Source: Streptomyces rishiriensis (lineage in GTDB: Bacteria > Actinomycetota > Actinomycetes > Streptomycetales > Streptomycetaceae). From it: a DNA stretch of 64,000 nucleotides. Below the pieces are notes generated by a model. That model saw nothing but the letters and a program-made list of their open reading frames with translations. It was not told where the DNA came from and did not search any database. Positions 1 through 64,000 of the stretch are shown here, piece after piece. Location of the stretch: contig NZ_JAUSWV010000002.1 of assembly GCF_030815485.1 (NCBI RefSeq), positions 3,844,001 to 3,908,000 of the forward strand. The letters are read 5' to 3'. Numbering within the stretch: position 1 is the first letter of the stretch; each line of letters starts with the position of its first letter. Position numbers and translations under genes: made by a program.

Positions 1-493
1 GCTGCTGGTGCTGCTGCTGGTGTCCTTGGTCCGTCCGGCCCGGCCCGTCCGCCTGGTCCGCCGGCTGCGGCCAGCCCGGGGCGGGCTGCCGCGGGGCGGA
101 CTGCTGCCCGCCGGGACCCCAGGGGTCGCCCCACGTCTGTCCCCCGGCCGGCGCCTGCTGCCCGTACTCGGGCTGCCCCTGGGGCGGGTGCTGACCCTGG
201 CCGTGCTGTCCGTAGTCCGCGTGCCCGTAGTCCGGTCGCCCGTACTGCTGCTGCCCGTACTCGCCCTGGCCGTACTCGTCCTGCCCGTACTGCTGGGCGC
301 CGTACTGCTGGGCGCCGTACTGATCGGACTGCCGGCCCGGCGGCGGTCCGGGTGGCGGTCCCTGGCGGGGCGCCTGCCGCGGTGCGTTCGTCGTCATTCC
401 CGGCAGCAGGGGTTCCCCGCCGTCGGAGGGCAGCACGATGCCTTCGCGCGCGGGCTGCGCCGAGGGCTCCTCACCCTGTCCACTCTGCGTCAC
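1..493 (-). CDS. Gln/Pro/Tyr-rich low-complexity protein, N-terminal part (runs off the window)
   Basis: Only about 164 N-terminal codons are visible. I chose the GTG start at 493 because an AGGAG box lies 5 nt upstream. The first ~50 residues are polar. After that the chain is dominated by repeats of YGQ/YGAQQ with Q, P and G, ending in a poly-Gln stretch. Streptomyces membrane proteins often carry such a disordered cytoplasmic N-terminus ahead of a kinase, RDD or DUF domain, but no globular domain is visible here. It shares orientation with the TPR regulator, 213 bp apart. Function unknown. Confidence 0.6.
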   Translation of the reverse strand, partial: MTQSGQGEEPSAQPAREGIVLPSDGGEPLLPGMTTNAPRQAPRQGPPPGPPPGRQSDQYGAQQYGAQQYGQDEYGQGEYGQQQYGRPDYGHADYGQHGQGQHPPQGQPEYGQQAPAGGQTWGDPWGPGGQQSAPRQPAPGWPQPADQADGPGRTDQGHQQQHQQ

Positions 494-675
494 CGGGACT
501 CCTACGAATGGGGGACCTTCGGAATCGTCGGCTCACGCTACCGGGTCCCCGGAACCCCGTGCCACGCAGCTCAGATCGTGATCTCCCTGCCACCGGGTTC
601 GGCGGTGACATCGGTGACGGATCAGGAGCGCCGTGCGCTGTATCCGTCCCTCCTTCCGCGCAGCAGTGCCGTTTC

Positions 676-691
676 CCGCGTGTTCACGCGG
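676..691 (-). terminator. Small hairpin downstream of the TPR regulator
   Basis: A 6-bp perfect stem (CCGCGT/ACGCGG) with a GTTC loop lies 15 nt beyond the regulator stop codon. There is no U-tract, as is usual in Streptomyces. It is a plausible weak terminator. Confidence 0.35.
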
Positions 692-706
692 CGGCGCCCC
701 GTCCGT

Positions 707-2092
707 TCACGCCGCGGTCTTCAACTCCAGGCGCGCCCCGAACTCCCTTACCACCGACTCGTCCCGGAACGGTTCCAGGCGTTGCTGGAGGTCCTCCAGG
801 TACTCCGCGCCGCGGTTGGAGCGGAGCGTCTCCAGAAGCTCGACCGCCTTCAGCCCCGTGTGGCAGGCCTGTTCGATCTCGCGCTGCTGCACCTGCGCGG
901 TCGCCAGCAGGACGTAACCGATCGCGCGCCGGCGCGCACGGCTCTCCGGGTGCCCGGCCAGGGACTGTTCGGCGCAGCGCGCCGCCGCCTCGGCCTGGCC
1001 CAGGTCGCGGTGGCAGTGCGCCAACTCGTCGGCCAGGTAGGCCTCGTCGAAGTGGGCGATCCACGCGGGGTCGTCCCCGGTGGAGGAGTCGGCCGCCTCC
1101 AGCGCCGACACGGCGCGCCCGGACGCCGCCTGCGCTCCGCGCGCGTCTCCGAGCAGTGCGTGGCCGCGCGCCTCCGCCGCGAGGAACATCGCCTCCGCAC
1201 GCGGCGTCACCCGTCCCCGCGCTCCTTCCTGCGCCGCGCGCGCCAACTGCGCGATCTCCCGCGGGTTTCCGAGCTGTGCGGCGAGGTGGCTCATGGAGGC
1301 GGCGAGCACGTATCCGCCGTACCCCCGGTCGCCCGCCGCCTGGGCGAGGCGCAGGGCCTGGATGTAGTAGCGCTGGGCGAGGCCGGGTTGGCCGGTGTCG
1401 ACGGCCATGTAGCCGGCCAGCTCCGTCAACCGGGCCACGGCCGCGAAGAGTTCCCGGCCCACCGCTTCCCGGTAGGAGCCGGCCAGCAGCCCCGAGACGA
1501 CGCTGTTGAGGTAGTGCACGACGACCGGGCGCACATGCCCGCTGCCGTACTGGTGGTCCAGGTCGACGAGCGCCTGGGTCATCGCTTTGACGGCCGCGAC
1601 GTCGGAGACGCCCACCCGTGGCCCGGCGGACCGCGCCACCTGCGCGTCGGGCGAGGAGATCAGCCAGTCGCGGCTGGGCTCGACCAACGCCGAGGCGGCC
1701 ACGGACGAACCGGAGAGGAAGTCGCGTCGGCCCACGTCGCTGCGCCACAGTTCGCAGACCTGCTCGATGGCCCCCAGTACCGTCGGTGAGAACTGCAGAC
1801 CCACGCCCGAGGCGAGGTTCTTGCCGTTGGCCATGCCGATCTCGTCGATCGTGACCGTACGGCCGAGCTTGCGGCCCAGCGCCTCCGCGATGATCGCCGG
1901 TGCGCGGCCGCGCGGCTGCTGTCCCCGCAGCCAACGGGCCACGGACGTCTTGTCGTAGCGCAGGTCGAGACCGTGCTCGGCGCCGCACATGTTGACGCGG
2001 CGGGCGAGCCCGGCGTTCGAGCACCCCGCCTCCTGGATGAGCGCCTGCAACCGTTCGTTCGGCTGCCGGGCGACTAGCGGCCTTGCGGCCAT
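707..2092 (-). CDS. NsdA-like helix-turn-helix/TPR regulator
   Basis: 461 residues. The ATG at 2092 is preceded by AGGGGG about 8 nt upstream. An upstream GTG-type extension lacks a ribosome site. The first ~65 residues look like an XRE-like helix-turn-helix, with the segment DKTSVARWLRG. The rest is Ala/Leu-rich helical hairpins, roughly residues 150-440, typical of tetratricopeptide repeats. This architecture is that of the Streptomyces NsdA family, whose founding member represses sporulation and antibiotic synthesis in S. coelicolor. This copy may be a paralogue, so its regulon cannot be inferred. It is divergent from the Prim-Pol gene. Confidence 0.75.
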   Translation of the reverse strand: MAARPLVARQPNERLQALIQEAGCSNAGLARRVNMCGAEHGLDLRYDKTSVARWLRGQQPRGRAPAIIAEALGRKLGRTVTIDEIGMANGKNLASGVGLQFSPTVLGAIEQVCELWRSDVGRRDFLSGSSVAASALVEPSRDWLISSPDAQVARSAGPRVGVSDVAAVKAMTQALVDLDHQYGSGHVRPVVVHYLNSVVSGLLAGSYREAVGRELFAAVARLTELAGYMAVDTGQPGLAQRYYIQALRLAQAAGDRGYGGYVLAASMSHLAAQLGNPREIAQLARAAQEGARGRVTPRAEAMFLAAEARGHALLGDARGAQAASGRAVSALEAADSSTGDDPAWIAHFDEAYLADELAHCHRDLGQAEAAARCAEQSLAGHPESRARRRAIGYVLLATAQVQQREIEQACHTGLKAVELLETLRSNRGAEYLEDLQQRLEPFRDESVVREFGARLELKTAA

Positions 2093-2435
2093 GGGCACTA
2101 CCCCCTGTGGCTGCGGTGACCGGGACGGCGGGTGCCCGTCCACACACCGAGTTGACGTGTCTTCCACCGAAAAGTTCCGGCCGAGAAGATCAATGCCCCA
2201 CAGCTGCAGCGAAAATGCGAGGCATGTGAGGATTGCCGTGACTTGCTGAGGAATACAGAGAATTGCCGGTTAAACGGCGGAAGCCCGCCCCCTCTCCCTG
2301 GATACCCGCTCCCGCGCCCGTTCCTCCCGCGCGCCCCCACTCGTGCACCCATGCGCCCCGGACGCGGAATCGATGCTCCTCCCCCGCGCAATGGGGCGGG
2401 CGTAACCCCTGGTGACGGCTAGAGTTGTGTTCATC
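2093..2435. other. Divergent intergenic region, TPR regulator / Prim-Pol gene
   Basis: 343 bp without a convincing gene. It must hold the promoters of both flanking divergent genes. It is locally less GC-rich around 2160-2280. A TAGAGT box at 2420-2425 lies 10 nt before the Prim-Pol GTG and could be its -10 element. I see no strong inverted repeat. Confidence 0.4.
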
Positions 2436-3089
2436 GTGGAAGACACCATCGCGGGCGCCGAAGCCACTCAAATCCCGAAGCAGCGCGGGGAATCGCTGCT
2501 CGAGACCGCTGTTCGCTACGCCGAGGAACGTCATTGGGACGTGTTCCCCGGCACCTGGCTGGAACCCGTCGACGGAATGCAGCGCTGTTCCTGCGGCGAC
2601 GGCGCGTGTGCGGCGCCGGGCGCGCACGCCGCGCGCCCTGACTGGGCGACCCAGGCCACCGGCAGCGCGACGGTCGCGCGGCGGATGTGGCAGAAACAGC
2701 CGACCGCCTCGATCCTGCTGCCGACCGGGCGTACGTTCGACGCGATCTCCGTTCCGGAGACGGCCGGGTTCCTCGCGCTGGCGCGGATGGAGCGGATGCA
2801 GTTGACGCTCGGTCCCGTCACGTTGACGCCGGACCGGCGGATGCACTTCTTCGTGTTGCCGGGAGCGTCGGCGAAGGTGCCGGATCTGGTGCGCAAGCTG
2901 GGCTGGTCACTGGGCGCACTCGATCTTCTGACGCTCGGCGAGGGCATGTACGTCGCCGCTCCGCCCACACGGTTCGGGTCCCGGGGCGCCGTGCAGTGGG
3001 CATGCCGGCCCACCGCCGCGAACCGGTGGCTGCCGGACGCGGAGGAGTTGATCTCGCCGCTCGCCTACGCGTGCGGGCGGGATCGCTAG
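2436..3089 (+). CDS. Bifunctional DNA primase/polymerase (Prim-Pol) N-terminal domain protein
   Basis: 217 residues from GTG 2436. An in-frame GTG at 2412 is also possible. The layout matches the stand-alone Prim-Pol-like domain proteins of Streptomyces: an N-terminal helix (LLETAVRYAEERHWDVFPGTW), a CSCG/CAAPGAH segment, then WATQATGS and alternating strand/helix. Members are related to archaeo-eukaryotic primases, but the short actinobacterial versions have lost recognisable acidic catalytic motifs, and I see no clear DxD here. It may bind DNA or nucleotides without polymerase activity. It stands alone, upstream of an ABC exporter. Confidence 0.65.
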   Translation: MEDTIAGAEATQIPKQRGESLLETAVRYAEERHWDVFPGTWLEPVDGMQRCSCGDGACAAPGAHAARPDWATQATGSATVARRMWQKQPTASILLPTGRTFDAISVPETAGFLALARMERMQLTLGPVTLTPDRRMHFFVLPGASAKVPDLVRKLGWSLGALDLLTLGEGMYVAAPPTRFGSRGAVQWACRPTAANRWLPDAEELISPLAYACGRDR

Positions 3090-3132
3090 CGGCGGCCCCG
3101 TGAGGGCGCTTCCCTGGCCGTAGGGTTCGTGC

Positions 3133-3903
3133 ATGACGTCCGTACGCGTGCGTAACCTCTGGAAGCGGTTCGGGCAGCAGGTCGCCGTCGCCGGGATCGA
3201 TCTCGAGCTGCCGTCCGGGAAGTTCATCGGGCTCGTCGGGCCGAACGGCGCCGGGAAGACCACGACCCTGTCGATGGTGACCGGCTTGTTGCGGCCCGAT
3301 CAGGGGTCCGTCGAGGTGGTCGGGCACGACGTGTGGCGCGATCCCGTCGAGGTGAAGGCACGGATCGGCGTGCTGCCGGAGGGGCTGCGGCTGTTCGAAC
3401 GGCTGTCGGGACGTGAACTGCTCGCCTACAGCGGCCGGTTGCGGGGGCTGCCGGGCCCCGAGGTCGACAAGCGGGCCACTCAGCTGCTCGACGTCCTCGA
3501 TCTGGCCGGGGCCCAGCACAAGCTCGTCGTCGACTACTCGACCGGCATGCGGAAGAAGATCGGGCTCGCCTCCGCACTGCTGCACAACCCCGAAGTGCTC
3601 TTCCTCGACGAGCCGTTCGAGGGCGTCGACCCGGTGTCCGCACAGATCATCCGGGGCGTGCTGGAGCGGTACACGGCGTCCGGGGCGACGGTTGTCTTCT
3701 CCTCCCATGTCATGGAGCTCGTCGAGTCGCTGTGCGACTGGGTGGCGGTGCTGGCGGCGGGACGGATCCGGGCGCACGGGACGCTGGAGGAGGTGCGGGG
3801 GTCCGCACCCTCCCTTCAGCAGGCGTTTCTCGAACTCGTCGGGGCACAGGGCCGGGACACCGGCTCCGACCTCGACTGGCTGGGCGGCTGGGCGGCCCGG
3901 TGA
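3133..3903 (+). CDS. ABC transporter ATP-binding protein
   Basis: 256 residues. Walker A GPNGAGKT is at 36-43, a degenerate signature YSTGM at 135-139, Walker B VLFLDEP at 155-161 and the switch His at 192. The sequence is of the exporter/CcmA type that works with an integral-membrane partner. The downstream permease starts inside this gene's stop codon (GTGA overlap), so the two are translationally coupled and should form one exporter. The substrate cannot be read from the sequence. Confidence 0.93.
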   Translation: MTSVRVRNLWKRFGQQVAVAGIDLELPSGKFIGLVGPNGAGKTTTLSMVTGLLRPDQGSVEVVGHDVWRDPVEVKARIGVLPEGLRLFERLSGRELLAYSGRLRGLPGPEVDKRATQLLDVLDLAGAQHKLVVDYSTGMRKKIGLASALLHNPEVLFLDEPFEGVDPVSAQIIRGVLERYTASGATVVFSSHVMELVESLCDWVAVLAAGRIRAHGTLEEVRGSAPSLQQAFLELVGAQGRDTGSDLDWLGGWAAR

Positions 3904-5507
3904 GCGAGCCGACCTCCCCGCCGGGCCTCGTCCCCACCGTCGTACGGCTGAAGCTGTCGCTGCTGCGCAACGGGCTGCGCCAGTCGGGCGGGCGGCGGGC
4001 CGCGTACGTCGCCTCCGCCGTCGTCACCCTGCTGTTCGCCGCGCTCCAGCTGCTCGGGCTGATCGCGTTGCGCGGGCACGACCACGCCGTGTCGCTGGTG
4101 GTGCTCCTCGTGGCGGTGCTGGGGCTGGGCTGGGCGGTGATGCCGCTGTTCTTCCCCAGCGGTGACGAGACCCTGGACCCGACCCGGCTGGTGATGCTGC
4201 CGCTGCGGCCCCGGCCGCTGGTGCGGGCGCTGCTGGCGGCCTCGCTGGTGGGCATCGGACCGCTGTTCACGCTGCTGATGCTGGTGGGGTCGGTGGTGTC
4301 CGTGGCGCACGGGGCCGCCGCCTGGGCGGTGGGCGTCCTCGCCGTCGTCCTCGGGCTGCTGGTGTGCGTGGCGCTCGCCCGGGCCGTGGCCGCCGCCAAC
4401 ATCCGGCTGCTGACCAGCCGCAGGGGACGCGATCTCGCGGTGCTCAGCGGACTGGTCATCGCGATCGGGGCGCAGGTCGTCAACTTCGGGGCGCAGCGGC
4501 TCGGGGCGTCGGGTCTGGGGCAGCTCGATCCGGCGGCGGACGTGCTGCGCTGGCTGCCGCCCGCCTCGGCGATCGGCGCGGTGGACTCGGTGAGCGAGGG
4601 TGCGTACGGGTCGGCCGCCGCGCAGATCGCCGTCAGCGCGGGCGCCCTGGTGCTGCTGGTGCGGATGTGGACGCGGAGCCTGACGCGGTTGATGATCTCG
4701 CCCGACGGTTCCACCCTCCAGGCGGCGGAGCCGGCCGCGCGGGAGCGGCGGAGCTCGGCGGGGCTCGGGCGGCTGCTGCCGGGCGGGCGCACCGGCACGG
4801 TGATGGAGCGGGGCCTGCGCTACATCTGGCGCGACCCGAAGACGAAGGCGGCCTGGGTGACCTCGCTGGCCATCGGGCTGATCGTGCCCGTCTTCAACGC
4901 CCTGCAGGGCACCGGCTCGATCTACTTCGCCTGTTTCGCCGCCGGAATGCTCGGCATCCAGATGTACAACCAGTTCGGCCAGGACACGTCCGCGTTCTGG
5001 ATGGTCGCGATGACGATCTCCTCACGCCGGGACGCCTACGTCGAGTTGCGCGCGCGGGCGCTGGCCCTGCTGCTGATCACCCTGCCGTACGCGACGCTGG
5101 TGACCGTGCTGACGACGGCGATGCTCGGCGACTGGTCCCGGCTGCCCGAGGCGCTGGGGCTGTCCCTGGCGCTGCTGGGCGCGATGCTGGCGACGGGCGC
5201 CTGGACCTCGGCCCGCTTCCCCTACTCGATTCCGCAGGAGGGCTACAAGAACGTGGCTCCCGGTCAGGCAGGTCTGGCCTGGATCGCCATCTTCGGCGGG
5301 ATGGTCTCGGCGGCCCTGCTGTGCGCGCCCGTCATCGCGGTGACGATCTGGCTGCACATCACCGAGGGCGGGGACTCCTGGACGTGGCTGCTGCTGCCGG
5401 GGGGCGCGGTGTACGGCGCGGCGATCACGCTGCTGGGGCTGCGCCTGGCAGCTCCCCGGACGGCGACGCGCCTCCCGGAGATCCTGACGGCGGTGAGCAA
5501 GGGCTGA
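3900..5507 (+). CDS. ABC transporter permease (multi-spanning membrane protein)
   Basis: 535 residues starting at GTG 3900, which overlaps the ATPase stop codon by 4 bp. Long hydrophobic segments occur in two groups of about six (roughly residues 35-230 and 320-520), separated by a charged region near residue 260-300 rich in Arg. This is the ABC-2-like permease organisation with a duplicated half. It forms a two-gene operon with the preceding ATPase. The stop is followed by a short convergent intergenic region with direct repeats. Confidence 0.88.
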   Translation: MSEPTSPPGLVPTVVRLKLSLLRNGLRQSGGRRAAYVASAVVTLLFAALQLLGLIALRGHDHAVSLVVLLVAVLGLGWAVMPLFFPSGDETLDPTRLVMLPLRPRPLVRALLAASLVGIGPLFTLLMLVGSVVSVAHGAAAWAVGVLAVVLGLLVCVALARAVAAANIRLLTSRRGRDLAVLSGLVIAIGAQVVNFGAQRLGASGLGQLDPAADVLRWLPPASAIGAVDSVSEGAYGSAAAQIAVSAGALVLLVRMWTRSLTRLMISPDGSTLQAAEPAARERRSSAGLGRLLPGGRTGTVMERGLRYIWRDPKTKAAWVTSLAIGLIVPVFNALQGTGSIYFACFAAGMLGIQMYNQFGQDTSAFWMVAMTISSRRDAYVELRARALALLLITLPYATLVTVLTTAMLGDWSRLPEALGLSLALLGAMLATGAWTSARFPYSIPQEGYKNVAPGQAGLAWIAIFGGMVSAALLCAPVIAVTIWLHITEGGDSWTWLLLPGGAVYGAAITLLGLRLAAPRTATRLPEILTAVSKG

Positions 5508-5724
5508 CCGCCCGCCCGCCGGACCGCCCGCCCGCCGGGAGCGACCGGCCGCCCGGCCTCGAAGGGCTCCGCCGCTGAGTCCGAGGGTCCGTCGGGCTGA
5601 GTCCGAGATCCGGCGGGCGCAGGAGTGCTCGGCGGGGGTCACAGGGCTCCGGACCGTGAAGCGGGCGGGGAGCCTCACGGCGGTTCGGGGCTCAGGGCTT
5701 CGGGGCGTCGGGCGCTTGGGGGCG
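5508..5724. repeat. Convergent intergenic region with short direct repeats
   Basis: It contains GACCGCCCGCCCGCCGG twice in tandem just after the permease stop, GCTGAGTCCGAG twice near 5574-5605, and GGCGCTT/GGGGGCGT runs before the hydrolase stop. The degenerate tandem copies could act as terminators for the two convergent genes. No coding potential is seen. Confidence 0.4.
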
Positions 5725-6681
5725 TCAGGGCGCTTCGGGGGCGAGTACCGCGTCGAGGAACGGTTCGATCGCCGTGCGCCACCCCTCCGGCTGGTCGTAG
5801 TGGACGAGGTGCCCGGCGTCGGCGACCTCCGCGTACGCGCCGCGCGGCAGGACCCGGACCATCTCCTGGGCCTCGGCCCGGCCTAGCTCGCCGTCCAGGC
5901 CGCGCACCACGAGCGCCGGGCACTGGACCTGGGCGAGTTCCTCCCAGTGCGCGTCGTGGACCCAGGTCTCGCGGGACTTGAGCATCTGCTCGGGCTCGAA
6001 CACCGGACGCCAGCCGTCCGGCGACTCCTGCATCACCTCGGCGTAGAACTCGCCCCGGGACGGGTTCGGGCGCTCCACCCACGGGTCGTCCTCGCCGAAC
6101 CACTTGCGGACGTCGGCGAGTGTGGCGAAGGGGGCCGGCCAGGACTTGAACCAGTCGCCCCACTCGCGCTGCGAGGCCGCTCCCAGCGCGGAGGCCCGCA
6201 TGTCGCAGACGATCAGGCCCTGCACCAGGTCGGGGCGCTTGGCGGCGAGCTGCCACGCGGTGAGCGCGCCCATGGCGTGGCCGATGAGAACGGCGGGGGC
6301 GAGACCGAGCTGTTCCAGGGCGGCTTCCGCGTCCTCGACGTAGGCCTCGCGGGTGAAGGCGGCCTCCGACGACTTCGCGCTCTGGCCGTGGCCGCGCTGG
6401 TCGAGGGCGACCGCGCGGTGCCGCTCGGAGAGCCAGCGGGCGGTGGAGGCCCAGTGCGAGGCCCGGCCCATCAGACCGTGCAGTAACAGGACGCCCGGCC
6501 TGCTTTCGGCGTCGTCGTCGATGGACCCGGCGGGCCTGCCCCCCTCCGGCTTCCGCACGGACTGGGGCGGAATCACGGCCTCCGTCACCGCTGTCGCCGG
6601 GTCGCCCTTGGGCGGATCACCGAACTCCCAGGCGGCCAGGCGTACGCCGCCCGCCCCGGTCACGTCGATGCGTCGCGCCAT
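5725..6681 (-). CDS. Alpha/beta-hydrolase fold protein with Ala at the nucleophile position
   Basis: 318 residues from ATG 6681; a GTG at 6693 is the alternative start. The fold signatures are clear: oxyanion-loop LLLHGLMGRASHW near 65-77, DQRGHGQS near 94-101, the elbow at 134-138, a late acidic residue near D263 and the catalytic-type His at H291 (DAGHLVHYDQ). The elbow reads GHAMG where active hydrolases have GHSMG, so the serine is replaced by Ala136. A ~37-residue insertion (about 24-60) interrupts the first strands. It may be a non-catalytic binding protein or use another chemistry. It is convergent with the exporter operon. Confidence 0.85.
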   Translation of the reverse strand: MARRIDVTGAGGVRLAAWEFGDPPKGDPATAVTEAVIPPQSVRKPEGGRPAGSIDDDAESRPGVLLLHGLMGRASHWASTARWLSERHRAVALDQRGHGQSAKSSEAAFTREAYVEDAEAALEQLGLAPAVLIGHAMGALTAWQLAAKRPDLVQGLIVCDMRASALGAASQREWGDWFKSWPAPFATLADVRKWFGEDDPWVERPNPSRGEFYAEVMQESPDGWRPVFEPEQMLKSRETWVHDAHWEELAQVQCPALVVRGLDGELGRAEAQEMVRVLPRGAYAEVADAGHLVHYDQPEGWRTAIEPFLDAVLAPEAP

Positions 6682-6940
6682 AGGTCCTGGCACCCCCTAG
6701 CCGTCGTACCACTGCGCTTCCGATGCCTTCGTACTGCCTTCAATCACCCGCAGGCTATCGAATGGCCTTTCGAGAAATGCACTCTCCGCGCACAACACCC
6801 CTCGTTCGAGTGACCACACTCAAGGAATGATCCCCGCCGCCGAGGGGAGACCTTCATCGGGAGGCGGACCGCTCGGGGAAATCGGTCCGCGGGGAATGAC
6901 CCTGAGAGCTCGGGGCTCCGGGTCAGTACAGGGGAGGACA

Positions 6941-6968
6941 AGCCCCGGTGCCGTACGGCACCGGGGCT
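6941..6968 (-). terminator. Perfect 28-bp palindrome, probable terminator
   Basis: AGCCCCGGTGCC and its exact complement flank a GTAC loop, giving a 12-bp GC-rich stem. It lies about 230 bp past the end of dmdR1/desR and is the first strong hairpin there. That implies either a long 3' untranslated region or an unrecognised short RNA between the gene and the hairpin. It would work in both directions. Confidence 0.6.
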
Positions 6969-7051
6969 CTCCACTGCTCCGCGGCACGGCATCCGGCCCC
7001 CCTCAGGTCATATGCCCCACGCGACAGCCTGGCACGTGAAGCGCCGGAGCG

Positions 7052-7084
7052 CTGCGATTCGACACAGGGAATCTGCGATTCGAC
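7052..7084 (+). repeat. Two 12-bp direct repeats, 21-bp period
   Basis: CTGCGATTCGAC occurs at 7052-7063 and 7073-7084, exactly two helical turns apart. This is a geometry often seen for regulator binding sites. They sit 50-80 bp before the SD/ATG of the antisense frame opposite dmdR1/desR. Confidence 0.4.
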
Positions 7085-7133
7085 GAGATCGACGGACGAC
7101 CTCAACTTCCCCATGCCCCACAGGAGTTGAACA

Positions 7134-7628
7134 ATGCTCAGGGTTTTCGCATACGACCGGCGATCGCCCCGACGACGTCCCGCGCCCGCCGCGACGGAGC
7201 TCAGCGCTTGGCGACGAACACGTGGGACGCGACGTCCGACTCCAGCTCGGCCGCCTCGCCGCCGCTGCCCACCAGGACACCGCCCGCCGACTCCGTCACG
7301 CTCACCACCGAACCGGGTTGCACGCCCGCGCGGCGCAGGGTGTACATCAGCTGCGCGTCCGTCTGGATCGGCTCGCCGATGCGGCGTACGACGACGGTCT
7401 TGCCCTCCAGGCCCGGGTCGAGGTCGGCCAGCGAGACCATGCCCTCGTGCAGGAACGGGTCGGCGCCGTCCTTCTCGCCCAGCTCCTCCAGGCCCGGGAT
7501 CGGGTTGCCGTACGGCGACTCGGTCGGGTGCCGCAGCAGCTCCAGCACGCGACGCTCGACGGCCTCGCTCATCACGTGCTCCCAGCGACAGGCCTCGGCG
7601 TGCACCTGCTCCCACTCCAGGCCGATGA
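7134..7628 (+). CDS. Antisense frame overlapping dmdR1/desR (possible adm counterpart)
   Basis: An ATG at 7134 is preceded by AGGAG 8 nt upstream, a better ribosome site than most genes here. It opens 164 codons running antiparallel through the 3' two-thirds of dmdR1/desR. The product is Arg/Pro/Ala-rich, as expected of any frame opposite a high-GC gene, so composition alone argues against it. In S. coelicolor the homologous regulator dmdR1 is reported to overlap an antiparallel expressed gene, adm, affecting siderophore and antibiotic production. I infer that this frame is the best candidate here, but cannot tell whether it is the same reading frame as adm. Confidence 0.35.
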   Translation: MLRVFAYDRRSPRRRPAPAATELSAWRRTRGTRRPTPARPPRRRCPPGHRPPTPSRSPPNRVARPRGAGCTSAARPSGSARRCGVRRRSCPPGPGRGRPARPCPRAGTGRRRPSRPAPPGPGSGCRTATRSGAAAAPARDARRPRSSRAPSDRPRRAPAPTPGR

Positions 7629-7893
7629 CGTCGACGAGGAGACACTCGGCGAGGCGGTGCTTGCGCATCACGCGCGTGGCCAGCCGGCGGCCCTCGTCGG
7701 TGAGCTCGAGGTGCCGGTCGCTGGCCACGGAGACCAGGCCGTCGCGCTCCATGCGCGCCACCGTCTGGCTGACCGTCGGCCCGCTCTGGTCGAGGCGTTC
7801 GGCGATCCGGGCTCGCATGGGCACTACGCCTTCCTCTTCCAGCTCGAGGATGGTGCGGAGATACATCTCCGTGGTGTCGATCAGTCCGGACAT
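7201..7893 (-). CDS. dmdR1: DtxR/IdeR-family iron-dependent repressor (DmdR1/DesR)
   Basis: 230 residues from ATG 7893, with GAGGGG 6 nt upstream. An extended frame to 7983 has no ribosome site. A winged helix-turn-helix (about 1-70) and a dimerisation domain (70-140) are followed by a C-terminal SH3-like domain (150-230). Every DtxR metal ligand is present at the classical positions: Met10, His79, Glu83, His98, Cys102, Glu105, His106. With Fe(II) the family binds iron boxes and represses siderophore genes. In S. coelicolor this gene is the main iron regulator, controlling desferrioxamine synthesis. I found no iron box in its own upstream region, which is shared with the divergent SIS gene. 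Confidence 0.93.
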   Translation of the reverse strand: MSGLIDTTEMYLRTILELEEEGVVPMRARIAERLDQSGPTVSQTVARMERDGLVSVASDRHLELTDEGRRLATRVMRKHRLAECLLVDVIGLEWEQVHAEACRWEHVMSEAVERRVLELLRHPTESPYGNPIPGLEELGEKDGADPFLHEGMVSLADLDPGLEGKTVVVRRIGEPIQTDAQLMYTLRRAGVQPGSVVSVTESAGGVLVGSGGEAAELESDVASHVFVAKR

Positions 7894-8152
7894 GTGTGCC
7901 CCTCGATTAGCTCTGCCGAAGGCTGGACGGCTCTCCGGCGCGTGCGCTGGCCCTGACTCAATTCTGCCGGATACCACTGACAAGCGTGCCGCGCCGTGGG
8001 AACGGGGCGGTTACATCGGGGCGCGCACCCCTGCCGCGAGGCCGGCCGCCGCCCCGGTCGCCCCACCGTCACCGGGCGTATTGACAGCGCACTGGTCCAG
8101 ACCGCACGGTGATCCGCGACACGGACACCCGCTAGGGCAAAGGGGCCCCCGG

Positions 8153-8908
8153 ATGAGCGACCGCAAGCTCGCCGCCCAGTTCTTCGACGCCGCGATCGCC
8201 CTGCTCCAGCGGGCCCGCGACGAGGAGGCCGAGTCCGTCGAGGCGGCCGGCACGCTCCTCGCCGACACCGTGGCCGCCGACGGCCGCCTGTTCGCCTTCG
8301 GCGCCGGACACTCCTCCCTCGCCGCCCAGGACGTCGTCTACCGCGCGGGCGGCCTGGCCCTGATGAACCTGCTCGCCGTCCCGGGCGTGGTCGGCGTCGA
8401 CGTCACACCCGCCACTCTCGGCTCGGCCCTGGAGCGCGTCGGGGGCCTCGCCGGCGCCGTCCTGGACACCTCGCCCCTGCGCGCGGGCGACGCCCTCGTC
8501 ATCGTCTCGTTGTCCGGGCGCAACGCCCTGCCCGTGGAGATGGCCCAGCACGCCCGCGCCCTGGGCGTCCGCGTCATCGGCCTGACGTCGGTGGCCTACG
8601 CCGCGCAGACGACGTCCCGGCACGTCTCCGGAACGTTCCTGAAGGACCACTGCGACGTCGTCCTCGACTCGAAGATCGCGGTCGGCGACGCCGAGCTCAC
8701 CCTGGACACCGTCCCGGCTCCCTTCGCCCCCGCCTCCACGGTCGTCACCTCGGCCCTCCTCCAGGCCGTGATGGCCACTGCGGCCGGCGTCCTCGCCGAG
8801 CGCGGCATCGAGCCCCCGCTGCTGCGCTCCGGCAACGTCGACGGCGGCCACGACTGGAACGGACGGATCATGGAGGAGTACCGGGACCGGATCTTCTACC
8901 GCCACTGA
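8153..8908 (+). CDS. SIS-domain phosphosugar-binding/isomerase protein
   Basis: 251 residues. ATG 8153 has AAAGGGG about 8 nt upstream. The sugar isomerase (SIS) fold is visible: FGAGHSSLAAQDVVYRAGG near 44-62 and a phosphate-binding SLSGRN loop near 120-125. The family includes GmhA/MurQ-like and uncharacterised sugar-phosphate isomerases. The C-terminal NVDGGHDWN motif is typical of the actinobacterial group, whose substrate is unknown. It is divergent from dmdR1/desR with a ~260 bp promoter region. Confidence 0.85.
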   Translation: MSDRKLAAQFFDAAIALLQRARDEEAESVEAAGTLLADTVAADGRLFAFGAGHSSLAAQDVVYRAGGLALMNLLAVPGVVGVDVTPATLGSALERVGGLAGAVLDTSPLRAGDALVIVSLSGRNALPVEMAQHARALGVRVIGLTSVAYAAQTTSRHVSGTFLKDHCDVVLDSKIAVGDAELTLDTVPAPFAPASTVVTSALLQAVMATAAGVLAERGIEPPLLRSGNVDGGHDWNGRIMEEYRDRIFYRH

Positions 8909-8965
8909 ACGGCGCCGCCGGCGCCAAGCGGCCCGGGGACCACCTCCCGGCCTCCCGCCGCGCGG

Positions 8966-10441
8966 TCAGGCGCCGTCGTCCCGGCCCGTCGCCCGGGCCG
9001 CGTCGGTCAGATCGGCGAGGTCCAGGGCCGCGGCCATCCGGCCGGCCACGTCCTCGGCGTAGGTCGCGTCGGAACGCTCGAAGGCCGTACGGCCGCCGCC
9101 GCGGAGGAACGTCACGACGCCGAGGGTGCGGCCCCGGCTGCGCAGCACCGCGCACAGGGCGTGCACCGTGTCGTCGGGCCACAGGCGCGCCCTGGCCCAC
9201 TCCCGCGCCTCGTCGGACGGCGCGGAACCCACCCCGGCCCGCACCGAACCGGCCCGCGCCACGCACTGCAGCGCGGGGTGCGTCTCGCCGTAGCGGAGGG
9301 GCAGGCCCGTGTGGCCGGTGAGCGCGCTGGGGCCCGGCCCGCCCGACGGGGTGGCCGCGACCCGCATCAGCCTCGGCGGCCCGGCCCCCTCCGCGTCGGC
9401 CGTGGCGCCCCCCATCACCCGGTCGACCAGGGCGTGGTCGGCGAATCCGGCGAGCGCGAAGTCGAGGTGCACGGTGGCCGCCTCGGCGGGGTTCTCGCAC
9501 TCGGCGGCCGCGCGCGCCGCCCGGTGCAGCTGGTTGGTGCGGAAGCGCAGCAGCGAGGCCTCCTGCTCGCCCTGCTTGGCCTCGGTGACGTCCTGGAACA
9601 TCCAGCCGACCCCGAGGGGCACCGGCTCCTCGGCGAGCGGCGAGGCCAGCCGCAGGAAGCCGCTGCGCCAGCAGCGCCGCTTCTCGCCCTCCGGGGTGCG
9701 CACCCCGACCCACAGCTCGGCGGGGGCGGGCGGAGCGCCCTCGGCGAGGACGTGCGTCAGCGCGTTCTCCAGCTCCTCGACGCCCTGGGTGAGCAGGTCG
9801 CCCAGGGGCCGGCCCAGCGCGGCCGTACGGCCCGTGCCGAGCGCGCGGGCGGCGTGTGCGTTGACGACGGCGGGGCGCAGGTCGGCGTCGACCAGGACGA
9901 CGCCCCAGGAGGCGTCCTCGAAGAGGGCCTCGCTGAGCGCGATCGAGCGCTCCAGGTCGATCTGGGCGTGCACCTCGCTGAAGGCGAAGTACAGCCCCGC
10001 GGGTTTGCCGTCGGGCCCGCGCACGGCGGCGGACTGGCTGCGCACGAGGACACGGCCGCCGTCCTTGGTCAGCAGCGCGAACTCGTGGACCTGACGGCCC
10101 GGCGCGTGCATGGCGGACATCAGCCGCCCCTCGATGTCCTCGGCGTCGGCCTCGCGCACGGCCCACCCCGCGAAGCCGTGCCGGCCGACCGCCTCGGCGG
10201 CGGTCCATCCGAGGATGCGCTCGGCCTCGCGGTTCCAGTGGGTGACGATGCCGTCGCCGTCGAACGCGCAGAGCGCCGCGTCCATGCCGTCGAGCAGCGC
10301 GGCGAGGAGATCGGTGCCGTCCGGACCGACCGGACCGGCCGCCTCCGCGCCTTCCGGGGGCGTGGGACCGTCGCCGCCCGGCCGCTCCGGCTCGTCCGGC
10401 CCGAGCTCGTCGGTGGTCCCACTACGTCGGGAAGCACTCAC
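8966..10441 (-). CDS. PAS/PAS/GAF-type sensory protein without output domain
   Basis: 491 residues from GTG 10441, with AGGGGG 6 nt upstream. After a disordered Pro/Glu-rich N-terminus (1-45) come two PAS domains (about 48-165 and 170-290, the first with FDGDGIVTHWNREAERILGW) and a GAF-like region (about 305-480, ending in a helix). No histidine kinase, GGDEF or phosphatase domain follows, so it must signal through a partner. A GNAT acetyltransferase gene lies 22 bp upstream on the same strand, giving a probable two-gene operon. Ligand unknown. Confidence 0.75.
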   Translation of the reverse strand: MSASRRSGTTDELGPDEPERPGGDGPTPPEGAEAAGPVGPDGTDLLAALLDGMDAALCAFDGDGIVTHWNREAERILGWTAAEAVGRHGFAGWAVREADAEDIEGRLMSAMHAPGRQVHEFALLTKDGGRVLVRSQSAAVRGPDGKPAGLYFAFSEVHAQIDLERSIALSEALFEDASWGVVLVDADLRPAVVNAHAARALGTGRTAALGRPLGDLLTQGVEELENALTHVLAEGAPPAPAELWVGVRTPEGEKRRCWRSGFLRLASPLAEEPVPLGVGWMFQDVTEAKQGEQEASLLRFRTNQLHRAARAAAECENPAEAATVHLDFALAGFADHALVDRVMGGATADAEGAGPPRLMRVAATPSGGPGPSALTGHTGLPLRYGETHPALQCVARAGSVRAGVGSAPSDEAREWARARLWPDDTVHALCAVLRSRGRTLGVVTFLRGGGRTAFERSDATYAEDVAGRMAAALDLADLTDAARATGRDDGA

Positions 10442-10463
10442 CTGGACCCCCTGGCAGGTTCGC

Positions 10464-11003
10464 TCACTTGCCCTCATTCAACTCGAACGTGACGCAGCCC
10501 ACATATGGTTCCCGCAAGATTGCAGAGGAATCGTTGTATCGCGCCCCGGCCTTGCGGGGCAGGAGCCGCAGGTCGACCCATTCCGCCGTCCCGCCGTCGA
10601 GCACGTACCGCTCGACCTCGACGAAACCGCGCGCCCGCGCGAAGCGCAGGCCGTCCTCGTTGACGGCCAGCACGCACGTCTCCACCACCCGGGCGCCTAG
10701 CACGCGCGCGCGGGCGAGAGCGTGGTCGTACAGGGCGGCGCCGTGGCCGCGCCCGCGGTACCCGGGCAGCACGCGCGCGATGACGGTCGCCACCGCCTCC
10801 TCGCCCTCGGGCGGCCGCACCGTCGAGCAGCCGACGAGGACGTCACCGGCGTAGGCGTTCTCCAGCCGGTAGCGGCCCGCGCGCTCGCGCACCTCGTCGA
10901 GGGACATCGCGGCCGGCGGCACGATCGTGTTGTGGACGTACCGCCACTGCTCGAGCGCGGCCTCACCGGCCACGGGCTCGGTGCGCAGACGAAGACCAGT
11001 CAC
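10464..11003 (-). CDS. GNAT-family N-acetyltransferase
   Basis: 179 residues from GTG 11003. An ATG at 11042 is an alternative start, and neither has an ideally spaced ribosome site (GGGAGG is 14 nt before the GTG). The acetyl-CoA loop motif A appears as VLPGYRGRGHGAALYDHAL near 91-109, followed by VNEDGLRFARARGFVEVERY, the second half of a GNAT fold. The acceptor is unknown. It is the first gene of a short operon with the PAS/GAF protein, which could sense the state that this enzyme modifies (inference). Confidence 0.82.
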   Translation of the reverse strand: MTGLRLRTEPVAGEAALEQWRYVHNTIVPPAAMSLDEVRERAGRYRLENAYAGDVLVGCSTVRPPEGEEAVATVIARVLPGYRGRGHGAALYDHALARARVLGARVVETCVLAVNEDGLRFARARGFVEVERYVLDGGTAEWVDLRLLPRKAGARYNDSSAILREPYVGCVTFELNEGK

Positions 11004-11056
11004 GCGAGCAGGGAATCGCCTCCCGGTCCGCCGAGTCAACATCCGGGAAAAAACAC

Positions 11057-11085
11057 TTGAGCGACCGGGGACGGGTTCTTAGGGT
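11057..11085 (+). promoter_or_regulatory. Near-consensus HrdB-type promoter
   Basis: TTGAGC (11057-11062), a 17-bp spacer and TAGGGT (11080-11085) form one of the best promoter matches in the window. Transcription should start near 11092, just before a perfect Shine-Dalgarno and a 12-codon ORF. Confidence 0.6.
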
Positions 11086-11119
11086 GGGCCGTACCGAAGG
11101 AAAGGAGGTGGTCCGAAGC

Positions 11120-11158
11120 ATGTATGCACACCGGACGTCGGAGGTGGCTGCGGGCTAG
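11120..11158 (+). CDS. 12-codon ORF with a perfect Shine-Dalgarno in a structured leader
   Basis: The start ATG at 11120 follows AAAGGAGGTG, a full complement of the 16S 3' end, at 11101-11110. The peptide is MYAHRTSEVAAG. The surroundings fold in two exclusive ways: GTCCG (11111-11115) with CGGAC (11132-11136) encloses the start codon, while TGGTCCG (11109-11115) can instead pair with CGGACCA (11185-11191) and occlude the SD region. This could be a translated leader or a small regulatory RNA. It resembles no peptide I can name. Confidence 0.45.
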   Translation: MYAHRTSEVAAG

Positions 11159-11201
11159 GGCCCGTCGCCCACTGAGTGCGGTGCCGGACCAGCGTGTGTG
11201 A

Positions 11202-11213
11202 GTTGCACGCAAC
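11202..11213. promoter_or_regulatory. Palindrome GTTGCACGCAAC
   Basis: A perfect 5-bp inverted repeat with a 2-nt centre, similar in form to LacI-type operators. It could equally be a hairpin in the leader transcript. Confidence 0.3.
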
Positions 11214-11235
11214 CGGCCAATTCAACGCAGTCACC

Positions 11236-11298
11236 CGACCCGCGAGTCGCCGGTACGTCCGGCCGGCCCTCCTGAGCGAGGACCAGACTCGCGGGTCG
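11236..11298 (+). terminator. Long-stem hairpin ending the leader transcript
   Basis: CGACCCGCGAGTC (11236-11248) and its exact complement (11286-11298) form a 13-bp stem around a 37-nt GC-rich loop. It would close a ~200-nt transcript starting near 11092. A pyrimidine-rich tract (11300-11385) follows. Confidence 0.45.
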
Positions 11299-11432
11299 CC
11301 TGCTTCTCCGCCCTCGCTACTCCGCCCTCCGCCTTTCCGCCCTCCGCTTCCGGGCCCTCCGCCTTTCCGGCCCGCCGCCCGCAGGGTTTGCGGGGCGTGA
11401 TCCGCGCCACGTACGGATCTTTCGTCAGGCAG

Positions 11433-11438
11433 TACGCT
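11433..11438 (+). promoter_or_regulatory. -10 box (TACGCT) of a leaderless short ORF
   Basis: TACGCT lies 6 nt before the ATG at 11445, matching the leaderless geometry repeated across this window. No good -35 element is visible. Confidence 0.4.
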
Positions 11439-11444
11439 GGGCGC

Positions 11445-11519
11445 ATGCTTTCGCTCGTTCGACGCCGCCACGTGGACTACGTCCGCGTCACGAGCATGGG
11501 CTGTCGACGCTCCCTCTGA
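11445..11519 (+). CDS. Putative 24-residue leader peptide upstream of the oxygenase
   Basis: The peptide begins MLSLVRRRHVDYVRVTS and ends MGCRRSL. The pattern R-x-H-V-D-x-x-R-V-x-S with a Cys near the C-terminus resembles the actinobacterial short ORFs annotated as putative leader peptides before sulfur-metabolism operons, where translation of the Cys codon is thought to sense cysteine supply. Here the next gene, 117 nt downstream, is an Fe(II)-dependent oxygenase of the isopenicillin N synthase superfamily. A CGCCGC/GGCGGCGG hairpin in between could be the attenuator. Confidence 0.5.
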   Translation: MLSLVRRRHVDYVRVTSMGCRRSL

Positions 11520-11636
11520 GCCTTCCAGCCCTTCCCGCGGTCCCCAGCCGCCCGCGTCTCCCTCCCGCCCACTTGGCACCCGTGCGCCGCCCCACCCACG
11601 GCGGCGGCCGGGCCCCCGTACACCTGCGGACGAACC

Positions 11637-12653
11637 ATGACGAATCCGTCGTACCAGCAACTGCCGATCATCGATCTCTCCGCCGCCGACCGCGGTCCCC
11701 GGGCGCGGGCGCTGCTGCACGCGCAGCTGCACGGCGCCGCGCACGACGTGGGGTTCTTCCAACTGGTCGGGCACGGGGTCGGTGAGCGGGAGACGGGCGA
11801 GCTGCTGTCCGCCATGCGCGCCTTCTTCGCGCTGCCCGAGGCCGAGCGGCTCGCCATCGACAACGTGAACTCGCCGCACTTCCGCGGCTACACGCGGACC
11901 GGTGACGAGCGGACCGGCGGACGGCAGGACTGGCGGGACCAGCTCGACATAGGGGCCGAGCGGCCCGCCCGCGTCCCCGGCCCCGGGGAGCCCGCCTACT
12001 GGTGGCTGGAGGGGCCCAATCAGTGGCCGGCCGGGCTGCCCGCGCTGCGCGAGGCCGCGCTCGCCTGGATCGAGCGGCTGAGCGCCGTCGCCGAGAAGCT
12101 GCTGCACGAGCTGCTCGCCTCGATCGGCGCGCCCGTCGACTTCTACGACCGGGCTTTCGGGGAGCGGGCGCATCCGCATCTGAAGCTCGTGAGGTATCCG
12201 GGAAGCGCGGGGGACGGCGCCGGTCAGGGCGTCGGGGCGCACAAGGACTACGGATTCCTGACGCTGCTGCTCCAGGACCGGGTCGGCGGGCTCCAGGTGC
12301 AGCGCGCGGACGGGCTGTTCCACGACGTCCCGCCGCTGCCGGGCGCCTTCGTGGTCAACCTGGGTGAGCTGCTGGAGGTGGCGACCAACGGGTATCTCGT
12401 GGCCACCAACCACCGGGTCGTGTCTCCGCCGAGTGCCGTCGAGCGGTTCTCCGTGCCCTTCTTCTACAACCCGCGTCTGGACGCCCGCGTCGAGCCGCTG
12501 CCCTTCCCGCACGCCTCCACCGCGCCCGGTGTGACCGACGACCCGGCCAACCCGCTCTTCGCCGAGTACGGCTTCAACGAGCTGAAGGGCAAGCTGCGGG
12601 CCCACCCGCTGGTGGCCGAACGGCACCACGCGGAGCTGCTCAGCCCCGCGTGA
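11637..12653 (+). CDS. Isopenicillin N synthase-like Fe(II)/2-oxoglutarate-dependent oxygenase
   Basis: 338 residues. The double-stranded beta-helix iron ligands are intact: His202 and Asp204 (AHKDYGFLTLL) and His259 (ATNHRV). Arg270-x-Ser272 (RFS) is placed to bind 2-oxoglutarate or the substrate carboxylate. The N-terminal DIOX_N region (PIIDLS, GFFQLVGHGV) is complete. Relatives include IPNS, ACC oxidase, ethylene-forming enzyme and many uncharacterised bacterial hydroxylases, so the reaction cannot be named. A Cys-containing leader ORF lies just upstream. It is convergent with the citrate synthase gene. Confidence 0.88.
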   Translation: MTNPSYQQLPIIDLSAADRGPRARALLHAQLHGAAHDVGFFQLVGHGVGERETGELLSAMRAFFALPEAERLAIDNVNSPHFRGYTRTGDERTGGRQDWRDQLDIGAERPARVPGPGEPAYWWLEGPNQWPAGLPALREAALAWIERLSAVAEKLLHELLASIGAPVDFYDRAFGERAHPHLKLVRYPGSAGDGAGQGVGAHKDYGFLTLLLQDRVGGLQVQRADGLFHDVPPLPGAFVVNLGELLEVATNGYLVATNHRVVSPPSAVERFSVPFFYNPRLDARVEPLPFPHASTAPGVTDDPANPLFAEYGFNELKGKLRAHPLVAERHHAELLSPA

Positions 12654-12680
12654 CGCCGTGCTCCGTCGGCCGGGCCCGCC

Positions 12681-13781
12681 CTAGCCGCTGATGGCCCCGT
12701 AGCCCTCGATCTCCCGAGGGCTGCGGGAGCCCGGGCCGATGTAGCGGGCGGAGGGCCGGACCAGGCGGCCGGTGCGCTTCTGCTCCAGGATGTGCGCCGA
12801 CCAGCCCGCCGTACGGGCGCAGGTGAACATCGAGGTGAACATGTGCGCCGGGACCTCGGCGAAGTCCAGGATGATGGCCGCCCAGAACTCGACGTTCGTC
12901 GCCAGGACCCGGTCCGGGCGCCGGGCGTGCAGTTCCGCGAGGGCCGCCTTCTCCAGGGCTTCGGCGATCTCGAAGCGGGGCGCGCCCAGCTCGCGGGCCG
13001 TACGGCGCAGCACACGCGCGCGTGGGTCCTCGGCGCGGTAGACGCGGTGACCGAAGCCCATGAGCCGCTCACCCTTGTCGAGGGCCTGTTTGACGTACGC
13101 GTCCGCGTCCCCGGTCCGCTCGATCTCCTCGATCATGCCGAGGACGCGGGAGGGGGCGCCGCCGTGCAGCGGGCCCGACATGGCGCCCACGGCGCCGGAC
13201 AGGGCGGCGGCGACGTCCGCGCCCGTGGAGGCGATCACGCGTGCCGTGAACGTGGACGCGTTCATGCCGTGTTCGGCGGCCGACGTCCAGTAGGCGTCGA
13301 CCGCGGCCACGTGCTTGGGGTCCGGCTCGCCGCGCCAGCGGATCATGAACCGCTCGACGACGGACTGCGCCTTGTCGATCTCCCGCTGCGGGACCATCGG
13401 CCGGCCCTGTCCGCGCGCGGACTGGGCGACGTAGGAGAGGGCCATGACGGCGGCGCGGGCGAGGTCCGCGCGGGCCTGCTCGGCATCGATGTCGAGGAGG
13501 GGCTTGAGGCCCCAGACGGGCGCGAGCATGGCGAGCGCGGACTGCACGTCGACGCGGATGTCGCCGGAGTGGACGGGGATCGGGAACGGCTCGGCGGGCG
13601 GCAGTCCGGGATTGAAGGCGCCGTCGACGAGCAGGCCCCAGACGTTCCCGAAGGAGACGTGGCCGACCAGGTCCTCGATGTCGACGCCCCGGTACCGCAG
13701 GGCGCCGCCCTCCTTGTCGGGTTCGGCGATCTCCGTCTCGAACGCGACGACTCCTTCGAGTCCGGGTACGAAGTCGGACAT
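12681..13781 (-). CDS. Citrate synthase-family protein (second, short type)
   Basis: 366 residues. ATG 13781 has GAGGAG 7 nt upstream. Active-site regions are present: EHGMNASTFTAR with the first catalytic-type His, LMGFGHRVYRAEDPRA with the second, and the C-terminal ARYIGP substrate loop. At ~366 residues it is shorter than the main Streptomyces citrate synthase (about 430) and belongs to the citrate/2-methylcitrate synthase group, so acetyl-CoA or propionyl-CoA plus oxaloacetate are both possible substrates. It is divergent from pdxH across a ~460 bp control region. Confidence 0.85.
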   Translation of the reverse strand: MSDFVPGLEGVVAFETEIAEPDKEGGALRYRGVDIEDLVGHVSFGNVWGLLVDGAFNPGLPPAEPFPIPVHSGDIRVDVQSALAMLAPVWGLKPLLDIDAEQARADLARAAVMALSYVAQSARGQGRPMVPQREIDKAQSVVERFMIRWRGEPDPKHVAAVDAYWTSAAEHGMNASTFTARVIASTGADVAAALSGAVGAMSGPLHGGAPSRVLGMIEEIERTGDADAYVKQALDKGERLMGFGHRVYRAEDPRARVLRRTARELGAPRFEIAEALEKAALAELHARRPDRVLATNVEFWAAIILDFAEVPAHMFTSMFTCARTAGWSAHILEQKRTGRLVRPSARYIGPGSRSPREIEGYGAISG

Positions 13782-14242
13782 CGGGCGGCTCCTCGTGATG
13801 TGTGCGACGGGATGTGCGGGACGGAAGGGGTGGAACGGACGGGACGAACGGACGGGTCGAACAGGCGGGTCGGACGGACGGGGCGACCGCAGGGTGGGGG
13901 ACGGGACGGGTGCGACGGGGCGCGACGGGCGGGTGGTTCCGTGCTGTGCGGCGGCTTGCGGCGGTTGCGGTTGTGGGGGGACGGCGGACGTGCGACGGGC
14001 TGCGCCGGCGGTTCCGCGGTCCTGTGCACCTGGGGTGCGAGGACTCGCGGTCCTGGGCGGTACTCCACTGATGCCCCGTGCGGCCGTCGATCACCCGACC
14101 GGCACCCCACCGGGGCGGGCCGGCGGCTACGGGCGCCTCTGCACCATATCTCCGAGTGCCACCGTTGGGGAGTGTTCGCGGCACTCAGTGCCACCTCTGG
14201 TGGGTCGGTCTGCGGCGGCGGGCCATGCGGCAAGATGACCAC
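13782..14242. other. Divergent control region between citrate synthase and pdxH
   Basis: 461 bp without a gene. From about 13815 to 13930 it is a degenerate array of GGACGGGNCGA-like units. Near pdxH, AGTGCCACC is directly repeated at 14155-14163 and 14187-14195 (32 bp apart, three helical turns), and GAGTGCC/GGCACTC (14154-14160, 14180-14186) forms an inverted pair. These are candidate regulator sites. Confidence 0.45.
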
Positions 14243-14923
14243 GTGACCGACGAAGACGCCGTCTCCCCCGGCCCCGTCCCCGATCCCGCCGCCATGCGCA
14301 AGCAGTACCGGGCCGAGGGGTTCTCCGAGGCAGGGCTGGCCGCCACGCCCGTGGAGCAGTTCGCCCGCTGGTTCAAGGACGCCGCCGTCGAGGCCCATCT
14401 CTTCGAGCCGAACGCCATGGTCGTCTCCACCGCGGACGCCGAGGGCCGGCCCGGCTCGCGCACGGTGCTGCTGAAGCACTTCGACGAGCAGGGCTTCGTC
14501 TTCTACACCAACTACGACTCCCGCAAGGCCCGCGACCTCGCCGAGAACCCGTACGTCTCGCTGCTCTTCCCCTGGCATCCGATGGCCCGGCAGGTCATCG
14601 TGCGGGGCGTGGCGCGGCGCACCGGGCGGGACGAGACCGCCGCCTACTTCCGGACCCGGCCGCACGGCTCCCAGCTCGGCGCCTGGGCCAGCGCCCAGTC
14701 CTCGGTGATCGCCGGCCGCGCCGATCTCGACGCCTCCTACGCCGAGCTGGCGGCCCGCTACCCGGAGGGCGAGCGGGTGCCGGTGCCGCCGCACTGGGGC
14801 GGTTTCCGGGTGGCTCCGGAGTCGGTGGAGTTCTGGCAGGGCCGCCTGAACCGGCTGCACGACCGGCTGCGCTACGTGGCGCGGGCCGACGGAAGCTGGC
14901 GGGTGGAGCGGCTCAGCCCCTGA
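14243..14923 (+). CDS. pdxH: Pyridoxamine 5'-phosphate oxidase
   Basis: 226 residues from GTG 14243. An in-frame ATG at 14225 is the alternative start. A CAAGAT box ends 6 nt before the GTG, consistent with a leaderless start. FMN-dependent oxidation of PNP/PMP to pyridoxal 5'-phosphate is supported by the family hallmarks: [33 protein letters not shown], the [16 protein letters not shown] flavin/substrate segment and the C-terminal [13 protein letters not shown]. The length equals that of well-studied homologues (about 218-230). It belongs to vitamin B6 salvage and synthesis and acts in the cytoplasm. Confidence 0.95.
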
Positions 14924-14953
14924 CGGGATCGTCGGGACCGTCCCCTCGGGCGC

Positions 14954-15634
14954 TCAGATCTTGCCGAGGGCGTCGTCCAGGAGCCGCGCCCACTGCGTCA
15001 CCACTCGCTCGCGGCGCCCCGCGTCGTCGGTGAGCAGGTTGGCGAGGCCGAGGCCGCGGGCCATGTCCAGCAGGCCCTGGACGGTCTCACGGACGCCGGG
15101 CGCGGACTCGTCGGCGCCCAGGAGCTCGACGGCTATGCGGTGGCTCTCGCGGCCCACGCGGGCCTCCAGCTCGGTCACGCGCGGGCGCAGCTGCTCCTCG
15201 TCGGACGCGGCCACCCACAGGTGCAGGGCGGCGCGGAAGAGAGGGCCGGTGTAGAGGTCCACCAGGGCGGTGACGACCATCCGCCGGTCGCCCGTCGCGC
15301 CCTGCGGGAACAGGGCGCGCAACGCGTCCGAGCGTTCCTCGGCGACGTACTCGACCGCCGCGGTGAACAGGTCCTCGCGGGTGGGGAAGTGGTGCTGGGC
15401 CGCGCCCCGGGAGACACCCGCGCGTTCGGCGACGACGGTGACCGTGGAGCCCGCCCAGCCGCGTTCGGCGAGGCAGGCCACGGCAGCCGCCAGGAGCCGC
15501 TGCCGGGTGGCCCGGCTGCGGTCCTGCTTGGGCACACGGTCGCCCGGCACACGGTCGCCCGGCCCGCGGTCACCGCCCGGCCCGCGGTCACCGCCCGGCC
15601 CGCGGTCGTCCGGGGTGCGGTCGTCCGTGGTCAC
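14954..15634 (-). CDS. TetR-family regulator, last gene of the CoA-ester operon
   Basis: 226 residues from GTG 15634, which overlaps the hydratase stop by 4 bp. An ATG at 15643 is also possible. The TetR DNA-binding domain is at about 40-85 (AAAVACLAERGWAGSTVTVVAERAGVSRGAAQHHF, split here for reference). The C-terminal ligand domain is of the type found in regulators of fatty-acid or CoA-ester metabolism. The N-terminal ~38 residues are a repeat of RGPGGD/RVPGD units encoded by tandem DNA repeats. Being the distal gene of the unit, it probably autoregulates the operon through the palindrome at 25305-25316 (inference). Confidence 0.85.
   Translation of the reverse strand: MTTDDRTPDDRGPGGDRGPGGDRGPGDRVPGDRVPKQDRSRATRQRLLAAAVACLAERGWAGSTVTVVAERAGVSRGAAQHHFPTREDLFTAAVEYVAEERSDALRALFPQGATGDRRMVVTALVDLYTGPLFRAALHLWVAASDEEQLRPRVTELEARVGRESHRIAVELLGADESAPGVRETVQGLLDMARGLGLANLLTDDAGRRERVVTQWARLLDDALGKI
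15534..15620 (-). repeat. Tandem repeats coding the disordered N-terminus of the TetR protein
   Basis: An 18-bp unit (CGGTCACCGCCCGGCCCG) and a related 15-bp unit (CGGTCGCCCGGCACA) are repeated head to tail about five times. They encode DRGPGG/DRVPG motifs in frame. Confidence 0.6.
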
Positions 15635-16377
15635 AACACCCATGGAGGATCCCGTCGTTCGAGGAAGGCCGTCAGTCCCTCGCGGGCGTCGGGGCCGGCG
15701 AACAACGAGGCCGAGAGCCTGGTCATCTCGCCCGCGTCCTCGACGAAGGCCTCCAGCACCTTAGCCGTGAGCAGCTCCTTCGTCCTGGCCAGGGCCGTGG
15801 GCGCGGCCCGGCGCAGGCCGTCGAGGACGGGTGCGAGCACCTCGTCCAGGTCGCCGTCGCCTGCCGACTGGGTGACGAGGCCGATCCGGGCGGCCTCGGC
15901 CGCTCCGAAGGTCTCGCCGGTGAGGCAGTAGCGGGAGAGGGCGCGCGGGTCGACGCGAGGCAGCAGCGGCAGTGAGATGACGGCGGGCGCGACCCCGATG
16001 CGCACCTCCGTGAACGCGAAGGTCGCCGTCCCGGAGGCGAACGCGAGGTCGCAGGCGCCGAGCACGCCCAGACCGCCCGCGCGCACATGCCCGGCGACCC
16101 GGGCCACCACGGGCTTGCGCAGCTCGAGGATCCGCCGGAGCAGCGCTGGCACCGCGTGCGGTGGCGGGGGGTCCTTCAGGTCGGCGCCCGCGCTGAAGGT
16201 GTTGCCGGTGTGGGTGAGGACGACGGCGCGTACGTCGTCGTCCTTCTCGCAGGCCCCGAGCGCGTCCGCCAGTTCGCTCACGAGGGCGCGCGAGAGGGCG
16301 TTGCGGGTGGCGGGCGAGTCGAGGCTGAGGGTCTCGACTCCTCGGACACGGTTCCGTCCGACCAGGGCGGTCGTCAT
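15631..16377 (-). CDS. Enoyl-CoA hydratase/isomerase family protein
   Basis: 248 residues. ATG 16377 overlaps the ligase stop (ATGA) and has GGGAGG 7 nt upstream. The crotonase oxyanion-hole segments are present: NTFSAGADLKD near 60-70 and GHVRAGGLGVLGACDLAFAS near 96-115. The usual second-helix Glu is replaced by a VRIGVAPAVISLP segment, as in many non-canonical crotonases, so hydratase, isomerase or lyase chemistry is possible. In the Atu pathway the equivalent enzyme (AtuE) hydrates isohexenylglutaconyl-CoA. Confidence 0.88.
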   Translation of the reverse strand: MTTALVGRNRVRGVETLSLDSPATRNALSRALVSELADALGACEKDDDVRAVVLTHTGNTFSAGADLKDPPPPHAVPALLRRILELRKPVVARVAGHVRAGGLGVLGACDLAFASGTATFAFTEVRIGVAPAVISLPLLPRVDPRALSRYCLTGETFGAAEAARIGLVTQSAGDGDLDEVLAPVLDGLRRAAPTALARTKELLTAKVLEAFVEDAGEMTRLSASLFAGPDAREGLTAFLERRDPPWVL

Positions 16378-17942
16378 GCATCCTCCCTCAGTCGGCGGCG
16401 CAGGATCTTCCCGGAGGCGGCGCGGGGCACGGCGTCGATGAAGGTGACCCGGCGGACGCGCTTGTAGGGGGCGACCCGTTCGGCGACGTACATCGCGATC
16501 TCTCCTTCGGACAGACCGGGTGACGTGGGCTGGCGGACCACGTACGCGTGCGGCACCTCGTTGTTGTCGTCGTCGTAGACGCCGATGACGGCCGCGTCCG
16601 CTATGCCGGGGTGGGTGAGCAGGAGCGCCTCGAGTTCGGCGGGCGCCACCTGGAAGCCCTTGTACTTGATCAGTTCCTTGACCCGGTCGACGACGAACAG
16701 CCAGCCGTCCGCGTCGACCCGCCCCACGTCGCCGGTGTGCAGCCAGCCGGCGTCGTCGATCATGTCGGCGGTCGCGTCGGGACGCCCCAGGTAACCCTTC
16801 ATGATCTGCGGCCCCCGGATGAGGATCTCGCCGGCCGCGCCGGCTTCGAGGTCCTTGTCGGGGTCGTCGAGGGAGACGATCCGCATCTCGGTGCCGGCGA
16901 TGAGCTTGCCGACGGTGCCCGCGGGGGCGTCCCGCATGGCGTCGAGCGGGACGACATGGGTGCCCGGGGACAGTTCCGTCATGCCGTACGCCTGGCCGAC
17001 CGGTGGCAGGTTCAGGCGCTCGGCGCAGGCGGCGGCGAGGCCGGCGTCCAGGGGTGCGGCCGCGCTGACGACGTACCGCAGGGACGACAGGTCGTACCGG
17101 GCGACCGCCGGGTGCTTGGCGAGGGCGAGGACGATCGGCGGGGCCACGTACAGGCCGGTGATGCGGTGGTTCTGGATGGCCGCGAGGAAGGTGTCCAGGT
17201 CGAAGCGGGGCAGCACCACGACGGTGGCACCCTGCCGCAGGGGCGCGTTCATCAGGGCGGTCAGGCCGTAGATGTGGAAGAAGGGCAGCACGGCGAGGAT
17301 GCGGTCGCCGGGGCCGGCGGACATCGCCGACCGCAGCTGGGCGAGGTTGGTGGCGATCTGCCGGTGGGTGAGCATCACGCCCTTGGGGACACCGGTGGTA
17401 CCGGAGGAGTACGGCAGGGCCGCCACGTCCTCCACCGGGTCGATGTCCACCTGCGGTTCGGGGGCCGCCGAGGCGAGCATGTCGACGAGCGAGCGGTGCC
17501 CGGCGGCGGTGTCGCAGACGAAGATCTCCTTGACGCCGCCCGCGAGTTCGGCCGCCCGCCGTGCTGTCCGGAGCAGCGGGGAGACGGTGACGATCCAGCG
17601 GGCGGCACAGTCGCCGAGCTGCTTGGCGAACTCCTCCGCGGTGGCGAGCGGGTGCACGGTGGTGACCGTGGCGCCCGCGCGCGTGGCCGCGTAGAAGGCG
17701 AGCGGGAAGGCGACGGTGTTGGGGCTGTGCAGGGCCAGTACGTCGCCCTTGCGGACCCCGGCCTCGGCGAGCGCGGCGGCGACCCGCCGGTGGAACCGGT
17801 CCACCTGCTCGTACGTGAGCGTGGTGCCGTCCGTGCCGTCGACGAGCGCCGGCAGTTCGCCGAACTCGGCGGCACGGCCCAGCACGGCGTCGTGGATGGG
17901 GAGGTCTACGGGCGGGACGTCTGCGAACTCGCTGCGGAACAT
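16374..17942 (-). CDS. Cinnamate/4-coumarate:CoA ligase-like acyl-CoA synthetase
   Basis: 522 residues from ATG 17942, with GAGGAGG 4 nt upstream. ANL-superfamily motifs: YSSGTTGVPKG (178-188), YGMTELSP, the TGD/DGWLFVVDR hinge region and the C-terminal Lys in PRAASGKILRR. Residues 293-297 read SAAAP. Plant 4CLs have SGAAP, and the characterised S. coelicolor cinnamate:CoA ligase carries Ala294 at exactly this position, which widens the pocket preference to unsubstituted cinnamate. This is therefore likely the orthologue. It sits within an Atu/Liu-like operon and is coupled to the hydratase. Confidence 0.9.
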   Translation of the reverse strand: MFRSEFADVPPVDLPIHDAVLGRAAEFGELPALVDGTDGTTLTYEQVDRFHRRVAAALAEAGVRKGDVLALHSPNTVAFPLAFYAATRAGATVTTVHPLATAEEFAKQLGDCAARWIVTVSPLLRTARRAAELAGGVKEIFVCDTAAGHRSLVDMLASAAPEPQVDIDPVEDVAALPYSSGTTGVPKGVMLTHRQIATNLAQLRSAMSAGPGDRILAVLPFFHIYGLTALMNAPLRQGATVVVLPRFDLDTFLAAIQNHRITGLYVAPPIVLALAKHPAVARYDLSSLRYVVSAAAPLDAGLAAACAERLNLPPVGQAYGMTELSPGTHVVPLDAMRDAPAGTVGKLIAGTEMRIVSLDDPDKDLEAGAAGEILIRGPQIMKGYLGRPDATADMIDDAGWLHTGDVGRVDADGWLFVVDRVKELIKYKGFQVAPAELEALLLTHPGIADAAVIGVYDDDNNEVPHAYVVRQPTSPGLSEGEIAMYVAERVAPYKRVRRVTFIDAVPRAASGKILRRRLREDA

Positions 17943-17984
17943 GGTTCCTCCTCGCGCGCCGGACACGACGGTTGCCGGCTGCGG

Positions 17985-19178
17985 TCAGTACGACTTGGGC
18001 AGACCCAGGGTCTGGTGGGAGACGTAGTTGAGAATCATCTCCCGGCTCACCGGGGCGATCCGGGCCACCCGGGAGGCGGTTATCAGTTTGGCGAGGCCGA
18101 ACTCGCGCGTGAGGCCGTTGCCGCCGAGGGTGTGCACGGACTGGTCGACCGCTTTCACGCAGGCCTCCCCGGCCGCGTACTTGGCCATGTTGGCGGCCTC
18201 TCCGGCGCCGACGTCGTCCCCCGCGTCGTACAGATGGGCCGCCTTCTGCATCATCAGGCGGGCCAGCTCGAGGTCGATGTGGGCCTGCGCGAGGGGGTGT
18301 GCGATGGCCTGGTGGGCGCCGATCGGGCTCTTCCAGACGGTACGGTCGCGCGCGTACTCGATCGCCTTGGAGAGCGCGTGGCGGCCCATGCCGATCGCGA
18401 AGGCGGCCGTCATGATGCGCTCGGGGTTGAGTCCGGCGAAGAGCTGGAGAAGACCCGCGTCCTCGTCGCCGACGAGCGCCTCCGCCGGGAGCCGCACCTC
18501 GTCCAGGACGAGCTCGAACTGCTTCTCCACGCTGGTCAGTTCCATGTCGATCCGGCGGCGGGAGAAGCCTTCGGCGTCGCGCGGGACGATGAACAGGCAG
18601 GGCTTGAGGCTGCCGGTGCGGGCGTCCTCGGTGCGGCCGACGATCAGCGTGGCGTCGGCGATGTCCACGCCGGAGACGAAGACCTTACGGCCGGTCAGCA
18701 GCCAGTCGCCGCTCGCGGGGTCCCGGCGGGCGGTGGTGGTGATGCGGTGGCTGTTGGAGCCGGCGTCGGGTTCGGTGATGCCGAAGGCCATGAGACGGCT
18801 GCCGTCGGCCAGGGCCGGCAGCCACTCCCGCTTCTGGGCCTCGGTGCCGAAGCGGGCGATGACCGTGCCGCAGATCGCCGGGGAGACGATCATCATCAGC
18901 AGCGGGGCTCCCGCGGCGCCGAGCTCTTCGAGGACCAGGGAGAGCTCGGTGATGCCGCCGCCTCCACCGCCGTACTCCTCCGGCAGGTTGACGCCGATGT
19001 AGCCGAGTTCGGCGGCCTCCCGCCAGAGGCCGGTCCGAGCGGAGCCGGAACCGGCGCCGGAGTCGGCTTCGGAGCCGGTATCGGCTCCGGAGCCGGTGTC
19101 GTGGGCGTGGCTCTTGGCGAAGGCCGAGACTGCCTTGCGGAGTGCCTTGTGCTCGTCGGATTCGATGAGGGTGGTCAT
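17985..19178 (-). CDS. Acyl-CoA dehydrogenase
   Basis: 397 residues. ATG 19178 has GAAGGAG 4 nt upstream. The three-domain ACAD fold is clear: LPEEYGGGGGG (near 65), MAFGITEPDAGSNSH (about 135-149) and the FAD/CoA C-terminal helix bundle with YAAGEACVKAVDQSVHTLGGNGLTRE (split for reference). An unusual Gly/Ser/Ala/Asp run (residues about 28-48) is inserted in the first helix, coded by repeats of TCGGAGCCGG type. By position it is the AtuD-like (citronellyl-CoA) or isovaleryl-CoA-like dehydrogenase of the operon. Substrate not deducible. Confidence 0.9.
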   Translation of the reverse strand: MTTLIESDEHKALRKAVSAFAKSHAHDTGSGADTGSEADSGAGSGSARTGLWREAAELGYIGVNLPEEYGGGGGGITELSLVLEELGAAGAPLLMMIVSPAICGTVIARFGTEAQKREWLPALADGSRLMAFGITEPDAGSNSHRITTTARRDPASGDWLLTGRKVFVSGVDIADATLIVGRTEDARTGSLKPCLFIVPRDAEGFSRRRIDMELTSVEKQFELVLDEVRLPAEALVGDEDAGLLQLFAGLNPERIMTAAFAIGMGRHALSKAIEYARDRTVWKSPIGAHQAIAHPLAQAHIDLELARLMMQKAAHLYDAGDDVGAGEAANMAKYAAGEACVKAVDQSVHTLGGNGLTREFGLAKLITASRVARIAPVSREMILNYVSHQTLGLPKSY

Positions 19179-19261
19179 GGGGCTCCTTCGCGTGCGGGTT
19201 CGTCGTGGCCGGTCGCGCCCACGCGGCGTAGCCGCATGATCTGGCGCCCCACGCCCTTAGG

Positions 19262-19345
19262 TCTCCTGCATCTCCTGCGTTTTTGCGTCTCCTGCGTCTC
19301 CTGCGTCTCCTGCGTCTCGCGTCTCCGGCGTCTACTGCGTCTCCT
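19262..19345 (-). repeat. 9-bp minisatellite (AGGAGACGC on the minus strand) at the 3' end of carboxylase alpha
   Basis: About nine copies of a 9-bp unit run from the last codons of the carboxylase alpha gene into the spacer. The gene's TAG stop is itself a mutated unit. Each intact unit carries an SD-like AGGAG. Confidence 0.65.
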
Positions 19346-21182
19346 GCACTACCGCCAGCAGGGTGCCGACCCGCACCTGCTGTCCTGTCGTCACCGGCAG
19401 GGCCGTCACCGTGCCCTCCACCGGGGCCGAGATGACGTGCTGCATCTTCATCGCTTCGAGCCACAGCAGCGGTTCACCGGCTCGGACACTCGATCCGGTG
19501 ATGAGACCGTCCGCGAGCTTGACGACCGTGCCGGGCATCGGCGCGAGCAGGGAACCGGGGGCGTGCTGGGCCTGCGGGTCGGGGAAGCGCGGCAGCGCCG
19601 TGAGGGCGGTGCCGTTGACGTGGACGCGGTCGCCGTAGCGGGCGACCTCGAAGCGCCGCCGTACGCCGTCGATCTCCAGGACGACCAGGCCCGGGTCGGC
19701 GTGCACCACCTGCACGCCCTCGGCCGTGAGGCCGGTCCGGGTGTGGTGGTAGCGGACCTCCGTCTCCTCGCCCGCCACCGTGTACCGCTTCGACTGCGGC
19801 TGGGAGGGCAGGTTGCGCCAGCCGCCCGACGGCGAGCGGGTGCGCGCGTCCGCGAGCGCGGCGGCCAGCGGGGCGTACGGGTCGGGGGCCGGGACGGTGA
19901 GGTCGCCGAGATGCCGGTCGTAGAAGCCGGTGTCCATACGGGCGGAGGTGAACTCGGCGTGGCGCAGGGAACGGACCAGCAGGTCGCGGTTGGTCACCGG
20001 GCCGTGCAGGACCGTGCGTTCCAGGGCTCCCGCGAGCTTGCGGATCGCCTCCGCGCGCGTGGGGGCGTGGGCGACGACCTTGGCGAGCATGGGGTCGTAG
20101 TGGACGCCGATGTCGTCGCCGTCGCCGAAGCCGGTGTCCAGGCGGACGTCCTCGGGGACGGTCAGACGGTGCAGGGTGCCGGTCTGCGGGGTCCAGTTGT
20201 TCGCCGGGTCCTCGGCGTACAGACGCGCCTCGACGGCGTGACCGCGCGCGCGTGGGGGCTCGGGGTCCAGGGCGGCGCCCTCCGCGACCCGGATCTGCTC
20301 GGCCACCAGGTCGAGGCCGAAGACCGCCTCCGTGACGGGGTGTTCGACCTGGAGGCGGGTGTTCATCTCCAGGAAGTGCGCACGGCCGCCGGCGACCAGG
20401 AACTCGACGGTGCCGGCGCCGACGTACGAGACGGCCCGCGCGGCGCGCACGGCCAGCGCGCGCAGTTCCTCCGCCGACCGCTCGGACAGGCCCGGCGCCG
20501 GCGCCTCCTCGATCACCTTCTGGTGACGCCGCTGGAGGGAGCAGTCGCGGGTACCGAGCGCCCACACCGTGCCGTGTGTGTCGGCGAGGATCTGCACCTC
20601 GACGTGGCGGCCGTTCTCGATGTACGGCTCGACGAACACCTCGCCGTCGCCGAACGCGCTCGCGGCCTCGGCCCGGGCGCCCGCCAGCGCTGCGTCCAGC
20701 TCCGCCAGGCGGCGTACGACGCGCATACCGCGTCCGCCACCGCCCGCGGCCGCCTTCACCAGCACCGGCAGATCTGCCTCCGTCACCTCGTCGGAGGCGA
20801 GCGGGGCGAGCCCCATGAGCTGCTTGGCGCGGGTCTTGGACGCCATCGCCTCGATCGCCTCGGGCGGCGGCCCGATCCAGACGAGGCCGGCGTCCAGGAC
20901 GGCGCGCGCGAAGTCGGCGTTCTCGGAGAGGAAGCCGTAGCCCGGGTGCACGGCGTCCGCGCCCGCGCTCACCGCGGCCTTCACCACGAGGTCGGCGCGC
21001 AGGTAGGTGTCCGCGGGCGTGCTGCCCGGCAGCCGTACGGCCGCGTCGGCCACGCGCGCGTGGAGGGCGTCGGCGTCGGCGTCCGAGTGCACGGCGACGG
21101 TGCGGATGCCCGCCTCGCGGCAGGTCCGGAAGACGCGGCAGGCGATCTCGCCGCGATTAGCCACCAGAACGGAAGTAATCAT
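19332..21182 (-). CDS. Acyl-CoA carboxylase alpha subunit (biotin carboxylase + BCCP)
   Basis: 616 residues. It starts at ATG 21182, 5 nt after the beta-subunit stop. The order is biotin carboxylase (ANRGEIACRV at the N-terminus, HPGYGFLSENADFA, the ATP-grasp KAAAGGGGRGMR near 145-155, HVEVQILAD, FLEMNTRLQVEHPVTE), a BT-like linker domain, and BCCP with the biotinylation site EAMKMQH, Lys579. It carboxylates biotin with bicarbonate/ATP and passes CO2 to the beta subunit. The domain layout and size match 3-methylcrotonyl- and geranyl-CoA carboxylase alpha subunits. Its C-terminal QETQ is coded by a tandem DNA repeat. Confidence 0.93.
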   Translation of the reverse strand: MITSVLVANRGEIACRVFRTCREAGIRTVAVHSDADADALHARVADAAVRLPGSTPADTYLRADLVVKAAVSAGADAVHPGYGFLSENADFARAVLDAGLVWIGPPPEAIEAMASKTRAKQLMGLAPLASDEVTEADLPVLVKAAAGGGGRGMRVVRRLAELDAALAGARAEAASAFGDGEVFVEPYIENGRHVEVQILADTHGTVWALGTRDCSLQRRHQKVIEEAPAPGLSERSAEELRALAVRAARAVSYVGAGTVEFLVAGGRAHFLEMNTRLQVEHPVTEAVFGLDLVAEQIRVAEGAALDPEPPRARGHAVEARLYAEDPANNWTPQTGTLHRLTVPEDVRLDTGFGDGDDIGVHYDPMLAKVVAHAPTRAEAIRKLAGALERTVLHGPVTNRDLLVRSLRHAEFTSARMDTGFYDRHLGDLTVPAPDPYAPLAAALADARTRSPSGGWRNLPSQPQSKRYTVAGEETEVRYHHTRTGLTAEGVQVVHADPGLVVLEIDGVRRRFEVARYGDRVHVNGTALTALPRFPDPQAQHAPGSLLAPMPGTVVKLADGLITGSSVRAGEPLLWLEAMKMQHVISAPVEGTVTALPVTTGQQVRVGTLLAVVQETQ

Positions 21183-21187
21183 GAGCC

Positions 21188-22795
21188 TCACATCCGGAAG
21201 ACGCCGAAGCCGCCCCGCGCACCCTCGAAGGGCGCGGTGTGGACGGCCGACAGGCACAGGCCGAGAACGGTGCGGGTGTCGCGCGGGTCGATGACACCGT
21301 CGTCGTACAGCCGCCCGGACAGGAACATGGGCAGCGACTCGGACTCGATCTGCTGCTCCACCATGGCGCGCAGGGCGGCGTCCGCGTCGTCGTCGTACGG
21401 GTGACCCTTCGCGGCAGCCGACTGCCGGGCGACGATCGACAGGACCCCGGCGAGCTGCTGCGGGCCCATCACCGCCGACTTGGCGCTCGGCCAGGCGAAG
21501 AGGAACCGGGGGTCGTAGGCGCGCCCGCACATGCCGTAGTGGCCCGCCCCGTACGAGGCGCCCATGAGGACGGACAGGTGCGGGACCTTCGAGTTGGCGA
21601 CGGCGTTGATCATCATCGCGCCGTGCTTGATGATGCCGCCCTGTTCGTACTCCCTGCCGACCATGTAGCCGGTGGTGTTGTGCAGGAAGAGGAGCGGGAT
21701 GTCGCGCTGGTTGGCGAGCTGGATGAACTGGGCGGCCTTCTGGGACTCCGCGCTGAAGAGCACGCCCTGGGCGTTGGCCAGGATGCCGACCGGATAGCCG
21801 TGCAGGGTCGCCCAGCCGGTGACGAGGCTCGTTCCGTAGAGGGGCTTGAACTCGTCGAAGTCGGAGGCGTCGACGAGCCGGGCGATCACCTCGCGCGGGT
21901 CGAAGGGGGTCCGCAGATCGCCGGGGACGATGCCCAGGAGTTCGTCCTCGTCATACTTGGGAGGGACGGCCGGACCCGGATCCCGGTACGCCTTGCGGTG
22001 GTTGAGGCGTGCCACCACGCGGCGCGCCTGCCGCAGCGCGTCCCGCTCGTCGACGGCGAAGTGGTCGGCGAGGCCGGACACGCGCGCGTGCATCTCGGCG
22101 CCGCCCAGCGACTCGTCGTCGCTCTCCTCGCCGGTCGCCATCTTCACCAGGGGCGGACCGCCCAGGAACACCTTCGCGCGCTCCTTGACCATGATCGCGT
22201 GGTCGGACATGCCGGGGATGTACGCGCCACCCGCGGTCGAGTTCCCGAAGACGACGGCAATGGTCGGGATCCCGGCGGCGGAGAGCCGGGTCAGGTCGCG
22301 GAAGACGGCCCCGCCCGGGATGAAGATCTCCTTCTGCGACGGCAGGTCGGCGCCGCCCGACTCCACCAGGCTGATGCAGGGCAGCCGGTTGGCGAGGGCG
22401 ATGTCGTTGGCGCGCAGTGCCTTCTTCAGGGACCAGGGGTTGCTGGCACCCCCGCGCACCGTCGGGTCGTTGGCGGTGATGAGGCACTCCACGCCCTCGA
22501 CGACCCCGATGCCGGTGACGAGGGAGGCGCCCACGGTGTACTCGGGGGAGGCGCTGCCCCAGGCGGCCAGCGGCGACAGCTCCAGGAACGGCGTGTCGGG
22601 GTCGAGGAGCAGCTCGATGCGCTCCCGGGCGAGGAGCTTGCCGCGCGCACGGTGCCTGGCGACGTACTTCTCCCCTCCCCCCGCCAGCGCCTTCGCGTGC
22701 TCGGTCTCGAGGTCGGCGAGCTTGGCGAGCATGGCCTCGCGGTGCGCGCGGTAGTCGGGGCCCTGGGTGTCCAGGGCGGACGTCAGAGCCGTCAC
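21188..22795 (-). CDS. Acyl-CoA carboxylase beta subunit (carboxyltransferase)
   Basis: 535 residues. GTG 22795 overlaps the stop of the AtuA-like gene by 4 bp. Carboxyltransferase landmarks: RERIELLLDPDTPFLEL near 60, ANDPTVRGGAS, ESGGADLPSQ, NSTAGGAYIPGMSDH (first oxyanion hole) and MGASYGAGHYGMCGRAYDPRF (second, split for reference). The NxGASYGAG-Y-M-C form and 535-residue size are those of methylcrotonyl/geranyl-CoA carboxylase beta (LiuB/AtuC), rather than propionyl-CoA carboxylase. It forms the holoenzyme with the downstream alpha subunit. Confidence 0.92.
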   Translation of the reverse strand: MTALTSALDTQGPDYRAHREAMLAKLADLETEHAKALAGGGEKYVARHRARGKLLARERIELLLDPDTPFLELSPLAAWGSASPEYTVGASLVTGIGVVEGVECLITANDPTVRGGASNPWSLKKALRANDIALANRLPCISLVESGGADLPSQKEIFIPGGAVFRDLTRLSAAGIPTIAVVFGNSTAGGAYIPGMSDHAIMVKERAKVFLGGPPLVKMATGEESDDESLGGAEMHARVSGLADHFAVDERDALRQARRVVARLNHRKAYRDPGPAVPPKYDEDELLGIVPGDLRTPFDPREVIARLVDASDFDEFKPLYGTSLVTGWATLHGYPVGILANAQGVLFSAESQKAAQFIQLANQRDIPLLFLHNTTGYMVGREYEQGGIIKHGAMMINAVANSKVPHLSVLMGASYGAGHYGMCGRAYDPRFLFAWPSAKSAVMGPQQLAGVLSIVARQSAAAKGHPYDDDADAALRAMVEQQIESESLPMFLSGRLYDDGVIDPRDTRTVLGLCLSAVHTAPFEGARGGFGVFRM

Positions 22796-24480
22796 AGGAG
22801 GGCCTCCGGGATGTCCAGGTGTCGGGAGCGCAGCCATTCGCCGAGCGCCTTGGCCTGCGGGTCGAAGCGGTGCTGGGCGGCGACGCCGGCGCCGAGAAGG
22901 CCCTCGACGACGAAGTTCAGGGCACGCAGCCGGGGCAGGGTGTGACGGGTGACGGTCAGCTCGCGGCTCTCGGGGATCAGCTGCCGGAACCTGTCGGTCG
23001 TCAGTTCGTGCACGAGCCAGCGCCAGGCCTCGTCCGTCCGGGCCCACACGCCCACGTTGGCGTCGCCGCCCTTGTCACCGCTGCGGGCGCCGGCCACCAG
23101 CCCGAGGGGCGCCCGCCGTACGGGGCCGGGGGGTGGCGGATCCGGCAGGTCCGGTTCCGGGACCTCCTCGAGTACGCGGGTGCCGACGGCCGGGGGTGCG
23201 GCTACGGGCAGGCGGCGGCCGTCATCGAGGACGGCGATGTGCTCGACGTCCTCCTGCGGCACGTACGCCGCCTCGAACACCCCGTAGGGGGCGCCCTTCC
23301 CGGGCGGCGCGAGCAGATGGAAGCCGGGATAGCCCGCCAGCGCCAGCTCCACGGCCGCGCCGCTCAACGCCCGTCCCACGGAGTCCTGTTCGGGATCGCG
23401 GACGACGAGCCGCAGCAGTGCGCTCGCGGTCTCCTCGGTGTCGGCGTCGGCCCGGTCGGTCCGGACCAGCTCCCAACGCGCCTCCGCAGGGCGGGACTTG
23501 AGGAGAGCCTGGGCCATCTGCTCCCGCACGAGAGCGGCCTTGGCCTCGATGTCCAGGCCGGTGAGGACGAAGACGACCTCGTTGCGGAAGCCGCCGAGGC
23601 GGGTGCGGCCGACCTTGAGGGCCGGGGGCGGGGCTTCCCCGCGTACGCCGTGGATCCGTACCCGGTCGGGGCCGTCCTGGGTGAGCCGTACGGTGTCCAG
23701 GCGGGCGGTGACGTCGGGCCCGGCGTACCGGGCGCCCGTCGTCTCGTACAGCAGCTGGGCGGTCACCGTGTCGACGTCGACGAAGCCGCCGGTGCCGGGG
23801 TGCTTGGTGATGACGCAGCTGCCGTCCTCGTGGAGCTCGGCGAGCGGGAAGCCGGGCCGTCGCAGGTCACGGCCGCCCTCGGCGAAGAAGGCGTAGTTGC
23901 CGCCGGTGACCTGCGTCCCGCACTCCAGGACGTGTCCGGCGACGACGGCGCCCGCGAGGCGGTCGTACTCCCCGGGCCCCCAGCCGAAGTGGGCGGCGGC
24001 GGGGCCGGTGACCAGGGCCGCGTCGGTGACCCGCCCGGTGACCACGACCTCCGCGCCCTCGCGCAGACACGCGGCGATGCCGGAGCCGCCGAGATAGGCG
24101 TGCGCCGTGAGGCTGCCCGGATACCGGGCGCCGAGGTCGTCGCCCTCGACGTGCGCGACACGCACCGGGACGCCCAGCCGTTCCGCCAACTGCCGCACCG
24201 CGTCGGCGAGTCCGGCCGGATTGAGGCCTCCGGCGTTGGTGACGACGCGTACGCCACGGTCGTGGGCGAGGCCGAGGGACTCCTCCAGCTGCCGGAGGAA
24301 CGTGCGGGCGTATCCGCCGGCGGGGTTCTTCAGCCGGTCCCGGCCGAGGATCAGCATGGTCAGCTCGGCGAGGTAGTCACCGGTGACGACGTCGAGTTCG
24401 CCGCCGGTGAGCATGTCGCGCAGGGCGTCGAAGCGGTCGCCGTAGAAGCCGGACGCGTTGCCTATCCGCAGGACCGTCAC
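22792..24480 (-). CDS. AtuA-like protein (acyclic terpene utilisation family, DUF1446)
   Basis: 562 residues from GTG 24480, which overlaps the upstream stop (GTGA). The N-terminal DUF1446 region (about 1-350) has [14 protein letters not shown] at the start, NAGGLNP near 83, the [18 protein letters not shown] segment and [14 protein letters not shown] Pro-rich linker precedes a small C-terminal domain (about 455-562) with [17 protein letters not shown]. AtuA is required for citronellol/geraniol degradation in Pseudomonas, but its reaction is unknown. Placement directly before the carboxylase genes repeats the atu order. Confidence 0.88.
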
Positions 24481-25271
24481 CGGACGGCTCCCTTCGGCGC
24501 GCGGCCGCCGCCGGGCGGGCCCGCGAAGGCCTGGGCGATGTCCAGCCAGCGGTCGGCGTCGGGGCCCTCGGCGCGCAGGGCGAGGTCGGTCGGGTGGGCG
24601 CGCTGGGTGACCAGGAGGCAGAAGTCGAGGGCGGTGCCGGTCACGCGGTCCGTGGCGTCCTCGGGGCCGTACGTCCACGTATCGCCGGACGGGCCGCGGA
24701 GTTCCACGCGGAACTCCGCGAACGGCGTGGGCATACCGTGCACGCCGAAGGCGAAGTCCCGGGTGCGGACGCCGAGGCGGACGATGTGCCGGAGCCGGTC
24801 GGTGGGTACGGGCTCCTCGCCCAGCGCGTCCGCCACGTCCCGGCCGTGGGCCCAGGTCTCCATGAGCCGGGCGGTGGCCATGGAGGCGGCCGACATGGGC
24901 GGGCCGTACCAGGGGAAGCGCGCTCCCGACGGCGCCTTTCGCAGGGCGTCCGCCAGGGCTTCGCGCCCGGCCCGCCAGTCCGCGAGCAACTGCCCGGGCG
25001 GCTTGGCGGCCCCCTCCCGCGCACCGTTGTCGACGAAGTCCCCGGGCGCGGCGAGCGCCTTCTCGACCTCGCGGGCGAACGCGCCCTGATCGGTCACCGC
25101 CAGCACGGAGGAGCGGTCGGTCCAGGCGAGGTGCGCGATCTGGTGGGCGACGGTCCAGCCGGGGGCGGGGGTCGGCAGCGTCCATCGCTCGGGACTCAAC
25201 CCGGCGACCAGCCGGTCGAGTTCGTCGCTTTCGGCACGGAGGTCGTCGAGCACGGGCGTCGGGTCGGCCAT
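24477..25271 (-). CDS. TIGR03084-like / mycothiol-dependent maleylpyruvate isomerase-fold protein
   Basis: 264 residues from ATG 25271. A near ATG at 25283 is possible, and neither has a clear SD. The N-terminal four-helix DinB/MDMPI fold carries the His triad-type segments [12 protein letters not shown] near 40-51 and [15 protein letters not shown] near 135-149, which may bind a metal. Such proteins in actinobacteria act with thiols such as mycothiol, or have unknown roles. It is the first gene of the eight-gene operon, so it is expected to act on the same CoA-ester pathway. A perfect palindrome lies 34 bp upstream. Confidence 0.75.
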
Positions 25272-25304
25272 GGGGTGGAGCATGGCAGCGGGACAAGAAA
25301 CAAT

Positions 25305-25316
25305 CAAGCATGCTTG
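25305..25316. promoter_or_regulatory. 12-bp palindromic operator candidate CAAGCATGCTTG
   Basis: A perfect palindrome 34 bp before the first gene of the CoA-ester operon, in the expected promoter zone and in an AT-richer patch. TetR regulators of this kind bind similar palindromes, and the operon ends with such a regulator. Confidence 0.5.
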
Positions 25317-25376
25317 CATGAATTTCCCCGAGACCCGCACGGGTCCGTTTGCGGGCCCCGTACGGGTCACGGGCAG

Positions 25377-25488
25377 ACCCATGTGCGGGGCCCACGCAGA
25401 CCCACGGCGGGGAGCTGTGCAGACCCCATGTGCGGGGGCTGTGCAGACCCCATGTGCGGGACGCGTGCAGACCCCACGTCCGGGGGCT
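25377..25488. repeat. 24-bp tandem repeat, about 4-5 copies
   Basis: Unit CTGTGCAGACCCCATGTGCGGGGG. Copies start at 25415, 25439 and 25463, with degenerate copies upstream from 25377. Each unit contains a small inverted CCCC-ATGTGC-GGGG. Confidence 0.7.
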
Positions 25489-25933
25489 GCGGTCGCCATC
25501 AACGTCATAGCGGTGGCCGGGGAGGTCAGTTGGGCCGGCGTGCCGGCCAGGGCGACGCCGACGCCTTGGGATAAACGTCGTACGCACGGCTCCGGCCGAC
25601 CGGCAGCGGTGCCCTGCCGCGGCCGCTTCGTCGCTCTCGCCGTGCGCCGGGAACCGCGCCGCGAGTGTGGAGCCGCCGCACACGGGAATCGGCGTCCGTC
25701 CGGGCGAGGGCGCCTGGTCCGCGCGGGCCTCCCCGGCCACCGCACCCGTGGGCCGGGGGCGAGGGCGCCTGGTTCGCGCGGGCCCGGCCACCACGCGCGG
25801 CCCGCGAGCGAACGGGGGTCGAGCCACTCGGGGCGACGGCACTCGGCATGTCCTGGATCGCCGATCGCCGATCGCTGCGGCTGATGCTGCCGCAGCCGGG
25901 AGGAGTCGCCGAGCGCCCCGGCCGAGGTGTCCG
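25489..25933. other. Intergenic region downstream of EamA gene with a 28-bp direct repeat
   Basis: No gene is supported. GGGCGAGGGCGCCTGGT(C/T) followed by CGCGCGGGCC occurs at 25702-25729 and 25757-25784, and GATCGCC is iterated near 25856. Open frames here have shadow-like composition. Confidence 0.5.
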
Positions 25934-26902
25934 TCAGGCCTCCGGGACCGCCGCCTTGGGCCGGCCGACCTGTGTGCGGACCGCGCCCATGCTCGCCGCG
26001 ACGACCAGTGCGATCGCGCCCGCCTGGATCGTGGTCAGGGCCTGGTCGAGGATGAGGAAGCCCGCGGTGGCGGCGACGGCCGGTTCCAGGCTCATCAGGA
26101 TCGCGAAGGTGGAGGCCGGCATGCGGCGCAGGGCGAGGAGTTCGAGGGTGTAGGGGAGGACCGAGGAGAGCAGGGCCACCGCCGCGCCCAGGCCCAGCGT
26201 CACCGGATCGGCCAGTTTCGTGCCCGACTCGGCGAGGCCCAGGGGGAGGAAGAGCACCGCGCCCACCGCCATCGCGAGGGCCAGCCCGTCGGCCTGGGGG
26301 AAGCGGCGGCCCGTGCGGGCGCTGAAGACGATGTACGCCGCCCACATGGCCCCCGCGCCCAGCGCGAACGCGACACCCACCAGGTCGAGGCCGCCGCCGA
26401 ACCCGCCGCCGTCCCCGCCGTGCCCACCGCCCCCGCTGAGCAGGAAGACGCCCACGAGGGCCAGGCCCGCCCAGATCAGGTTCAGCGGGCGGCGCGAGAC
26501 CACGACCGACAGCGCGAGGGGGCCGAGGACCTCCAGCGTCACCGCCGCGCCCAGCGGGATGCGGTCCACCGCCTGGTAGAAGAGGCCGTTCATCGCGGCC
26601 ATCGTGACGCCGAAGACGACGACCGTGCCCCAGTCCGTGCGGGAGTGGCCGCGCAGCCGTGGCCGGCAGATGACGAGCAGGACCACCGCCGCCACCAGCA
26701 GGCGCAGCGCCACCACGCCCAGCGCTCCCGCTCTCGGCATCAGCGTCACCGCCAGCGCGCCGCCGAACTGCACCGAGATGCCTCCGGCGAGTACGAGGCC
26801 GACCGGACCGAGGGCGCCCAGACGGCCCGGGCTCCCGGGAGCGCCGGTCGCCGTGGCGCCGGGGGCGAGCTGGGGTGTGGCGGCGGTGTCGGGGGCAGTC
26901 AC
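25934..26902 (-). CDS. EamA/DMT-family exporter
   Basis: 322 residues from GTG 26902, with AGGA 7 nt upstream. Ten hydrophobic segments come in two homologous halves of five, the drug/metabolite transporter layout. The second half contains [17 protein letters not shown], the signature of RhtA-like amino-acid and metabolite exporters. The loop between halves has a Gly/Asp/His-rich insertion ([15 protein letters not shown]) of unknown meaning. It is a single gene with a short N-terminal Ala/Pro-rich cytoplasmic tail. Substrate unknown. Confidence 0.88.
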
Positions 26903-27138
26903 GGGCGGTCCTGGTGCTCGGCTCGGGGTATGTACATCATGCTGCACTGGCAAGTCCAGGGTAATGGACTTCGTCAGGTGTGTGAACCCGTTATGCCGCT
27001 GTCTTGTGGTGTGAGACGTGGCGGCGAGATGCTCGGCGGGTCGCGTTGTGAGACGGGGACGCCGCTCGCCGGCCGGGCTCGCCGTCGCGTCGTCCGAAGC
27101 CGCGTGAGGGCTCGCGTCGTCCAGGGCCGCGTGGGCGG

Positions 27139-28263
27139 CTATCTGCGCGCCATGTAGAGGCCCAGTGCCCTGTGCAGCAGCCTGTTGAGCGGGAAGTCCC
27201 ACTCGCCCAGGTACTCCACGGCCTGGCCGCCCGTGCCGACCTTGAAGCGGAGCAGGCCGAGCAGGTGGTTGGACTCCTCCAGGGTGTCGGTGATCCCCCT
27301 CAGGTCGTAGACGGCGGCGCCCAGTTCATGGGCGTCGGTCATCATGCGCCACTGCATGGCGTTGTTGGGCTGGACCTCGCGCCTGCGGCTGGTGGAGGCG
27401 CCGTACGAGTACCAGACGTGCTCGCCGACGGTGAGCATGGTCGCCGCGGCGAGGACCTCGCCGTCGTGGTGGGCGAGGTACAGCCGCATACGGTCGGGAT
27501 GTTCGGCGTTCAGCGCGCTCCACATACGCTGGAAGTAGGACAGGGGGCGCGGGATGAACCGGTCGCGTTCGGCGGTCTCGGTGTACAGCGCGTAGAACGC
27601 CCCGAGGTCCTCCGCACCGCCCCTGACGACCTTCACGCCCGCCTTCTCGGCCTTCTTGATGTTGCGCCGCCACTGCTGGTTGAGACCGCTGTGAAGGTCC
27701 TCGGGCGTGCGTCCCGCGAACGGGATCTGGAAGACGTAGCGGGGCTGTCCGGCCGCGAAGCCGTCCTCCGCGCCGGGCTCGGTCTGCTGCCACCCGGCGC
27801 GGCGCAGCCGGTCGGCGACGTCGAAGGCGCGCGGCTCGTACGAGCTCGCCTCGGCGTCCCGGAGCCGGTGGGCGCCCGGGTCGGCGATGGCCGCCTTGAC
27901 CGCTTCGGCGCTCCAGCGACGTACGACGACGGGCGGGCCCATCTTCACCGAGAAGGCCCCCCGCGCCTTCAGCCACGCGAGCATCGGCTCCAGCCAGCGC
28001 TCGACCAGATCCGGGGCGTGCCAGTCGACGAGCGGCCCCTCGGGCAGATACGCCAGATACCGGCGCAGCCTCGGCAGCGGCCGGAACAGCACCAGTCCCA
28101 CCCCCACCAGCGCACCGGTCCCGTCGGTCCAGCCCAGGCTCTCCGCCCGCCAGTCCGCCTTCACCTCGCCCCACGACGGGATCTGCATATGGCTGGCCGA
28201 GGGGCGGGCCGCGACGAACGCAAGGTGCTCGTCACGGGTGATGGACCGGACACGCAGACTCAT
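27139..28263 (-). CDS. FemX/FemA-like peptidoglycan bridge aminoacyltransferase
   Basis: 374 residues from ATG 28263, with AAGGAG 8 nt upstream. The tandem GNAT-like Fem fold is evident: PSASHMQIPSWGEVKADW near 20-37, YLPEGPLVDW, the interdomain helix pair GLNQQWRRNIKKAEKAGVKV near 195-214, and the second domain with MLTVGEHVWYSYGAS and QWRMMTDAHELGAAVYDLRG (each at most 20). Relatives transfer an aminoacyl group from tRNA to lipid II or related acceptors. Streptomyces already has a dedicated FemX, so this paralogue may attach another residue or modify another acceptor. Confidence 0.82.
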   Translation of the reverse strand: MSLRVRSITRDEHLAFVAARPSASHMQIPSWGEVKADWRAESLGWTDGTGALVGVGLVLFRPLPRLRRYLAYLPEGPLVDWHAPDLVERWLEPMLAWLKARGAFSVKMGPPVVVRRWSAEAVKAAIADPGAHRLRDAEASSYEPRAFDVADRLRRAGWQQTEPGAEDGFAAGQPRYVFQIPFAGRTPEDLHSGLNQQWRRNIKKAEKAGVKVVRGGAEDLGAFYALYTETAERDRFIPRPLSYFQRMWSALNAEHPDRMRLYLAHHDGEVLAAATMLTVGEHVWYSYGASTSRRREVQPNNAMQWRMMTDAHELGAAVYDLRGITDTLEESNHLLGLLRFKVGTGGQAVEYLGEWDFPLNRLLHRALGLYMARR

Positions 28264-28525
28264 ACGCCGGGCTCCTTCGAGTGTTCGTCGCATCGCCCGT
28301 TCGCATCGCCGGGCGACCGTCCCGGCCAGCGTAGGAGTCGGCCGCGCCCGTCCCGGGCTCAGCCACGCCCACCACGCGCACAAGCCACCTACCTCACTCC
28401 TCCCCTCCCTCCCCCCTCCGTCCTCCCCCTTCTCCTGCCCTCAGCCCCTCCCCTCAGTCCGCGCCCTCCCTTCCGCCCGCGCCCTCCCCTCAGTCCGCGC
28501 CCTCCCTTCCGCCCGCGCCCTCCCC

Positions 28526-32807
<4,282 letters not shown>

Positions 32808-32819
32808 TCGTCCGCCGTA

Positions 32820-32890
32820 CGCCGGACTCCGTACGACGGGGACCCGTACAGCCAGACCGTTACGGCGAGACCCGTACAGCGAGACCCGTA
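32820..32890. repeat. Short direct repeats after serC
   Basis: GAGACCCGTACAGC-like 14-bp units are repeated about four times between the serC stop and its terminator. No coding role is seen. Confidence 0.5.
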
Positions 32891-32898
32891 CGACGACG

Positions 32899-32928
32899 AA
32901 GGGCGCCCGGTGCACACCGGGCGCCCTT
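32899..32928. terminator. Strong bidirectional terminator between serC and the cellulase
   Basis: AAGGGCGCCCGGTG and its complement CACCGGGCGCCCTT are separated by CA, giving a 13-bp stem with a 4-nt loop. It suits convergent termination, with A/T tracts at the base on either strand. Confidence 0.85.
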
Positions 32929-32980
32929 CCTCATCCGGCCGCACAGCTCAGCCCGCCGTGCAGGTCACGCCGCCGTGCGG

Positions 32981-34669
<1,689 letters not shown>

Positions 34670-35686
34670 TCAGTCGCGGCGCCGGAGCCGGCGGAGACCG
34701 AAGACGGCGACACAGACCGCGGCGACCGCCAGCGCGCCGAACTTCACGCTGCCGGAGGCCGCGGATCCGTCACCTTCGTCCGAGGCACTGGAACTGCCGC
34801 CGCCGGACGGCGACCTGGTGCCCGACCCGGCGCCCTCGGGCGCGTCCTCCGCCACCACCGAGCTCCCGGAACCCTCGCTCCCGTACATGAGCCTGGTGCC
34901 GTCGGCGGAGAAGCTGACGGACTCCCCCTGCCGCTGGAGCGGCACGTCGAGCCGCCCCTCGCGCTTGATCTTCCCGCCGTTCCAGGCATAGGAGATGCCG
35001 CCGAAGTAGCCGCGGACGGCGAGCCGGCCGCCGTCCGGGGAGAAGGCGGCGTCGGTGGCCCAGAGGTCGACGGCCGCGACGGGCTTGAAGACGTTCGTCC
35101 CGGAGGCGGAGAGGTCCGCCGGCCCCTCGTAGAGGTGCCCGCCGTCCTCCTTCTTGTCGATGATGTAGACCCGCCCCGTCCTGGGGTGGACGAGGAGCGA
35201 CTCGGCGTCGCGGGGCCCGTCGGAGTACTTCACGACGTACTGCGTGGCCTTGACGGTCTGGTCGACGAGCTTCGCCGGCTCGGGCAGCCGGTAGATCCAC
35301 ACGTACTGCCAGGTGCCGCCGAGGTTGTCGCCGATGTCGCCGACCCAGATCTCGTTGCCCGGACCGATCGAGATCGCCTCGACGTCGCGCGGCGTGCCGA
35401 CGCCGGTCAGGGTGAGCCGGGCGACGGTCTTCCCGGTCGCGCTGTCGACGGCGTAGAGATAGGGGCCGTCGTCGCTGTCGTTGTGGGTCCAGTAGACACC
35501 CGGGTGCTGCCGCGAGGCGGCGAGACCGCTGGACTCGGTGATGCGCGGATCCTCGATGGTGAATCCCTTGTCCCCGTCGGCCGCGTACGCGGAGGGCGCG
35601 GTGGACGCGGCGAGCACGGTGCAGGCACCCGAGAGGAGGGCCCCGGCGAGAAGGGCTCCGGCTCGGACGGCGAAAGATCGGCGCAT
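34670..35686 (-). CDS. Secreted beta-propeller-like protein with C-terminal membrane anchor
   Basis: 338 residues from ATG 35686; a GTG at 35719 would add 11 residues. A signal peptide (1-36) is followed by repeated strand motifs with DNDS/DxxDG turns (PYLYAVDSATGKTVARLTL, IWVGDIGDNLGG, YIIDKKEDGGHLYEG, AAFSPDGGRLAVRGY), suggesting a beta-propeller. A Gly/Ser-rich stretch (about 275-305) leads to one transmembrane helix and the basic tail RRLRRRD, an anchoring arrangement without an LPXTG motif. Function unknown. It is divergent from the SGNH hydrolase gene. Confidence 0.78.
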   Translation of the reverse strand: MRRSFAVRAGALLAGALLSGACTVLAASTAPSAYAADGDKGFTIEDPRITESSGLAASRQHPGVYWTHNDSDDGPYLYAVDSATGKTVARLTLTGVGTPRDVEAISIGPGNEIWVGDIGDNLGGTWQYVWIYRLPEPAKLVDQTVKATQYVVKYSDGPRDAESLLVHPRTGRVYIIDKKEDGGHLYEGPADLSASGTNVFKPVAAVDLWATDAAFSPDGGRLAVRGYFGGISYAWNGGKIKREGRLDVPLQRQGESVSFSADGTRLMYGSEGSGSSVVAEDAPEGAGSGTRSPSGGGSSSASDEGDGSAASGSVKFGALAVAAVCVAVFGLRRLRRRD

Positions 35687-35786
35687 TCCACAAGCCTGCC
35701 ATCCCGTACTGCCGTTCACGGATTCGTGGCCGGTCTCACACGCCCCCGGCGGCGGTGATCCTTTGCCGATCCCCCATCATGAGCGG

Positions 35787-36461
35787 ATGCTCAGGTTCAT
35801 GCCCGTAGGCGACTCGATGACGATCGGCAGCTCGGGCGAGCACACCTGGCGCTACCGCTTGTGGCGGCACCTGTGCGCCACTTACGGCGGCCCGTTCACG
35901 CTGGCCGGCCCCCGCGAGGCGCTCTACGACAAGGCGACCGACTCCCCCGCGTCGTACGCCTACGCCGATCCGGAATTCCCGCGCGGTCATCTGGCCGGCT
36001 GGGGTGAGGGCTGGCTGCACATGGCCCCGCTGATCGGCGAAGCGGTGCGGACGTCACGGGCGGACATCCTGCTGGTCTCGCTCGGCCTGATCGACCTGGG
36101 TTTCTACACGAACGCCGAGCAGACCGCGGAGAACGCGCGCGCCTTCACCGCGGAGGCCCGCGCGGCGAACCCGCGGATCGCCATGGTGTGGCTGCCGGTC
36201 ATCCCCAACGTCCGCGCCGCGAACGACGAGCCCTTCGCCGCCCAGGTCGCCCGCTTCAACGAACTCCTGGCGAAGACGGCAGCCGACCTGGACGAGCAGG
36301 GTTCCCCCATCCTGCTGGCCTCGGTCCCGCAGACCTGGGACATCGACACCGACACCTACGACGGCACCCACCCGAACGCGAACGGCGAACACCGGCTGGC
36401 ATCGGCCTTCGCGGAGGCGATGCACCAGGGGTGGGGTCTGGGCGGGCGGTACGCGGGCTGA
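35787..36461 (+). CDS. SGNH/GDSL-family hydrolase
   Basis: 224 residues from ATG 35787, with a CATCAT box 6 nt upstream that would make it leaderless. Block I is VGDSMTIGSSGEHTWRYRL with the nucleophile Ser near residue 9, and block V is YDGTHPNANGEHRLA with the catalytic Asp/His. Block III reads GLIDLG, so the usual Asn of GxND is replaced by Ile. No signal peptide is seen, so the esterase or lipase acts inside the cell or on a cytoplasmic conjugate. Substrate unknown. An open in-frame stretch of ~32 codons follows the stop. Confidence 0.85.
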   Translation: MLRFMPVGDSMTIGSSGEHTWRYRLWRHLCATYGGPFTLAGPREALYDKATDSPASYAYADPEFPRGHLAGWGEGWLHMAPLIGEAVRTSRADILLVSLGLIDLGFYTNAEQTAENARAFTAEARAANPRIAMVWLPVIPNVRAANDEPFAAQVARFNELLAKTAADLDEQGSPILLASVPQTWDIDTDTYDGTHPNANGEHRLASAFAEAMHQGWGLGGRYAG

Positions 36462-36560
36462 GACATCACGGGGAGGAAGGCCGACTTCGGCGACGACCTC
36501 GACCTCATCTGCACCGTGGCCGTCCTCACCCTCGAGACCGACCGCTTCCCCCGCGAATGA
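36462..36560 (+). pseudogene. In-frame open remnant after the SGNH hydrolase stop
   Basis: Directly after the TGA the same frame continues for 32 codons to the next TGA with gene-like codon use (DITGRKADFGDDLDLICT, then VAVLTLETDRFPRE). It has no start codon. It could be an old C-terminal extension cut off by a stop mutation, or the tail of a lost gene. Confidence 0.35.
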
Positions 36561-36620
36561 CCTGTTCCCCGGCCGGTCCCCCTTGCATCGAGCGCACTCC
36601 AGGCCGTTGGCTTGTGTCCC

Positions 36621-37613
36621 ATGAAGTACACGCAGCTCGGACGTACCGGACTCAAGGTCAGCCGCCTCGTCCTCGGCACCATGAACTTCGGCCCGCAGAC
36701 CGACGAGACCGACAGCCACGCCATCATGGACGCGGCGCTCGGCGCGGGCATCAACTTCTTCGACACCGCGAACGTGTACGGCTGGGGCGAGAACAAGGGC
36801 CGTACCGAGGAGATCATCGGCAGCTGGTTCGCGAAGGGCGGCGGGCGCCGCGACCAGGTCGTCCTCGCCACCAAGGTGTACGGCAACATGGCCGCCGACG
36901 GCGAGGCCTGGCCGAACCACGACAAACTCTCCGCGCTGAACATCCGGCGGGCCGTCGACGCCAGCCTCAAGCGGCTCGGCACCGACCACATCGACCTCTA
37001 CCAGTTCCACCACGTCGACCGCAGCACTCCCTTCGACGAGATCTGGCAGGCCATCGACGTACTGGTGCAGCAGGGCAAGATCCTCTACGCCGGGTCGTCC
37101 AACTTCCCCGGCTACAAGATCGCCCAGGCCAACGAGACCGCCGCCCGCCGGGGCGGCACCATCGGGCTCGTCAGCGAGCAGTGCCTGTACAACCTGGCCG
37201 AGCGGCGCGCCGAGATGGAGGTCATCCCGGCCGCGCAGGAGTACGGCCTCGGGGTCATCCCCTGGTCGCCGCTGCACGGCGGTCTGCTCGGCGGGGTCAT
37301 CAAGAAGCAGGCCGAGGGCGGCCGCCGCGCCTCCGGGCGGGCCGCCGACACCCTCGCCGACCCCACCGCTCGCGCGCAGATCCAGGCCTACGAGGACCTG
37401 GTGGAGAAGCACGGCGTGCAGCCCGGCGAGGCCGCCCTGGCCTGGCTGCTCACCCGGCCCGGTGTGACCGGCCCGATCGTCGGCCCGCGCACCGCCGAGC
37501 AGCTCGACTCCGCCCTGCGCGCGGTAGAACTGGAGCCGGGCAAGGAACTGCTGGCCGGCCTGGACGAGATCTTCCCCGGGCCGGGCCCGTCCCCGGAGGC
37601 CTTCGCCTGGTAG
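36621..37613 (+). CDS. Aldo/keto reductase
   Basis: 330 residues from ATG 36621. The (beta/alpha)8 AKR fold has its catalytic tetrad in the usual segments: Asp in FFDTANVYGWGENKGR (about 48-63, including Tyr), Lys in VVLATKVYG, and His in LYQFHHVD. The C-terminal RPGVTGPIVGPRTAEQLDSA (20 residues) is the NADPH-binding region. It belongs to the AKR11/YajO-like group acting on small aldehydes and ketones. It stands alone and convergent with the RNA-ligase-like gene, with a weak SD. Confidence 0.92.
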   Translation: MKYTQLGRTGLKVSRLVLGTMNFGPQTDETDSHAIMDAALGAGINFFDTANVYGWGENKGRTEEIIGSWFAKGGGRRDQVVLATKVYGNMAADGEAWPNHDKLSALNIRRAVDASLKRLGTDHIDLYQFHHVDRSTPFDEIWQAIDVLVQQGKILYAGSSNFPGYKIAQANETAARRGGTIGLVSEQCLYNLAERRAEMEVIPAAQEYGLGVIPWSPLHGGLLGGVIKKQAEGGRRASGRAADTLADPTARAQIQAYEDLVEKHGVQPGEAALAWLLTRPGVTGPIVGPRTAEQLDSALRAVELEPGKELLAGLDEIFPGPGPSPEAFAW

Positions 37614-37635
37614 AGGGTGCGCCCCGACGGGGCGC

Positions 37636-37692
37636 GGGAACCGCGCGACCGGCCGCACACGGTCCGCACACGGCGAACGGCGCGCGGTTCCC
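37636..37692. terminator. Inverted repeat between convergent genes
   Basis: GGGAACCGCGCG (37636-37647) and CGCGCGGTTCCC (37681-37692) form a perfect 12-bp stem around a 33-nt loop. This GCGCGGTTCCC form is common between Streptomyces genes. Confidence 0.65.
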
Positions 37693-37708
37693 CGACGGCC
37701 CGCTCGGC

Positions 37709-37798
37709 CTATCTACCGAGCGCGGCCGCCAAGGCCACCACGACGAACAACAACACGAGCGCACCGGCCATGATCCGGTTCCGGGTCTTCGGGTCCAC
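37709..37798 (-). CDS. 29-residue single-span membrane peptide
   Basis: GTG 37798 opens VDPKTRNRIMAG followed by a ~17-residue hydrophobic helix and a closing GR. The charged N-terminus and Val/Leu/Ala helix are typical of bacterial small membrane proteins. A TAGGCT box 6 nt upstream of the GTG (37805-37810 on this strand) would give a leaderless transcript. It lies 9 nt beyond the RNA ligase-like gene, so it may also be cotranscribed. No homologue can be named. Confidence 0.6.
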   Translation of the reverse strand: MDPKTRNRIMAGALVLLFVVVALAAALGR

Positions 37799-37807
37799 GG
37801 GTCGAGC

Positions 37808-38380
37808 CTAACCGGCCCCACCGAGCGCCCAGCGCCCGACCGGCGCGTAACGGGGCTGCTCCCCGGCGACGCCGGACTTCGGCAGGCTGCTGCGCACCAG
37901 CACCAGCTCGCCCACCGTCCAGGTGCTGCCCTCGAAGGCGTCCAGCTCCTCGACGTACGGCCGCACGTCCACCGCCTCCCGGCTGCGGGCCAGCGTGAGG
38001 TGGGCCTTGTAGCGGCGGTGCTCCCCCGTCTCCACGCCCGCCTTCCGGGCCGCCGCCTCCGCCCGGTCGGCCAGCAGCCGCATCGCCGGTACGTCCCCGG
38101 CGGCCCCGGCCCAGAGCGCCCGCCCGTGCCCGAACTGTCCCCCGCCCCGCAGGGCCAGGCCGAAGGGCTTGCCCCGGTGTGCGGCCCGGCCCAGCCGTGC
38201 CGACAGTTCCGGTACGAGGCCGTCGTCGACCTCACCGTAGAAGGCGAGGGTGAAGTGCCAGCCGGGCCGGCCCGTCCAGCGCAGCCCGTCCGCACCGGGC
38301 AGCGTGCGCAACCGGGCGACCTCGACGGCGAGTTCGTCGGCGATGTCGTCCGGGGGCAGCACGGCGGCGAAGAGTCTCAT
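37808..38380 (-). CDS. thpR: 2'-5' RNA ligase / RNA 2',3'-cyclic phosphodiesterase (ThpR-like)
   Basis: 190 residues from ATG 38380. The two HxTx motifs that define the 2H phosphoesterase superfamily are intact: His42-Phe-Thr44 (WHFTLAF) and His127-Leu-Thr129 (AHLTLAR). The family hydrolyses 2',3'-cyclic phosphates or ligates 2'-5' RNA ends in the cytoplasm. The size matches E. coli ThpR (about 180). It is divergent from a GNAT gene 51 bp away. Confidence 0.9.
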   Translation of the reverse strand: MRLFAAVLPPDDIADELAVEVARLRTLPGADGLRWTGRPGWHFTLAFYGEVDDGLVPELSARLGRAAHRGKPFGLALRGGGQFGHGRALWAGAAGDVPAMRLLADRAEAAARKAGVETGEHRRYKAHLTLARSREAVDVRPYVEELDAFEGSTWTVGELVLVRSSLPKSGVAGEQPRYAPVGRWALGGAG

Positions 38381-38431
38381 GGCCCCGATTTTCCCCGTCG
38401 GCGGAGGCGCCCGCCCGGGATAATGCGCGTC

Positions 38432-38977
38432 ATGCGGATCACGATCAGAGAAGGCGGACCGGACGACGTCCCCGCGATACTCGGCATGCTCGACAGCAGT
38501 GTGGAGTGGCTGGCCGCGCAGGGGCGGCCCGGCCAGTGGGGGACGAAGCCCCTGTCCCGGAGCCCCAGGACGGTGGAGTCGGTCGCCCGCTACGTGGACG
38601 AGGGCTGGGTGTACGTCGCCGAGGCCGACGGCGTGCCGGCCGCCGCCCTCACCCTCACCGACTCGCCCGGGGCGTACCTGGCCCATCTCCCGCCGCCGGG
38701 GGAGCCCGAGCGGTACATCCACTGGCTCGCCTCCGACCGCCGCTTCAAGGGGCACGGCGTGGGCAGCGCCCTGCTCGCGCACGCCGCCGAGGAGACCCGG
38801 CGGGCGGGCGTCGGCCTGCTGCGGGTGGACTGCTACGCGGGCGACGACCGCAGGCTCGTCGCCTACTACGAGGCCAACGGCTTCACCTCGACCGAGGCGT
38901 ACACCGTCGGCGAACACGCGTGGCCGGGGCAGGTGCTGGCCCGGAGGGTGCGGCCCCCCGCCGCCTCCTCCGGGTGA
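38432..38977 (+). CDS. GNAT-family N-acetyltransferase
   Basis: 181 residues from ATG 38432. GATAAT (38419-38424), a near-perfect -10, ends 7 nt upstream, which favours this leaderless start over an ATG at 38423. The GNAT fold is complete: an N-terminal helix with SSVEWLAAQGRPGQWG, the central strand YIHWLASDRRFKGHGVGSAL containing the acetyl-CoA loop, and VAYYEANGFTSTEAY near the end. The residues around QWG (about 34-37) are shared by aminoglycoside-like and mycothiol-like GNATs, but the acceptor is unknown. Confidence 0.87.
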   Translation: MRITIREGGPDDVPAILGMLDSSVEWLAAQGRPGQWGTKPLSRSPRTVESVARYVDEGWVYVAEADGVPAAALTLTDSPGAYLAHLPPPGEPERYIHWLASDRRFKGHGVGSALLAHAAEETRRAGVGLLRVDCYAGDDRRLVAYYEANGFTSTEAYTVGEHAWPGQVLARRVRPPAASSG

Positions 38978-38989
38978 CGTCGTACGACG

Positions 38990-40354
38990 TCATGCCACCG
39001 CGGCGAGTTCCCGGTTCTCCCGGGGCACGAACCGCACGCTCGGGTGGCCGTGGTTCCAGCCCACCGCAAGGCGCAGGTTGCCCATCCGGGCCAGGACCAG
39101 GCCGACGGTGACGGCCGCGGCGGCCGAGACGACGCCGCCCGCCGCCAGGCCCGCCCGCACTCCGTACGCGTCGGTGATCCAGCCGGCGATCGGGGCGCCG
39201 ATCGGGGCGCCGCCCATGAACACCATCATGTAGAGGGCCATCACCCGGCCGCGCATGGCCGGGTCGGTGCTCATCTGGACGCTGCTGTTGGCGGTGACGT
39301 TGACCGTCATGCCGAACATGCCGATGGGGGCCATGAGCAGGGCGAACAGCCACAGGGAGGGAGCGAGGGACGCGACGATCTCCATCGCGCCGAAGGCCAC
39401 CGCCCCGGCGACCAGCACCCGCATCCGGGCCGTGCCGCGCCGGGCCGCGAGCAGGGCGCCCGCCAGGGAGCCCACCGCCATCAGCGTGTTGAACAGGCTG
39501 TAGGAGCCCGCGCCCGCGTGGAAGACGTCGTCGGCGAAGGCCGACAGGTAGACGGGGAAGTTGAAGCCGAAGGTGGAGACGAACCCGACGAGGACGATCG
39601 TCCAGATCAGGTCGGGACGCCCGGCGACGTACTGGAGCCCCTCCCGCAGCTGGCCCTTGCCGCGCGGGGCGCGCGAGACGGCGTGCAGATCGCGCGAGCG
39701 CATCAGCAGCAGACCGGCGAGCGGGGCGACGAAGGACAGCCCGTTGAAGAGGAACGCCCAGCCGGTGCCGACGCCGGTGATCATCACGCCTGCCACGGCG
39801 GGACCGACCAGCCGGGCGGACTGGAAGTTCGCGGAGTTGAGGCTGACCGCGTTCTGGAGCTGGTCGGGGCCGACCATCTCGGAGACGAAGGTCTGGCGGG
39901 CCGGGTTGTCCAGGACGGTCGCGAGGCCCACGGCGAAGGAGGCGACGTAGACGTGCCAGACCTGGACGTGGCCCGAGAGGGTGAGGACGGCGAGCGCGAT
40001 GCCGGTGAGGGCCATCGCGGACTGGGTGAACAGCAGCGTCCGGCGCTTGGGCAGCCGGTCGACGAGCACACCGCCGTAGAGGCCGAAGAGCAGCATCGGC
40101 AGGAACTGGAGGGCGGTCGTGACGCCGACGGCGGTCGCGGAGCCGGTGAGGCTGAGGACCAGCCAGTCCTGGGCGATGCGCTGCATCCAGGTGCCGATGT
40201 TGGACACGACCTGGCCCATGAAGAACAGGCGGTAGTTCCTGACCTTCAGAGAGCTGAACATGGATGACTTGCGGGCGCCCGTGGCGGGCTCCTCGGCAAG
40301 GGTCTCGTGGGTGGTCGGTGCGGGGGCGGAGTCTGCTCCGGATCCCGAACTCAA
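38990..40354 (-). CDS. MFS transporter (DHA3/MFS_3-like exporter)
   Basis: 454 residues from a TTG start at 40354, the only in-frame start with a good ribosome site (GAGGAGG 8 nt upstream). Twelve hydrophobic helices, the GxLaDRxxxRR-like loop GGVLVDRLPKRRTLL between TM2 and TM3, and DNPARQTFVSEMV identify the MFS_3 group, which exports drugs or siderophores. The MarR regulator gene ends 23 bp upstream, so both are one transcript, the usual regulator-exporter pair. Substrate unknown. Confidence 0.88.
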   Translation of the reverse strand: MSSGSGADSAPAPTTHETLAEEPATGARKSSMFSSLKVRNYRLFFMGQVVSNIGTWMQRIAQDWLVLSLTGSATAVGVTTALQFLPMLLFGLYGGVLVDRLPKRRTLLFTQSAMALTGIALAVLTLSGHVQVWHVYVASFAVGLATVLDNPARQTFVSEMVGPDQLQNAVSLNSANFQSARLVGPAVAGVMITGVGTGWAFLFNGLSFVAPLAGLLLMRSRDLHAVSRAPRGKGQLREGLQYVAGRPDLIWTIVLVGFVSTFGFNFPVYLSAFADDVFHAGAGSYSLFNTLMAVGSLAGALLAARRGTARMRVLVAGAVAFGAMEIVASLAPSLWLFALLMAPIGMFGMTVNVTANSSVQMSTDPAMRGRVMALYMMVFMGGAPIGAPIAGWITDAYGVRAGLAAGGVVSAAAAVTVGLVLARMGNLRLAVGWNHGHPSVRFVPRENRELAAVA

Positions 40355-40377
40355 AAGGGTGCCTCCTCTTTGGCTGC

Positions 40378-40815
40378 CTACAGGTGTGCGAGCTTTTCCA
40401 GCACGGGGGCGGCGGCGCGCAGTTTCGCCCACTCGTCCTCGTCGAGGCCGTCGACCAGGGTGGCCAGGAAGGCGTTCCGCTTGGCGCGGCTCTCCCCGAG
40501 CATGGCCTCGGCCTGCTCGGTCTTGGTGACGACCTTCTGGCGCCGGTCCTCGGGATGCGGCTCCAGCCGGACCAGACCCTTGGCCTCCAGCAGCGCCACG
40601 ATGCGGGTCATCGACGGCGGCTGCACATGCTCCTTGCGGGCGAGTTCGCCCGGGGTGGCACTGCCGCAGAGGGAGAGGGTGCCGAGCACCGACATCTCGG
40701 TCGGGCTCAGCGACTCGTCGACCCGCTGGTGCTTGAGCCGACGGGACAGCCGCATCACGGCTGAACGCAGGGAGTTCACGGCGGCAGCGTTGTCGCCATG
40801 GGTGAGGTCAGGCAT
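40378..40815 (-). CDS. MarR-family regulator
   Basis: 145 residues from ATG 40815. A TTGTTT/TATCCT promoter (16-bp spacer) ends 6 nt before the ATG, so the transcript is leaderless. The winged helix is clear: LSPTEMSVLGTLSLCGSATP, LARKEHVQPPSMTRIVALLE and the wing LEPHPEDRRQKVVTKT (each at most 20). It probably represses itself and the downstream MFS exporter until a phenolic or other ligand binds. The promoter region has a GGATAACTCATTACC element that could be its operator. Confidence 0.9.
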   Translation of the reverse strand: MPDLTHGDNAAAVNSLRSAVMRLSRRLKHQRVDESLSPTEMSVLGTLSLCGSATPGELARKEHVQPPSMTRIVALLEAKGLVRLEPHPEDRRQKVVTKTEQAEAMLGESRAKRNAFLATLVDGLDEDEWAKLRAAAPVLEKLAHL

Positions 40816-40821
40816 CTCTTT

Positions 40822-40849
40822 AGGATAACTCATTACCCTGGCTAAACAA
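40822..40849 (-). promoter_or_regulatory. Promoter of the marR-MFS operon
   Basis: On the minus strand: TTGTTT (40844-40849), a 16-bp spacer and TATCCT (40822-40827), followed after 6 nt by the marR ATG. A candidate MarR site overlaps it. Confidence 0.6.
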
Positions 40850-40897
40850 GCTGGGGGCGCCGGGATTCCCGTGAGCCCGGCCACGGAAACCTCTTCG

Positions 40898-40913
40898 TCA
40901 CTCGAACGAGTGA
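40898..40913. promoter_or_regulatory. Palindrome TCACTCGAACGAGTGA
   Basis: Seven-bp perfect arms with an AA centre, 52 bp before the ribbon-helix-helix gene. Its position suits autoregulation by that dimeric DNA-binding protein. Confidence 0.45.
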
Positions 40914-40965
40914 GTAGGCAGCGGAAAGTGACCGGACTGCGGTACGCGGCCGCGACCCTCGTCTC

Positions 40966-41148
40966 ATGGGGACCAGTGTGCTCAGCCTGCGGATAGACGG
41001 GGAGCTGCTCGAACGGCTCCGGCAGCATGCCGCGAAAAGGGGAATGAGCGTCCAGGACTATGTCGTCCAGACGCTCATTCGCGATGACTTCGACGAACGG
41101 TTCCAGACCGCCGTCGAGGAGACGGAGAAGTTCTACGGGCTCACCTGA
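40966..41148 (+). CDS. Ribbon-helix-helix (Arc/CopG-like) protein
   Basis: 60 residues from ATG 40966. The N-terminal strand SVLSLRIDGELLERLRQHA, a turn and second helix MSVQDYVVQTLIRDDF form a ribbon-helix-helix DNA-binding domain. The tail RFQTAVEETEKFYGL could contact a partner. Such proteins are often antitoxins, but no toxin gene is adjacent: the next gene is a convergent purine permease. It may therefore be a stand-alone repressor. A 16-bp palindrome upstream is its likely operator. Confidence 0.78.
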   Translation: MGTSVLSLRIDGELLERLRQHAAKRGMSVQDYVVQTLIRDDFDERFQTAVEETEKFYGLT

Positions 41149-41193
41149 GCCGCGCCGCATGCGGGCGGGGATCAGGGAGCCCGGGGGCCGGCA

Positions 41194-42645
41194 TCAGGTG
41201 AGGCCGAGGGCCGGCATCAGGTAGTAGAAGGCGAAGACGGCGGAGACCACGTACATCGGCGCCGGGACCTCCCGGCCGCGCCCGGTCGCCAGGCGCAGCA
41301 GCACGAAGGTGATGAAGCCCATGCCGATGCCGTTGGTGATCGAGTAGGTGAACGGCATCATCACCATGGTGATGAAGGCCGGGATGGCGATGGTGAGGTC
41401 GGCCCAGTCGATGTCCTTGACCGAACCGGCCAGGATCAGGAAGCCCACCGCGAGCAGGGCCGGGGTGGCGGCCTGGGACGGGACCATCGTGGCGACCGGC
41501 GTGAGGAACAGCGCGACGGTGAAGAGCCCGCCGGTGACGATGTTCGCGAGCCCGGTGCGGGCGCCCTCACCGACACCCGCCGTGGACTCCACGAAGGCGG
41601 TGGTGGCGGAGGAGGAGCTGGCGCCGCCCGCGGCGACCGCGAGGCCGTCGACGAAGAGGACCTTGTTGATGCCGGGCATCTCGCCCTTGGCGTTGGTCAG
41701 CTTGGCCTCGTCGCTGACGCCCATGATCGTGCCCATCGCGTCGAAGAAGCACGACAGCAGGACCGTGAAGACGAAGAGGACGCCGGTCAGGACGCCGACC
41801 TTGCCGAAGCCGCCGAACAGGCTGAACTCGCCGATGAGCCCGAAGTCGGGGGTGGCGACGGGGTTGCCGGGCCACTCGGGGGTGGTGAGGCCCCAGGACG
41901 GGATCGTCGCCACCGCGTTGATGATCAGCGCGAGGACCGTCATCGCGACGATCGAGATCAGGATCGCGCCGGGCACCCTGCGGGTGATCAGGGCCAGCGT
42001 GAGCAGCGCGCCCAGGATGAAGACGAGGACCGGCCAGCCGTTCAGGTGACCGTCGGCGCCGAGCTGGAGCGGGACGGTGGTGTGGGCGGCGTCCGGGATC
42101 CGGCTGACGAAGCCGGAGTCGACGAGCCCGATCAGCATGATGAACAGGCCGATACCGATGCTGATCGCCTTGCGCAGGCCGAAGGGCACCGCGTTCATGA
42201 CGCGCTCACGCAGACCGGTGGCGACCAGGAGCATGACGACGAAGCCCGCGAGCACGACCATGCCCATGGCGTCGGCCCAGGACATCCGGGGGGCGAGCTG
42301 GAGCGCGACCACCGAGTTCACCCCGAGGCCGGCAGCGAGGGCGATGGGCACGTTGCCGATCACGCCCATGAGGAGCGTGGTGAAGGCGGCCGTCACACAG
42401 GTGGCGGTGACCAGCTGACCGTTGTCGAGCTGATGCCCGTACATGTCCTTCGCGCTGCCGAGGATGATCGGGTTCAGCACGATGATGTACGCCATGGCGA
42501 AGAAGGTGGCGAAACCGCCCCGGATCTCGCGGGGCAGGGTGCTGCCCCGTTCGGTGATCCTGAAGTAACGGTCGAGGGCGCCGAAGAGAGGCGTGGCTCC
42601 CGGCTGTTCCGGGGCGGGGACCTTGGCGGGGGCCGACGTGGGCAT
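41194..42645 (-). CDS. NCS2 purine permease (AzgA/PbuG type)
   Basis: 483 residues from ATG 42645, with AGGA about 11 nt upstream. There are 12-14 hydrophobic segments with family hallmarks: GGFATFFAMAYIIVLNP near the N-terminus, GLGVNSVVAL (TM3), and the TM10 segment SSSSATTAFVESTAGVGEGA. This is the AzgA subfamily, which imports hypoxanthine, guanine or adenine by proton symport. An inverted GAAC-N7-GTTC element lies in its promoter region. Confidence 0.93.
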   Translation of the reverse strand: MPTSAPAKVPAPEQPGATPLFGALDRYFRITERGSTLPREIRGGFATFFAMAYIIVLNPIILGSAKDMYGHQLDNGQLVTATCVTAAFTTLLMGVIGNVPIALAAGLGVNSVVALQLAPRMSWADAMGMVVLAGFVVMLLVATGLRERVMNAVPFGLRKAISIGIGLFIMLIGLVDSGFVSRIPDAAHTTVPLQLGADGHLNGWPVLVFILGALLTLALITRRVPGAILISIVAMTVLALIINAVATIPSWGLTTPEWPGNPVATPDFGLIGEFSLFGGFGKVGVLTGVLFVFTVLLSCFFDAMGTIMGVSDEAKLTNAKGEMPGINKVLFVDGLAVAAGGASSSSATTAFVESTAGVGEGARTGLANIVTGGLFTVALFLTPVATMVPSQAATPALLAVGFLILAGSVKDIDWADLTIAIPAFITMVMMPFTYSITNGIGMGFITFVLLRLATGRGREVPAPMYVVSAVFAFYYLMPALGLT

Positions 42646-42697
42646 CTTTTGGCGTTTCCTACGAAGAGAAGTGGTCAGTACCAAACCGTTTCAGTAT

Positions 42698-42712
42698 GAA
42701 CATATAACGTTC
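42698..42712. promoter_or_regulatory. Inverted GAAC-N7-GTTC in an AT-rich patch
   Basis: GAACATATAACGTTC is about 53 bp before the purine permease start and the most AT-rich stretch nearby. It may combine a -10 region with an operator. I looked for purine-riboswitch core bases here and did not find them. Confidence 0.4.
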
Positions 42713-42762
42713 GGATCGGCCATCTCCGCGCGTAGACCCGACCGCCTCGTAAGCTGAGCACC

Positions 42763-43044
42763 ATGAAGAAGTGGATCCCTGAACACGAGGCGCCCGAGCC
42801 CCTTGAGGGCCCTGTGGTCGCCACCGTCACCGGCGGCGCGATCCTCTGGTTCGTCCTCTTCCTCGTCCAGCTCCCCTTCTACGGCTGGTACGACGACCAC
42901 GGCCGTCTGTGGTGGATCTGGACGTGTCTCGCCGGCGCCGGACTCGGCCTCATCGGCATCTGGTACGTCCGCAAACGCGACGCGGCGATCAAACGGGACG
43001 CGGCGCGCGAGCCGACCGGGCCCCTGGGCCCCGTCACCGACTAG
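42763..43044 (+). CDS. DUF2530 small membrane protein
   Basis: 93 residues. TAAGCT ends 7 nt before ATG 42763, giving a leaderless start. After an acidic N-terminus there are two transmembrane helices (about 22-40 and 52-68) separated by the loop PFYGWYDDHGRLWW, then a basic/acidic tail (RKRDAAIKRDAAREPTG). The pattern matches the actinobacterial DUF2530 family, of unknown function. It precedes the CtpE-like ATPase in the same direction, 154 bp away. Confidence 0.8.
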   Translation: MKKWIPEHEAPEPLEGPVVATVTGGAILWFVLFLVQLPFYGWYDDHGRLWWIWTCLAGAGLGLIGIWYVRKRDAAIKRDAAREPTGPLGPVTD

Positions 43045-43198
43045 GGGCTCCCCGCCCCCACCACCGGCCAGGAGCTCCTCCGGCAGTCCCGGGTGGCTAC
43101 TACCGAAGTACCGGACGGCGCCGCGCCCGTCCTCCCGAGGTCGGATCTTCGGCGCCCTCGGGGGGTGAACGCCCAGATCCGCACGTACCGTCGATCCC

Positions 43199-45616
43199 AT
43201 GGCCCACACCGACGCCCCCGCCTCCGCGCCGACGGCGACCGGCCTCACCGCCGCCGAGGTCGCGGACCGCGTCGCGCGCGGCCAGGTGAACGACGTACCC
43301 GTGCGCAGCAGCCGCTCCGTCGGCGAGATCGTCCGGGCGAACGTGTTCACCCGGTTCAACGCGATCATCGGTGTCCTGTGGGTGGTCATGCTGTTCGTCG
43401 CCCCCATCCAGGACGGCCTGTTCGGCTTCGTGATCCTCGCCAACACCGGCATCGGCATCATCCAGGAGTGGCGGGCCAAGCAGACCCTGGACTCCCTCGC
43501 GGTCGTCGGCGAGGCCCGGCCCACCGTGCGCCGCGACGGCACCGCCGTGGAGGTCTCCACCTCCGCCCTCGTCCTCGACGACCTCATCGAGATCGGCCCC
43601 GGGGACAAGATCGCCGTGGACGGGGTGTGCGTCGAGGCGGACGGGCTGGAGATCGACGAGTCGCTGCTCTCCGGCGAGGCCGACCCCGTCGTCAAGCGGC
43701 CGGGCGACCAGGTCATGTCGGGCAGCTTCGTGGTGGCCGGCGGCGGCGCCTTCCAGGCCACGAAGGTCGGCCGCGAGGCCTACGCCGCCCAGCTCGCCGA
43801 GGAGGCCTCCCGCTTCACGCTCGTCCACTCCGAGCTGCGCTCCGGCATCTCCACGATCCTCAAGTACGTGACCTGGATGATGGTCCCGGCCGCGTTCGGC
43901 CTGGTCGTCACCCAGCTCTTCGTCAAGAACAACGACCTCAAGGAGTCCATCGCCCGCACCGTCGGAGGCATCGTCCCCATGGTCCCCGAGGGGCTGGTCC
44001 TGCTCACCTCGGTCGCCTTCGCGATCGGCGTCATCCGGCTCGGCCGAAAACAGTGCCTGGTGCAGGAGCTGCCGGCCATCGAGGGCCTCGCCCGCGTCGA
44101 CACGGTCTGTCTGGACAAGACGGGCACCCTCACCGAGGGCGGCATGGACGTCACCGAGCTCAGCATGCTCGACGGCTACGACGAGACGTACGTGCGGCAG
44201 GTCCTCGGGGCCCTCGGGGAGTCCGACCCGAGGCCGAACGCCTCCCTCCGGGCGATCATCGACGCCTATCCGGACGCCGAGGACTGGCGCTGCACCGAGT
44301 CGCTGCCCTTCTCCTCCGCCCGCAAGTACAGCGGCGCCAGCTTCAGCGAGGGCAACGGGGAGAACGGCACCTGGCTGCTGGGAGCGCCCGACGTGCTGCT
44401 GGCCGACGGCGATCCCGCCCTCGCCGAGACCGAGCGGCTGAACGAGCAGGGCCTGCGGGTGCTGCTGCTGGCCCGCGCCGCCCGCGACCTCGACGACCCC
44501 GAACCCGCGCGCGGGGCCAGGCCCGCCGCACTCGTCGTCCTCGAACAGCGGCTGCGGCCGGACGCCGCCGACACCCTGCGCTACTTCGCCGAGCAGGACG
44601 TCCGCGCCAAGGTCATCTCCGGCGACAACGCGGTGTCGGTGGGGGCGGTGGCCACGAAGCTCGGGCTGGACGGCCGTACGGTCGACGCGCGCCGGCTGCC
44701 CGCCGAGCCCGAGGGCATGGGCCGGGCCCTGGACGAGGGCACGGTGTTCGGCCGGGTGACCCCGCAGCAGAAGCGGGACATGGTCGGCGCGCTCCAGTCG
44801 CGCGGGCACACGGTCGCGATGACCGGGGACGGCGTCAACGACGTCCTCGCGCTGAAGGACGCCGACATCGGCGTCGCGATGGGCTCGGGATCCGAGGCCA
44901 CCCGGGCGGTCGCGCAGATCGTGCTGCTGAACAACAGCTTCGCGACCCTGCCCTCGGTGGTGGCGGAGGGCCGACGGGTCATCGGCAACATCACCCGCGT
45001 GGCGACCCTGTTCCTGGTGAAGACGGTCTACTCGGTGCTGCTGGCCCTGCTGGTGGTCTGCTGGCAGGTCGAATACCCCTTCCTGCCGAGGCACTTGACG
45101 CTGCTGTCCACCCTCACCATCGGCATCCCGGCCTTCTTCCTCGCCCTCGCCCCCAACAAGGAACGGGCCCGCCCGCACTTCGTCCGACGGGTGATGCGGT
45201 ACTCGGTTCCCGGCGGGGTGGTGGCCGGGGTCGCGACCTTCGTCACCTACCTGGTCGCCCGTCACCACTACGCCGGCGCGGGCTCCCTGGAGGCGGAGAC
45301 CAGTGCGGCGACCCTCACGCTGTTCCTGATCTCGATGTGGGTGCTGGCGATCATCGCCCGGCCCTACACCTGGTGGCGGGTGCTGCTGGTGGCCTCGATG
45401 GGAGCGGCGTTCGTGCTGGTGCTGGTGGTCCCGTGGCTCCAGGACTTCTTCGCACTGAAGCTGGTCGGGATGACCATGCCGTGGATCGCGGTCGGGGTGG
45501 CCGCGGTGGCGGCGGTCGCCCTGGAGTTCTCCTGGAAGTGGGTCGACCGCCGCTTCCCGGCCCCGGCCGGTCCCGCGGCGCCTGCTCCACGTCGACGAAA
45601 TCGCCCGGCGCGCTGA
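43199..45616 (+). CDS. CtpE-like P-type ATPase (probable Ca2+ transport)
   Basis: 805 residues from ATG 43199. TACCGT ends 7 nt upstream (leaderless). P-type landmarks: actuator LLSGEADPV (SGE 158-160), TM4 VPMVPEGLVLL (262-270), phosphorylation site Asp306 in CLDKTGTLT, and the hinge MTGDGVNDVLALKDADIGVAMGSGSEA. PEGL in TM4 and the lack of N-terminal metal-binding domains place it with mycobacterial CtpE, a calcium transporter. The last ~8 residues (RRRNRPAR) and stop are read from the antisense of a relic copy of the secreted-protein gene downstream, so the native C-terminus may have been replaced. Confidence 0.9.
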   Translation: MAHTDAPASAPTATGLTAAEVADRVARGQVNDVPVRSSRSVGEIVRANVFTRFNAIIGVLWVVMLFVAPIQDGLFGFVILANTGIGIIQEWRAKQTLDSLAVVGEARPTVRRDGTAVEVSTSALVLDDLIEIGPGDKIAVDGVCVEADGLEIDESLLSGEADPVVKRPGDQVMSGSFVVAGGGAFQATKVGREAYAAQLAEEASRFTLVHSELRSGISTILKYVTWMMVPAAFGLVVTQLFVKNNDLKESIARTVGGIVPMVPEGLVLLTSVAFAIGVIRLGRKQCLVQELPAIEGLARVDTVCLDKTGTLTEGGMDVTELSMLDGYDETYVRQVLGALGESDPRPNASLRAIIDAYPDAEDWRCTESLPFSSARKYSGASFSEGNGENGTWLLGAPDVLLADGDPALAETERLNEQGLRVLLLARAARDLDDPEPARGARPAALVVLEQRLRPDAADTLRYFAEQDVRAKVISGDNAVSVGAVATKLGLDGRTVDARRLPAEPEGMGRALDEGTVFGRVTPQQKRDMVGALQSRGHTVAMTGDGVNDVLALKDADIGVAMGSGSEATRAVAQIVLLNNSFATLPSVVAEGRRVIGNITRVATLFLVKTVYSVLLALLVVCWQVEYPFLPRHLTLLSTLTIGIPAFFLALAPNKERARPHFVRRVMRYSVPGGVVAGVATFVTYLVARHHYAGAGSLEAETSAATLTLFLISMWVLAIIARPYTWWRVLLVASMGAAFVLVLVVPWLQDFFALKLVGMTMPWIAVGVAAVAAVALEFSWKWVDRRFPAPAGPAAPAPRRRNRPAR

Positions 45617-45730
45617 CCGCAGAGGTCGTCGCGGTGCCGGTGAAGCCCCAGCGGTAGGAGCCGTCGGCGGCGGCCTCGACCGTGGTCTTCAGGGCGCCGG
45701 TCGAGGTGCCGCCCGGCGCCGCCGTCGGAG
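45585..45730 (-). pseudogene. Relic 3' end of a second copy of the secreted-protein gene
   Basis: This stretch aligns without gaps, at a constant offset of 273 bp, to the 3' end of the gene at 45855-46781. It translates on the minus strand to STGALKTTVEAAADGSYRWG and GFTGTATTSAVSAPGDFVDV, compared with STGGLKTTVKASVDGYYRWS and SFVGTTTAPAVKAAGDFIDV in the intact gene. The stop codon is lost and the frame runs on into the P-type ATPase gene's antisense strand. The 5' part is missing. Confidence 0.8.
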
Positions 45731-45854
45731 CGGCCCGGGGAGGCCGGGGCGAGAGCGAGGGGGCGTATGCGCAGTTCGCGCGGTTCCTGCCTCCCGGGAA
45801 CGGCGAACGGCCGGCCCCGGAACTCCGGAGCCGGCCGCCTTCCGCTACGGCGTG

Positions 45855-46781
45855 CTACTTGACGTCGATGAAGTCACCCGCGGCCTTGACCGCCGGGGCG
45901 GTCGTGGTGCCGACGAAGCTCCAGCGGTAGTAGCCGTCCACGCTCGCCTTGACGGTGGTCTTCAGACCGCCGGTCGAGGTGGTCTTGACCGACTTCACCG
46001 TGGAGTAGGTGGTGGAGTTCTTCTTGCGGAACTGGAGCTGGGTGTAGACGCCGGCGTAGCCGCTGTACTTGGCGGTGTCCCAGTTGGCACGGGTCAGGCT
46101 GCCCGTGACGGTGATGGTCGCGCCCTTCTTCACCGGCTCCGGCGCCGCGTTGACCGTCAGCTTGGACAGCCGCTGGAGCTTGGTGGTGGCCAGGGCGTCG
46201 CCCTCGGCGTAACCGACCTTGGTCCAGTCGACGTCGTCGTCGCTGTACGGGTCGACGTCGTTCCAGTCGATGACGTAGCCGAGCGCCTTCCAGGTGGTGG
46301 CGTCGGCGTTGACCAGCTCCTCACCCGGGTAGATGTCGAGCGTGCCCTTGCAGCTGGCGACCGTGGCGGAGGTGTTGGTGCAGGACGGCCAGTCGTCGCC
46401 GACGAGCATGTTGACCGGGTTGTCGTACGCGCCGCGGTAGACGACCAGGTCCAGCTCGGTGTCGGCCGCGGTGACGTCGACGTCCGCGCCGTGCGTGACC
46501 GTGAAGGTGACCGGGGCCGTGACCTTGCCGCTGGTGCCGGCGACGATCGGCTTGCCGCCGTTGATCCTGACGTTGCCGAACTTGGCGTCCAGCGCGTACG
46601 GGGTGCCGGTGTCGGCGGTGGAACCGGTGAAGGCGCTCTTGCCCGAGGTGGCCGCGTGGAGGGCCTTCAGGGTGTCGACGGGGTTGTGCGAGTCGCTGCT
46701 GGTGGCCTGGGCGGCCGGCACAGCGAGGGCGGACAGGGCCAGGGCGCCGGTGACGGCGGCCACAGTGGCTCGTATGCGCAT
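45855..46781 (-). CDS. Secreted beta-rich protein, Streptomyces-type
   Basis: 308 residues from ATG 46781, with GGGGG 7 nt upstream. The signal peptide spans 1-26 (AQA/TS cleavage). The mature part has no enzymatic motif. It contains two probable Ig-like beta domains: one up to about 205 with two Cys (CTNTSATVASC), and one from about 208 to the end (LTVNAAPEPVKKGATITVTG ... YYRWSFVGT). The second occurs in many Streptomyces exoproteins. Acidic runs (DWNDVDPYSDDDVDW) might bind Ca2+, which would fit the neighbouring CtpE-like ATPase, but that is inference. A partial duplicate lies downstream. Confidence 0.75.
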   Translation of the reverse strand: MRIRATVAAVTGALALSALAVPAAQATSSDSHNPVDTLKALHAATSGKSAFTGSTADTGTPYALDAKFGNVRINGGKPIVAGTSGKVTAPVTFTVTHGADVDVTAADTELDLVVYRGAYDNPVNMLVGDDWPSCTNTSATVASCKGTLDIYPGEELVNADATTWKALGYVIDWNDVDPYSDDDVDWTKVGYAEGDALATTKLQRLSKLTVNAAPEPVKKGATITVTGSLTRANWDTAKYSGYAGVYTQLQFRKKNSTTYSTVKSVKTTSTGGLKTTVKASVDGYYRWSFVGTTTAPAVKAAGDFIDVK

Positions 46782-47005
46782 GAAGTTTCCCCCTGAGGAG
46801 AGGGGTCCGGACGGTGGTCGTTCGCACGACTCGTCGTCACATCCGGAACCCGAAGTGATGGTGGAGTCTCTTGACTCAAGTGATCAGATGCCTGCCGGGG
46901 GCGGATGGTTGTACGTGACGTGAGAAATTCGTGGAAAAAATCTTCACACCCGCCACGCCCCACCACCCCCGGCCGATCCGCTCCCGCCCCGGCAGCGGGT
47001 CCGCG

Positions 47006-50000
47006 TCAGTCGAACCAGCGGTCGCGGGCCAGTTCCGCGGTCCGTGACGGGTCCTCCAGCAGGGCGGCGACCTCGAAGCGGCGCGGCCACTGACGCGCCG
47101 CCCAGGCGAGCCCGGCGGCGACGCCCTCCAGGGTCGCGGCGTGCAGGACGCCGTCGTCGGTCAGCCGCCAGTCGATCTCCACGCCGTCGACGACGAGCTC
47201 CTCGTGCTCGACGTACGTGCCGGGCGTGCCCGGCCCGAGCAGCGCCCGCACCGGCTCCGGGACGTCGTGCTCGGCGCCCTCGGAGTCGACCCGTCCGGTC
47301 ACGGACTCGCTCAGGCGCCGCACCTGGAACAGTTCTGCCAGTTCGGCGGCCCGGGCGGGCCGTACCGGAAGCAGCGGCACACCCTCGGTGAACGGCAGCA
47401 GATCGGGCGAGTCGACGACGACCGCGTCGGCAGCGTCCACCACCTCGACCCGCCCGTCGACCACGGCCCGCAGCTCGTCCGGGAGGGTCACCTGCTCGGG
47501 ATCCAACTCGGCCAACGCACCGTAGAGCCCATGCAGTTGGGCGGCCGAGACCGGGCGCTCCGGGTCGGCGAGGCGGTCGAGGAGTTCGGCGGCGCCGCCG
47601 GGCTCGTCGAGGAGCGCGGCCACCGAGGTCCGCACGCCGAGGGCGCGCAGCACCTGCTCGTCGTCGAAGCCGGTGGCATCGGCCTCCTCGTACAGGCCGT
47701 GCAGGAGCGGATCCCCGCCGGCCGCCAGCAGACCCGCCGGCCGCCGGCCGTCGAGCACCGGGTTCCCGCGCAGCCACCAGGCGGTGTACGGCCGGACGAC
47801 CTCATGGGTGCCGTCGGGCAGCAGGATCCGGACGGGCTGGGTGAGGGCGTCCCGCAGGGGCGGCCGGGCGAGCAGCGCGAGCGCCTGGGGCCAGCGGTCC
47901 TCGTCGACGAGGTCGAGATCGCGGACGGCGACCAGCTCGGTGGCGACGGGCGGCACCGGGCTGTCCGGGAACCGGTCGAGGATGTCCTCGCACCACACGT
48001 CGACGGCGTCCAGCAGACCCGCGTCGTCGGGTTCGGCGAAGTCCCCTTCCCGGGGCTCCAGTTCATCCGGATCGAGGACGACGTCGGTGGCGCGGACGAG
48101 TGCGAAGTTCGCGAGGACGCCACAGGCGGCCAGGGGCTGCTCGCCCCACCTCTGCGCCAGTTCGGCGTCCACGAAGGCGAGTTCGTCCTCCCGGACGACG
48201 GCGGCGAACGGGCTGCCCGGCAGCACCAGTTCACCGGCGGGGACGAGTTCCCCCTCCTCGTCGGGCAGCGCGAGGGCGCCGAGCCAGGGCTCGTCGCCGG
48301 GCTCCAGGCCCGCGTCGCGGACCAGCGCCAGCACGGTGTCGGCGAGTTCCTCGGCGTCCGGCGTGTCCTGGTCGTCCCAGGCGCCGCGGTCGTCGTCCAG
48401 GGACGCGGCGACGGCGGCCCGCACCTGCGGGGTGGTCAGGACGGCGCGCGGGGTCGCGGGCAGCGCGCCGAGCTTCTCCAGGAGGGGGTGCGCGGCGTCC
48501 TGGTGGGCGACCTTGAGGCCGAGGCGGGCGAGGATCTCCGGGTCGGGACCGGCCGCGTCCGCCGTGGGCAGCAGCACCTGGCGGGGGCCGATGGTGGTCC
48601 GCCCGTCGGCCAGCGGCACCGGCAGCCCGGAGAGCCGGTCCGGGTCCACACCGGCCAGGCTGTCGTAGAGCCGGTACCACCACTCCGGGTCCTTCTCCAG
48701 ACCGGCCAGCCGGTCCACGGCGTCGGCGAGCGGGATCCGGGCGACCCCGAGAGTGCGCAGCTCGACGCGCCGCTCCAGACCGGCGGGCAGCAGGGTCGGC
48801 AGCACCTCCGCCAGCACCCGCACGGTGTCGGCGCCGGCGCCCTCGACGACCTCGGCGTCCCGCGGACGCAGCGCCTCCGGCAACTCGACCGCGTCCTCGG
48901 CCTCGTCCTCGGGGACGGGCCGGACGGCGGGCGGCAGGAACGCGGTGCGCGGCAGCCGCTCGAGGATCGCCTGGCGCAGCGCCCCGTCGAGCTCCCCCTT
49001 GCCCAGCGGGCCGGGCACGAGGTCGATGATCCCAACGCCCACCGGTCGCCAGCCGGCGAGGAGTCCGGCGTACCCGTCCGCCGCGCGCTGCACCAGGTGG
49101 TCGGTGAGCGGACCCGGGGCGGCGTGCCGGCGGGTGGTGTCGAGCGGGAAGGAGGCGATGAGCAGGGCGGGGACGCCGAGGGGCTCGTCGCTGGGCGTGG
49201 GGGCGTGCACGACGGGGGTCGTGCGGGGGCGGGCGGGCGAACCGTCGTCGTCCACCGGTACGGCCCAGGTGACCGACCAGTGGGGGCGCAGCCGCTCCTC
49301 CACCGGGCGGTCGGCGAGGAGATCGGGTGTGAGGGGGCCGTGCGCGGCGGCGACGCGCCACCGGGTGGTCCCGTCCCGGGTGTCCGTCACGACGGTGAGG
49401 GCGTCGTCGTCGGCGTCGGCGTCCCGGCGCAGGACGCGGGGCGCCTCCTCGCCGATCTCGATCACGACCTCTTCCAGGCCCGGCAGGGCCAGCATGAGCG
49501 CGTCGTCGACGGCGGCGAGAAGACGTTCGGCGAGGTCGGCGGCCGCGGTGTCCCGCAGCGGCAGGATGACGGCCGTGTCGTACGGGTCGGGGGCGGTGCC
49601 CTGGGCGGCGAACGGCAGCCGGAGCAGGGGCACATGCCCGTCCCGGCGCCGGATCTCGTCGCCGAGTCCCGGGCTGTGCCGGGCGGTCTCCGTGGCGAGC
49701 GCGCGGGCCTCGGCGAGGTCCCAGCGGACACCGCCGTGCCGCCCGACGACGGCGGGCTCGTCGGTCACGGCGAGGACGGCCGCGAAGCCGACACCGAACC
49801 GCCCGACGGCCACGGCCGACTGCCGGGCCTCACGCTTGGCGGAGGCGCGGAGGGTGGCGAGCGACTCCACACCGGTGGCGTCCAGGGGTGCGCCGGTGTT
49901 GGCGGCGACGAGGACGCCGTCTCTGAGGGTGAGCCGCAGCCGGCCCGGCACGCCGGCCCTGGCCGCGGCGTCGGCGGCGTTCTGAGCGAGCTCGACGACG

Positions 50001-50161
50001 AGCCGGTCCCGGTACCCGCCGAGGACGAGGTCCTCCTCGGCGTTGGCGTCCTCCCGGAAACGCGCGGGGCTCGTGGCCCAGGCATCCAGCACCCCGCGAC
50101 GCAGGCGGGCCGTGCCGAAGGGGTCCGCGCCCTCGGGTGCCGGCCGCACGAACTTGCTCAC
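47006..50161 (-). CDS. Sacsin/Hsp90-like ATPase-domain protein
   Basis: 1051 residues from GTG 50161, with GAGGAG about 10 nt upstream. The frame stays open far upstream, but through repeats and without a start signal. The N-terminal GHKL ATPase fold is intact: N-box ELAQNAADA (57-65), DGVLVAANTG (81-90) and GRFGVGFAAVLA (near 120). The remaining ~850 acidic, Leu/Asp/Glu-rich residues carry no known domain. Sacsin-like bacterial proteins are suspected chaperones, and some act in phage defence or DNA repair. No partner nuclease or helicase is adjacent. Confidence 0.82.
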   Translation of the reverse strand: MSKFVRPAPEGADPFGTARLRRGVLDAWATSPARFREDANAEEDLVLGGYRDRLVVELAQNAADAAARAGVPGRLRLTLRDGVLVAANTGAPLDATGVESLATLRASAKREARQSAVAVGRFGVGFAAVLAVTDEPAVVGRHGGVRWDLAEARALATETARHSPGLGDEIRRRDGHVPLLRLPFAAQGTAPDPYDTAVILPLRDTAAADLAERLLAAVDDALMLALPGLEEVVIEIGEEAPRVLRRDADADDDALTVVTDTRDGTTRWRVAAAHGPLTPDLLADRPVEERLRPHWSVTWAVPVDDDGSPARPRTTPVVHAPTPSDEPLGVPALLIASFPLDTTRRHAAPGPLTDHLVQRAADGYAGLLAGWRPVGVGIIDLVPGPLGKGELDGALRQAILERLPRTAFLPPAVRPVPEDEAEDAVELPEALRPRDAEVVEGAGADTVRVLAEVLPTLLPAGLERRVELRTLGVARIPLADAVDRLAGLEKDPEWWYRLYDSLAGVDPDRLSGLPVPLADGRTTIGPRQVLLPTADAAGPDPEILARLGLKVAHQDAAHPLLEKLGALPATPRAVLTTPQVRAAVAASLDDDRGAWDDQDTPDAEELADTVLALVRDAGLEPGDEPWLGALALPDEEGELVPAGELVLPGSPFAAVVREDELAFVDAELAQRWGEQPLAACGVLANFALVRATDVVLDPDELEPREGDFAEPDDAGLLDAVDVWCEDILDRFPDSPVPPVATELVAVRDLDLVDEDRWPQALALLARPPLRDALTQPVRILLPDGTHEVVRPYTAWWLRGNPVLDGRRPAGLLAAGGDPLLHGLYEEADATGFDDEQVLRALGVRTSVAALLDEPGGAAELLDRLADPERPVSAAQLHGLYGALAELDPEQVTLPDELRAVVDGRVEVVDAADAVVVDSPDLLPFTEGVPLLPVRPARAAELAELFQVRRLSESVTGRVDSEGAEHDVPEPVRALLGPGTPGTYVEHEELVVDGVEIDWRLTDDGVLHAATLEGVAAGLAWAARQWPRRFEVAALLEDPSRTAELARDRWFD

Positions 50162-50769
50162 GATCACTCTCCTCATCGGCGTGGGCTCGAAGGTACCGCG
50201 CGCCGAAGCACCGACAGAACGCCCCACGGCCCCACACCGGAACCCCGGGCCACCCCACATCACAATCCCACAACAACTGCCTTCCGCCGCCCCCGAGACC
50301 CCGCCGGGAGCCCCACGAAGCACACCGGGCGACGGTTCCGAAGTGGCACGGAAGGCGGGCCCCGGACCGACCTCGGCAGGGACCCGGGTCACCCAGGAAA
50401 AGCCTGGTCGGTCCTGCGGAGCGCCGAGATGACCGCCGGTAGAGCGGCGACGGGCACCCCGAGGAACCGGTGCAGGCCCCTGAGAAGCAGGGGCAGGCCC
50501 CCGGGGGCCGGGACGGGCCCCCGAGGAACCGGGGCAGGCGCCCGAGAAGCATGGGCAGGTCCCGGGGGCCGGGACGGGGCCCTGAGGAACCAGGACGGGC
50601 ACCCCGAGGACCCGGAGCGGGCACCCCGAGGCCCCGGAGCGGGCCCCCAGGGAACCAGGACGGGCACCCCGAGGAACCGGGGCAGGCACCCGAGAAGCAG
50701 GGGCAGGTCCCGGGGGCCGGGACGGGGCCCTGAGGAACCAGGACCGGTACGCCGAGGGGCCTGGTGGGG
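50162..50769. other. Intergenic region dominated by a 21-bp minisatellite
   Basis: 608 bp between the sacsin-like and DUF3027 genes. 50162-50438 must contain the sacsin-like promoter and shows no gene. 50440-50755 is repetitive (separate entry). Frames crossing the repeats lack start signals. Confidence 0.55.
50440..50755. repeat. 21-bp minisatellite, about 14 degenerate copies
   Basis: Units are of the type GAGGAACCGGGGCAGGCACCC, GAGAAGCAGGGGCAGGTCCCG and GGGGCCGGGACGGGGCCCT. The same order of unit types recurs (near 50523-50600 and 50671-50740), so a larger block was also duplicated. A 21-bp unit keeps frame (7 codons). Confidence 0.75.
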
Positions 50770-51732
50770 CTAGGAGTGGCCCAGTTCTGCTGTGTCCGTG
50801 TCCGGTTTCTCCGGGACGGAGCCCGAGTCGGCGGCCGGGCGGAGCGGGAACGGGTCGACGCGGGTCTCGTCGATCACCGGCGGTGCCGGCCGCGGCGGCG
50901 TCGGCATGACCGCCGCCTCCGAGTGGCCGCCGCAGCCGTACGCCAGGGAGACCACCCGGCCGTCGGCCGGGGAGAACTCGTTGGCACAGACGCCGAAGGC
51001 CTGACCGAGGGAGCCGCCGATGGGCGTGAGGAAACCGCAGCTCACGCACGATGCGGGGGCCGCCTGGGCCATGGGCGTCTTGGGGCCGAAGCCGTCCTCC
51101 CAGCGATCGGCCGCGGTGTGCAGGCCGTAGCGGGAGAGGACCCGGGCGCGACGCAGGCCCAGTTCCTCGGCGACCGCCGCGATGGTGCCCCGGCGCGGAG
51201 CCGCCGGGAGGGCCGCGGGCGGGGCCGGCGTCACCTCCGCGTCCTCCGCCTCCACCAGCTCGGCCATCTCCTCGGAGAGGGGCGAGTTCGGCGTCGGCTC
51301 GTCCGAGTCGAAGTAGCCCGGCTGAAGGCGCGGATCGTCCTCGCCGGTGTACCCGGGCTCCAGACGCAGGTCCTCCGCGTCCGTGGGAAGGAGGTCGCCC
51401 GGACCCATGTCGCCGGGGCGCAGGCGGTCGCTCCACGGAACCCATTCGGGGGCCAGGACCGCGTCCGGGCCGGGCAGCAGGACGACCTCGTCGAGCGTGA
51501 CGGTCTTGGCGCGGGAGGCCCGTGCCACGGTCGCCGCCCAGCGCCAGCCGCGGTAGCCCAGTTCCTTGCACTCGAAGTAGTGGGTGACCACCCGGTCGCC
51601 CTCGGAGACGAATCCCGCATGCTCACCGACCACGCCGGGGGCGGCTGCCTCCTCGGCTGCGGCGCGTGCGAGGTCGACGGCCTCGGCGCACAGGCGGTCG
51701 GGGGTGCGGCTTCGCGTGGTCGCTGCGCTCAC
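50770..51732 (-). CDS. DUF3027 protein
   Basis: 320 residues from GTG 51732. The first half has VVTHYFECKELGYRGWRWA and the long acidic centre (TPNSPLSEEMAELVEAEDAE). Near the C-terminus, CVSCGFLTPIGGSLGQAFGV, CANEFSPADGR and YGCGG carry four Cys that could bind zinc, with GGxLGxxFGxCAN typical of the actinobacterial DUF3027 family. The function is unknown; conservation in actinomycetes and the zinc-like cluster suggest a nucleic-acid or protein-binding role (inference). It is divergent from the MFS gene. Confidence 0.75.
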   Translation of the reverse strand: MSAATTRSRTPDRLCAEAVDLARAAAEEAAAPGVVGEHAGFVSEGDRVVTHYFECKELGYRGWRWAATVARASRAKTVTLDEVVLLPGPDAVLAPEWVPWSDRLRPGDMGPGDLLPTDAEDLRLEPGYTGEDDPRLQPGYFDSDEPTPNSPLSEEMAELVEAEDAEVTPAPPAALPAAPRRGTIAAVAEELGLRRARVLSRYGLHTAADRWEDGFGPKTPMAQAAPASCVSCGFLTPIGGSLGQAFGVCANEFSPADGRVVSLAYGCGGHSEAAVMPTPPRPAPPVIDETRVDPFPLRPAADSGSVPEKPDTDTAELGHS

Positions 51733-52118
51733 AGGTATCGCTTCTCTCCTACGCCGTCTCTCGGTGCGCCGGCCTGAAGGCGGCGGGTGCGGACGGAGCG
51801 GCTGGGGGTACCTCCCAGGCTCTTGAGCACTGGGGGAGGGCCGCGTCGACGTCCGCGCCCGATCGCGCTCGGGCGCACCTGCTGTCATCCATTCTGCGGG
51901 ATGGCCGGGAGGCGCGCGGCCGAGAACAATCGCCACGGCGCGCTACGCACGCTACCTGCTCGCGGACGCTCGGCCTACACCGACGGGACGTTTCCCGCTC
52001 ACAGAAGCCGCCGAACCGGCGCCGAACACCCTCCGGACGCGCCCGGCGCGCGGACGATCACACGCCCATACGCGCGGTAACCGCACTACGTACCGCTTTT
52101 CCGGGGCACTATGACGGG
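51733..52118. other. Divergent region DUF3027 / MFS with a Streptomyces palindromic repeat
   Basis: 386 bp without a gene. At 51802-51839 the sequence CTGGGGGTACCTCCCAG with a following CTGGGGGAGG forms an imperfect hairpin of a kind I recall as very common between Streptomyces genes. CACTAT (52107-52112) is the likely -10 of the MFS gene, ending 6 nt before its GTG. Confidence 0.5.
51802..51839. repeat. REP-like palindromic element (TACCTCCCAG...CTGGGGGAGG)
   Basis: Imperfect stem CCTCCCAG/CTGGGGGAGG with an 11-nt loop containing TCTTGAGCA. The form resembles a dispersed intergenic Streptomyces repeat. Confidence 0.45.
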
Positions 52119-53552
52119 GTGGCAGCCGCGAGGACACCCCAGGACGCCACCGGTACCGGTGCGACGAAGGGGAACAAGGGGAGGAGCCGGGTGAGCGGTT
52201 CGGGCCGGATGAGCGGGTCCGTCCGCGCGGTCGGCCGTGCCCTGCACTTCCCGTTCACCGGCGCCGCCCGCGGAATCCGCAAGGCCACCCACGCGCACGG
52301 CGCCGGCGAGTCCGGCCTCGGCAAGCTGATCGAGCTGCACGGCGTGAACGGCGCCGGCGATGTCATGATCACCATCGCGCTCGCCTCCACCGTGTTCTTC
52401 TCGGTGCCCACCGACGAGGCCCGTGGGCGCGTCGCGCTGTACCTCGCCATCACCATGGCCCCCTTCACCGTCCTCGCCCCCGTCATCGGCCCGCTCCTCG
52501 ACCGGCTCCCGCACGGGCGGCGCGCAGCGATGGCCGGGGCCATGCTCGCCCGGGCGCTCCTCGCGCTCGTGCTGTCCGGCGCCGTCGTCACCGGCAGCAT
52601 CGAGATGTATCCGGCCGCGCTCGGGGTGCTCGTCGCCTCCAAGGCGTACGGGGTGGTCAGAAGCGCCGTCGTACCCCGGCTGCTGCCGCCCCGGTTCTCC
52701 CTGGTCAGGGCCAACTCGCGGGTCACCCTCGGCGGCCTCCTCGCCACCGGTATCGCCGCGCCCGTGGGGGCGGGACTCCAGGCCCTCGGGCCGCGCTATC
52801 CCCTCTACGGCGCCTTCGTGATCTTCGTGGCCGGTACCTTCCTGTCCTTCTCGCTGCCCCGCAAGGTCGACTCCGCCAAGGGCGAGGCCGTGGCGCTGCT
52901 CGCCGCCGACGAGCAGCACCTGCACGGGCCGCACCGGCAGCCGGTGAAGCGCCCGGGTCTCAGGACCGTCGGCATCGCCGTCACGCACGCCCTCGGCGCC
53001 AACGCGGCCCTGCGCTGGCTGTCCGGGTTCCTGACCTTCTTCCTGGCGTTCCTGCTGCGCGAGCACCCGCTGACCGGGCAGAGCGCGGCCGTGTCGCTGG
53101 GCATGGTGGCGGTGTCGGCGGGCGTGGGCAACGCGCTCGGCACGGCGGTGGGGGCGTGGCTGCGGTCCAAGGCCCCGGAGTTGATCATCGTGACGGTCGT
53201 CGCGGTCGTGCTGGGCGCGGCGATCGTCGCCGCGGCGTTCTTCGGGGCGTTCCTGGTGGCGTGCATGGCGGCGGTCGCCGGGTTCTCGCAGGCCCTGGCC
53301 AAGCTGTCGCTGGACGCGCTGATCCAGCGGGACGTGCCCGAGCTGGTGCGCACCTCGGCGTTCGCCCGCTCGGAGACGCTGCTCCAGGTCTGCTGGGTGT
53401 TCGGCGGCGCGGTCGGCATCGTGATGCCGCTGAACGGCGCGCTGGGCCTGTCGGTGGCCGCCGCGGTGGTCGCGCTGGGCTGGCTGACCACGGTCCGCGG
53501 TCTGCTGTCCTCGGTGCGGCACGGGAGCGGTGCGAAGCCTCGCGTGGCGTAA
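52119..53552 (+). CDS. MFS transporter
   Basis: 477 residues from GTG 52119 (leaderless geometry with CACTAT). A ~70-residue polar N-terminus precedes twelve hydrophobic helices. GPLLDRLPHGRRAAM corresponds to the conserved MFS loop 2-3, and ARSETLLQVCWVFGGAVGIV lies in the C-terminal half. There is no neighbour regulator, and the substrate cannot be deduced. It is followed at 74 bp by the DUF2771 lipoprotein gene in the same direction. Confidence 0.87.
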   Translation: MAAARTPQDATGTGATKGNKGRSRVSGSGRMSGSVRAVGRALHFPFTGAARGIRKATHAHGAGESGLGKLIELHGVNGAGDVMITIALASTVFFSVPTDEARGRVALYLAITMAPFTVLAPVIGPLLDRLPHGRRAAMAGAMLARALLALVLSGAVVTGSIEMYPAALGVLVASKAYGVVRSAVVPRLLPPRFSLVRANSRVTLGGLLATGIAAPVGAGLQALGPRYPLYGAFVIFVAGTFLSFSLPRKVDSAKGEAVALLAADEQHLHGPHRQPVKRPGLRTVGIAVTHALGANAALRWLSGFLTFFLAFLLREHPLTGQSAAVSLGMVAVSAGVGNALGTAVGAWLRSKAPELIIVTVVAVVLGAAIVAAAFFGAFLVACMAAVAGFSQALAKLSLDALIQRDVPELVRTSAFARSETLLQVCWVFGGAVGIVMPLNGALGLSVAAAVVALGWLTTVRGLLSSVRHGSGAKPRVA

Positions 53553-53626
53553 CCGCGTGGCCCGACACACAGCCTCGCCGCCCCCCACGTAAAGAGAGGG
53601 CTGGGCGTGCCCGATAGCCTTCCGCC

Positions 53627-54139
53627 ATGACCACGATGCCCCGCGGCGGAGCCGCTGATGTACCTGGCGTTGCGCGACGCCGCCGCGTCGTCGCCGCCGC
53701 CGGCGCCGTTTGTGCCGGACTGCTCGTCCTGTCGGCCTGCGACAAGCCGACCCCGCTGTCCACGATCACCGTCGGCCACACCTCGGTCAGCGCCGAGGCC
53801 ACCTGTGGCGGGGAGCGCGACACCCTCCAGGCCGCCGCGCTGACCAAGTGCCTCGCGGACAAGGACATCGAGTCGATCACCGTCGACCCGGACGAGACCG
53901 TCCGCTTCGGCGTCGACCCCGACGTGGCCGACAAGCGCTGGACGATCCTGATGAACGGTCAGCCGCTCACCGAGGACAGCGACAAGACCTACCGCACGAT
54001 CCCGGGCAGCGTGTTCTTCAACGCCCAGTACGGCGCCCAGGGCGACTCCACCCTCGTCTCCATCAAGGCAGGCGACGGCAAGAAGGACAGCCAGGCGGTG
54101 ACCGGCCTGTGGTCGTTCAAGCTCAAGAAGGACGACTGA
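53627..54139 (+). CDS. DUF2771 lipoprotein
   Basis: 170 residues from ATG 53627. TAGCCT ends 6 nt upstream (leaderless). The lipobox LSAC near residue 35-38, after a basic N-terminus and hydrophobic stretch, predicts a lipid-anchored surface protein. The mature domain is small and beta-rich with two further Cys (CGGERD, KCLADKD). The length and sequence agree with the actinobacterial DUF2771 family, of unknown function. Its stop overlaps the apparent mqnB start, so it is coupled to menaquinone synthesis genes, although a lipoprotein role there is not known. Confidence 0.82.
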   Translation: MTTMPRGGAADVPGVARRRRVVAAAGAVCAGLLVLSACDKPTPLSTITVGHTSVSAEATCGGERDTLQAAALTKCLADKDIESITVDPDETVRFGVDPDVADKRWTILMNGQPLTEDSDKTYRTIPGSVFFNAQYGAQGDSTLVSIKAGDGKKDSQAVTGLWSFKLKKDD

Positions 54140-54858
54140 CCACGTCCCGTACCCGCGTCCTCGTGGCCACCGCGGTCCCCGCCGAGCGGGACGCGGTGGC
54201 CCGGGCGCTGCCCGGGTCCGGCCCCGAGGTGCGCCTGCCCGGTGCGATCCTGCACCGCGCGGGCGAGTCCTGCGACCTGCTCGCCGCCGGGGTCGGCCCG
54301 GCCCTGGCCGCCGCCTCCGTCTCGGCGGCCCTCACGGCCGCCGCGCTGGGGGGCGACCCCTACGGCCTGGTCGTCTCGACGGGCATCGCCGGCGGCTTCG
54401 CGCCCGCCGCCCCCGTCGGTTCGCTGGTCCTCGCCGACGAGATCACCGCCGCCGACCTGGGCGCCGAGACCGCCGACGGCTTCCTGCCCGTCACCGAGCT
54501 GGGCTTCGGCACCGTCACCCACCGTCCGCCCGCGTCCCTCGTACGAGAGGCCGCGGCCGCCACCGGGGCCCTGACCGGCGTCGTCCTGACCGTCTCGACG
54601 GTCACCGGCAGCGCCGCCCGGGCCGCCGCCCTCCGCGCACTGCACCCGCGCGCCCTGGCCGAGGCGATGGAGGGCTTCGGGGTCGCCGAGGCCGCCGCCG
54701 CGCACGGCGTGCCCGTGCTGGAGATCCGCGCGGTCTCGAACCCCGTCGGCCCCCGCGACCGCGACGCCTGGCGCATCGGCACGGCGCTCGCCGCCCTGAC
54801 CACGGCCTTCGGGAAGCTCACACCCGTCCTGGAGAGTTGGAACCCACATGACCGGTGA
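54136..54858 (+). CDS. mqnB: Futalosine hydrolase
   Basis: 240 residues if translation begins at CTG 54136, inside the DUF2771 stop (CTGA overlap), with AAGGA a few nt upstream. The first ATG/GTG would delete the first strand (RVLVATAVPAERDAV), which the fold needs. The nucleoside-phosphorylase-like signatures are VVSTGIAGGF near 75-84, MEGFGVAEAAAAHGVPVLEIR (split) and SNPVGPRD. It removes hypoxanthine from futalosine in the futalosine route to menaquinone. mqnD follows with an 11-bp overlap, as in S. coelicolor. Confidence 0.93.
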   Translation: MTTSRTRVLVATAVPAERDAVARALPGSGPEVRLPGAILHRAGESCDLLAAGVGPALAAASVSAALTAAALGGDPYGLVVSTGIAGGFAPAAPVGSLVLADEITAADLGAETADGFLPVTELGFGTVTHRPPASLVREAAAATGALTGVVLTVSTVTGSAARAAALRALHPRALAEAMEGFGVAEAAAAHGVPVLEIRAVSNPVGPRDRDAWRIGTALAALTTAFGKLTPVLESWNPHDR

Positions 54859-55696
54859 CGATCTGAAGATCGCGTACTCGCCCTGCCCCAACGACACGTT
54901 CGTCTTCGACGCCCTCGCCCACGGCCGTGTGCCGGGCGCACCCGGGTTCGACGTGACGTTCGCGGACATCGACATCACCAACGGCATGGCCGAGCGCGGC
55001 GAGTTCGACGTGCTGAAGGTGTCGTACGCCGTGCTGCCGTACGTCCTGGACCGGTACGCGCTGCTCCCGTGCGGGGGCGCGCTGGGCCGGGGCTGCGGCC
55101 CGCTGGTGCTGACGAGGGAGGCCGGGCTCGAACTGACCGGCCGTACGGTCGCCGTACCGTCCGAGAAGTCGACGGCGTACCTGCTGTTCCGGCTCTGGGC
55201 GGCGGAGACGGTCCCGGAGGGCGTCGGCGAGATCGTCGTCATGCCGTTCCACGAGATCATGCCGGCCGTGCGGGACGGGAAGGTCGACGCGGGGCTGGTG
55301 ATCCACGAGGCCCGCTTCACCTACCGCGACTACGGGCTGCACAAGCTCGCGGACATGGGCGAACACTGGGAGGCCACGACCGGCCTGCCGATCCCGCTCG
55401 GCGCCATCATCGCCAAGCGCTCGCTGGGCGGGCAGACCCTCGCCGGGCTCGCCGACTCGATCCGCGCCTCCGTGCGCGCCGCCTGGGACGCCCCGGAGGT
55501 CTCCCGTCCGTACGTCATGGAACACGCTCAGGAAATGGACCCGTCCGTCGCCGACCAGCACATCGGTCTGTACGTCAACGAGTTCACGGCGGACCTGGGC
55601 GAGGACGGCTATGCGGCGGTCAGGGGATTGCTGACCCGCGCGGCGGCCGAGGGGCTGTTGCCGCCCCTCGGCCCGGACGCGCTCGCTTTCCCGTGA
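54848..55696 (+). CDS. mqnD: 1,4-dihydroxy-6-naphthoate synthase
   Basis: 282 residues from ATG 54848, overlapping mqnB by 11 bp. The periplasmic-binding-protein fold is adapted to catalysis: IAYSPCPNDTFVFDALAHG (8-26), VLKVSYAVLPYV, PSEKSTAYLLFRLW, and GLVIHEARFTYRDYGL with the catalytic His. It converts the cyclic dehypoxanthine futalosine intermediate to 1,4-dihydroxy-6-naphthoate in menaquinone synthesis. It is convergent with the cold-shock gene. Confidence 0.96.
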   Translation: MTGDDLKIAYSPCPNDTFVFDALAHGRVPGAPGFDVTFADIDITNGMAERGEFDVLKVSYAVLPYVLDRYALLPCGGALGRGCGPLVLTREAGLELTGRTVAVPSEKSTAYLLFRLWAAETVPEGVGEIVVMPFHEIMPAVRDGKVDAGLVIHEARFTYRDYGLHKLADMGEHWEATTGLPIPLGAIIAKRSLGGQTLAGLADSIRASVRAAWDAPEVSRPYVMEHAQEMDPSVADQHIGLYVNEFTADLGEDGYAAVRGLLTRAAAEGLLPPLGPDALAFP

Positions 55697-55727
55697 CGGC
55701 TGCGGATTCGCCTGAGGCCGGTACCGG

Positions 55728-56111
55728 TCAGACGTCCAACTGGTCGGCGACCGCGCGCAGCAGACCGGCGATCTGCTTGCCGGAGGTCTTCTCCGGGTAA
55801 CGGCCCTTCTCGAGCATCGGGGTGATGTTCTCGAGGAGGGTGGTCAAGTCCTGGACGATGGAGGCCAGTTCGTCGGGCTTCTTGCGCTGTGCGGCGGCGA
55901 CCGAGGGGGTCGGGTCGAGAACGACGACGGAGAGCGCCTGGTCGCCGCGCTGTCCGGCGACGACGCCGAACTCCACTCGCTGGCCCGGCTTCAGCGCCTC
56001 GACTCCGGCAGGCAGGACGGAGGAATGGACGAAGACGTCACCGCCGTCGTCACGGGAGAGAAAGCCGAAGCCCTTCTCGGTGTTGAACCATTTGACCTTG
56101 CCGGTAGGCAC
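55728..56111 (-). CDS. Cold-shock domain protein with C-terminal extension
   Basis: 127 residues from GTG 56111, with GAGGACA just upstream. The cold-shock domain (1-67) begins PTGKVKWFNTEKGFGFLSRD, with RNP1-like GFGFL and RNP2-like VFVHSSV nucleic-acid-binding motifs. Unlike canonical Csp (~67 residues), a ~60-residue helical tail follows (KKPDELASIVQDLTTLLENI ... LLRAVADQLDV), known in the longer actinobacterial CspD-like proteins and likely used for oligomerisation or partner binding. It is an RNA chaperone by family. Confidence 0.92.
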   Translation of the reverse strand: MPTGKVKWFNTEKGFGFLSRDDGGDVFVHSSVLPAGVEALKPGQRVEFGVVAGQRGDQALSVVVLDPTPSVAAAQRKKPDELASIVQDLTTLLENITPMLEKGRYPEKTSGKQIAGLLRAVADQLDV

Positions 56112-56293
56112 GTCTGTCCTCGTCCTCGTACTCGTCGGAAAGCTGCTTCCCGAACTCCGAAACAGCTCTGAACGGCTCTGGATAGCACTCGGGCGGGTCG
56201 ACCACGACCCGCCGGTACCAAGGCTAATGGTCTTCGGGCCGGTGACAAGACGTCCCCCGGTTGTTCCTTCGCGCAGGGAACTACCCTGGTCCG

Positions 56294-56545
56294 GTGCGTG
56301 ACAAAACCCAAACGAATTCCGCCGCTCCCGGTGACCGACTGATCCGTGCCGGTGCCATCGTGTTCTTCGTCGGCGCCGTGGCCACACTGGTCACAGTCGC
56401 CCCACTCCTTCTCGATACGACGCCTTTTCCGACGTACATGTTCGGGTTGAGCATGTTCATGGGCGTCGGATTCCTCATCGCGGGCGCGGGCGTCCTGCGA
56501 TCGGTCGCCGCGGGCCGGCGTCAGGCGCGGGGCGCCGTGCGATAG
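56294..56545 (+). CDS. Two-span small membrane protein
   Basis: 83 residues from GTG 56294. TACCCT (56282-56287) ends 6 nt upstream (leaderless). There are two hydrophobic helices, about 17-38 and 48-68, with a short loop and a basic tail RSVAAGRRQARG. It is not assignable to a named family. Its 3' end overlaps the convergent HAD gene by 25 bp, so transcripts collide there. Confidence 0.75.
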   Translation: MRDKTQTNSAAPGDRLIRAGAIVFFVGAVATLVTVAPLLLDTTPFPTYMFGLSMFMGVGFLIAGAGVLRSVAAGRRQARGAVR

Positions 56546-57159
56546 GTCTCGAGGTGACCGGCCAGCCAGGCCGGGAATTCGGTGAGGTCGGTGAGCACGA
56601 CATCCGCACCGGCGCTCCGCAGTTCCTCCGCATCGATCGGCCCGGTCGGCACGGTCACCGACAGCGCCCCGGCGGCGCGCGCGCCGAGCACGTCGCCCAC
56701 GTGGTCGCCGACGTAGACGCTCGCGCCGTGCTCACGCAGCGCCTGCGCCTTCTGCTCCGCCCAGAGGTTGCCGATGACCGCGTCGGGGCCGAGGCGCAGA
56801 TACTCCACCTGGAGCTTGGCGTTGGGCTCGTGCTTGGCCGTGACGATGATCGCCCGGCCGCCGGCCGCCCGCACCGCCGCGATCGACTCCCGGGCGCCGG
56901 GCAGCGCGGTCGCGCCGGTGACGCCGTGCTCGGGGTACAGGGAGCGGTACAGGTCTGCGACGGCCGCGACCCGCTCCGCCGGGTACCAGTGCGCCAGCTC
57001 GGTCTCGGGCGGCGGCCCGAGCCGGGTGACCACCAGATCGGCGTCGATGTACGTCCCCGTCCGCTCGGCGAGCGCCGCATAGGTGGCGCGGATGCCGGGC
57101 CGGGAGTCGATGAGGGTCATGTCGAGGTCGAAGCCGACGGTGAGCAGGGGTGACGTCAT
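56521..57159 (-). CDS. HAD-superfamily phosphatase (phosphoglycolate phosphatase-like)
   Basis: 212 residues from ATG 57159. CAGAAT ends 7 nt upstream on this strand (leaderless). Motif I is GFDLDMTLIDSRPG with the nucleophile Asp near residue 10, motif II IIVTAKHEPNAK near 98-110, the Lys in the same segment, and motif IV VYVGDHVGDVLGAR near 145-158. The alpha-helical cap inserted after motif I is of the Gph/beta-phosphoglucomutase type. It dephosphorylates small metabolites; the exact substrate is unknown. It overlaps the convergent gene by 25 bp. Confidence 0.9.
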   Translation of the reverse strand: MTSPLLTVGFDLDMTLIDSRPGIRATYAALAERTGTYIDADLVVTRLGPPPETELAHWYPAERVAAVADLYRSLYPEHGVTGATALPGARESIAAVRAAGGRAIIVTAKHEPNAKLQVEYLRLGPDAVIGNLWAEQKAQALREHGASVYVGDHVGDVLGARAAGALSVTVPTGPIDAEELRSAGADVVLTDLTEFPAWLAGHLETYRTAPRA

Positions 57160-57191
57160 GCGGCCCATTCTGCCTGGTCGGCGCGGCCCTC

Positions 57192-58211
57192 CTACCTGCG
57201 TTTCTGGGACCGCCAGACCAGGAACAGCGCCGATGCCACGGCCGCGCCCCGGATCACCCAGGGCCAGGTCTGGGCGACGGCGTCGTTCATGTGCCCGTCC
57301 GCGACGGGGTCGCCCCAGCGCCCCTCGGACCGTCCCCACAGCCAGACGATCCCGGCCGTGATCGCGAGCCCCGGCAGCCCCATGACGGCGAACTTCGTCT
57401 CCCGCTCGGTCAGCCGGCGCGAGGCGTAGGCGATGAGCCACCCGAGGATCAGCCCGAACCAGTTCCCGAGCGCCGCGCCGACGACGAGAGCACCGGCGGC
57501 GATCAGCAGCAGGGGGTTGCTCCAGCGGGCCCGTTCACCCGAGGACGAGCGCCGAAGGAGCCGCAGCCGACGCCGACGCGGCCGACCGCCGCCGCCGTCC
57601 GCACCCGGTTCCCCCTCACCCTCTTCCTCCCGCTCCTCCCCCTCCTCCTCGAGTTTCCTGGGCCGCGGAGGCTTGAGCAGATCCGCGATCTCCACTCCGC
57701 CGACGAACCCCGGCACGTCCTCGCCGATGCCCAGCGGGGTCGGCTCGTTCAGCCACCAGTCGGGCGTCCCGCGGCCGTCGCCCAGCTCGTGCGCCGGGGC
57801 GCGGTGCGGCGGGGACGCCACGTCGGAAGGCGCGGCGGGGGCGGCGGGGGCGGCGGGGGGCGGCGCGCCGGTCCGGGGCCGCGGCACGACCCGCCGGATG
57901 CCCTTCGGCCGCTCCGGCTCGTCCTCACGGTCGCGCTGCGCGGGCACGGAGGGCGGCGCCGGCGTCTGCGGCGCGTCGCCGCCGCGACCGGCCGCTGCGG
58001 CGACGATGTCGTCGGGACTGCCGAGGCGGTCGATGATGCGGCGGACGGCGGCGGGCGAGTCGACGACCGCCTTCGCCCGGCGCCGGTCGATCTCGTTGCG
58101 CAGCTCGGAGACGAGCCTCATCCGCGTGGCCGACGACAACTGCCGCTGCTGCGCGACATCCCCGACCCGGCTCAGATACTCGTAGACGACTTGGTCGCTC
58201 TCGATCCCCAC
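57192..58211 (-). CDS. HAAS-domain membrane protein with disordered linker
   Basis: 339 residues from GTG 58211. TAGCTT ends 6 nt before it (leaderless). The first ~75 residues (YEYLSRVGDVAQ, LVSELRNEIDRRR, IIDRLGSPDDIVA) form a HAAS-like helical domain, usually linked to PadR regulators or sigma-factor control. A ~150-residue Pro/Arg/Glu linker, including GEEREEEGEGE, is followed by three or four membrane helices (about 235-335). It probably senses or anchors at the membrane; the partner is unknown. Confidence 0.72.
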   Translation of the reverse strand: MGIESDQVVYEYLSRVGDVAQQRQLSSATRMRLVSELRNEIDRRRAKAVVDSPAAVRRIIDRLGSPDDIVAAAAGRGGDAPQTPAPPSVPAQRDREDEPERPKGIRRVVPRPRTGAPPPAAPAAPAAPSDVASPPHRAPAHELGDGRGTPDWWLNEPTPLGIGEDVPGFVGGVEIADLLKPPRPRKLEEEGEEREEEGEGEPGADGGGGRPRRRRLRLLRRSSSGERARWSNPLLLIAAGALVVGAALGNWFGLILGWLIAYASRRLTERETKFAVMGLPGLAITAGIVWLWGRSEGRWGDPVADGHMNDAVAQTWPWVIRGAAVASALFLVWRSQKRR

Positions 58212-58414
58212 GAGAAGAAGCTACCGCCTCCCCTCCCCCGCACCGCTCCTTCCATGCCGCCGCCCCGCATCACCGAGCCCGTGCGACGCCACCGGTCGGA
58301 CACCGGCCCGCACCACCCGGCCCGTCCGGCGATCGGGGACGAGGCCCCTCCAGGGCCGAAGCGGGGGTCCGGGGGCGCAGCCCCCGGGGGACGCCAACCG
58401 CTACCGTGGGCAAG

Positions 58415-61027
58415 ATGAGCACCGAGGACCAGCGGGCCCCCCGTTCCCTAGCGGCAGCGCTCCGCGCCCGGGACGACGCTTCCCTTGCCGCACTCCTGCG
58501 CGCCCGCCCCGACCTCATCACCCCGGTCCCCACCGACCTCACTCAGCTCGCCACCCGCGCCGGCACCCGCGCCTCCGTCGTCCGCGCGCTGGAGCGGCTC
58601 GACCGGTTCGCCCTCCAGACCGCGGAGGCGCTGGCCGTGGCCGGCGACCCGGCGACGTACGCCGAACTGCTCGGTCTGATGGCGGGCGACACCCGCGACC
58701 AGGCGGTCGCCGACGCCCTGCCCGGCGCCCTGGCCGCGCTGCGGGAACAGGCCCTGGTCTGGGGCGACGAGGGCAGCCTCCGCCTCGTCCGCACCGCCCG
58801 GGAACTGCTCGCGCCGTCCGCGCAGCACCCCTCCCCGACGGGGCTCGGGCCGAGCGTGCGGGAGGCGACGGCGGGCATGTCCCCGGGCCGGATCCAGGAG
58901 CTGGTGGTGGCGGCCGGGCTGCCGTCCACGCACGACTCGGTGTCCGCCGCCGGCGCGCTCACCGCCCTGTTCACGCACCGCAGGAAGATGGCCGCCCTGC
59001 TCGCGAAGGCGCCCGCCGACTCCGTCGACGTCCTGAAGCGGCTGATGTGGGGGCCACCGTACGGGCAGGTCACGGCCGATCCGGGGGCACGGCTGCGCTG
59101 GCTGCTCGATCGCGGGCTGCTGCTGCCTACGGCGCCCGGAACCGTCGTCCTGCCCCGCGAGGTGGCCCTGCACCTGCGCGAGGGCCGGGCCCACCGCGCG
59201 GCGGAACCCGTGCCGCCCACGGTCGAGGCACTCGCCACGCACCGTCCACAGGTGGTGGACGCGACGGCGGCCGGGCAGGCGTACACGGCGTTGGCGACCG
59301 TGGAGGAGCTGCTGAAGGACTGGCACGAGGGCGGCCCCGCGGTCCTGCGGGCCGGCGGGCTGAGCGTGCGCGACCTCAAGCGGACGGCCGTGGCCCTCGA
59401 CGTGTCCGAGCCGATGGCCGCGTTCTGGGTGGAGCTGGCGTACGCGGCCGGGCTGCTCGCCTCGGACGGGGAGGCCGAGGAGCGGTACGCGGCCACCCCG
59501 GAGTACGACGAGTGGCTGGAGCGGGCCCCCGCCGACCGGTGGGCGCAGCTCGCGCAGGCCTGGCTGGCGGCGACCCGGACGTCCGGGGTGGTCGGCGGCC
59601 GGGACCTCAAGGAACGGGCCCTGTCGGCGTTGGGGCCCGGCCTGGACCGGTCCGCCGCGCCCGAGGTGCGCCATCGCGTGCTGACCCTGCTGGCCGGGCT
59701 GCCCGAGGGCGCCGCGCCGGACCCGGAGGCGGTGCTGGCCCGGCTGCGCTGGGAGCGCCCGCTGCGCGGACCGCAGAGCCGGCAGAGCCCGCAGGCTCAA
59801 CAGGGCTCGCAGGGCTCCGAGGGCGACGACGACCTGCGTTCCCGGCTGGCCCGCTGGACCCTGACGGAGGCCGAGCTGCTGGGCGTGACCGGCCGCGGCG
59901 CGCTGTCGGCGCACGGGCGGGCGCTGCTGGGGGCACGGTCCGCGACCGGACCGGCCACCGCCGCCGCGACCGCGCGGACCGGCCCGACCGGCCCGACCGG
60001 CCCCGGCGACAAGCTCCCCGTGCCGCACCGCGCGACCGCCGCCGGATCCTCCGCCGCGCCCCTCTCGCCTCCCGAGCAGGCCGTGGCCACGGCGGCCGCC
60101 GCCCGTCTGCTCGCCCCGCTGCTGCCCGAGCCCCTGGACCACGTCCTGCTCCAGGCCGACCTGACCGCGGTCGCCCCCGGCCCGCTGCGGCGCCCGCTGG
60201 CCGACGTGCTGAGCGTCCTCGCGGATGTCGAGTCCAAGGGCGGCGCGACCGTCTACCGCTTCACACCCGGTTCGGTGCGCCGCGCCCTGGACGCCGGCCG
60301 CAGCGCCTCCGACCTGCACGCCTTCCTCGCCGAGCACTCCCGTACGCCGGTGCCGCAGCCGCTGGCGTACCTGATCGACGACGTGGCCCGTCGGCACGGC
60401 CATCTGCGGGTGGGCGCGGCCTCGGCCTACGTCCGCTGCGACGACGACGCCCTGCTGAACGAGATCCTGGCCGACAAGCGCGCCGCCGCCCTGCGCCTGC
60501 GCCGCCTGGCCCCGACGGTGCTCGCGACCCAGGCCGACCCGGCGGCCCTCCTCGAGGGTCTGCGCTCGATGGGCTTCGCGCCCGCCGCCGAGTCGGCCGA
60601 GGGGGATGTCCTGATCACCCGCGCCCATGCCCACCGCACCCCGCCCCGCACGGCCCCCGAGCCGGTGCCGGACGGTCCGCCGGTGCCCGACACCACCCTG
60701 CTCACCGCGGCGATCCGCGCGATCAGAGCGGGCGACCTGGCCGCCACGGCTCCCCGCAAGCCGGCCGAGGACGCCGCCCCGCTCGCCCCGGGCGAACTGC
60801 CCCGGACCAGCTCCGCCGAGACCCTCGCCACCATGCAGGCCGCCGTCCTCACCGGCGAGGCCCTGTGGATCGGCTACGTCAACGCCGAAGGCACCGCCAG
60901 CCAGCGCGTCATCGCCCCGGTCCGGGTGGAGGGGGGCTTCGTGACGGCGTACGACCACACGGCGGACGAAGTCCGCACGTACCCGCTGCACCGGATCACG
61001 GGAGTCGCGGAACTGGCGGACGACTGA
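58415..61027 (+). CDS. Helicase-associated (Helicase_C_3, XPB/Ssl2-like) protein
   Basis: 870 residues from ATG 58415. TACCGT ends 7 nt upstream (leaderless). The N-terminal half has winged-helix-like repeats (LATRAGTRASVVRALERLDR). The centre (about 545-740, PLLPEPLDHVLLQADLTAVA ... VYRFTPGSVRRALDAGRS) is the XPB/Ssl2-related Helicase_C_3 domain, and the C-terminus (LWIGYVNAEGTASQRVIAPV) is WYL-like. There is no Walker A, so it is not itself a helicase. Lying 0.8 kb from the XPB helicase, it may be its partner in DNA repair or transcription-coupled processes (inference). Confidence 0.8.
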   Translation: MSTEDQRAPRSLAAALRARDDASLAALLRARPDLITPVPTDLTQLATRAGTRASVVRALERLDRFALQTAEALAVAGDPATYAELLGLMAGDTRDQAVADALPGALAALREQALVWGDEGSLRLVRTARELLAPSAQHPSPTGLGPSVREATAGMSPGRIQELVVAAGLPSTHDSVSAAGALTALFTHRRKMAALLAKAPADSVDVLKRLMWGPPYGQVTADPGARLRWLLDRGLLLPTAPGTVVLPREVALHLREGRAHRAAEPVPPTVEALATHRPQVVDATAAGQAYTALATVEELLKDWHEGGPAVLRAGGLSVRDLKRTAVALDVSEPMAAFWVELAYAAGLLASDGEAEERYAATPEYDEWLERAPADRWAQLAQAWLAATRTSGVVGGRDLKERALSALGPGLDRSAAPEVRHRVLTLLAGLPEGAAPDPEAVLARLRWERPLRGPQSRQSPQAQQGSQGSEGDDDLRSRLARWTLTEAELLGVTGRGALSAHGRALLGARSATGPATAAATARTGPTGPTGPGDKLPVPHRATAAGSSAAPLSPPEQAVATAAAARLLAPLLPEPLDHVLLQADLTAVAPGPLRRPLADVLSVLADVESKGGATVYRFTPGSVRRALDAGRSASDLHAFLAEHSRTPVPQPLAYLIDDVARRHGHLRVGAASAYVRCDDDALLNEILADKRAAALRLRRLAPTVLATQADPAALLEGLRSMGFAPAAESAEGDVLITRAHAHRTPPRTAPEPVPDGPPVPDTTLLTAAIRAIRAGDLAATAPRKPAEDAAPLAPGELPRTSSAETLATMQAAVLTGEALWIGYVNAEGTASQRVIAPVRVEGGFVTAYDHTADEVRTYPLHRITGVAELADD

Positions 61028-61135
61028 CCCCGAAACGACCGGCAGACGCACGACCGCCGGACACCCGGCCGCAAGGCACCCGGCCGCCGGTTCAGGGACC
61101 GCCGGTCGGATGGCGTCGGGCCGGGGCCCGGCCGG

Positions 61136-61681
61136 TCAGCATTCTGCGACGGAGGCGTCCGCGGGCAGGCCGAAGTGGGCGCGGGCCGTGGCCTCCAGGG
61201 CGCGGGACGACATCGGGTCCTGGAGGGAGGGCCTGGTGAAGACCCCGAAGTGGGATTCCGTCCACCGCCCGTAACCGTCGCCGTCCGGCGGCTCCTCGCG
61301 GGAGACGACCCGGTAGCCCCCGGCAGCCACCTCGTCCCGCCGCAAACGCACCACCTGCGGATACTGTCCGGCGCCGCACTCGACCAGGCCGTCGCCCTGC
61401 ACCCCGTACTCGACGCACAGCGTGTTGACGCCGGCCCGCACCTCGCCCGCGTGCTCCTCCAGTTCGAGCGCCTCCGCCCGGCAGAACCAGCGGGCCCGGA
61501 GCGCGGGCGCGGTCTCGCCGCCCCGCGACTCCGCCGCGATCCTGGCCTCGATCACCGGCCGTACCTCGCCCCACAACCGCCCGTCGATGTCCGCGGGCCA
61601 CATCACCCAGGTGCCCGTGGCCGCCAGCACCGCCGCGGCTCCCACGCCGACCGCACCTCTGCGGAACGACAGGACCGACAT
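61136..61681 (-). CDS. Exported or membrane-anchored protein of unknown function
   Basis: 181 residues from ATG 61681, with GGGGAG 7 nt upstream. One N-terminal hydrophobic helix (about 9-27) follows a basic start, acting as a signal or anchor. The external part has three Cys (RWFCRAEAL, NTLCVEYG, LVECGAG) plus a C-terminal one (SVAEC) and ends with GLPADASVAEC. It lies between the two XPB-related genes but in the opposite direction. No family is recognised. Confidence 0.7.
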   Translation of the reverse strand: MSVLSFRRGAVGVGAAAVLAATGTWVMWPADIDGRLWGEVRPVIEARIAAESRGGETAPALRARWFCRAEALELEEHAGEVRAGVNTLCVEYGVQGDGLVECGAGQYPQVVRLRRDEVAAGGYRVVSREEPPDGDGYGRWTESHFGVFTRPSLQDPMSSRALEATARAHFGLPADASVAEC

Positions 61682-61842
61682 ACCGTGACTCCCCACCGCG
61701 TCGCGTCGATCGCGCTGCTCCCCCGGTCAGACCCACGAACGCAGGTCAGGGTTGCGCGGGGCCGCCGGGAAGAAGCGGGCCACCGCTACGGCGCGCCGTA
61801 CGGCACACTGGAGGTTTGGCCCGTGCGGAAGGGATGGCGTAC

Positions 61843-63489
61843 GTGAACGGACCGCTGATCGTCCAGTCGGACAAGACTCTGCTCCTGGAGGTCGACCATG
61901 AGCAGGCGGACGACTGCCGTCGTGCCATCGCGCCGTTCGCGGAGCTGGAGCGCGCGCCGGAGCACATCCACACCTACCGGCTGACGCCGCTGGGCCTGTG
62001 GAACGCGCGGGCCGCCGGGCACGACGCCGAGCAGGTCGTGGACGCGCTCGTGCAGTACAGCCGCTACCCGGTGCCGCACGCGCTGCTCGTCGACATCGCC
62101 GAGACGATGGACCGCTACGGCCGTCTGACCCTGAGCAAGCACCCGGCGCACGGCCTCGTGCTCACCACCACCGACCGGCCGGTGCTGGAGGAGATCCTGC
62201 GCTCCAAGCGAGTCGCTCCGCTGGTCGGCGTCCGGATCGACCCGGACAGCGTCGCCGTGCACCCCTCCGAGCGCGGTCAGATCAAGCAGACGCTGCTGAA
62301 GCTCGGCTGGCCGGCCGAGGACCTCGCGGGATACGTCGACGGCGAGGCGCATCCGATCGAGCTGGCCGAGGACGGCTGGGCGCTGCGGCCCTACCAGAAG
62401 CAGGCGGTGGAGAACTTCTGGCACGGCGGCAGCGGGGTCGTGGTGCTGCCGTGCGGTGCGGGCAAGACCCTGGTCGGCGCCGGGGCGATGGCCCAGGCGA
62501 AGTCGACCACGCTGATCCTCGTCACGAACACCGTCTCCGCACGGCAGTGGAAGCACGAGCTGGTGAAGCGGACGTCGCTGACCGAGGAGGAGATCGGCGA
62601 GTACAGCGGGACGCGCAAGGAGATCCGGCCGGTCACCATCGCCACGTACCAGGTGCTCACGACCCGGCGGAAGGGCGTCTACCCGCACCTGGAGCTGTTC
62701 GACTCCCGGGACTGGGGGCTCATCCTCTACGACGAGGTGCACCTGCTGCCGGCTCCGGTGTTCAAGTTCACGGCGGATCTCCAGGCACGTCGGCGTCTCG
62801 GCCTGACCGCGACCCTCGTCCGCGAGGACGGCCGTGAGTCGGACGTGTTCTCCCTGATCGGTCCGAAGCGGTTCGACGCGCCGTGGAAGGAGATCGAGGC
62901 GCAGGGCTACATCGCGCCCGCGGACTGCGTCGAGGTCCGGGTGAACCTGACGGACTCCGAGCGGCTGGCGTACGCGACCGCCGAGGCGGAGGAGAAGTAC
63001 CGCTTCTGCGCGACGACGGCGACGAAGCGCAAGGTGACGGAGGCGCTCGTCCGCCGCTTCGCGGGCCAGCAGATCCTGGTCATCGGCCAGTACATCGACC
63101 AGCTGGACGAGCTGGGCGAGCACCTGAACGCTCCGGTGATCAAGGGCGAGACCTCCAACGCGCAGCGCGAGAAGCTCTTCGACGCCTTCCGGCAGGGTGA
63201 GATCAGCGTCCTGGTGGTGTCCAAGGTCGCGAACTTCTCGATCGACCTGCCGGAGGCGACGGTCGCCATCCAGGTGTCGGGCACCTTCGGCTCCCGTCAG
63301 GAGGAGGCCCAGCGACTGGGCCGGGTCCTGCGCCCGAAGGCGGACGGCCACCAGGCCCACTTCTACTCGGTGGTGGCACGGGACACCCTCGACCAGGACT
63401 TCGCGGCGCACCGCCAGCGCTTCCTGGCGGAACAGGGCTACGCGTACCGGATCATGGACGCGGACGAGCTGCTCGCGGGTGAGGCCTGA
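61843..63489 (+). CDS. DNA repair helicase XPB (bacterial type)
   Basis: 548 residues from GTG 61843, chosen because GGAAGGG is 9 nt upstream and the product then begins NGPLIVQSDKTLLLEVDHE as in mycobacterial XPB. In-frame ATG 61834 and TTG 61816 are alternatives. The N-terminal damage-recognition domain (1-175) is followed by superfamily-2 motifs: Walker A PCGAGKT (203-209), DEVH (297-300), the XPB-specific RED (REDG, 327-330) and motif VI QRLGRVLRPK. It unwinds 3'-5' and is thought to act in DNA repair. It stands next to a Helicase_C_3 protein. Confidence 0.94.
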   Translation: MNGPLIVQSDKTLLLEVDHEQADDCRRAIAPFAELERAPEHIHTYRLTPLGLWNARAAGHDAEQVVDALVQYSRYPVPHALLVDIAETMDRYGRLTLSKHPAHGLVLTTTDRPVLEEILRSKRVAPLVGVRIDPDSVAVHPSERGQIKQTLLKLGWPAEDLAGYVDGEAHPIELAEDGWALRPYQKQAVENFWHGGSGVVVLPCGAGKTLVGAGAMAQAKSTTLILVTNTVSARQWKHELVKRTSLTEEEIGEYSGTRKEIRPVTIATYQVLTTRRKGVYPHLELFDSRDWGLILYDEVHLLPAPVFKFTADLQARRRLGLTATLVREDGRESDVFSLIGPKRFDAPWKEIEAQGYIAPADCVEVRVNLTDSERLAYATAEAEEKYRFCATTATKRKVTEALVRRFAGQQILVIGQYIDQLDELGEHLNAPVIKGETSNAQREKLFDAFRQGEISVLVVSKVANFSIDLPEATVAIQVSGTFGSRQEEAQRLGRVLRPKADGHQAHFYSVVARDTLDQDFAAHRQRFLAEQGYAYRIMDADELLAGEA

Positions 63490-63490
63490 G

Positions 63491-63682
63491 TCATCCGCGG
63501 CGGCGGACGCCCGCTTCCTCGCCGTACCCGCCGAGAATGATCACGTCGAAGGCGGCGCCCGCGAAGACCTTCACGGCGCGCAGGGCGTCGCCGAGACGGT
63601 GGCGGTGCAGGTCGGGCGTATCGGACAGGGAGGTCGCGCCGGACGGGCGACCGGGGGCCGGGGTGATGGTCGCAGCACTCAT
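63491..63682 (-). CDS. Small hypothetical protein
   Basis: 63 residues from ATG 63682, with GGAG 6 nt upstream. A polar N-terminus (TITPAPGRPSGATSLSDTPD) leads to a helix LGDALRAVKVFAGAAFDVII, possibly membrane-associated, then GGYGEEAGVRRRG. It is convergent with the XPB gene, leaving only 1 nt between stops. No named family. Confidence 0.55.
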   Translation of the reverse strand: MSAATITPAPGRPSGATSLSDTPDLHRHRLGDALRAVKVFAGAAFDVIILGGYGEEAGVRRRG

Positions 63683-63862
63683 GTCTCCATGATGCGAGCC
63701 GCGGCGTAAAGCGGGCATCGGTCCCAGGTCCCCATTCGGCGTACTACTCCGGTACACCTGCGGGCGGGGTGTCCCCTACGGGACGGACGGCCGTCGGGCA
63801 GGGGTGGGAGGGCTCCCGGTGGACGGAGCGGGCCGGCACCGGGAGGCGTCCCGATAAACGCG

Positions 63863-63893
63863 TTGGCACGCCTCTCTCTCGTTCACCTACAAT
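63863..63893 (+). promoter_or_regulatory. HrdB-like promoter
   Basis: TTGGCA (63863-63868), a 19-bp spacer and TACAAT (63888-63893), a very good -10. The start codon is ~100 nt downstream, leaving a real 5' leader, unlike the many leaderless genes here. Confidence 0.55.
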
Positions 63894-63992
63894 CTCCGCT
63901 CTTGCCCGCCTCCCTTTCCGGAGTGCCGCCGTCCGGACGGAAACCGGACGGACCCACCCCAGCGCCCCCTCAGCCGGTCCGGAGGCACCCCC

Positions 63993-64000
63993 TTGTCCAC
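63993..64000 (+). CDS. First codons of a gene cut by the window end
   Basis: A TTG at 63993 follows CCGGAGG 7 nt upstream and reads TTG-TCC-AC. It is inferred only from the ribosome site and the upstream promoter. Confidence 0.4.

Follow-up and report, generated by a model that had tools for sequence, protein, structure and literature searches.

Ms_IGR-5 (RF02471) has been listed in Rfam for years as an sRNA, annotated as non-coding and actinobacterial. The homologue in M. smegmatis is ncMSMEG15794c, or IGR-5 (PMC10454040), the orthologue in Streptomyces lividans TK24 (SLIV_16488) has been validated by RNA-seq (PMC8079986) and, of the sRNA transcription units of S. avermitilis, two match Rfam, one of them being the Ms_IGR-5 orthologue (PMC8780764). 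Ribosome footprints have been reported on the M. abscessus and M. smegmatis homologues, with the caveat from the authors that most characterized E. coli ncRNAs were footprinted too (PMC4974804). We found no paper that assigns a function to Ms_IGR-5, and no name for an M. tuberculosis homologue. In dual-function sRNAs such as SgrS/SgrT, SR1/SR1P and VcdRP, the small protein has a function of its own.

Here we analysed a 64,000-nucleotide stretch of the S. rishiriensis genome (the window), for which an earlier note, made from the letters alone, had described a compact unit of about 200 nt that was unexplained by flanking genes and looked like an attenuator or a small regulatory RNA. The unit is the Ms_IGR-5 gene, already catalogued in Rfam as an sRNA, although no functional account of it was found: the full-length model (positions 1–184) matches with 81.7 bits and E = 1.6e-16 over the window (cmscan; curated cut-off, 45 bits). 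The gene is stand-alone and around 210 nt long, and the predicted fold of the segment has z = −3.24. Its parts are as follows.

11094–11304, + strand: Ms_IGR-5 sRNA (RF02471), whole family match (cmscan, full length).
11057–11085, + strand: promoter, with −35 TTGAGC (11057–11062), a 17-nt spacer and −10 TAGGGT (11080–11085) (sequence and positional conservation).
11099–11114, + strand: extended Shine–Dalgarno (SD) element GGAAAGGAGGTGGTCC, complementary to the terminal ~16 nt of 16S rRNA; the GTCC within it doubles as the 5′ strand of helix P1 (17 continuous pairs).
11120–11158, + strand: 12-codon ORF MYAHRTSEVAAG, from ATG to the stop TAG (start and stop conserved in frame).
11236–11298, + strand: terminator-like hairpin with a 13-bp stem (11236–11248/11286–11298) and no U-tract (sequence, fold and part of the Rfam model).

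The elements listed in the earlier note are all present at the positions given. TTG and TA...T of the promoter are kept at the right distances among actinobacterial homologues; a scan with a strict sigma-70 consensus did not detect a promoter at 11057–11085. The 13-bp-stem hairpin is present in both the fold and the Rfam model, and the transcript ends at around 11298–11304. The evidence for transcription comes from the orthologues of relatives, in the papers cited above. S. rishiriensis has a single copy of the gene, and of 61 Streptomyces genomes searched, 60 carry it; the counts above the cut-off were 248 of 395 genomes for the class and 26 of 296 for the phylum. Identity as a small regulatory RNA is supported by membership of a known Rfam sRNA family, by the orthologues that form their own transcription units in two Streptomyces species and by the promoter and terminator of the gene itself.

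To compare the elements across relatives, we used a set of at least 231 homologues, gathered by genome searches and by scanning some 85,000 genomes for a sequence pattern; 196 are distinct over the ORF region. The ribosome site that had been pointed out, AAAGGAGGTG, is present at 11101–11110. The SD is near-maximal: complementarity to the 3′ end of 16S rRNA around it runs to 17 continuous pairs in S. rishiriensis and to 15–19 in 218 of 231 homologues, counted with G–U pairs allowed and with one actinobacterial 16S 3′ sequence applied to all homologues. The 9.07-Mb genome contains seven copies of GAAAGGAGGTGRTCC: six are the 3′ ends of 16S genes, read backwards, and the seventh is the Ms_IGR-5 gene, the SD of which is thus the only site of such complementarity outside rRNA. 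The complementarity spans the RUCC on the SD side, so this short strand is common to 16S pairing and to P1.

The 12-codon ORF, also named in the earlier note, proved to be conserved as a reading frame. An ATG, GTG or TTG that lies 5–13 nt past GGAGGTG, in frame and open to a conserved GAG, is present in 190 of 196 distinct homologues; when the variable stretch was shuffled, in-frame starts averaged 23 (maximum, 40), and the other two frames gave 0 and 31. The stop falls exactly five codons past GAG in all 196 (TAG in 156, TGA in 23 and TAA in 17). Lengths range from 11 to 19 codons, always in whole codons (for example, MIDLWTCEVAAR, MKIDIREVTAT and MSYHSRSEVFDRTREVAAT). Six homologues depart from this: L076, L230, L240 and L241 carry ATT in place of the usual start, a rare start codon with a precedent in infC, and L022 and L024 have near-cognate starts only. 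In mycobacteria, nearly all copies start with TTG. Two Acidobacteriota copies (L209 and L212) have 19-codon ORFs with a second SEV-like motif (MSYHSRSEVFDRTREVAAT), as if an SD-like GAGGTG segment had been duplicated.

Synonymous fractions between close pairs, which are rough because such pairs are not independent, gave no sign of amino-acid constraint at codons 2–5 (0.26, compared with a neutral expectation of 0.20) or at codons 8–12 (0.30 versus 0.31). Codons 6–7 show a synonymous excess (0.48 versus 0.29), and some constraint on the peptide is not excluded there. These comparisons show an ORF that is kept open with a fixed start and stop, with amino acids at codons 2–5 that drift freely.

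Four short pairings connect the SD, the ORF, the strand before the terminator and the terminator loop.

11111–11136, + strand: P1, GTCCG (11111–11115) with CGGAC (11132–11136), start codon in the loop (60-sequence alignment).
11143–11235, + strand: P2a, GGTGGCTGC (11143–11151, codons 8–11) with GCAGTCACC (11227–11235, the pre-terminator motif) (covariation).
11153–11218, + strand: P2b, GGCT (11153–11156, last codon and stop) with GGCC (11215–11218), nested in P2a and followed by a conserved AATTC (register test).
11133–11260, + strand: PK, GGAC of the ORF (11133–11136) with GTCC in the terminator loop (11257–11260), which excludes P1 (covariation).

P2a and P2b had been overlooked in the earlier note. 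P2a, in general form GGUGRCUGC of the ORF with GCAGYCACC directly before the terminator, is paired in 98.7% of cells, with changes on both sides (34 distinct actinobacterial combinations). Compensated versions include GGUGGCUAC:GUAGCCACC in three homologues (L005, L072 and L073), GGUGGCUGG:CCAGCCACC in another (L026) and, in Acidobacteriota, GGUGCCUG:CAGG-C-CACC and GGUGGC(G)GC:GCCGGCCACC. P2b is paired in the right register in 92% of Zixibacteria copies, compared with 20–48% when slid, and in 61% of Actinomycetota copies, compared with 27–45%. These changes show a long-range P2a, with P2b nested within it, that is predicted to lock the last five codons and the stop against the pre-terminator motif. 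The E and V residues of the peptide are invariant and always encoded by GAG GTG, as the RNA structure (P2a) requires. The peptide is probably not the relevant product of the gene.

Mutually exclusive pairings had been proposed between GTCCG and CGGAC and between TGGTCCG and CGGACCA, and this was right in kind. The first is P1, for which the comparisons give moderate support: in the 60-sequence alignment, 84.3% of cells are paired, compared with 80.2% in shuffles, and 13 cells are changed on both sides, but its 4-bp core alone is not clearly above shuffles. The second is part of the minimum-free-energy fold of the S. rishiriensis sequence (partner within 11184–11192); however, across 192 actinobacterial homologues, helices of this type are not clearly longer than in shuffles, and we rejected it as a conserved alternative. 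By covariation, the conserved competitor of P1 is instead the RUCC in the terminator loop (11257–11260). An ORF with GGAC has GUCC in the loop in 156 of 156 cases, and an ORF with GGAU has AUCC in 22 of 26 and GUCC in the other four; in a control that took the first RTCC regardless of partner, seven cells were still changed on both sides. The GGAU type is seen in Streptomyces, Kitasatospora and Nocardioidaceae, a spread that suggests that it probably arose several times. The GGAY of the ORF can thus, as judged by these patterns, pair with the RUCC beside the SD (P1) or with that in the terminator loop (PK).

The family extends beyond Actinobacteria. Among the pattern matches listed, two Zixibacteria metagenome-assembled genomes (MAGs) are above the RF02471 cut-off (L116, 55.9 bits; L176, 47.0 bits), and two Blastocatellia/Pyrinomonadaceae MAGs have a weak Rfam match (L087) or none (L182). 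A model of the 5′ domain (R1), with these four sequences in its training set, matched 46 of 132 genomes from Zixibacteria and 32 of 297 from Acidobacteriota, once in each; in Bacteroidota, the negative control, 0 of 198 genomes had a match at E ≤ 1e-4. The copies from Zixibacteria and Acidobacteriota that were read have the same ORF, then the pre-terminator motif (AAAUCCCAACAGUUUACCG in Zixibacteria) and the terminator; no PK was seen in the Zixibacteria copies. Many of these genomes are MAGs. Misbinning of single contigs is conceivable but would hardly account for dozens of genomes whose sequences are specific to their group, and the ORF is kept open across three bacterial phyla. Five pattern matches on viral contigs lie inside other sequence and are due to chance, and a phage origin was rejected; a match in Tenacibaculum (L144) is also a chance match, with no model match in its genome.

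The arrangement of RUCC at the SD, GGAY in the ORF and RUCC in the loop, together with GGUGRCUGC and GCAGYCACC, suggests a fold that would depend on occupancy of the SD by the 16S 3′ end and on the passage of a ribosome over the 12 codons. Our main reading, to which we give a probability of roughly one half, is that Ms_IGR-5 is a stand-alone sRNA with a conformation set by ribosome engagement, through attachment of the 30S subunit and translation. Pairing of AAAGGAGGUGRUCC with the 16S 3′ end would remove the partner of P1 and make PK or initiation possible. Translation of the 12 codons would then melt P2a and P2b and free a conserved single strand, AAUyC...CAGUCACC, which resembles an anti-SD and could bind GGUGAC close to start sites elsewhere. 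As a guess at the output of the switch, the RNA may in this way signal the state of initiation or influence it, either through pairing with mRNAs or through retention of 30S subunits. More tentatively, Ms_IGR-5 might represent, in actinobacteria, an ancient class of stand-alone RNAs that spans several phyla and senses translation initiation. In such RNAs, the same short strands would be contested by the 16S 3′ end, the ORF and the terminator loop, and the transit of a ribosome over an unimportant peptide would free an anti-SD-like strand.

Other explanations account for parts of these observations. The long SD and mini-ORF could serve as a decoy that captures and retains small subunits, or else the 3′ end of 16S rRNA, and tunes the pool of free 30S, with the rest of the RNA providing stability. 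The extent of 16S complementarity in most homologues, far beyond a normal SD, its uniqueness outside rRNA and the ribosome protection of the mycobacterial homologue (PMC4974804) all fit, but a decoy would require very high RNA abundance and by itself leaves the covarying P2a, P2b and terminator-loop pairings and the exact position of the stop unexplained; we consider it rather unlikely. A classical trans-acting sRNA, seeded by the pre-terminator motif or the terminator loop and with the ORF as a stabilizing or timing device, would agree with the Rfam listing, the conserved single-strand motif AAUCC-CAG and the RUCC loop; we consider this unlikely, as the ORF is as well conserved as the structure, start and stop codons interchange, and each of the two candidate seeds covaries with an internal partner and is therefore constrained from within. 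That the gene is a tiny mRNA for an 11–19-residue peptide ending in E-V-(A/T)-A-x is quite improbable: the frame is open in almost all homologues and E-V is invariant, but the only invariant codons are the GAG GTG that P2a demands, synonymous fractions are near neutral on either side of codons 6–7 and the N-terminal half drifts freely.

The layout of ORF, alternative pairing and terminator-like hairpin also resembles a leader, which would make the locus a transcription attenuator for the 2OG-Fe(II) oxygenase-like gene downstream (11637). The surroundings contradict this. Flanking genes vary between genera, the downstream gene and its strand vary even among Streptomyces, and the oxygenase follows in few homologous loci, on either strand; no conserved regulated gene in the same transcript was found between genera or within Streptomyces. 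No pairing disrupts the terminator: P2a ends beside the terminator arm without overlap, and PK uses the loop only. The S. avermitilis orthologue is a separate sRNA unit (PMC8780764), and the oxygenase may own a separate leader peptide at 11446. Because the terminator closes the gene, neighbours differ and no helix overlaps the terminator arms, an attenuator is excluded for practical purposes; of the two identities offered in the earlier note, only the small RNA stands. The ORF upstream of the oxygenase gene (11446–11520, + strand; MLSLVRRRHVDYVRVTSMGCRRSL) has no NCBIfam match and resembles short actinobacterial leader peptides with R-HVD-RV-S--CRR. A DtxR-type iron-dependent repressor (7201–7893, − strand; NCBIfam NF053665, 381 bits) lies within 4 kb of the sRNA gene.

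With these features, Ms_IGR-5 makes it testable whether a free-standing RNA reads out the availability of ribosomes. The gene is present in mycobacteria, among them the pathogen M. abscessus. As a caution, translation of 'non-coding' sRNAs that show ribosome footprints may serve their structure and not a peptide.

Among known systems, the consensus of the Caulobacter sRNA CC2171 (RF01867) opens, close to the 5′ end, with GAAAGGAGGUGAUCC, the same sequence complementary to 16S rRNA. Its match to the window is below threshold (11092–11170; 16.9 bits against a cut-off of 75), it has no match in the S. rishiriensis genome and we found no paper on CC2171 as a relative; CC2171 is possibly an alphaproteobacterial counterpart of Ms_IGR-5. 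Dual-function sRNAs are likewise small RNAs with an ORF. For the putative translation of the ORF in Ms_IGR-5, comparative support is strong; however, this ORF belongs to the RNA structure itself, and its peptide shows no conservation at the amino-acid level. As in the leader-peptide attenuators of amino-acid operons, erm and whiB7-type uORFs, ribosome position on a short ORF would choose between exclusive pairings, but Ms_IGR-5 is stand-alone, has no regulated downstream gene and keeps its terminator outside the choice. The closest system is RF02471 itself (M. smegmatis IGR-5 and S. lividans SLIV_16488), which has the same order of promoter, SD, hairpins and terminator, and a consensus structure that leaves the 3′ partner of P2a unpaired and lacks PK. 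To this description, our comparisons add a conserved mini-ORF, the P2a helix, a covarying terminator-loop pairing and the presence in Zixibacteria and Acidobacteriota.
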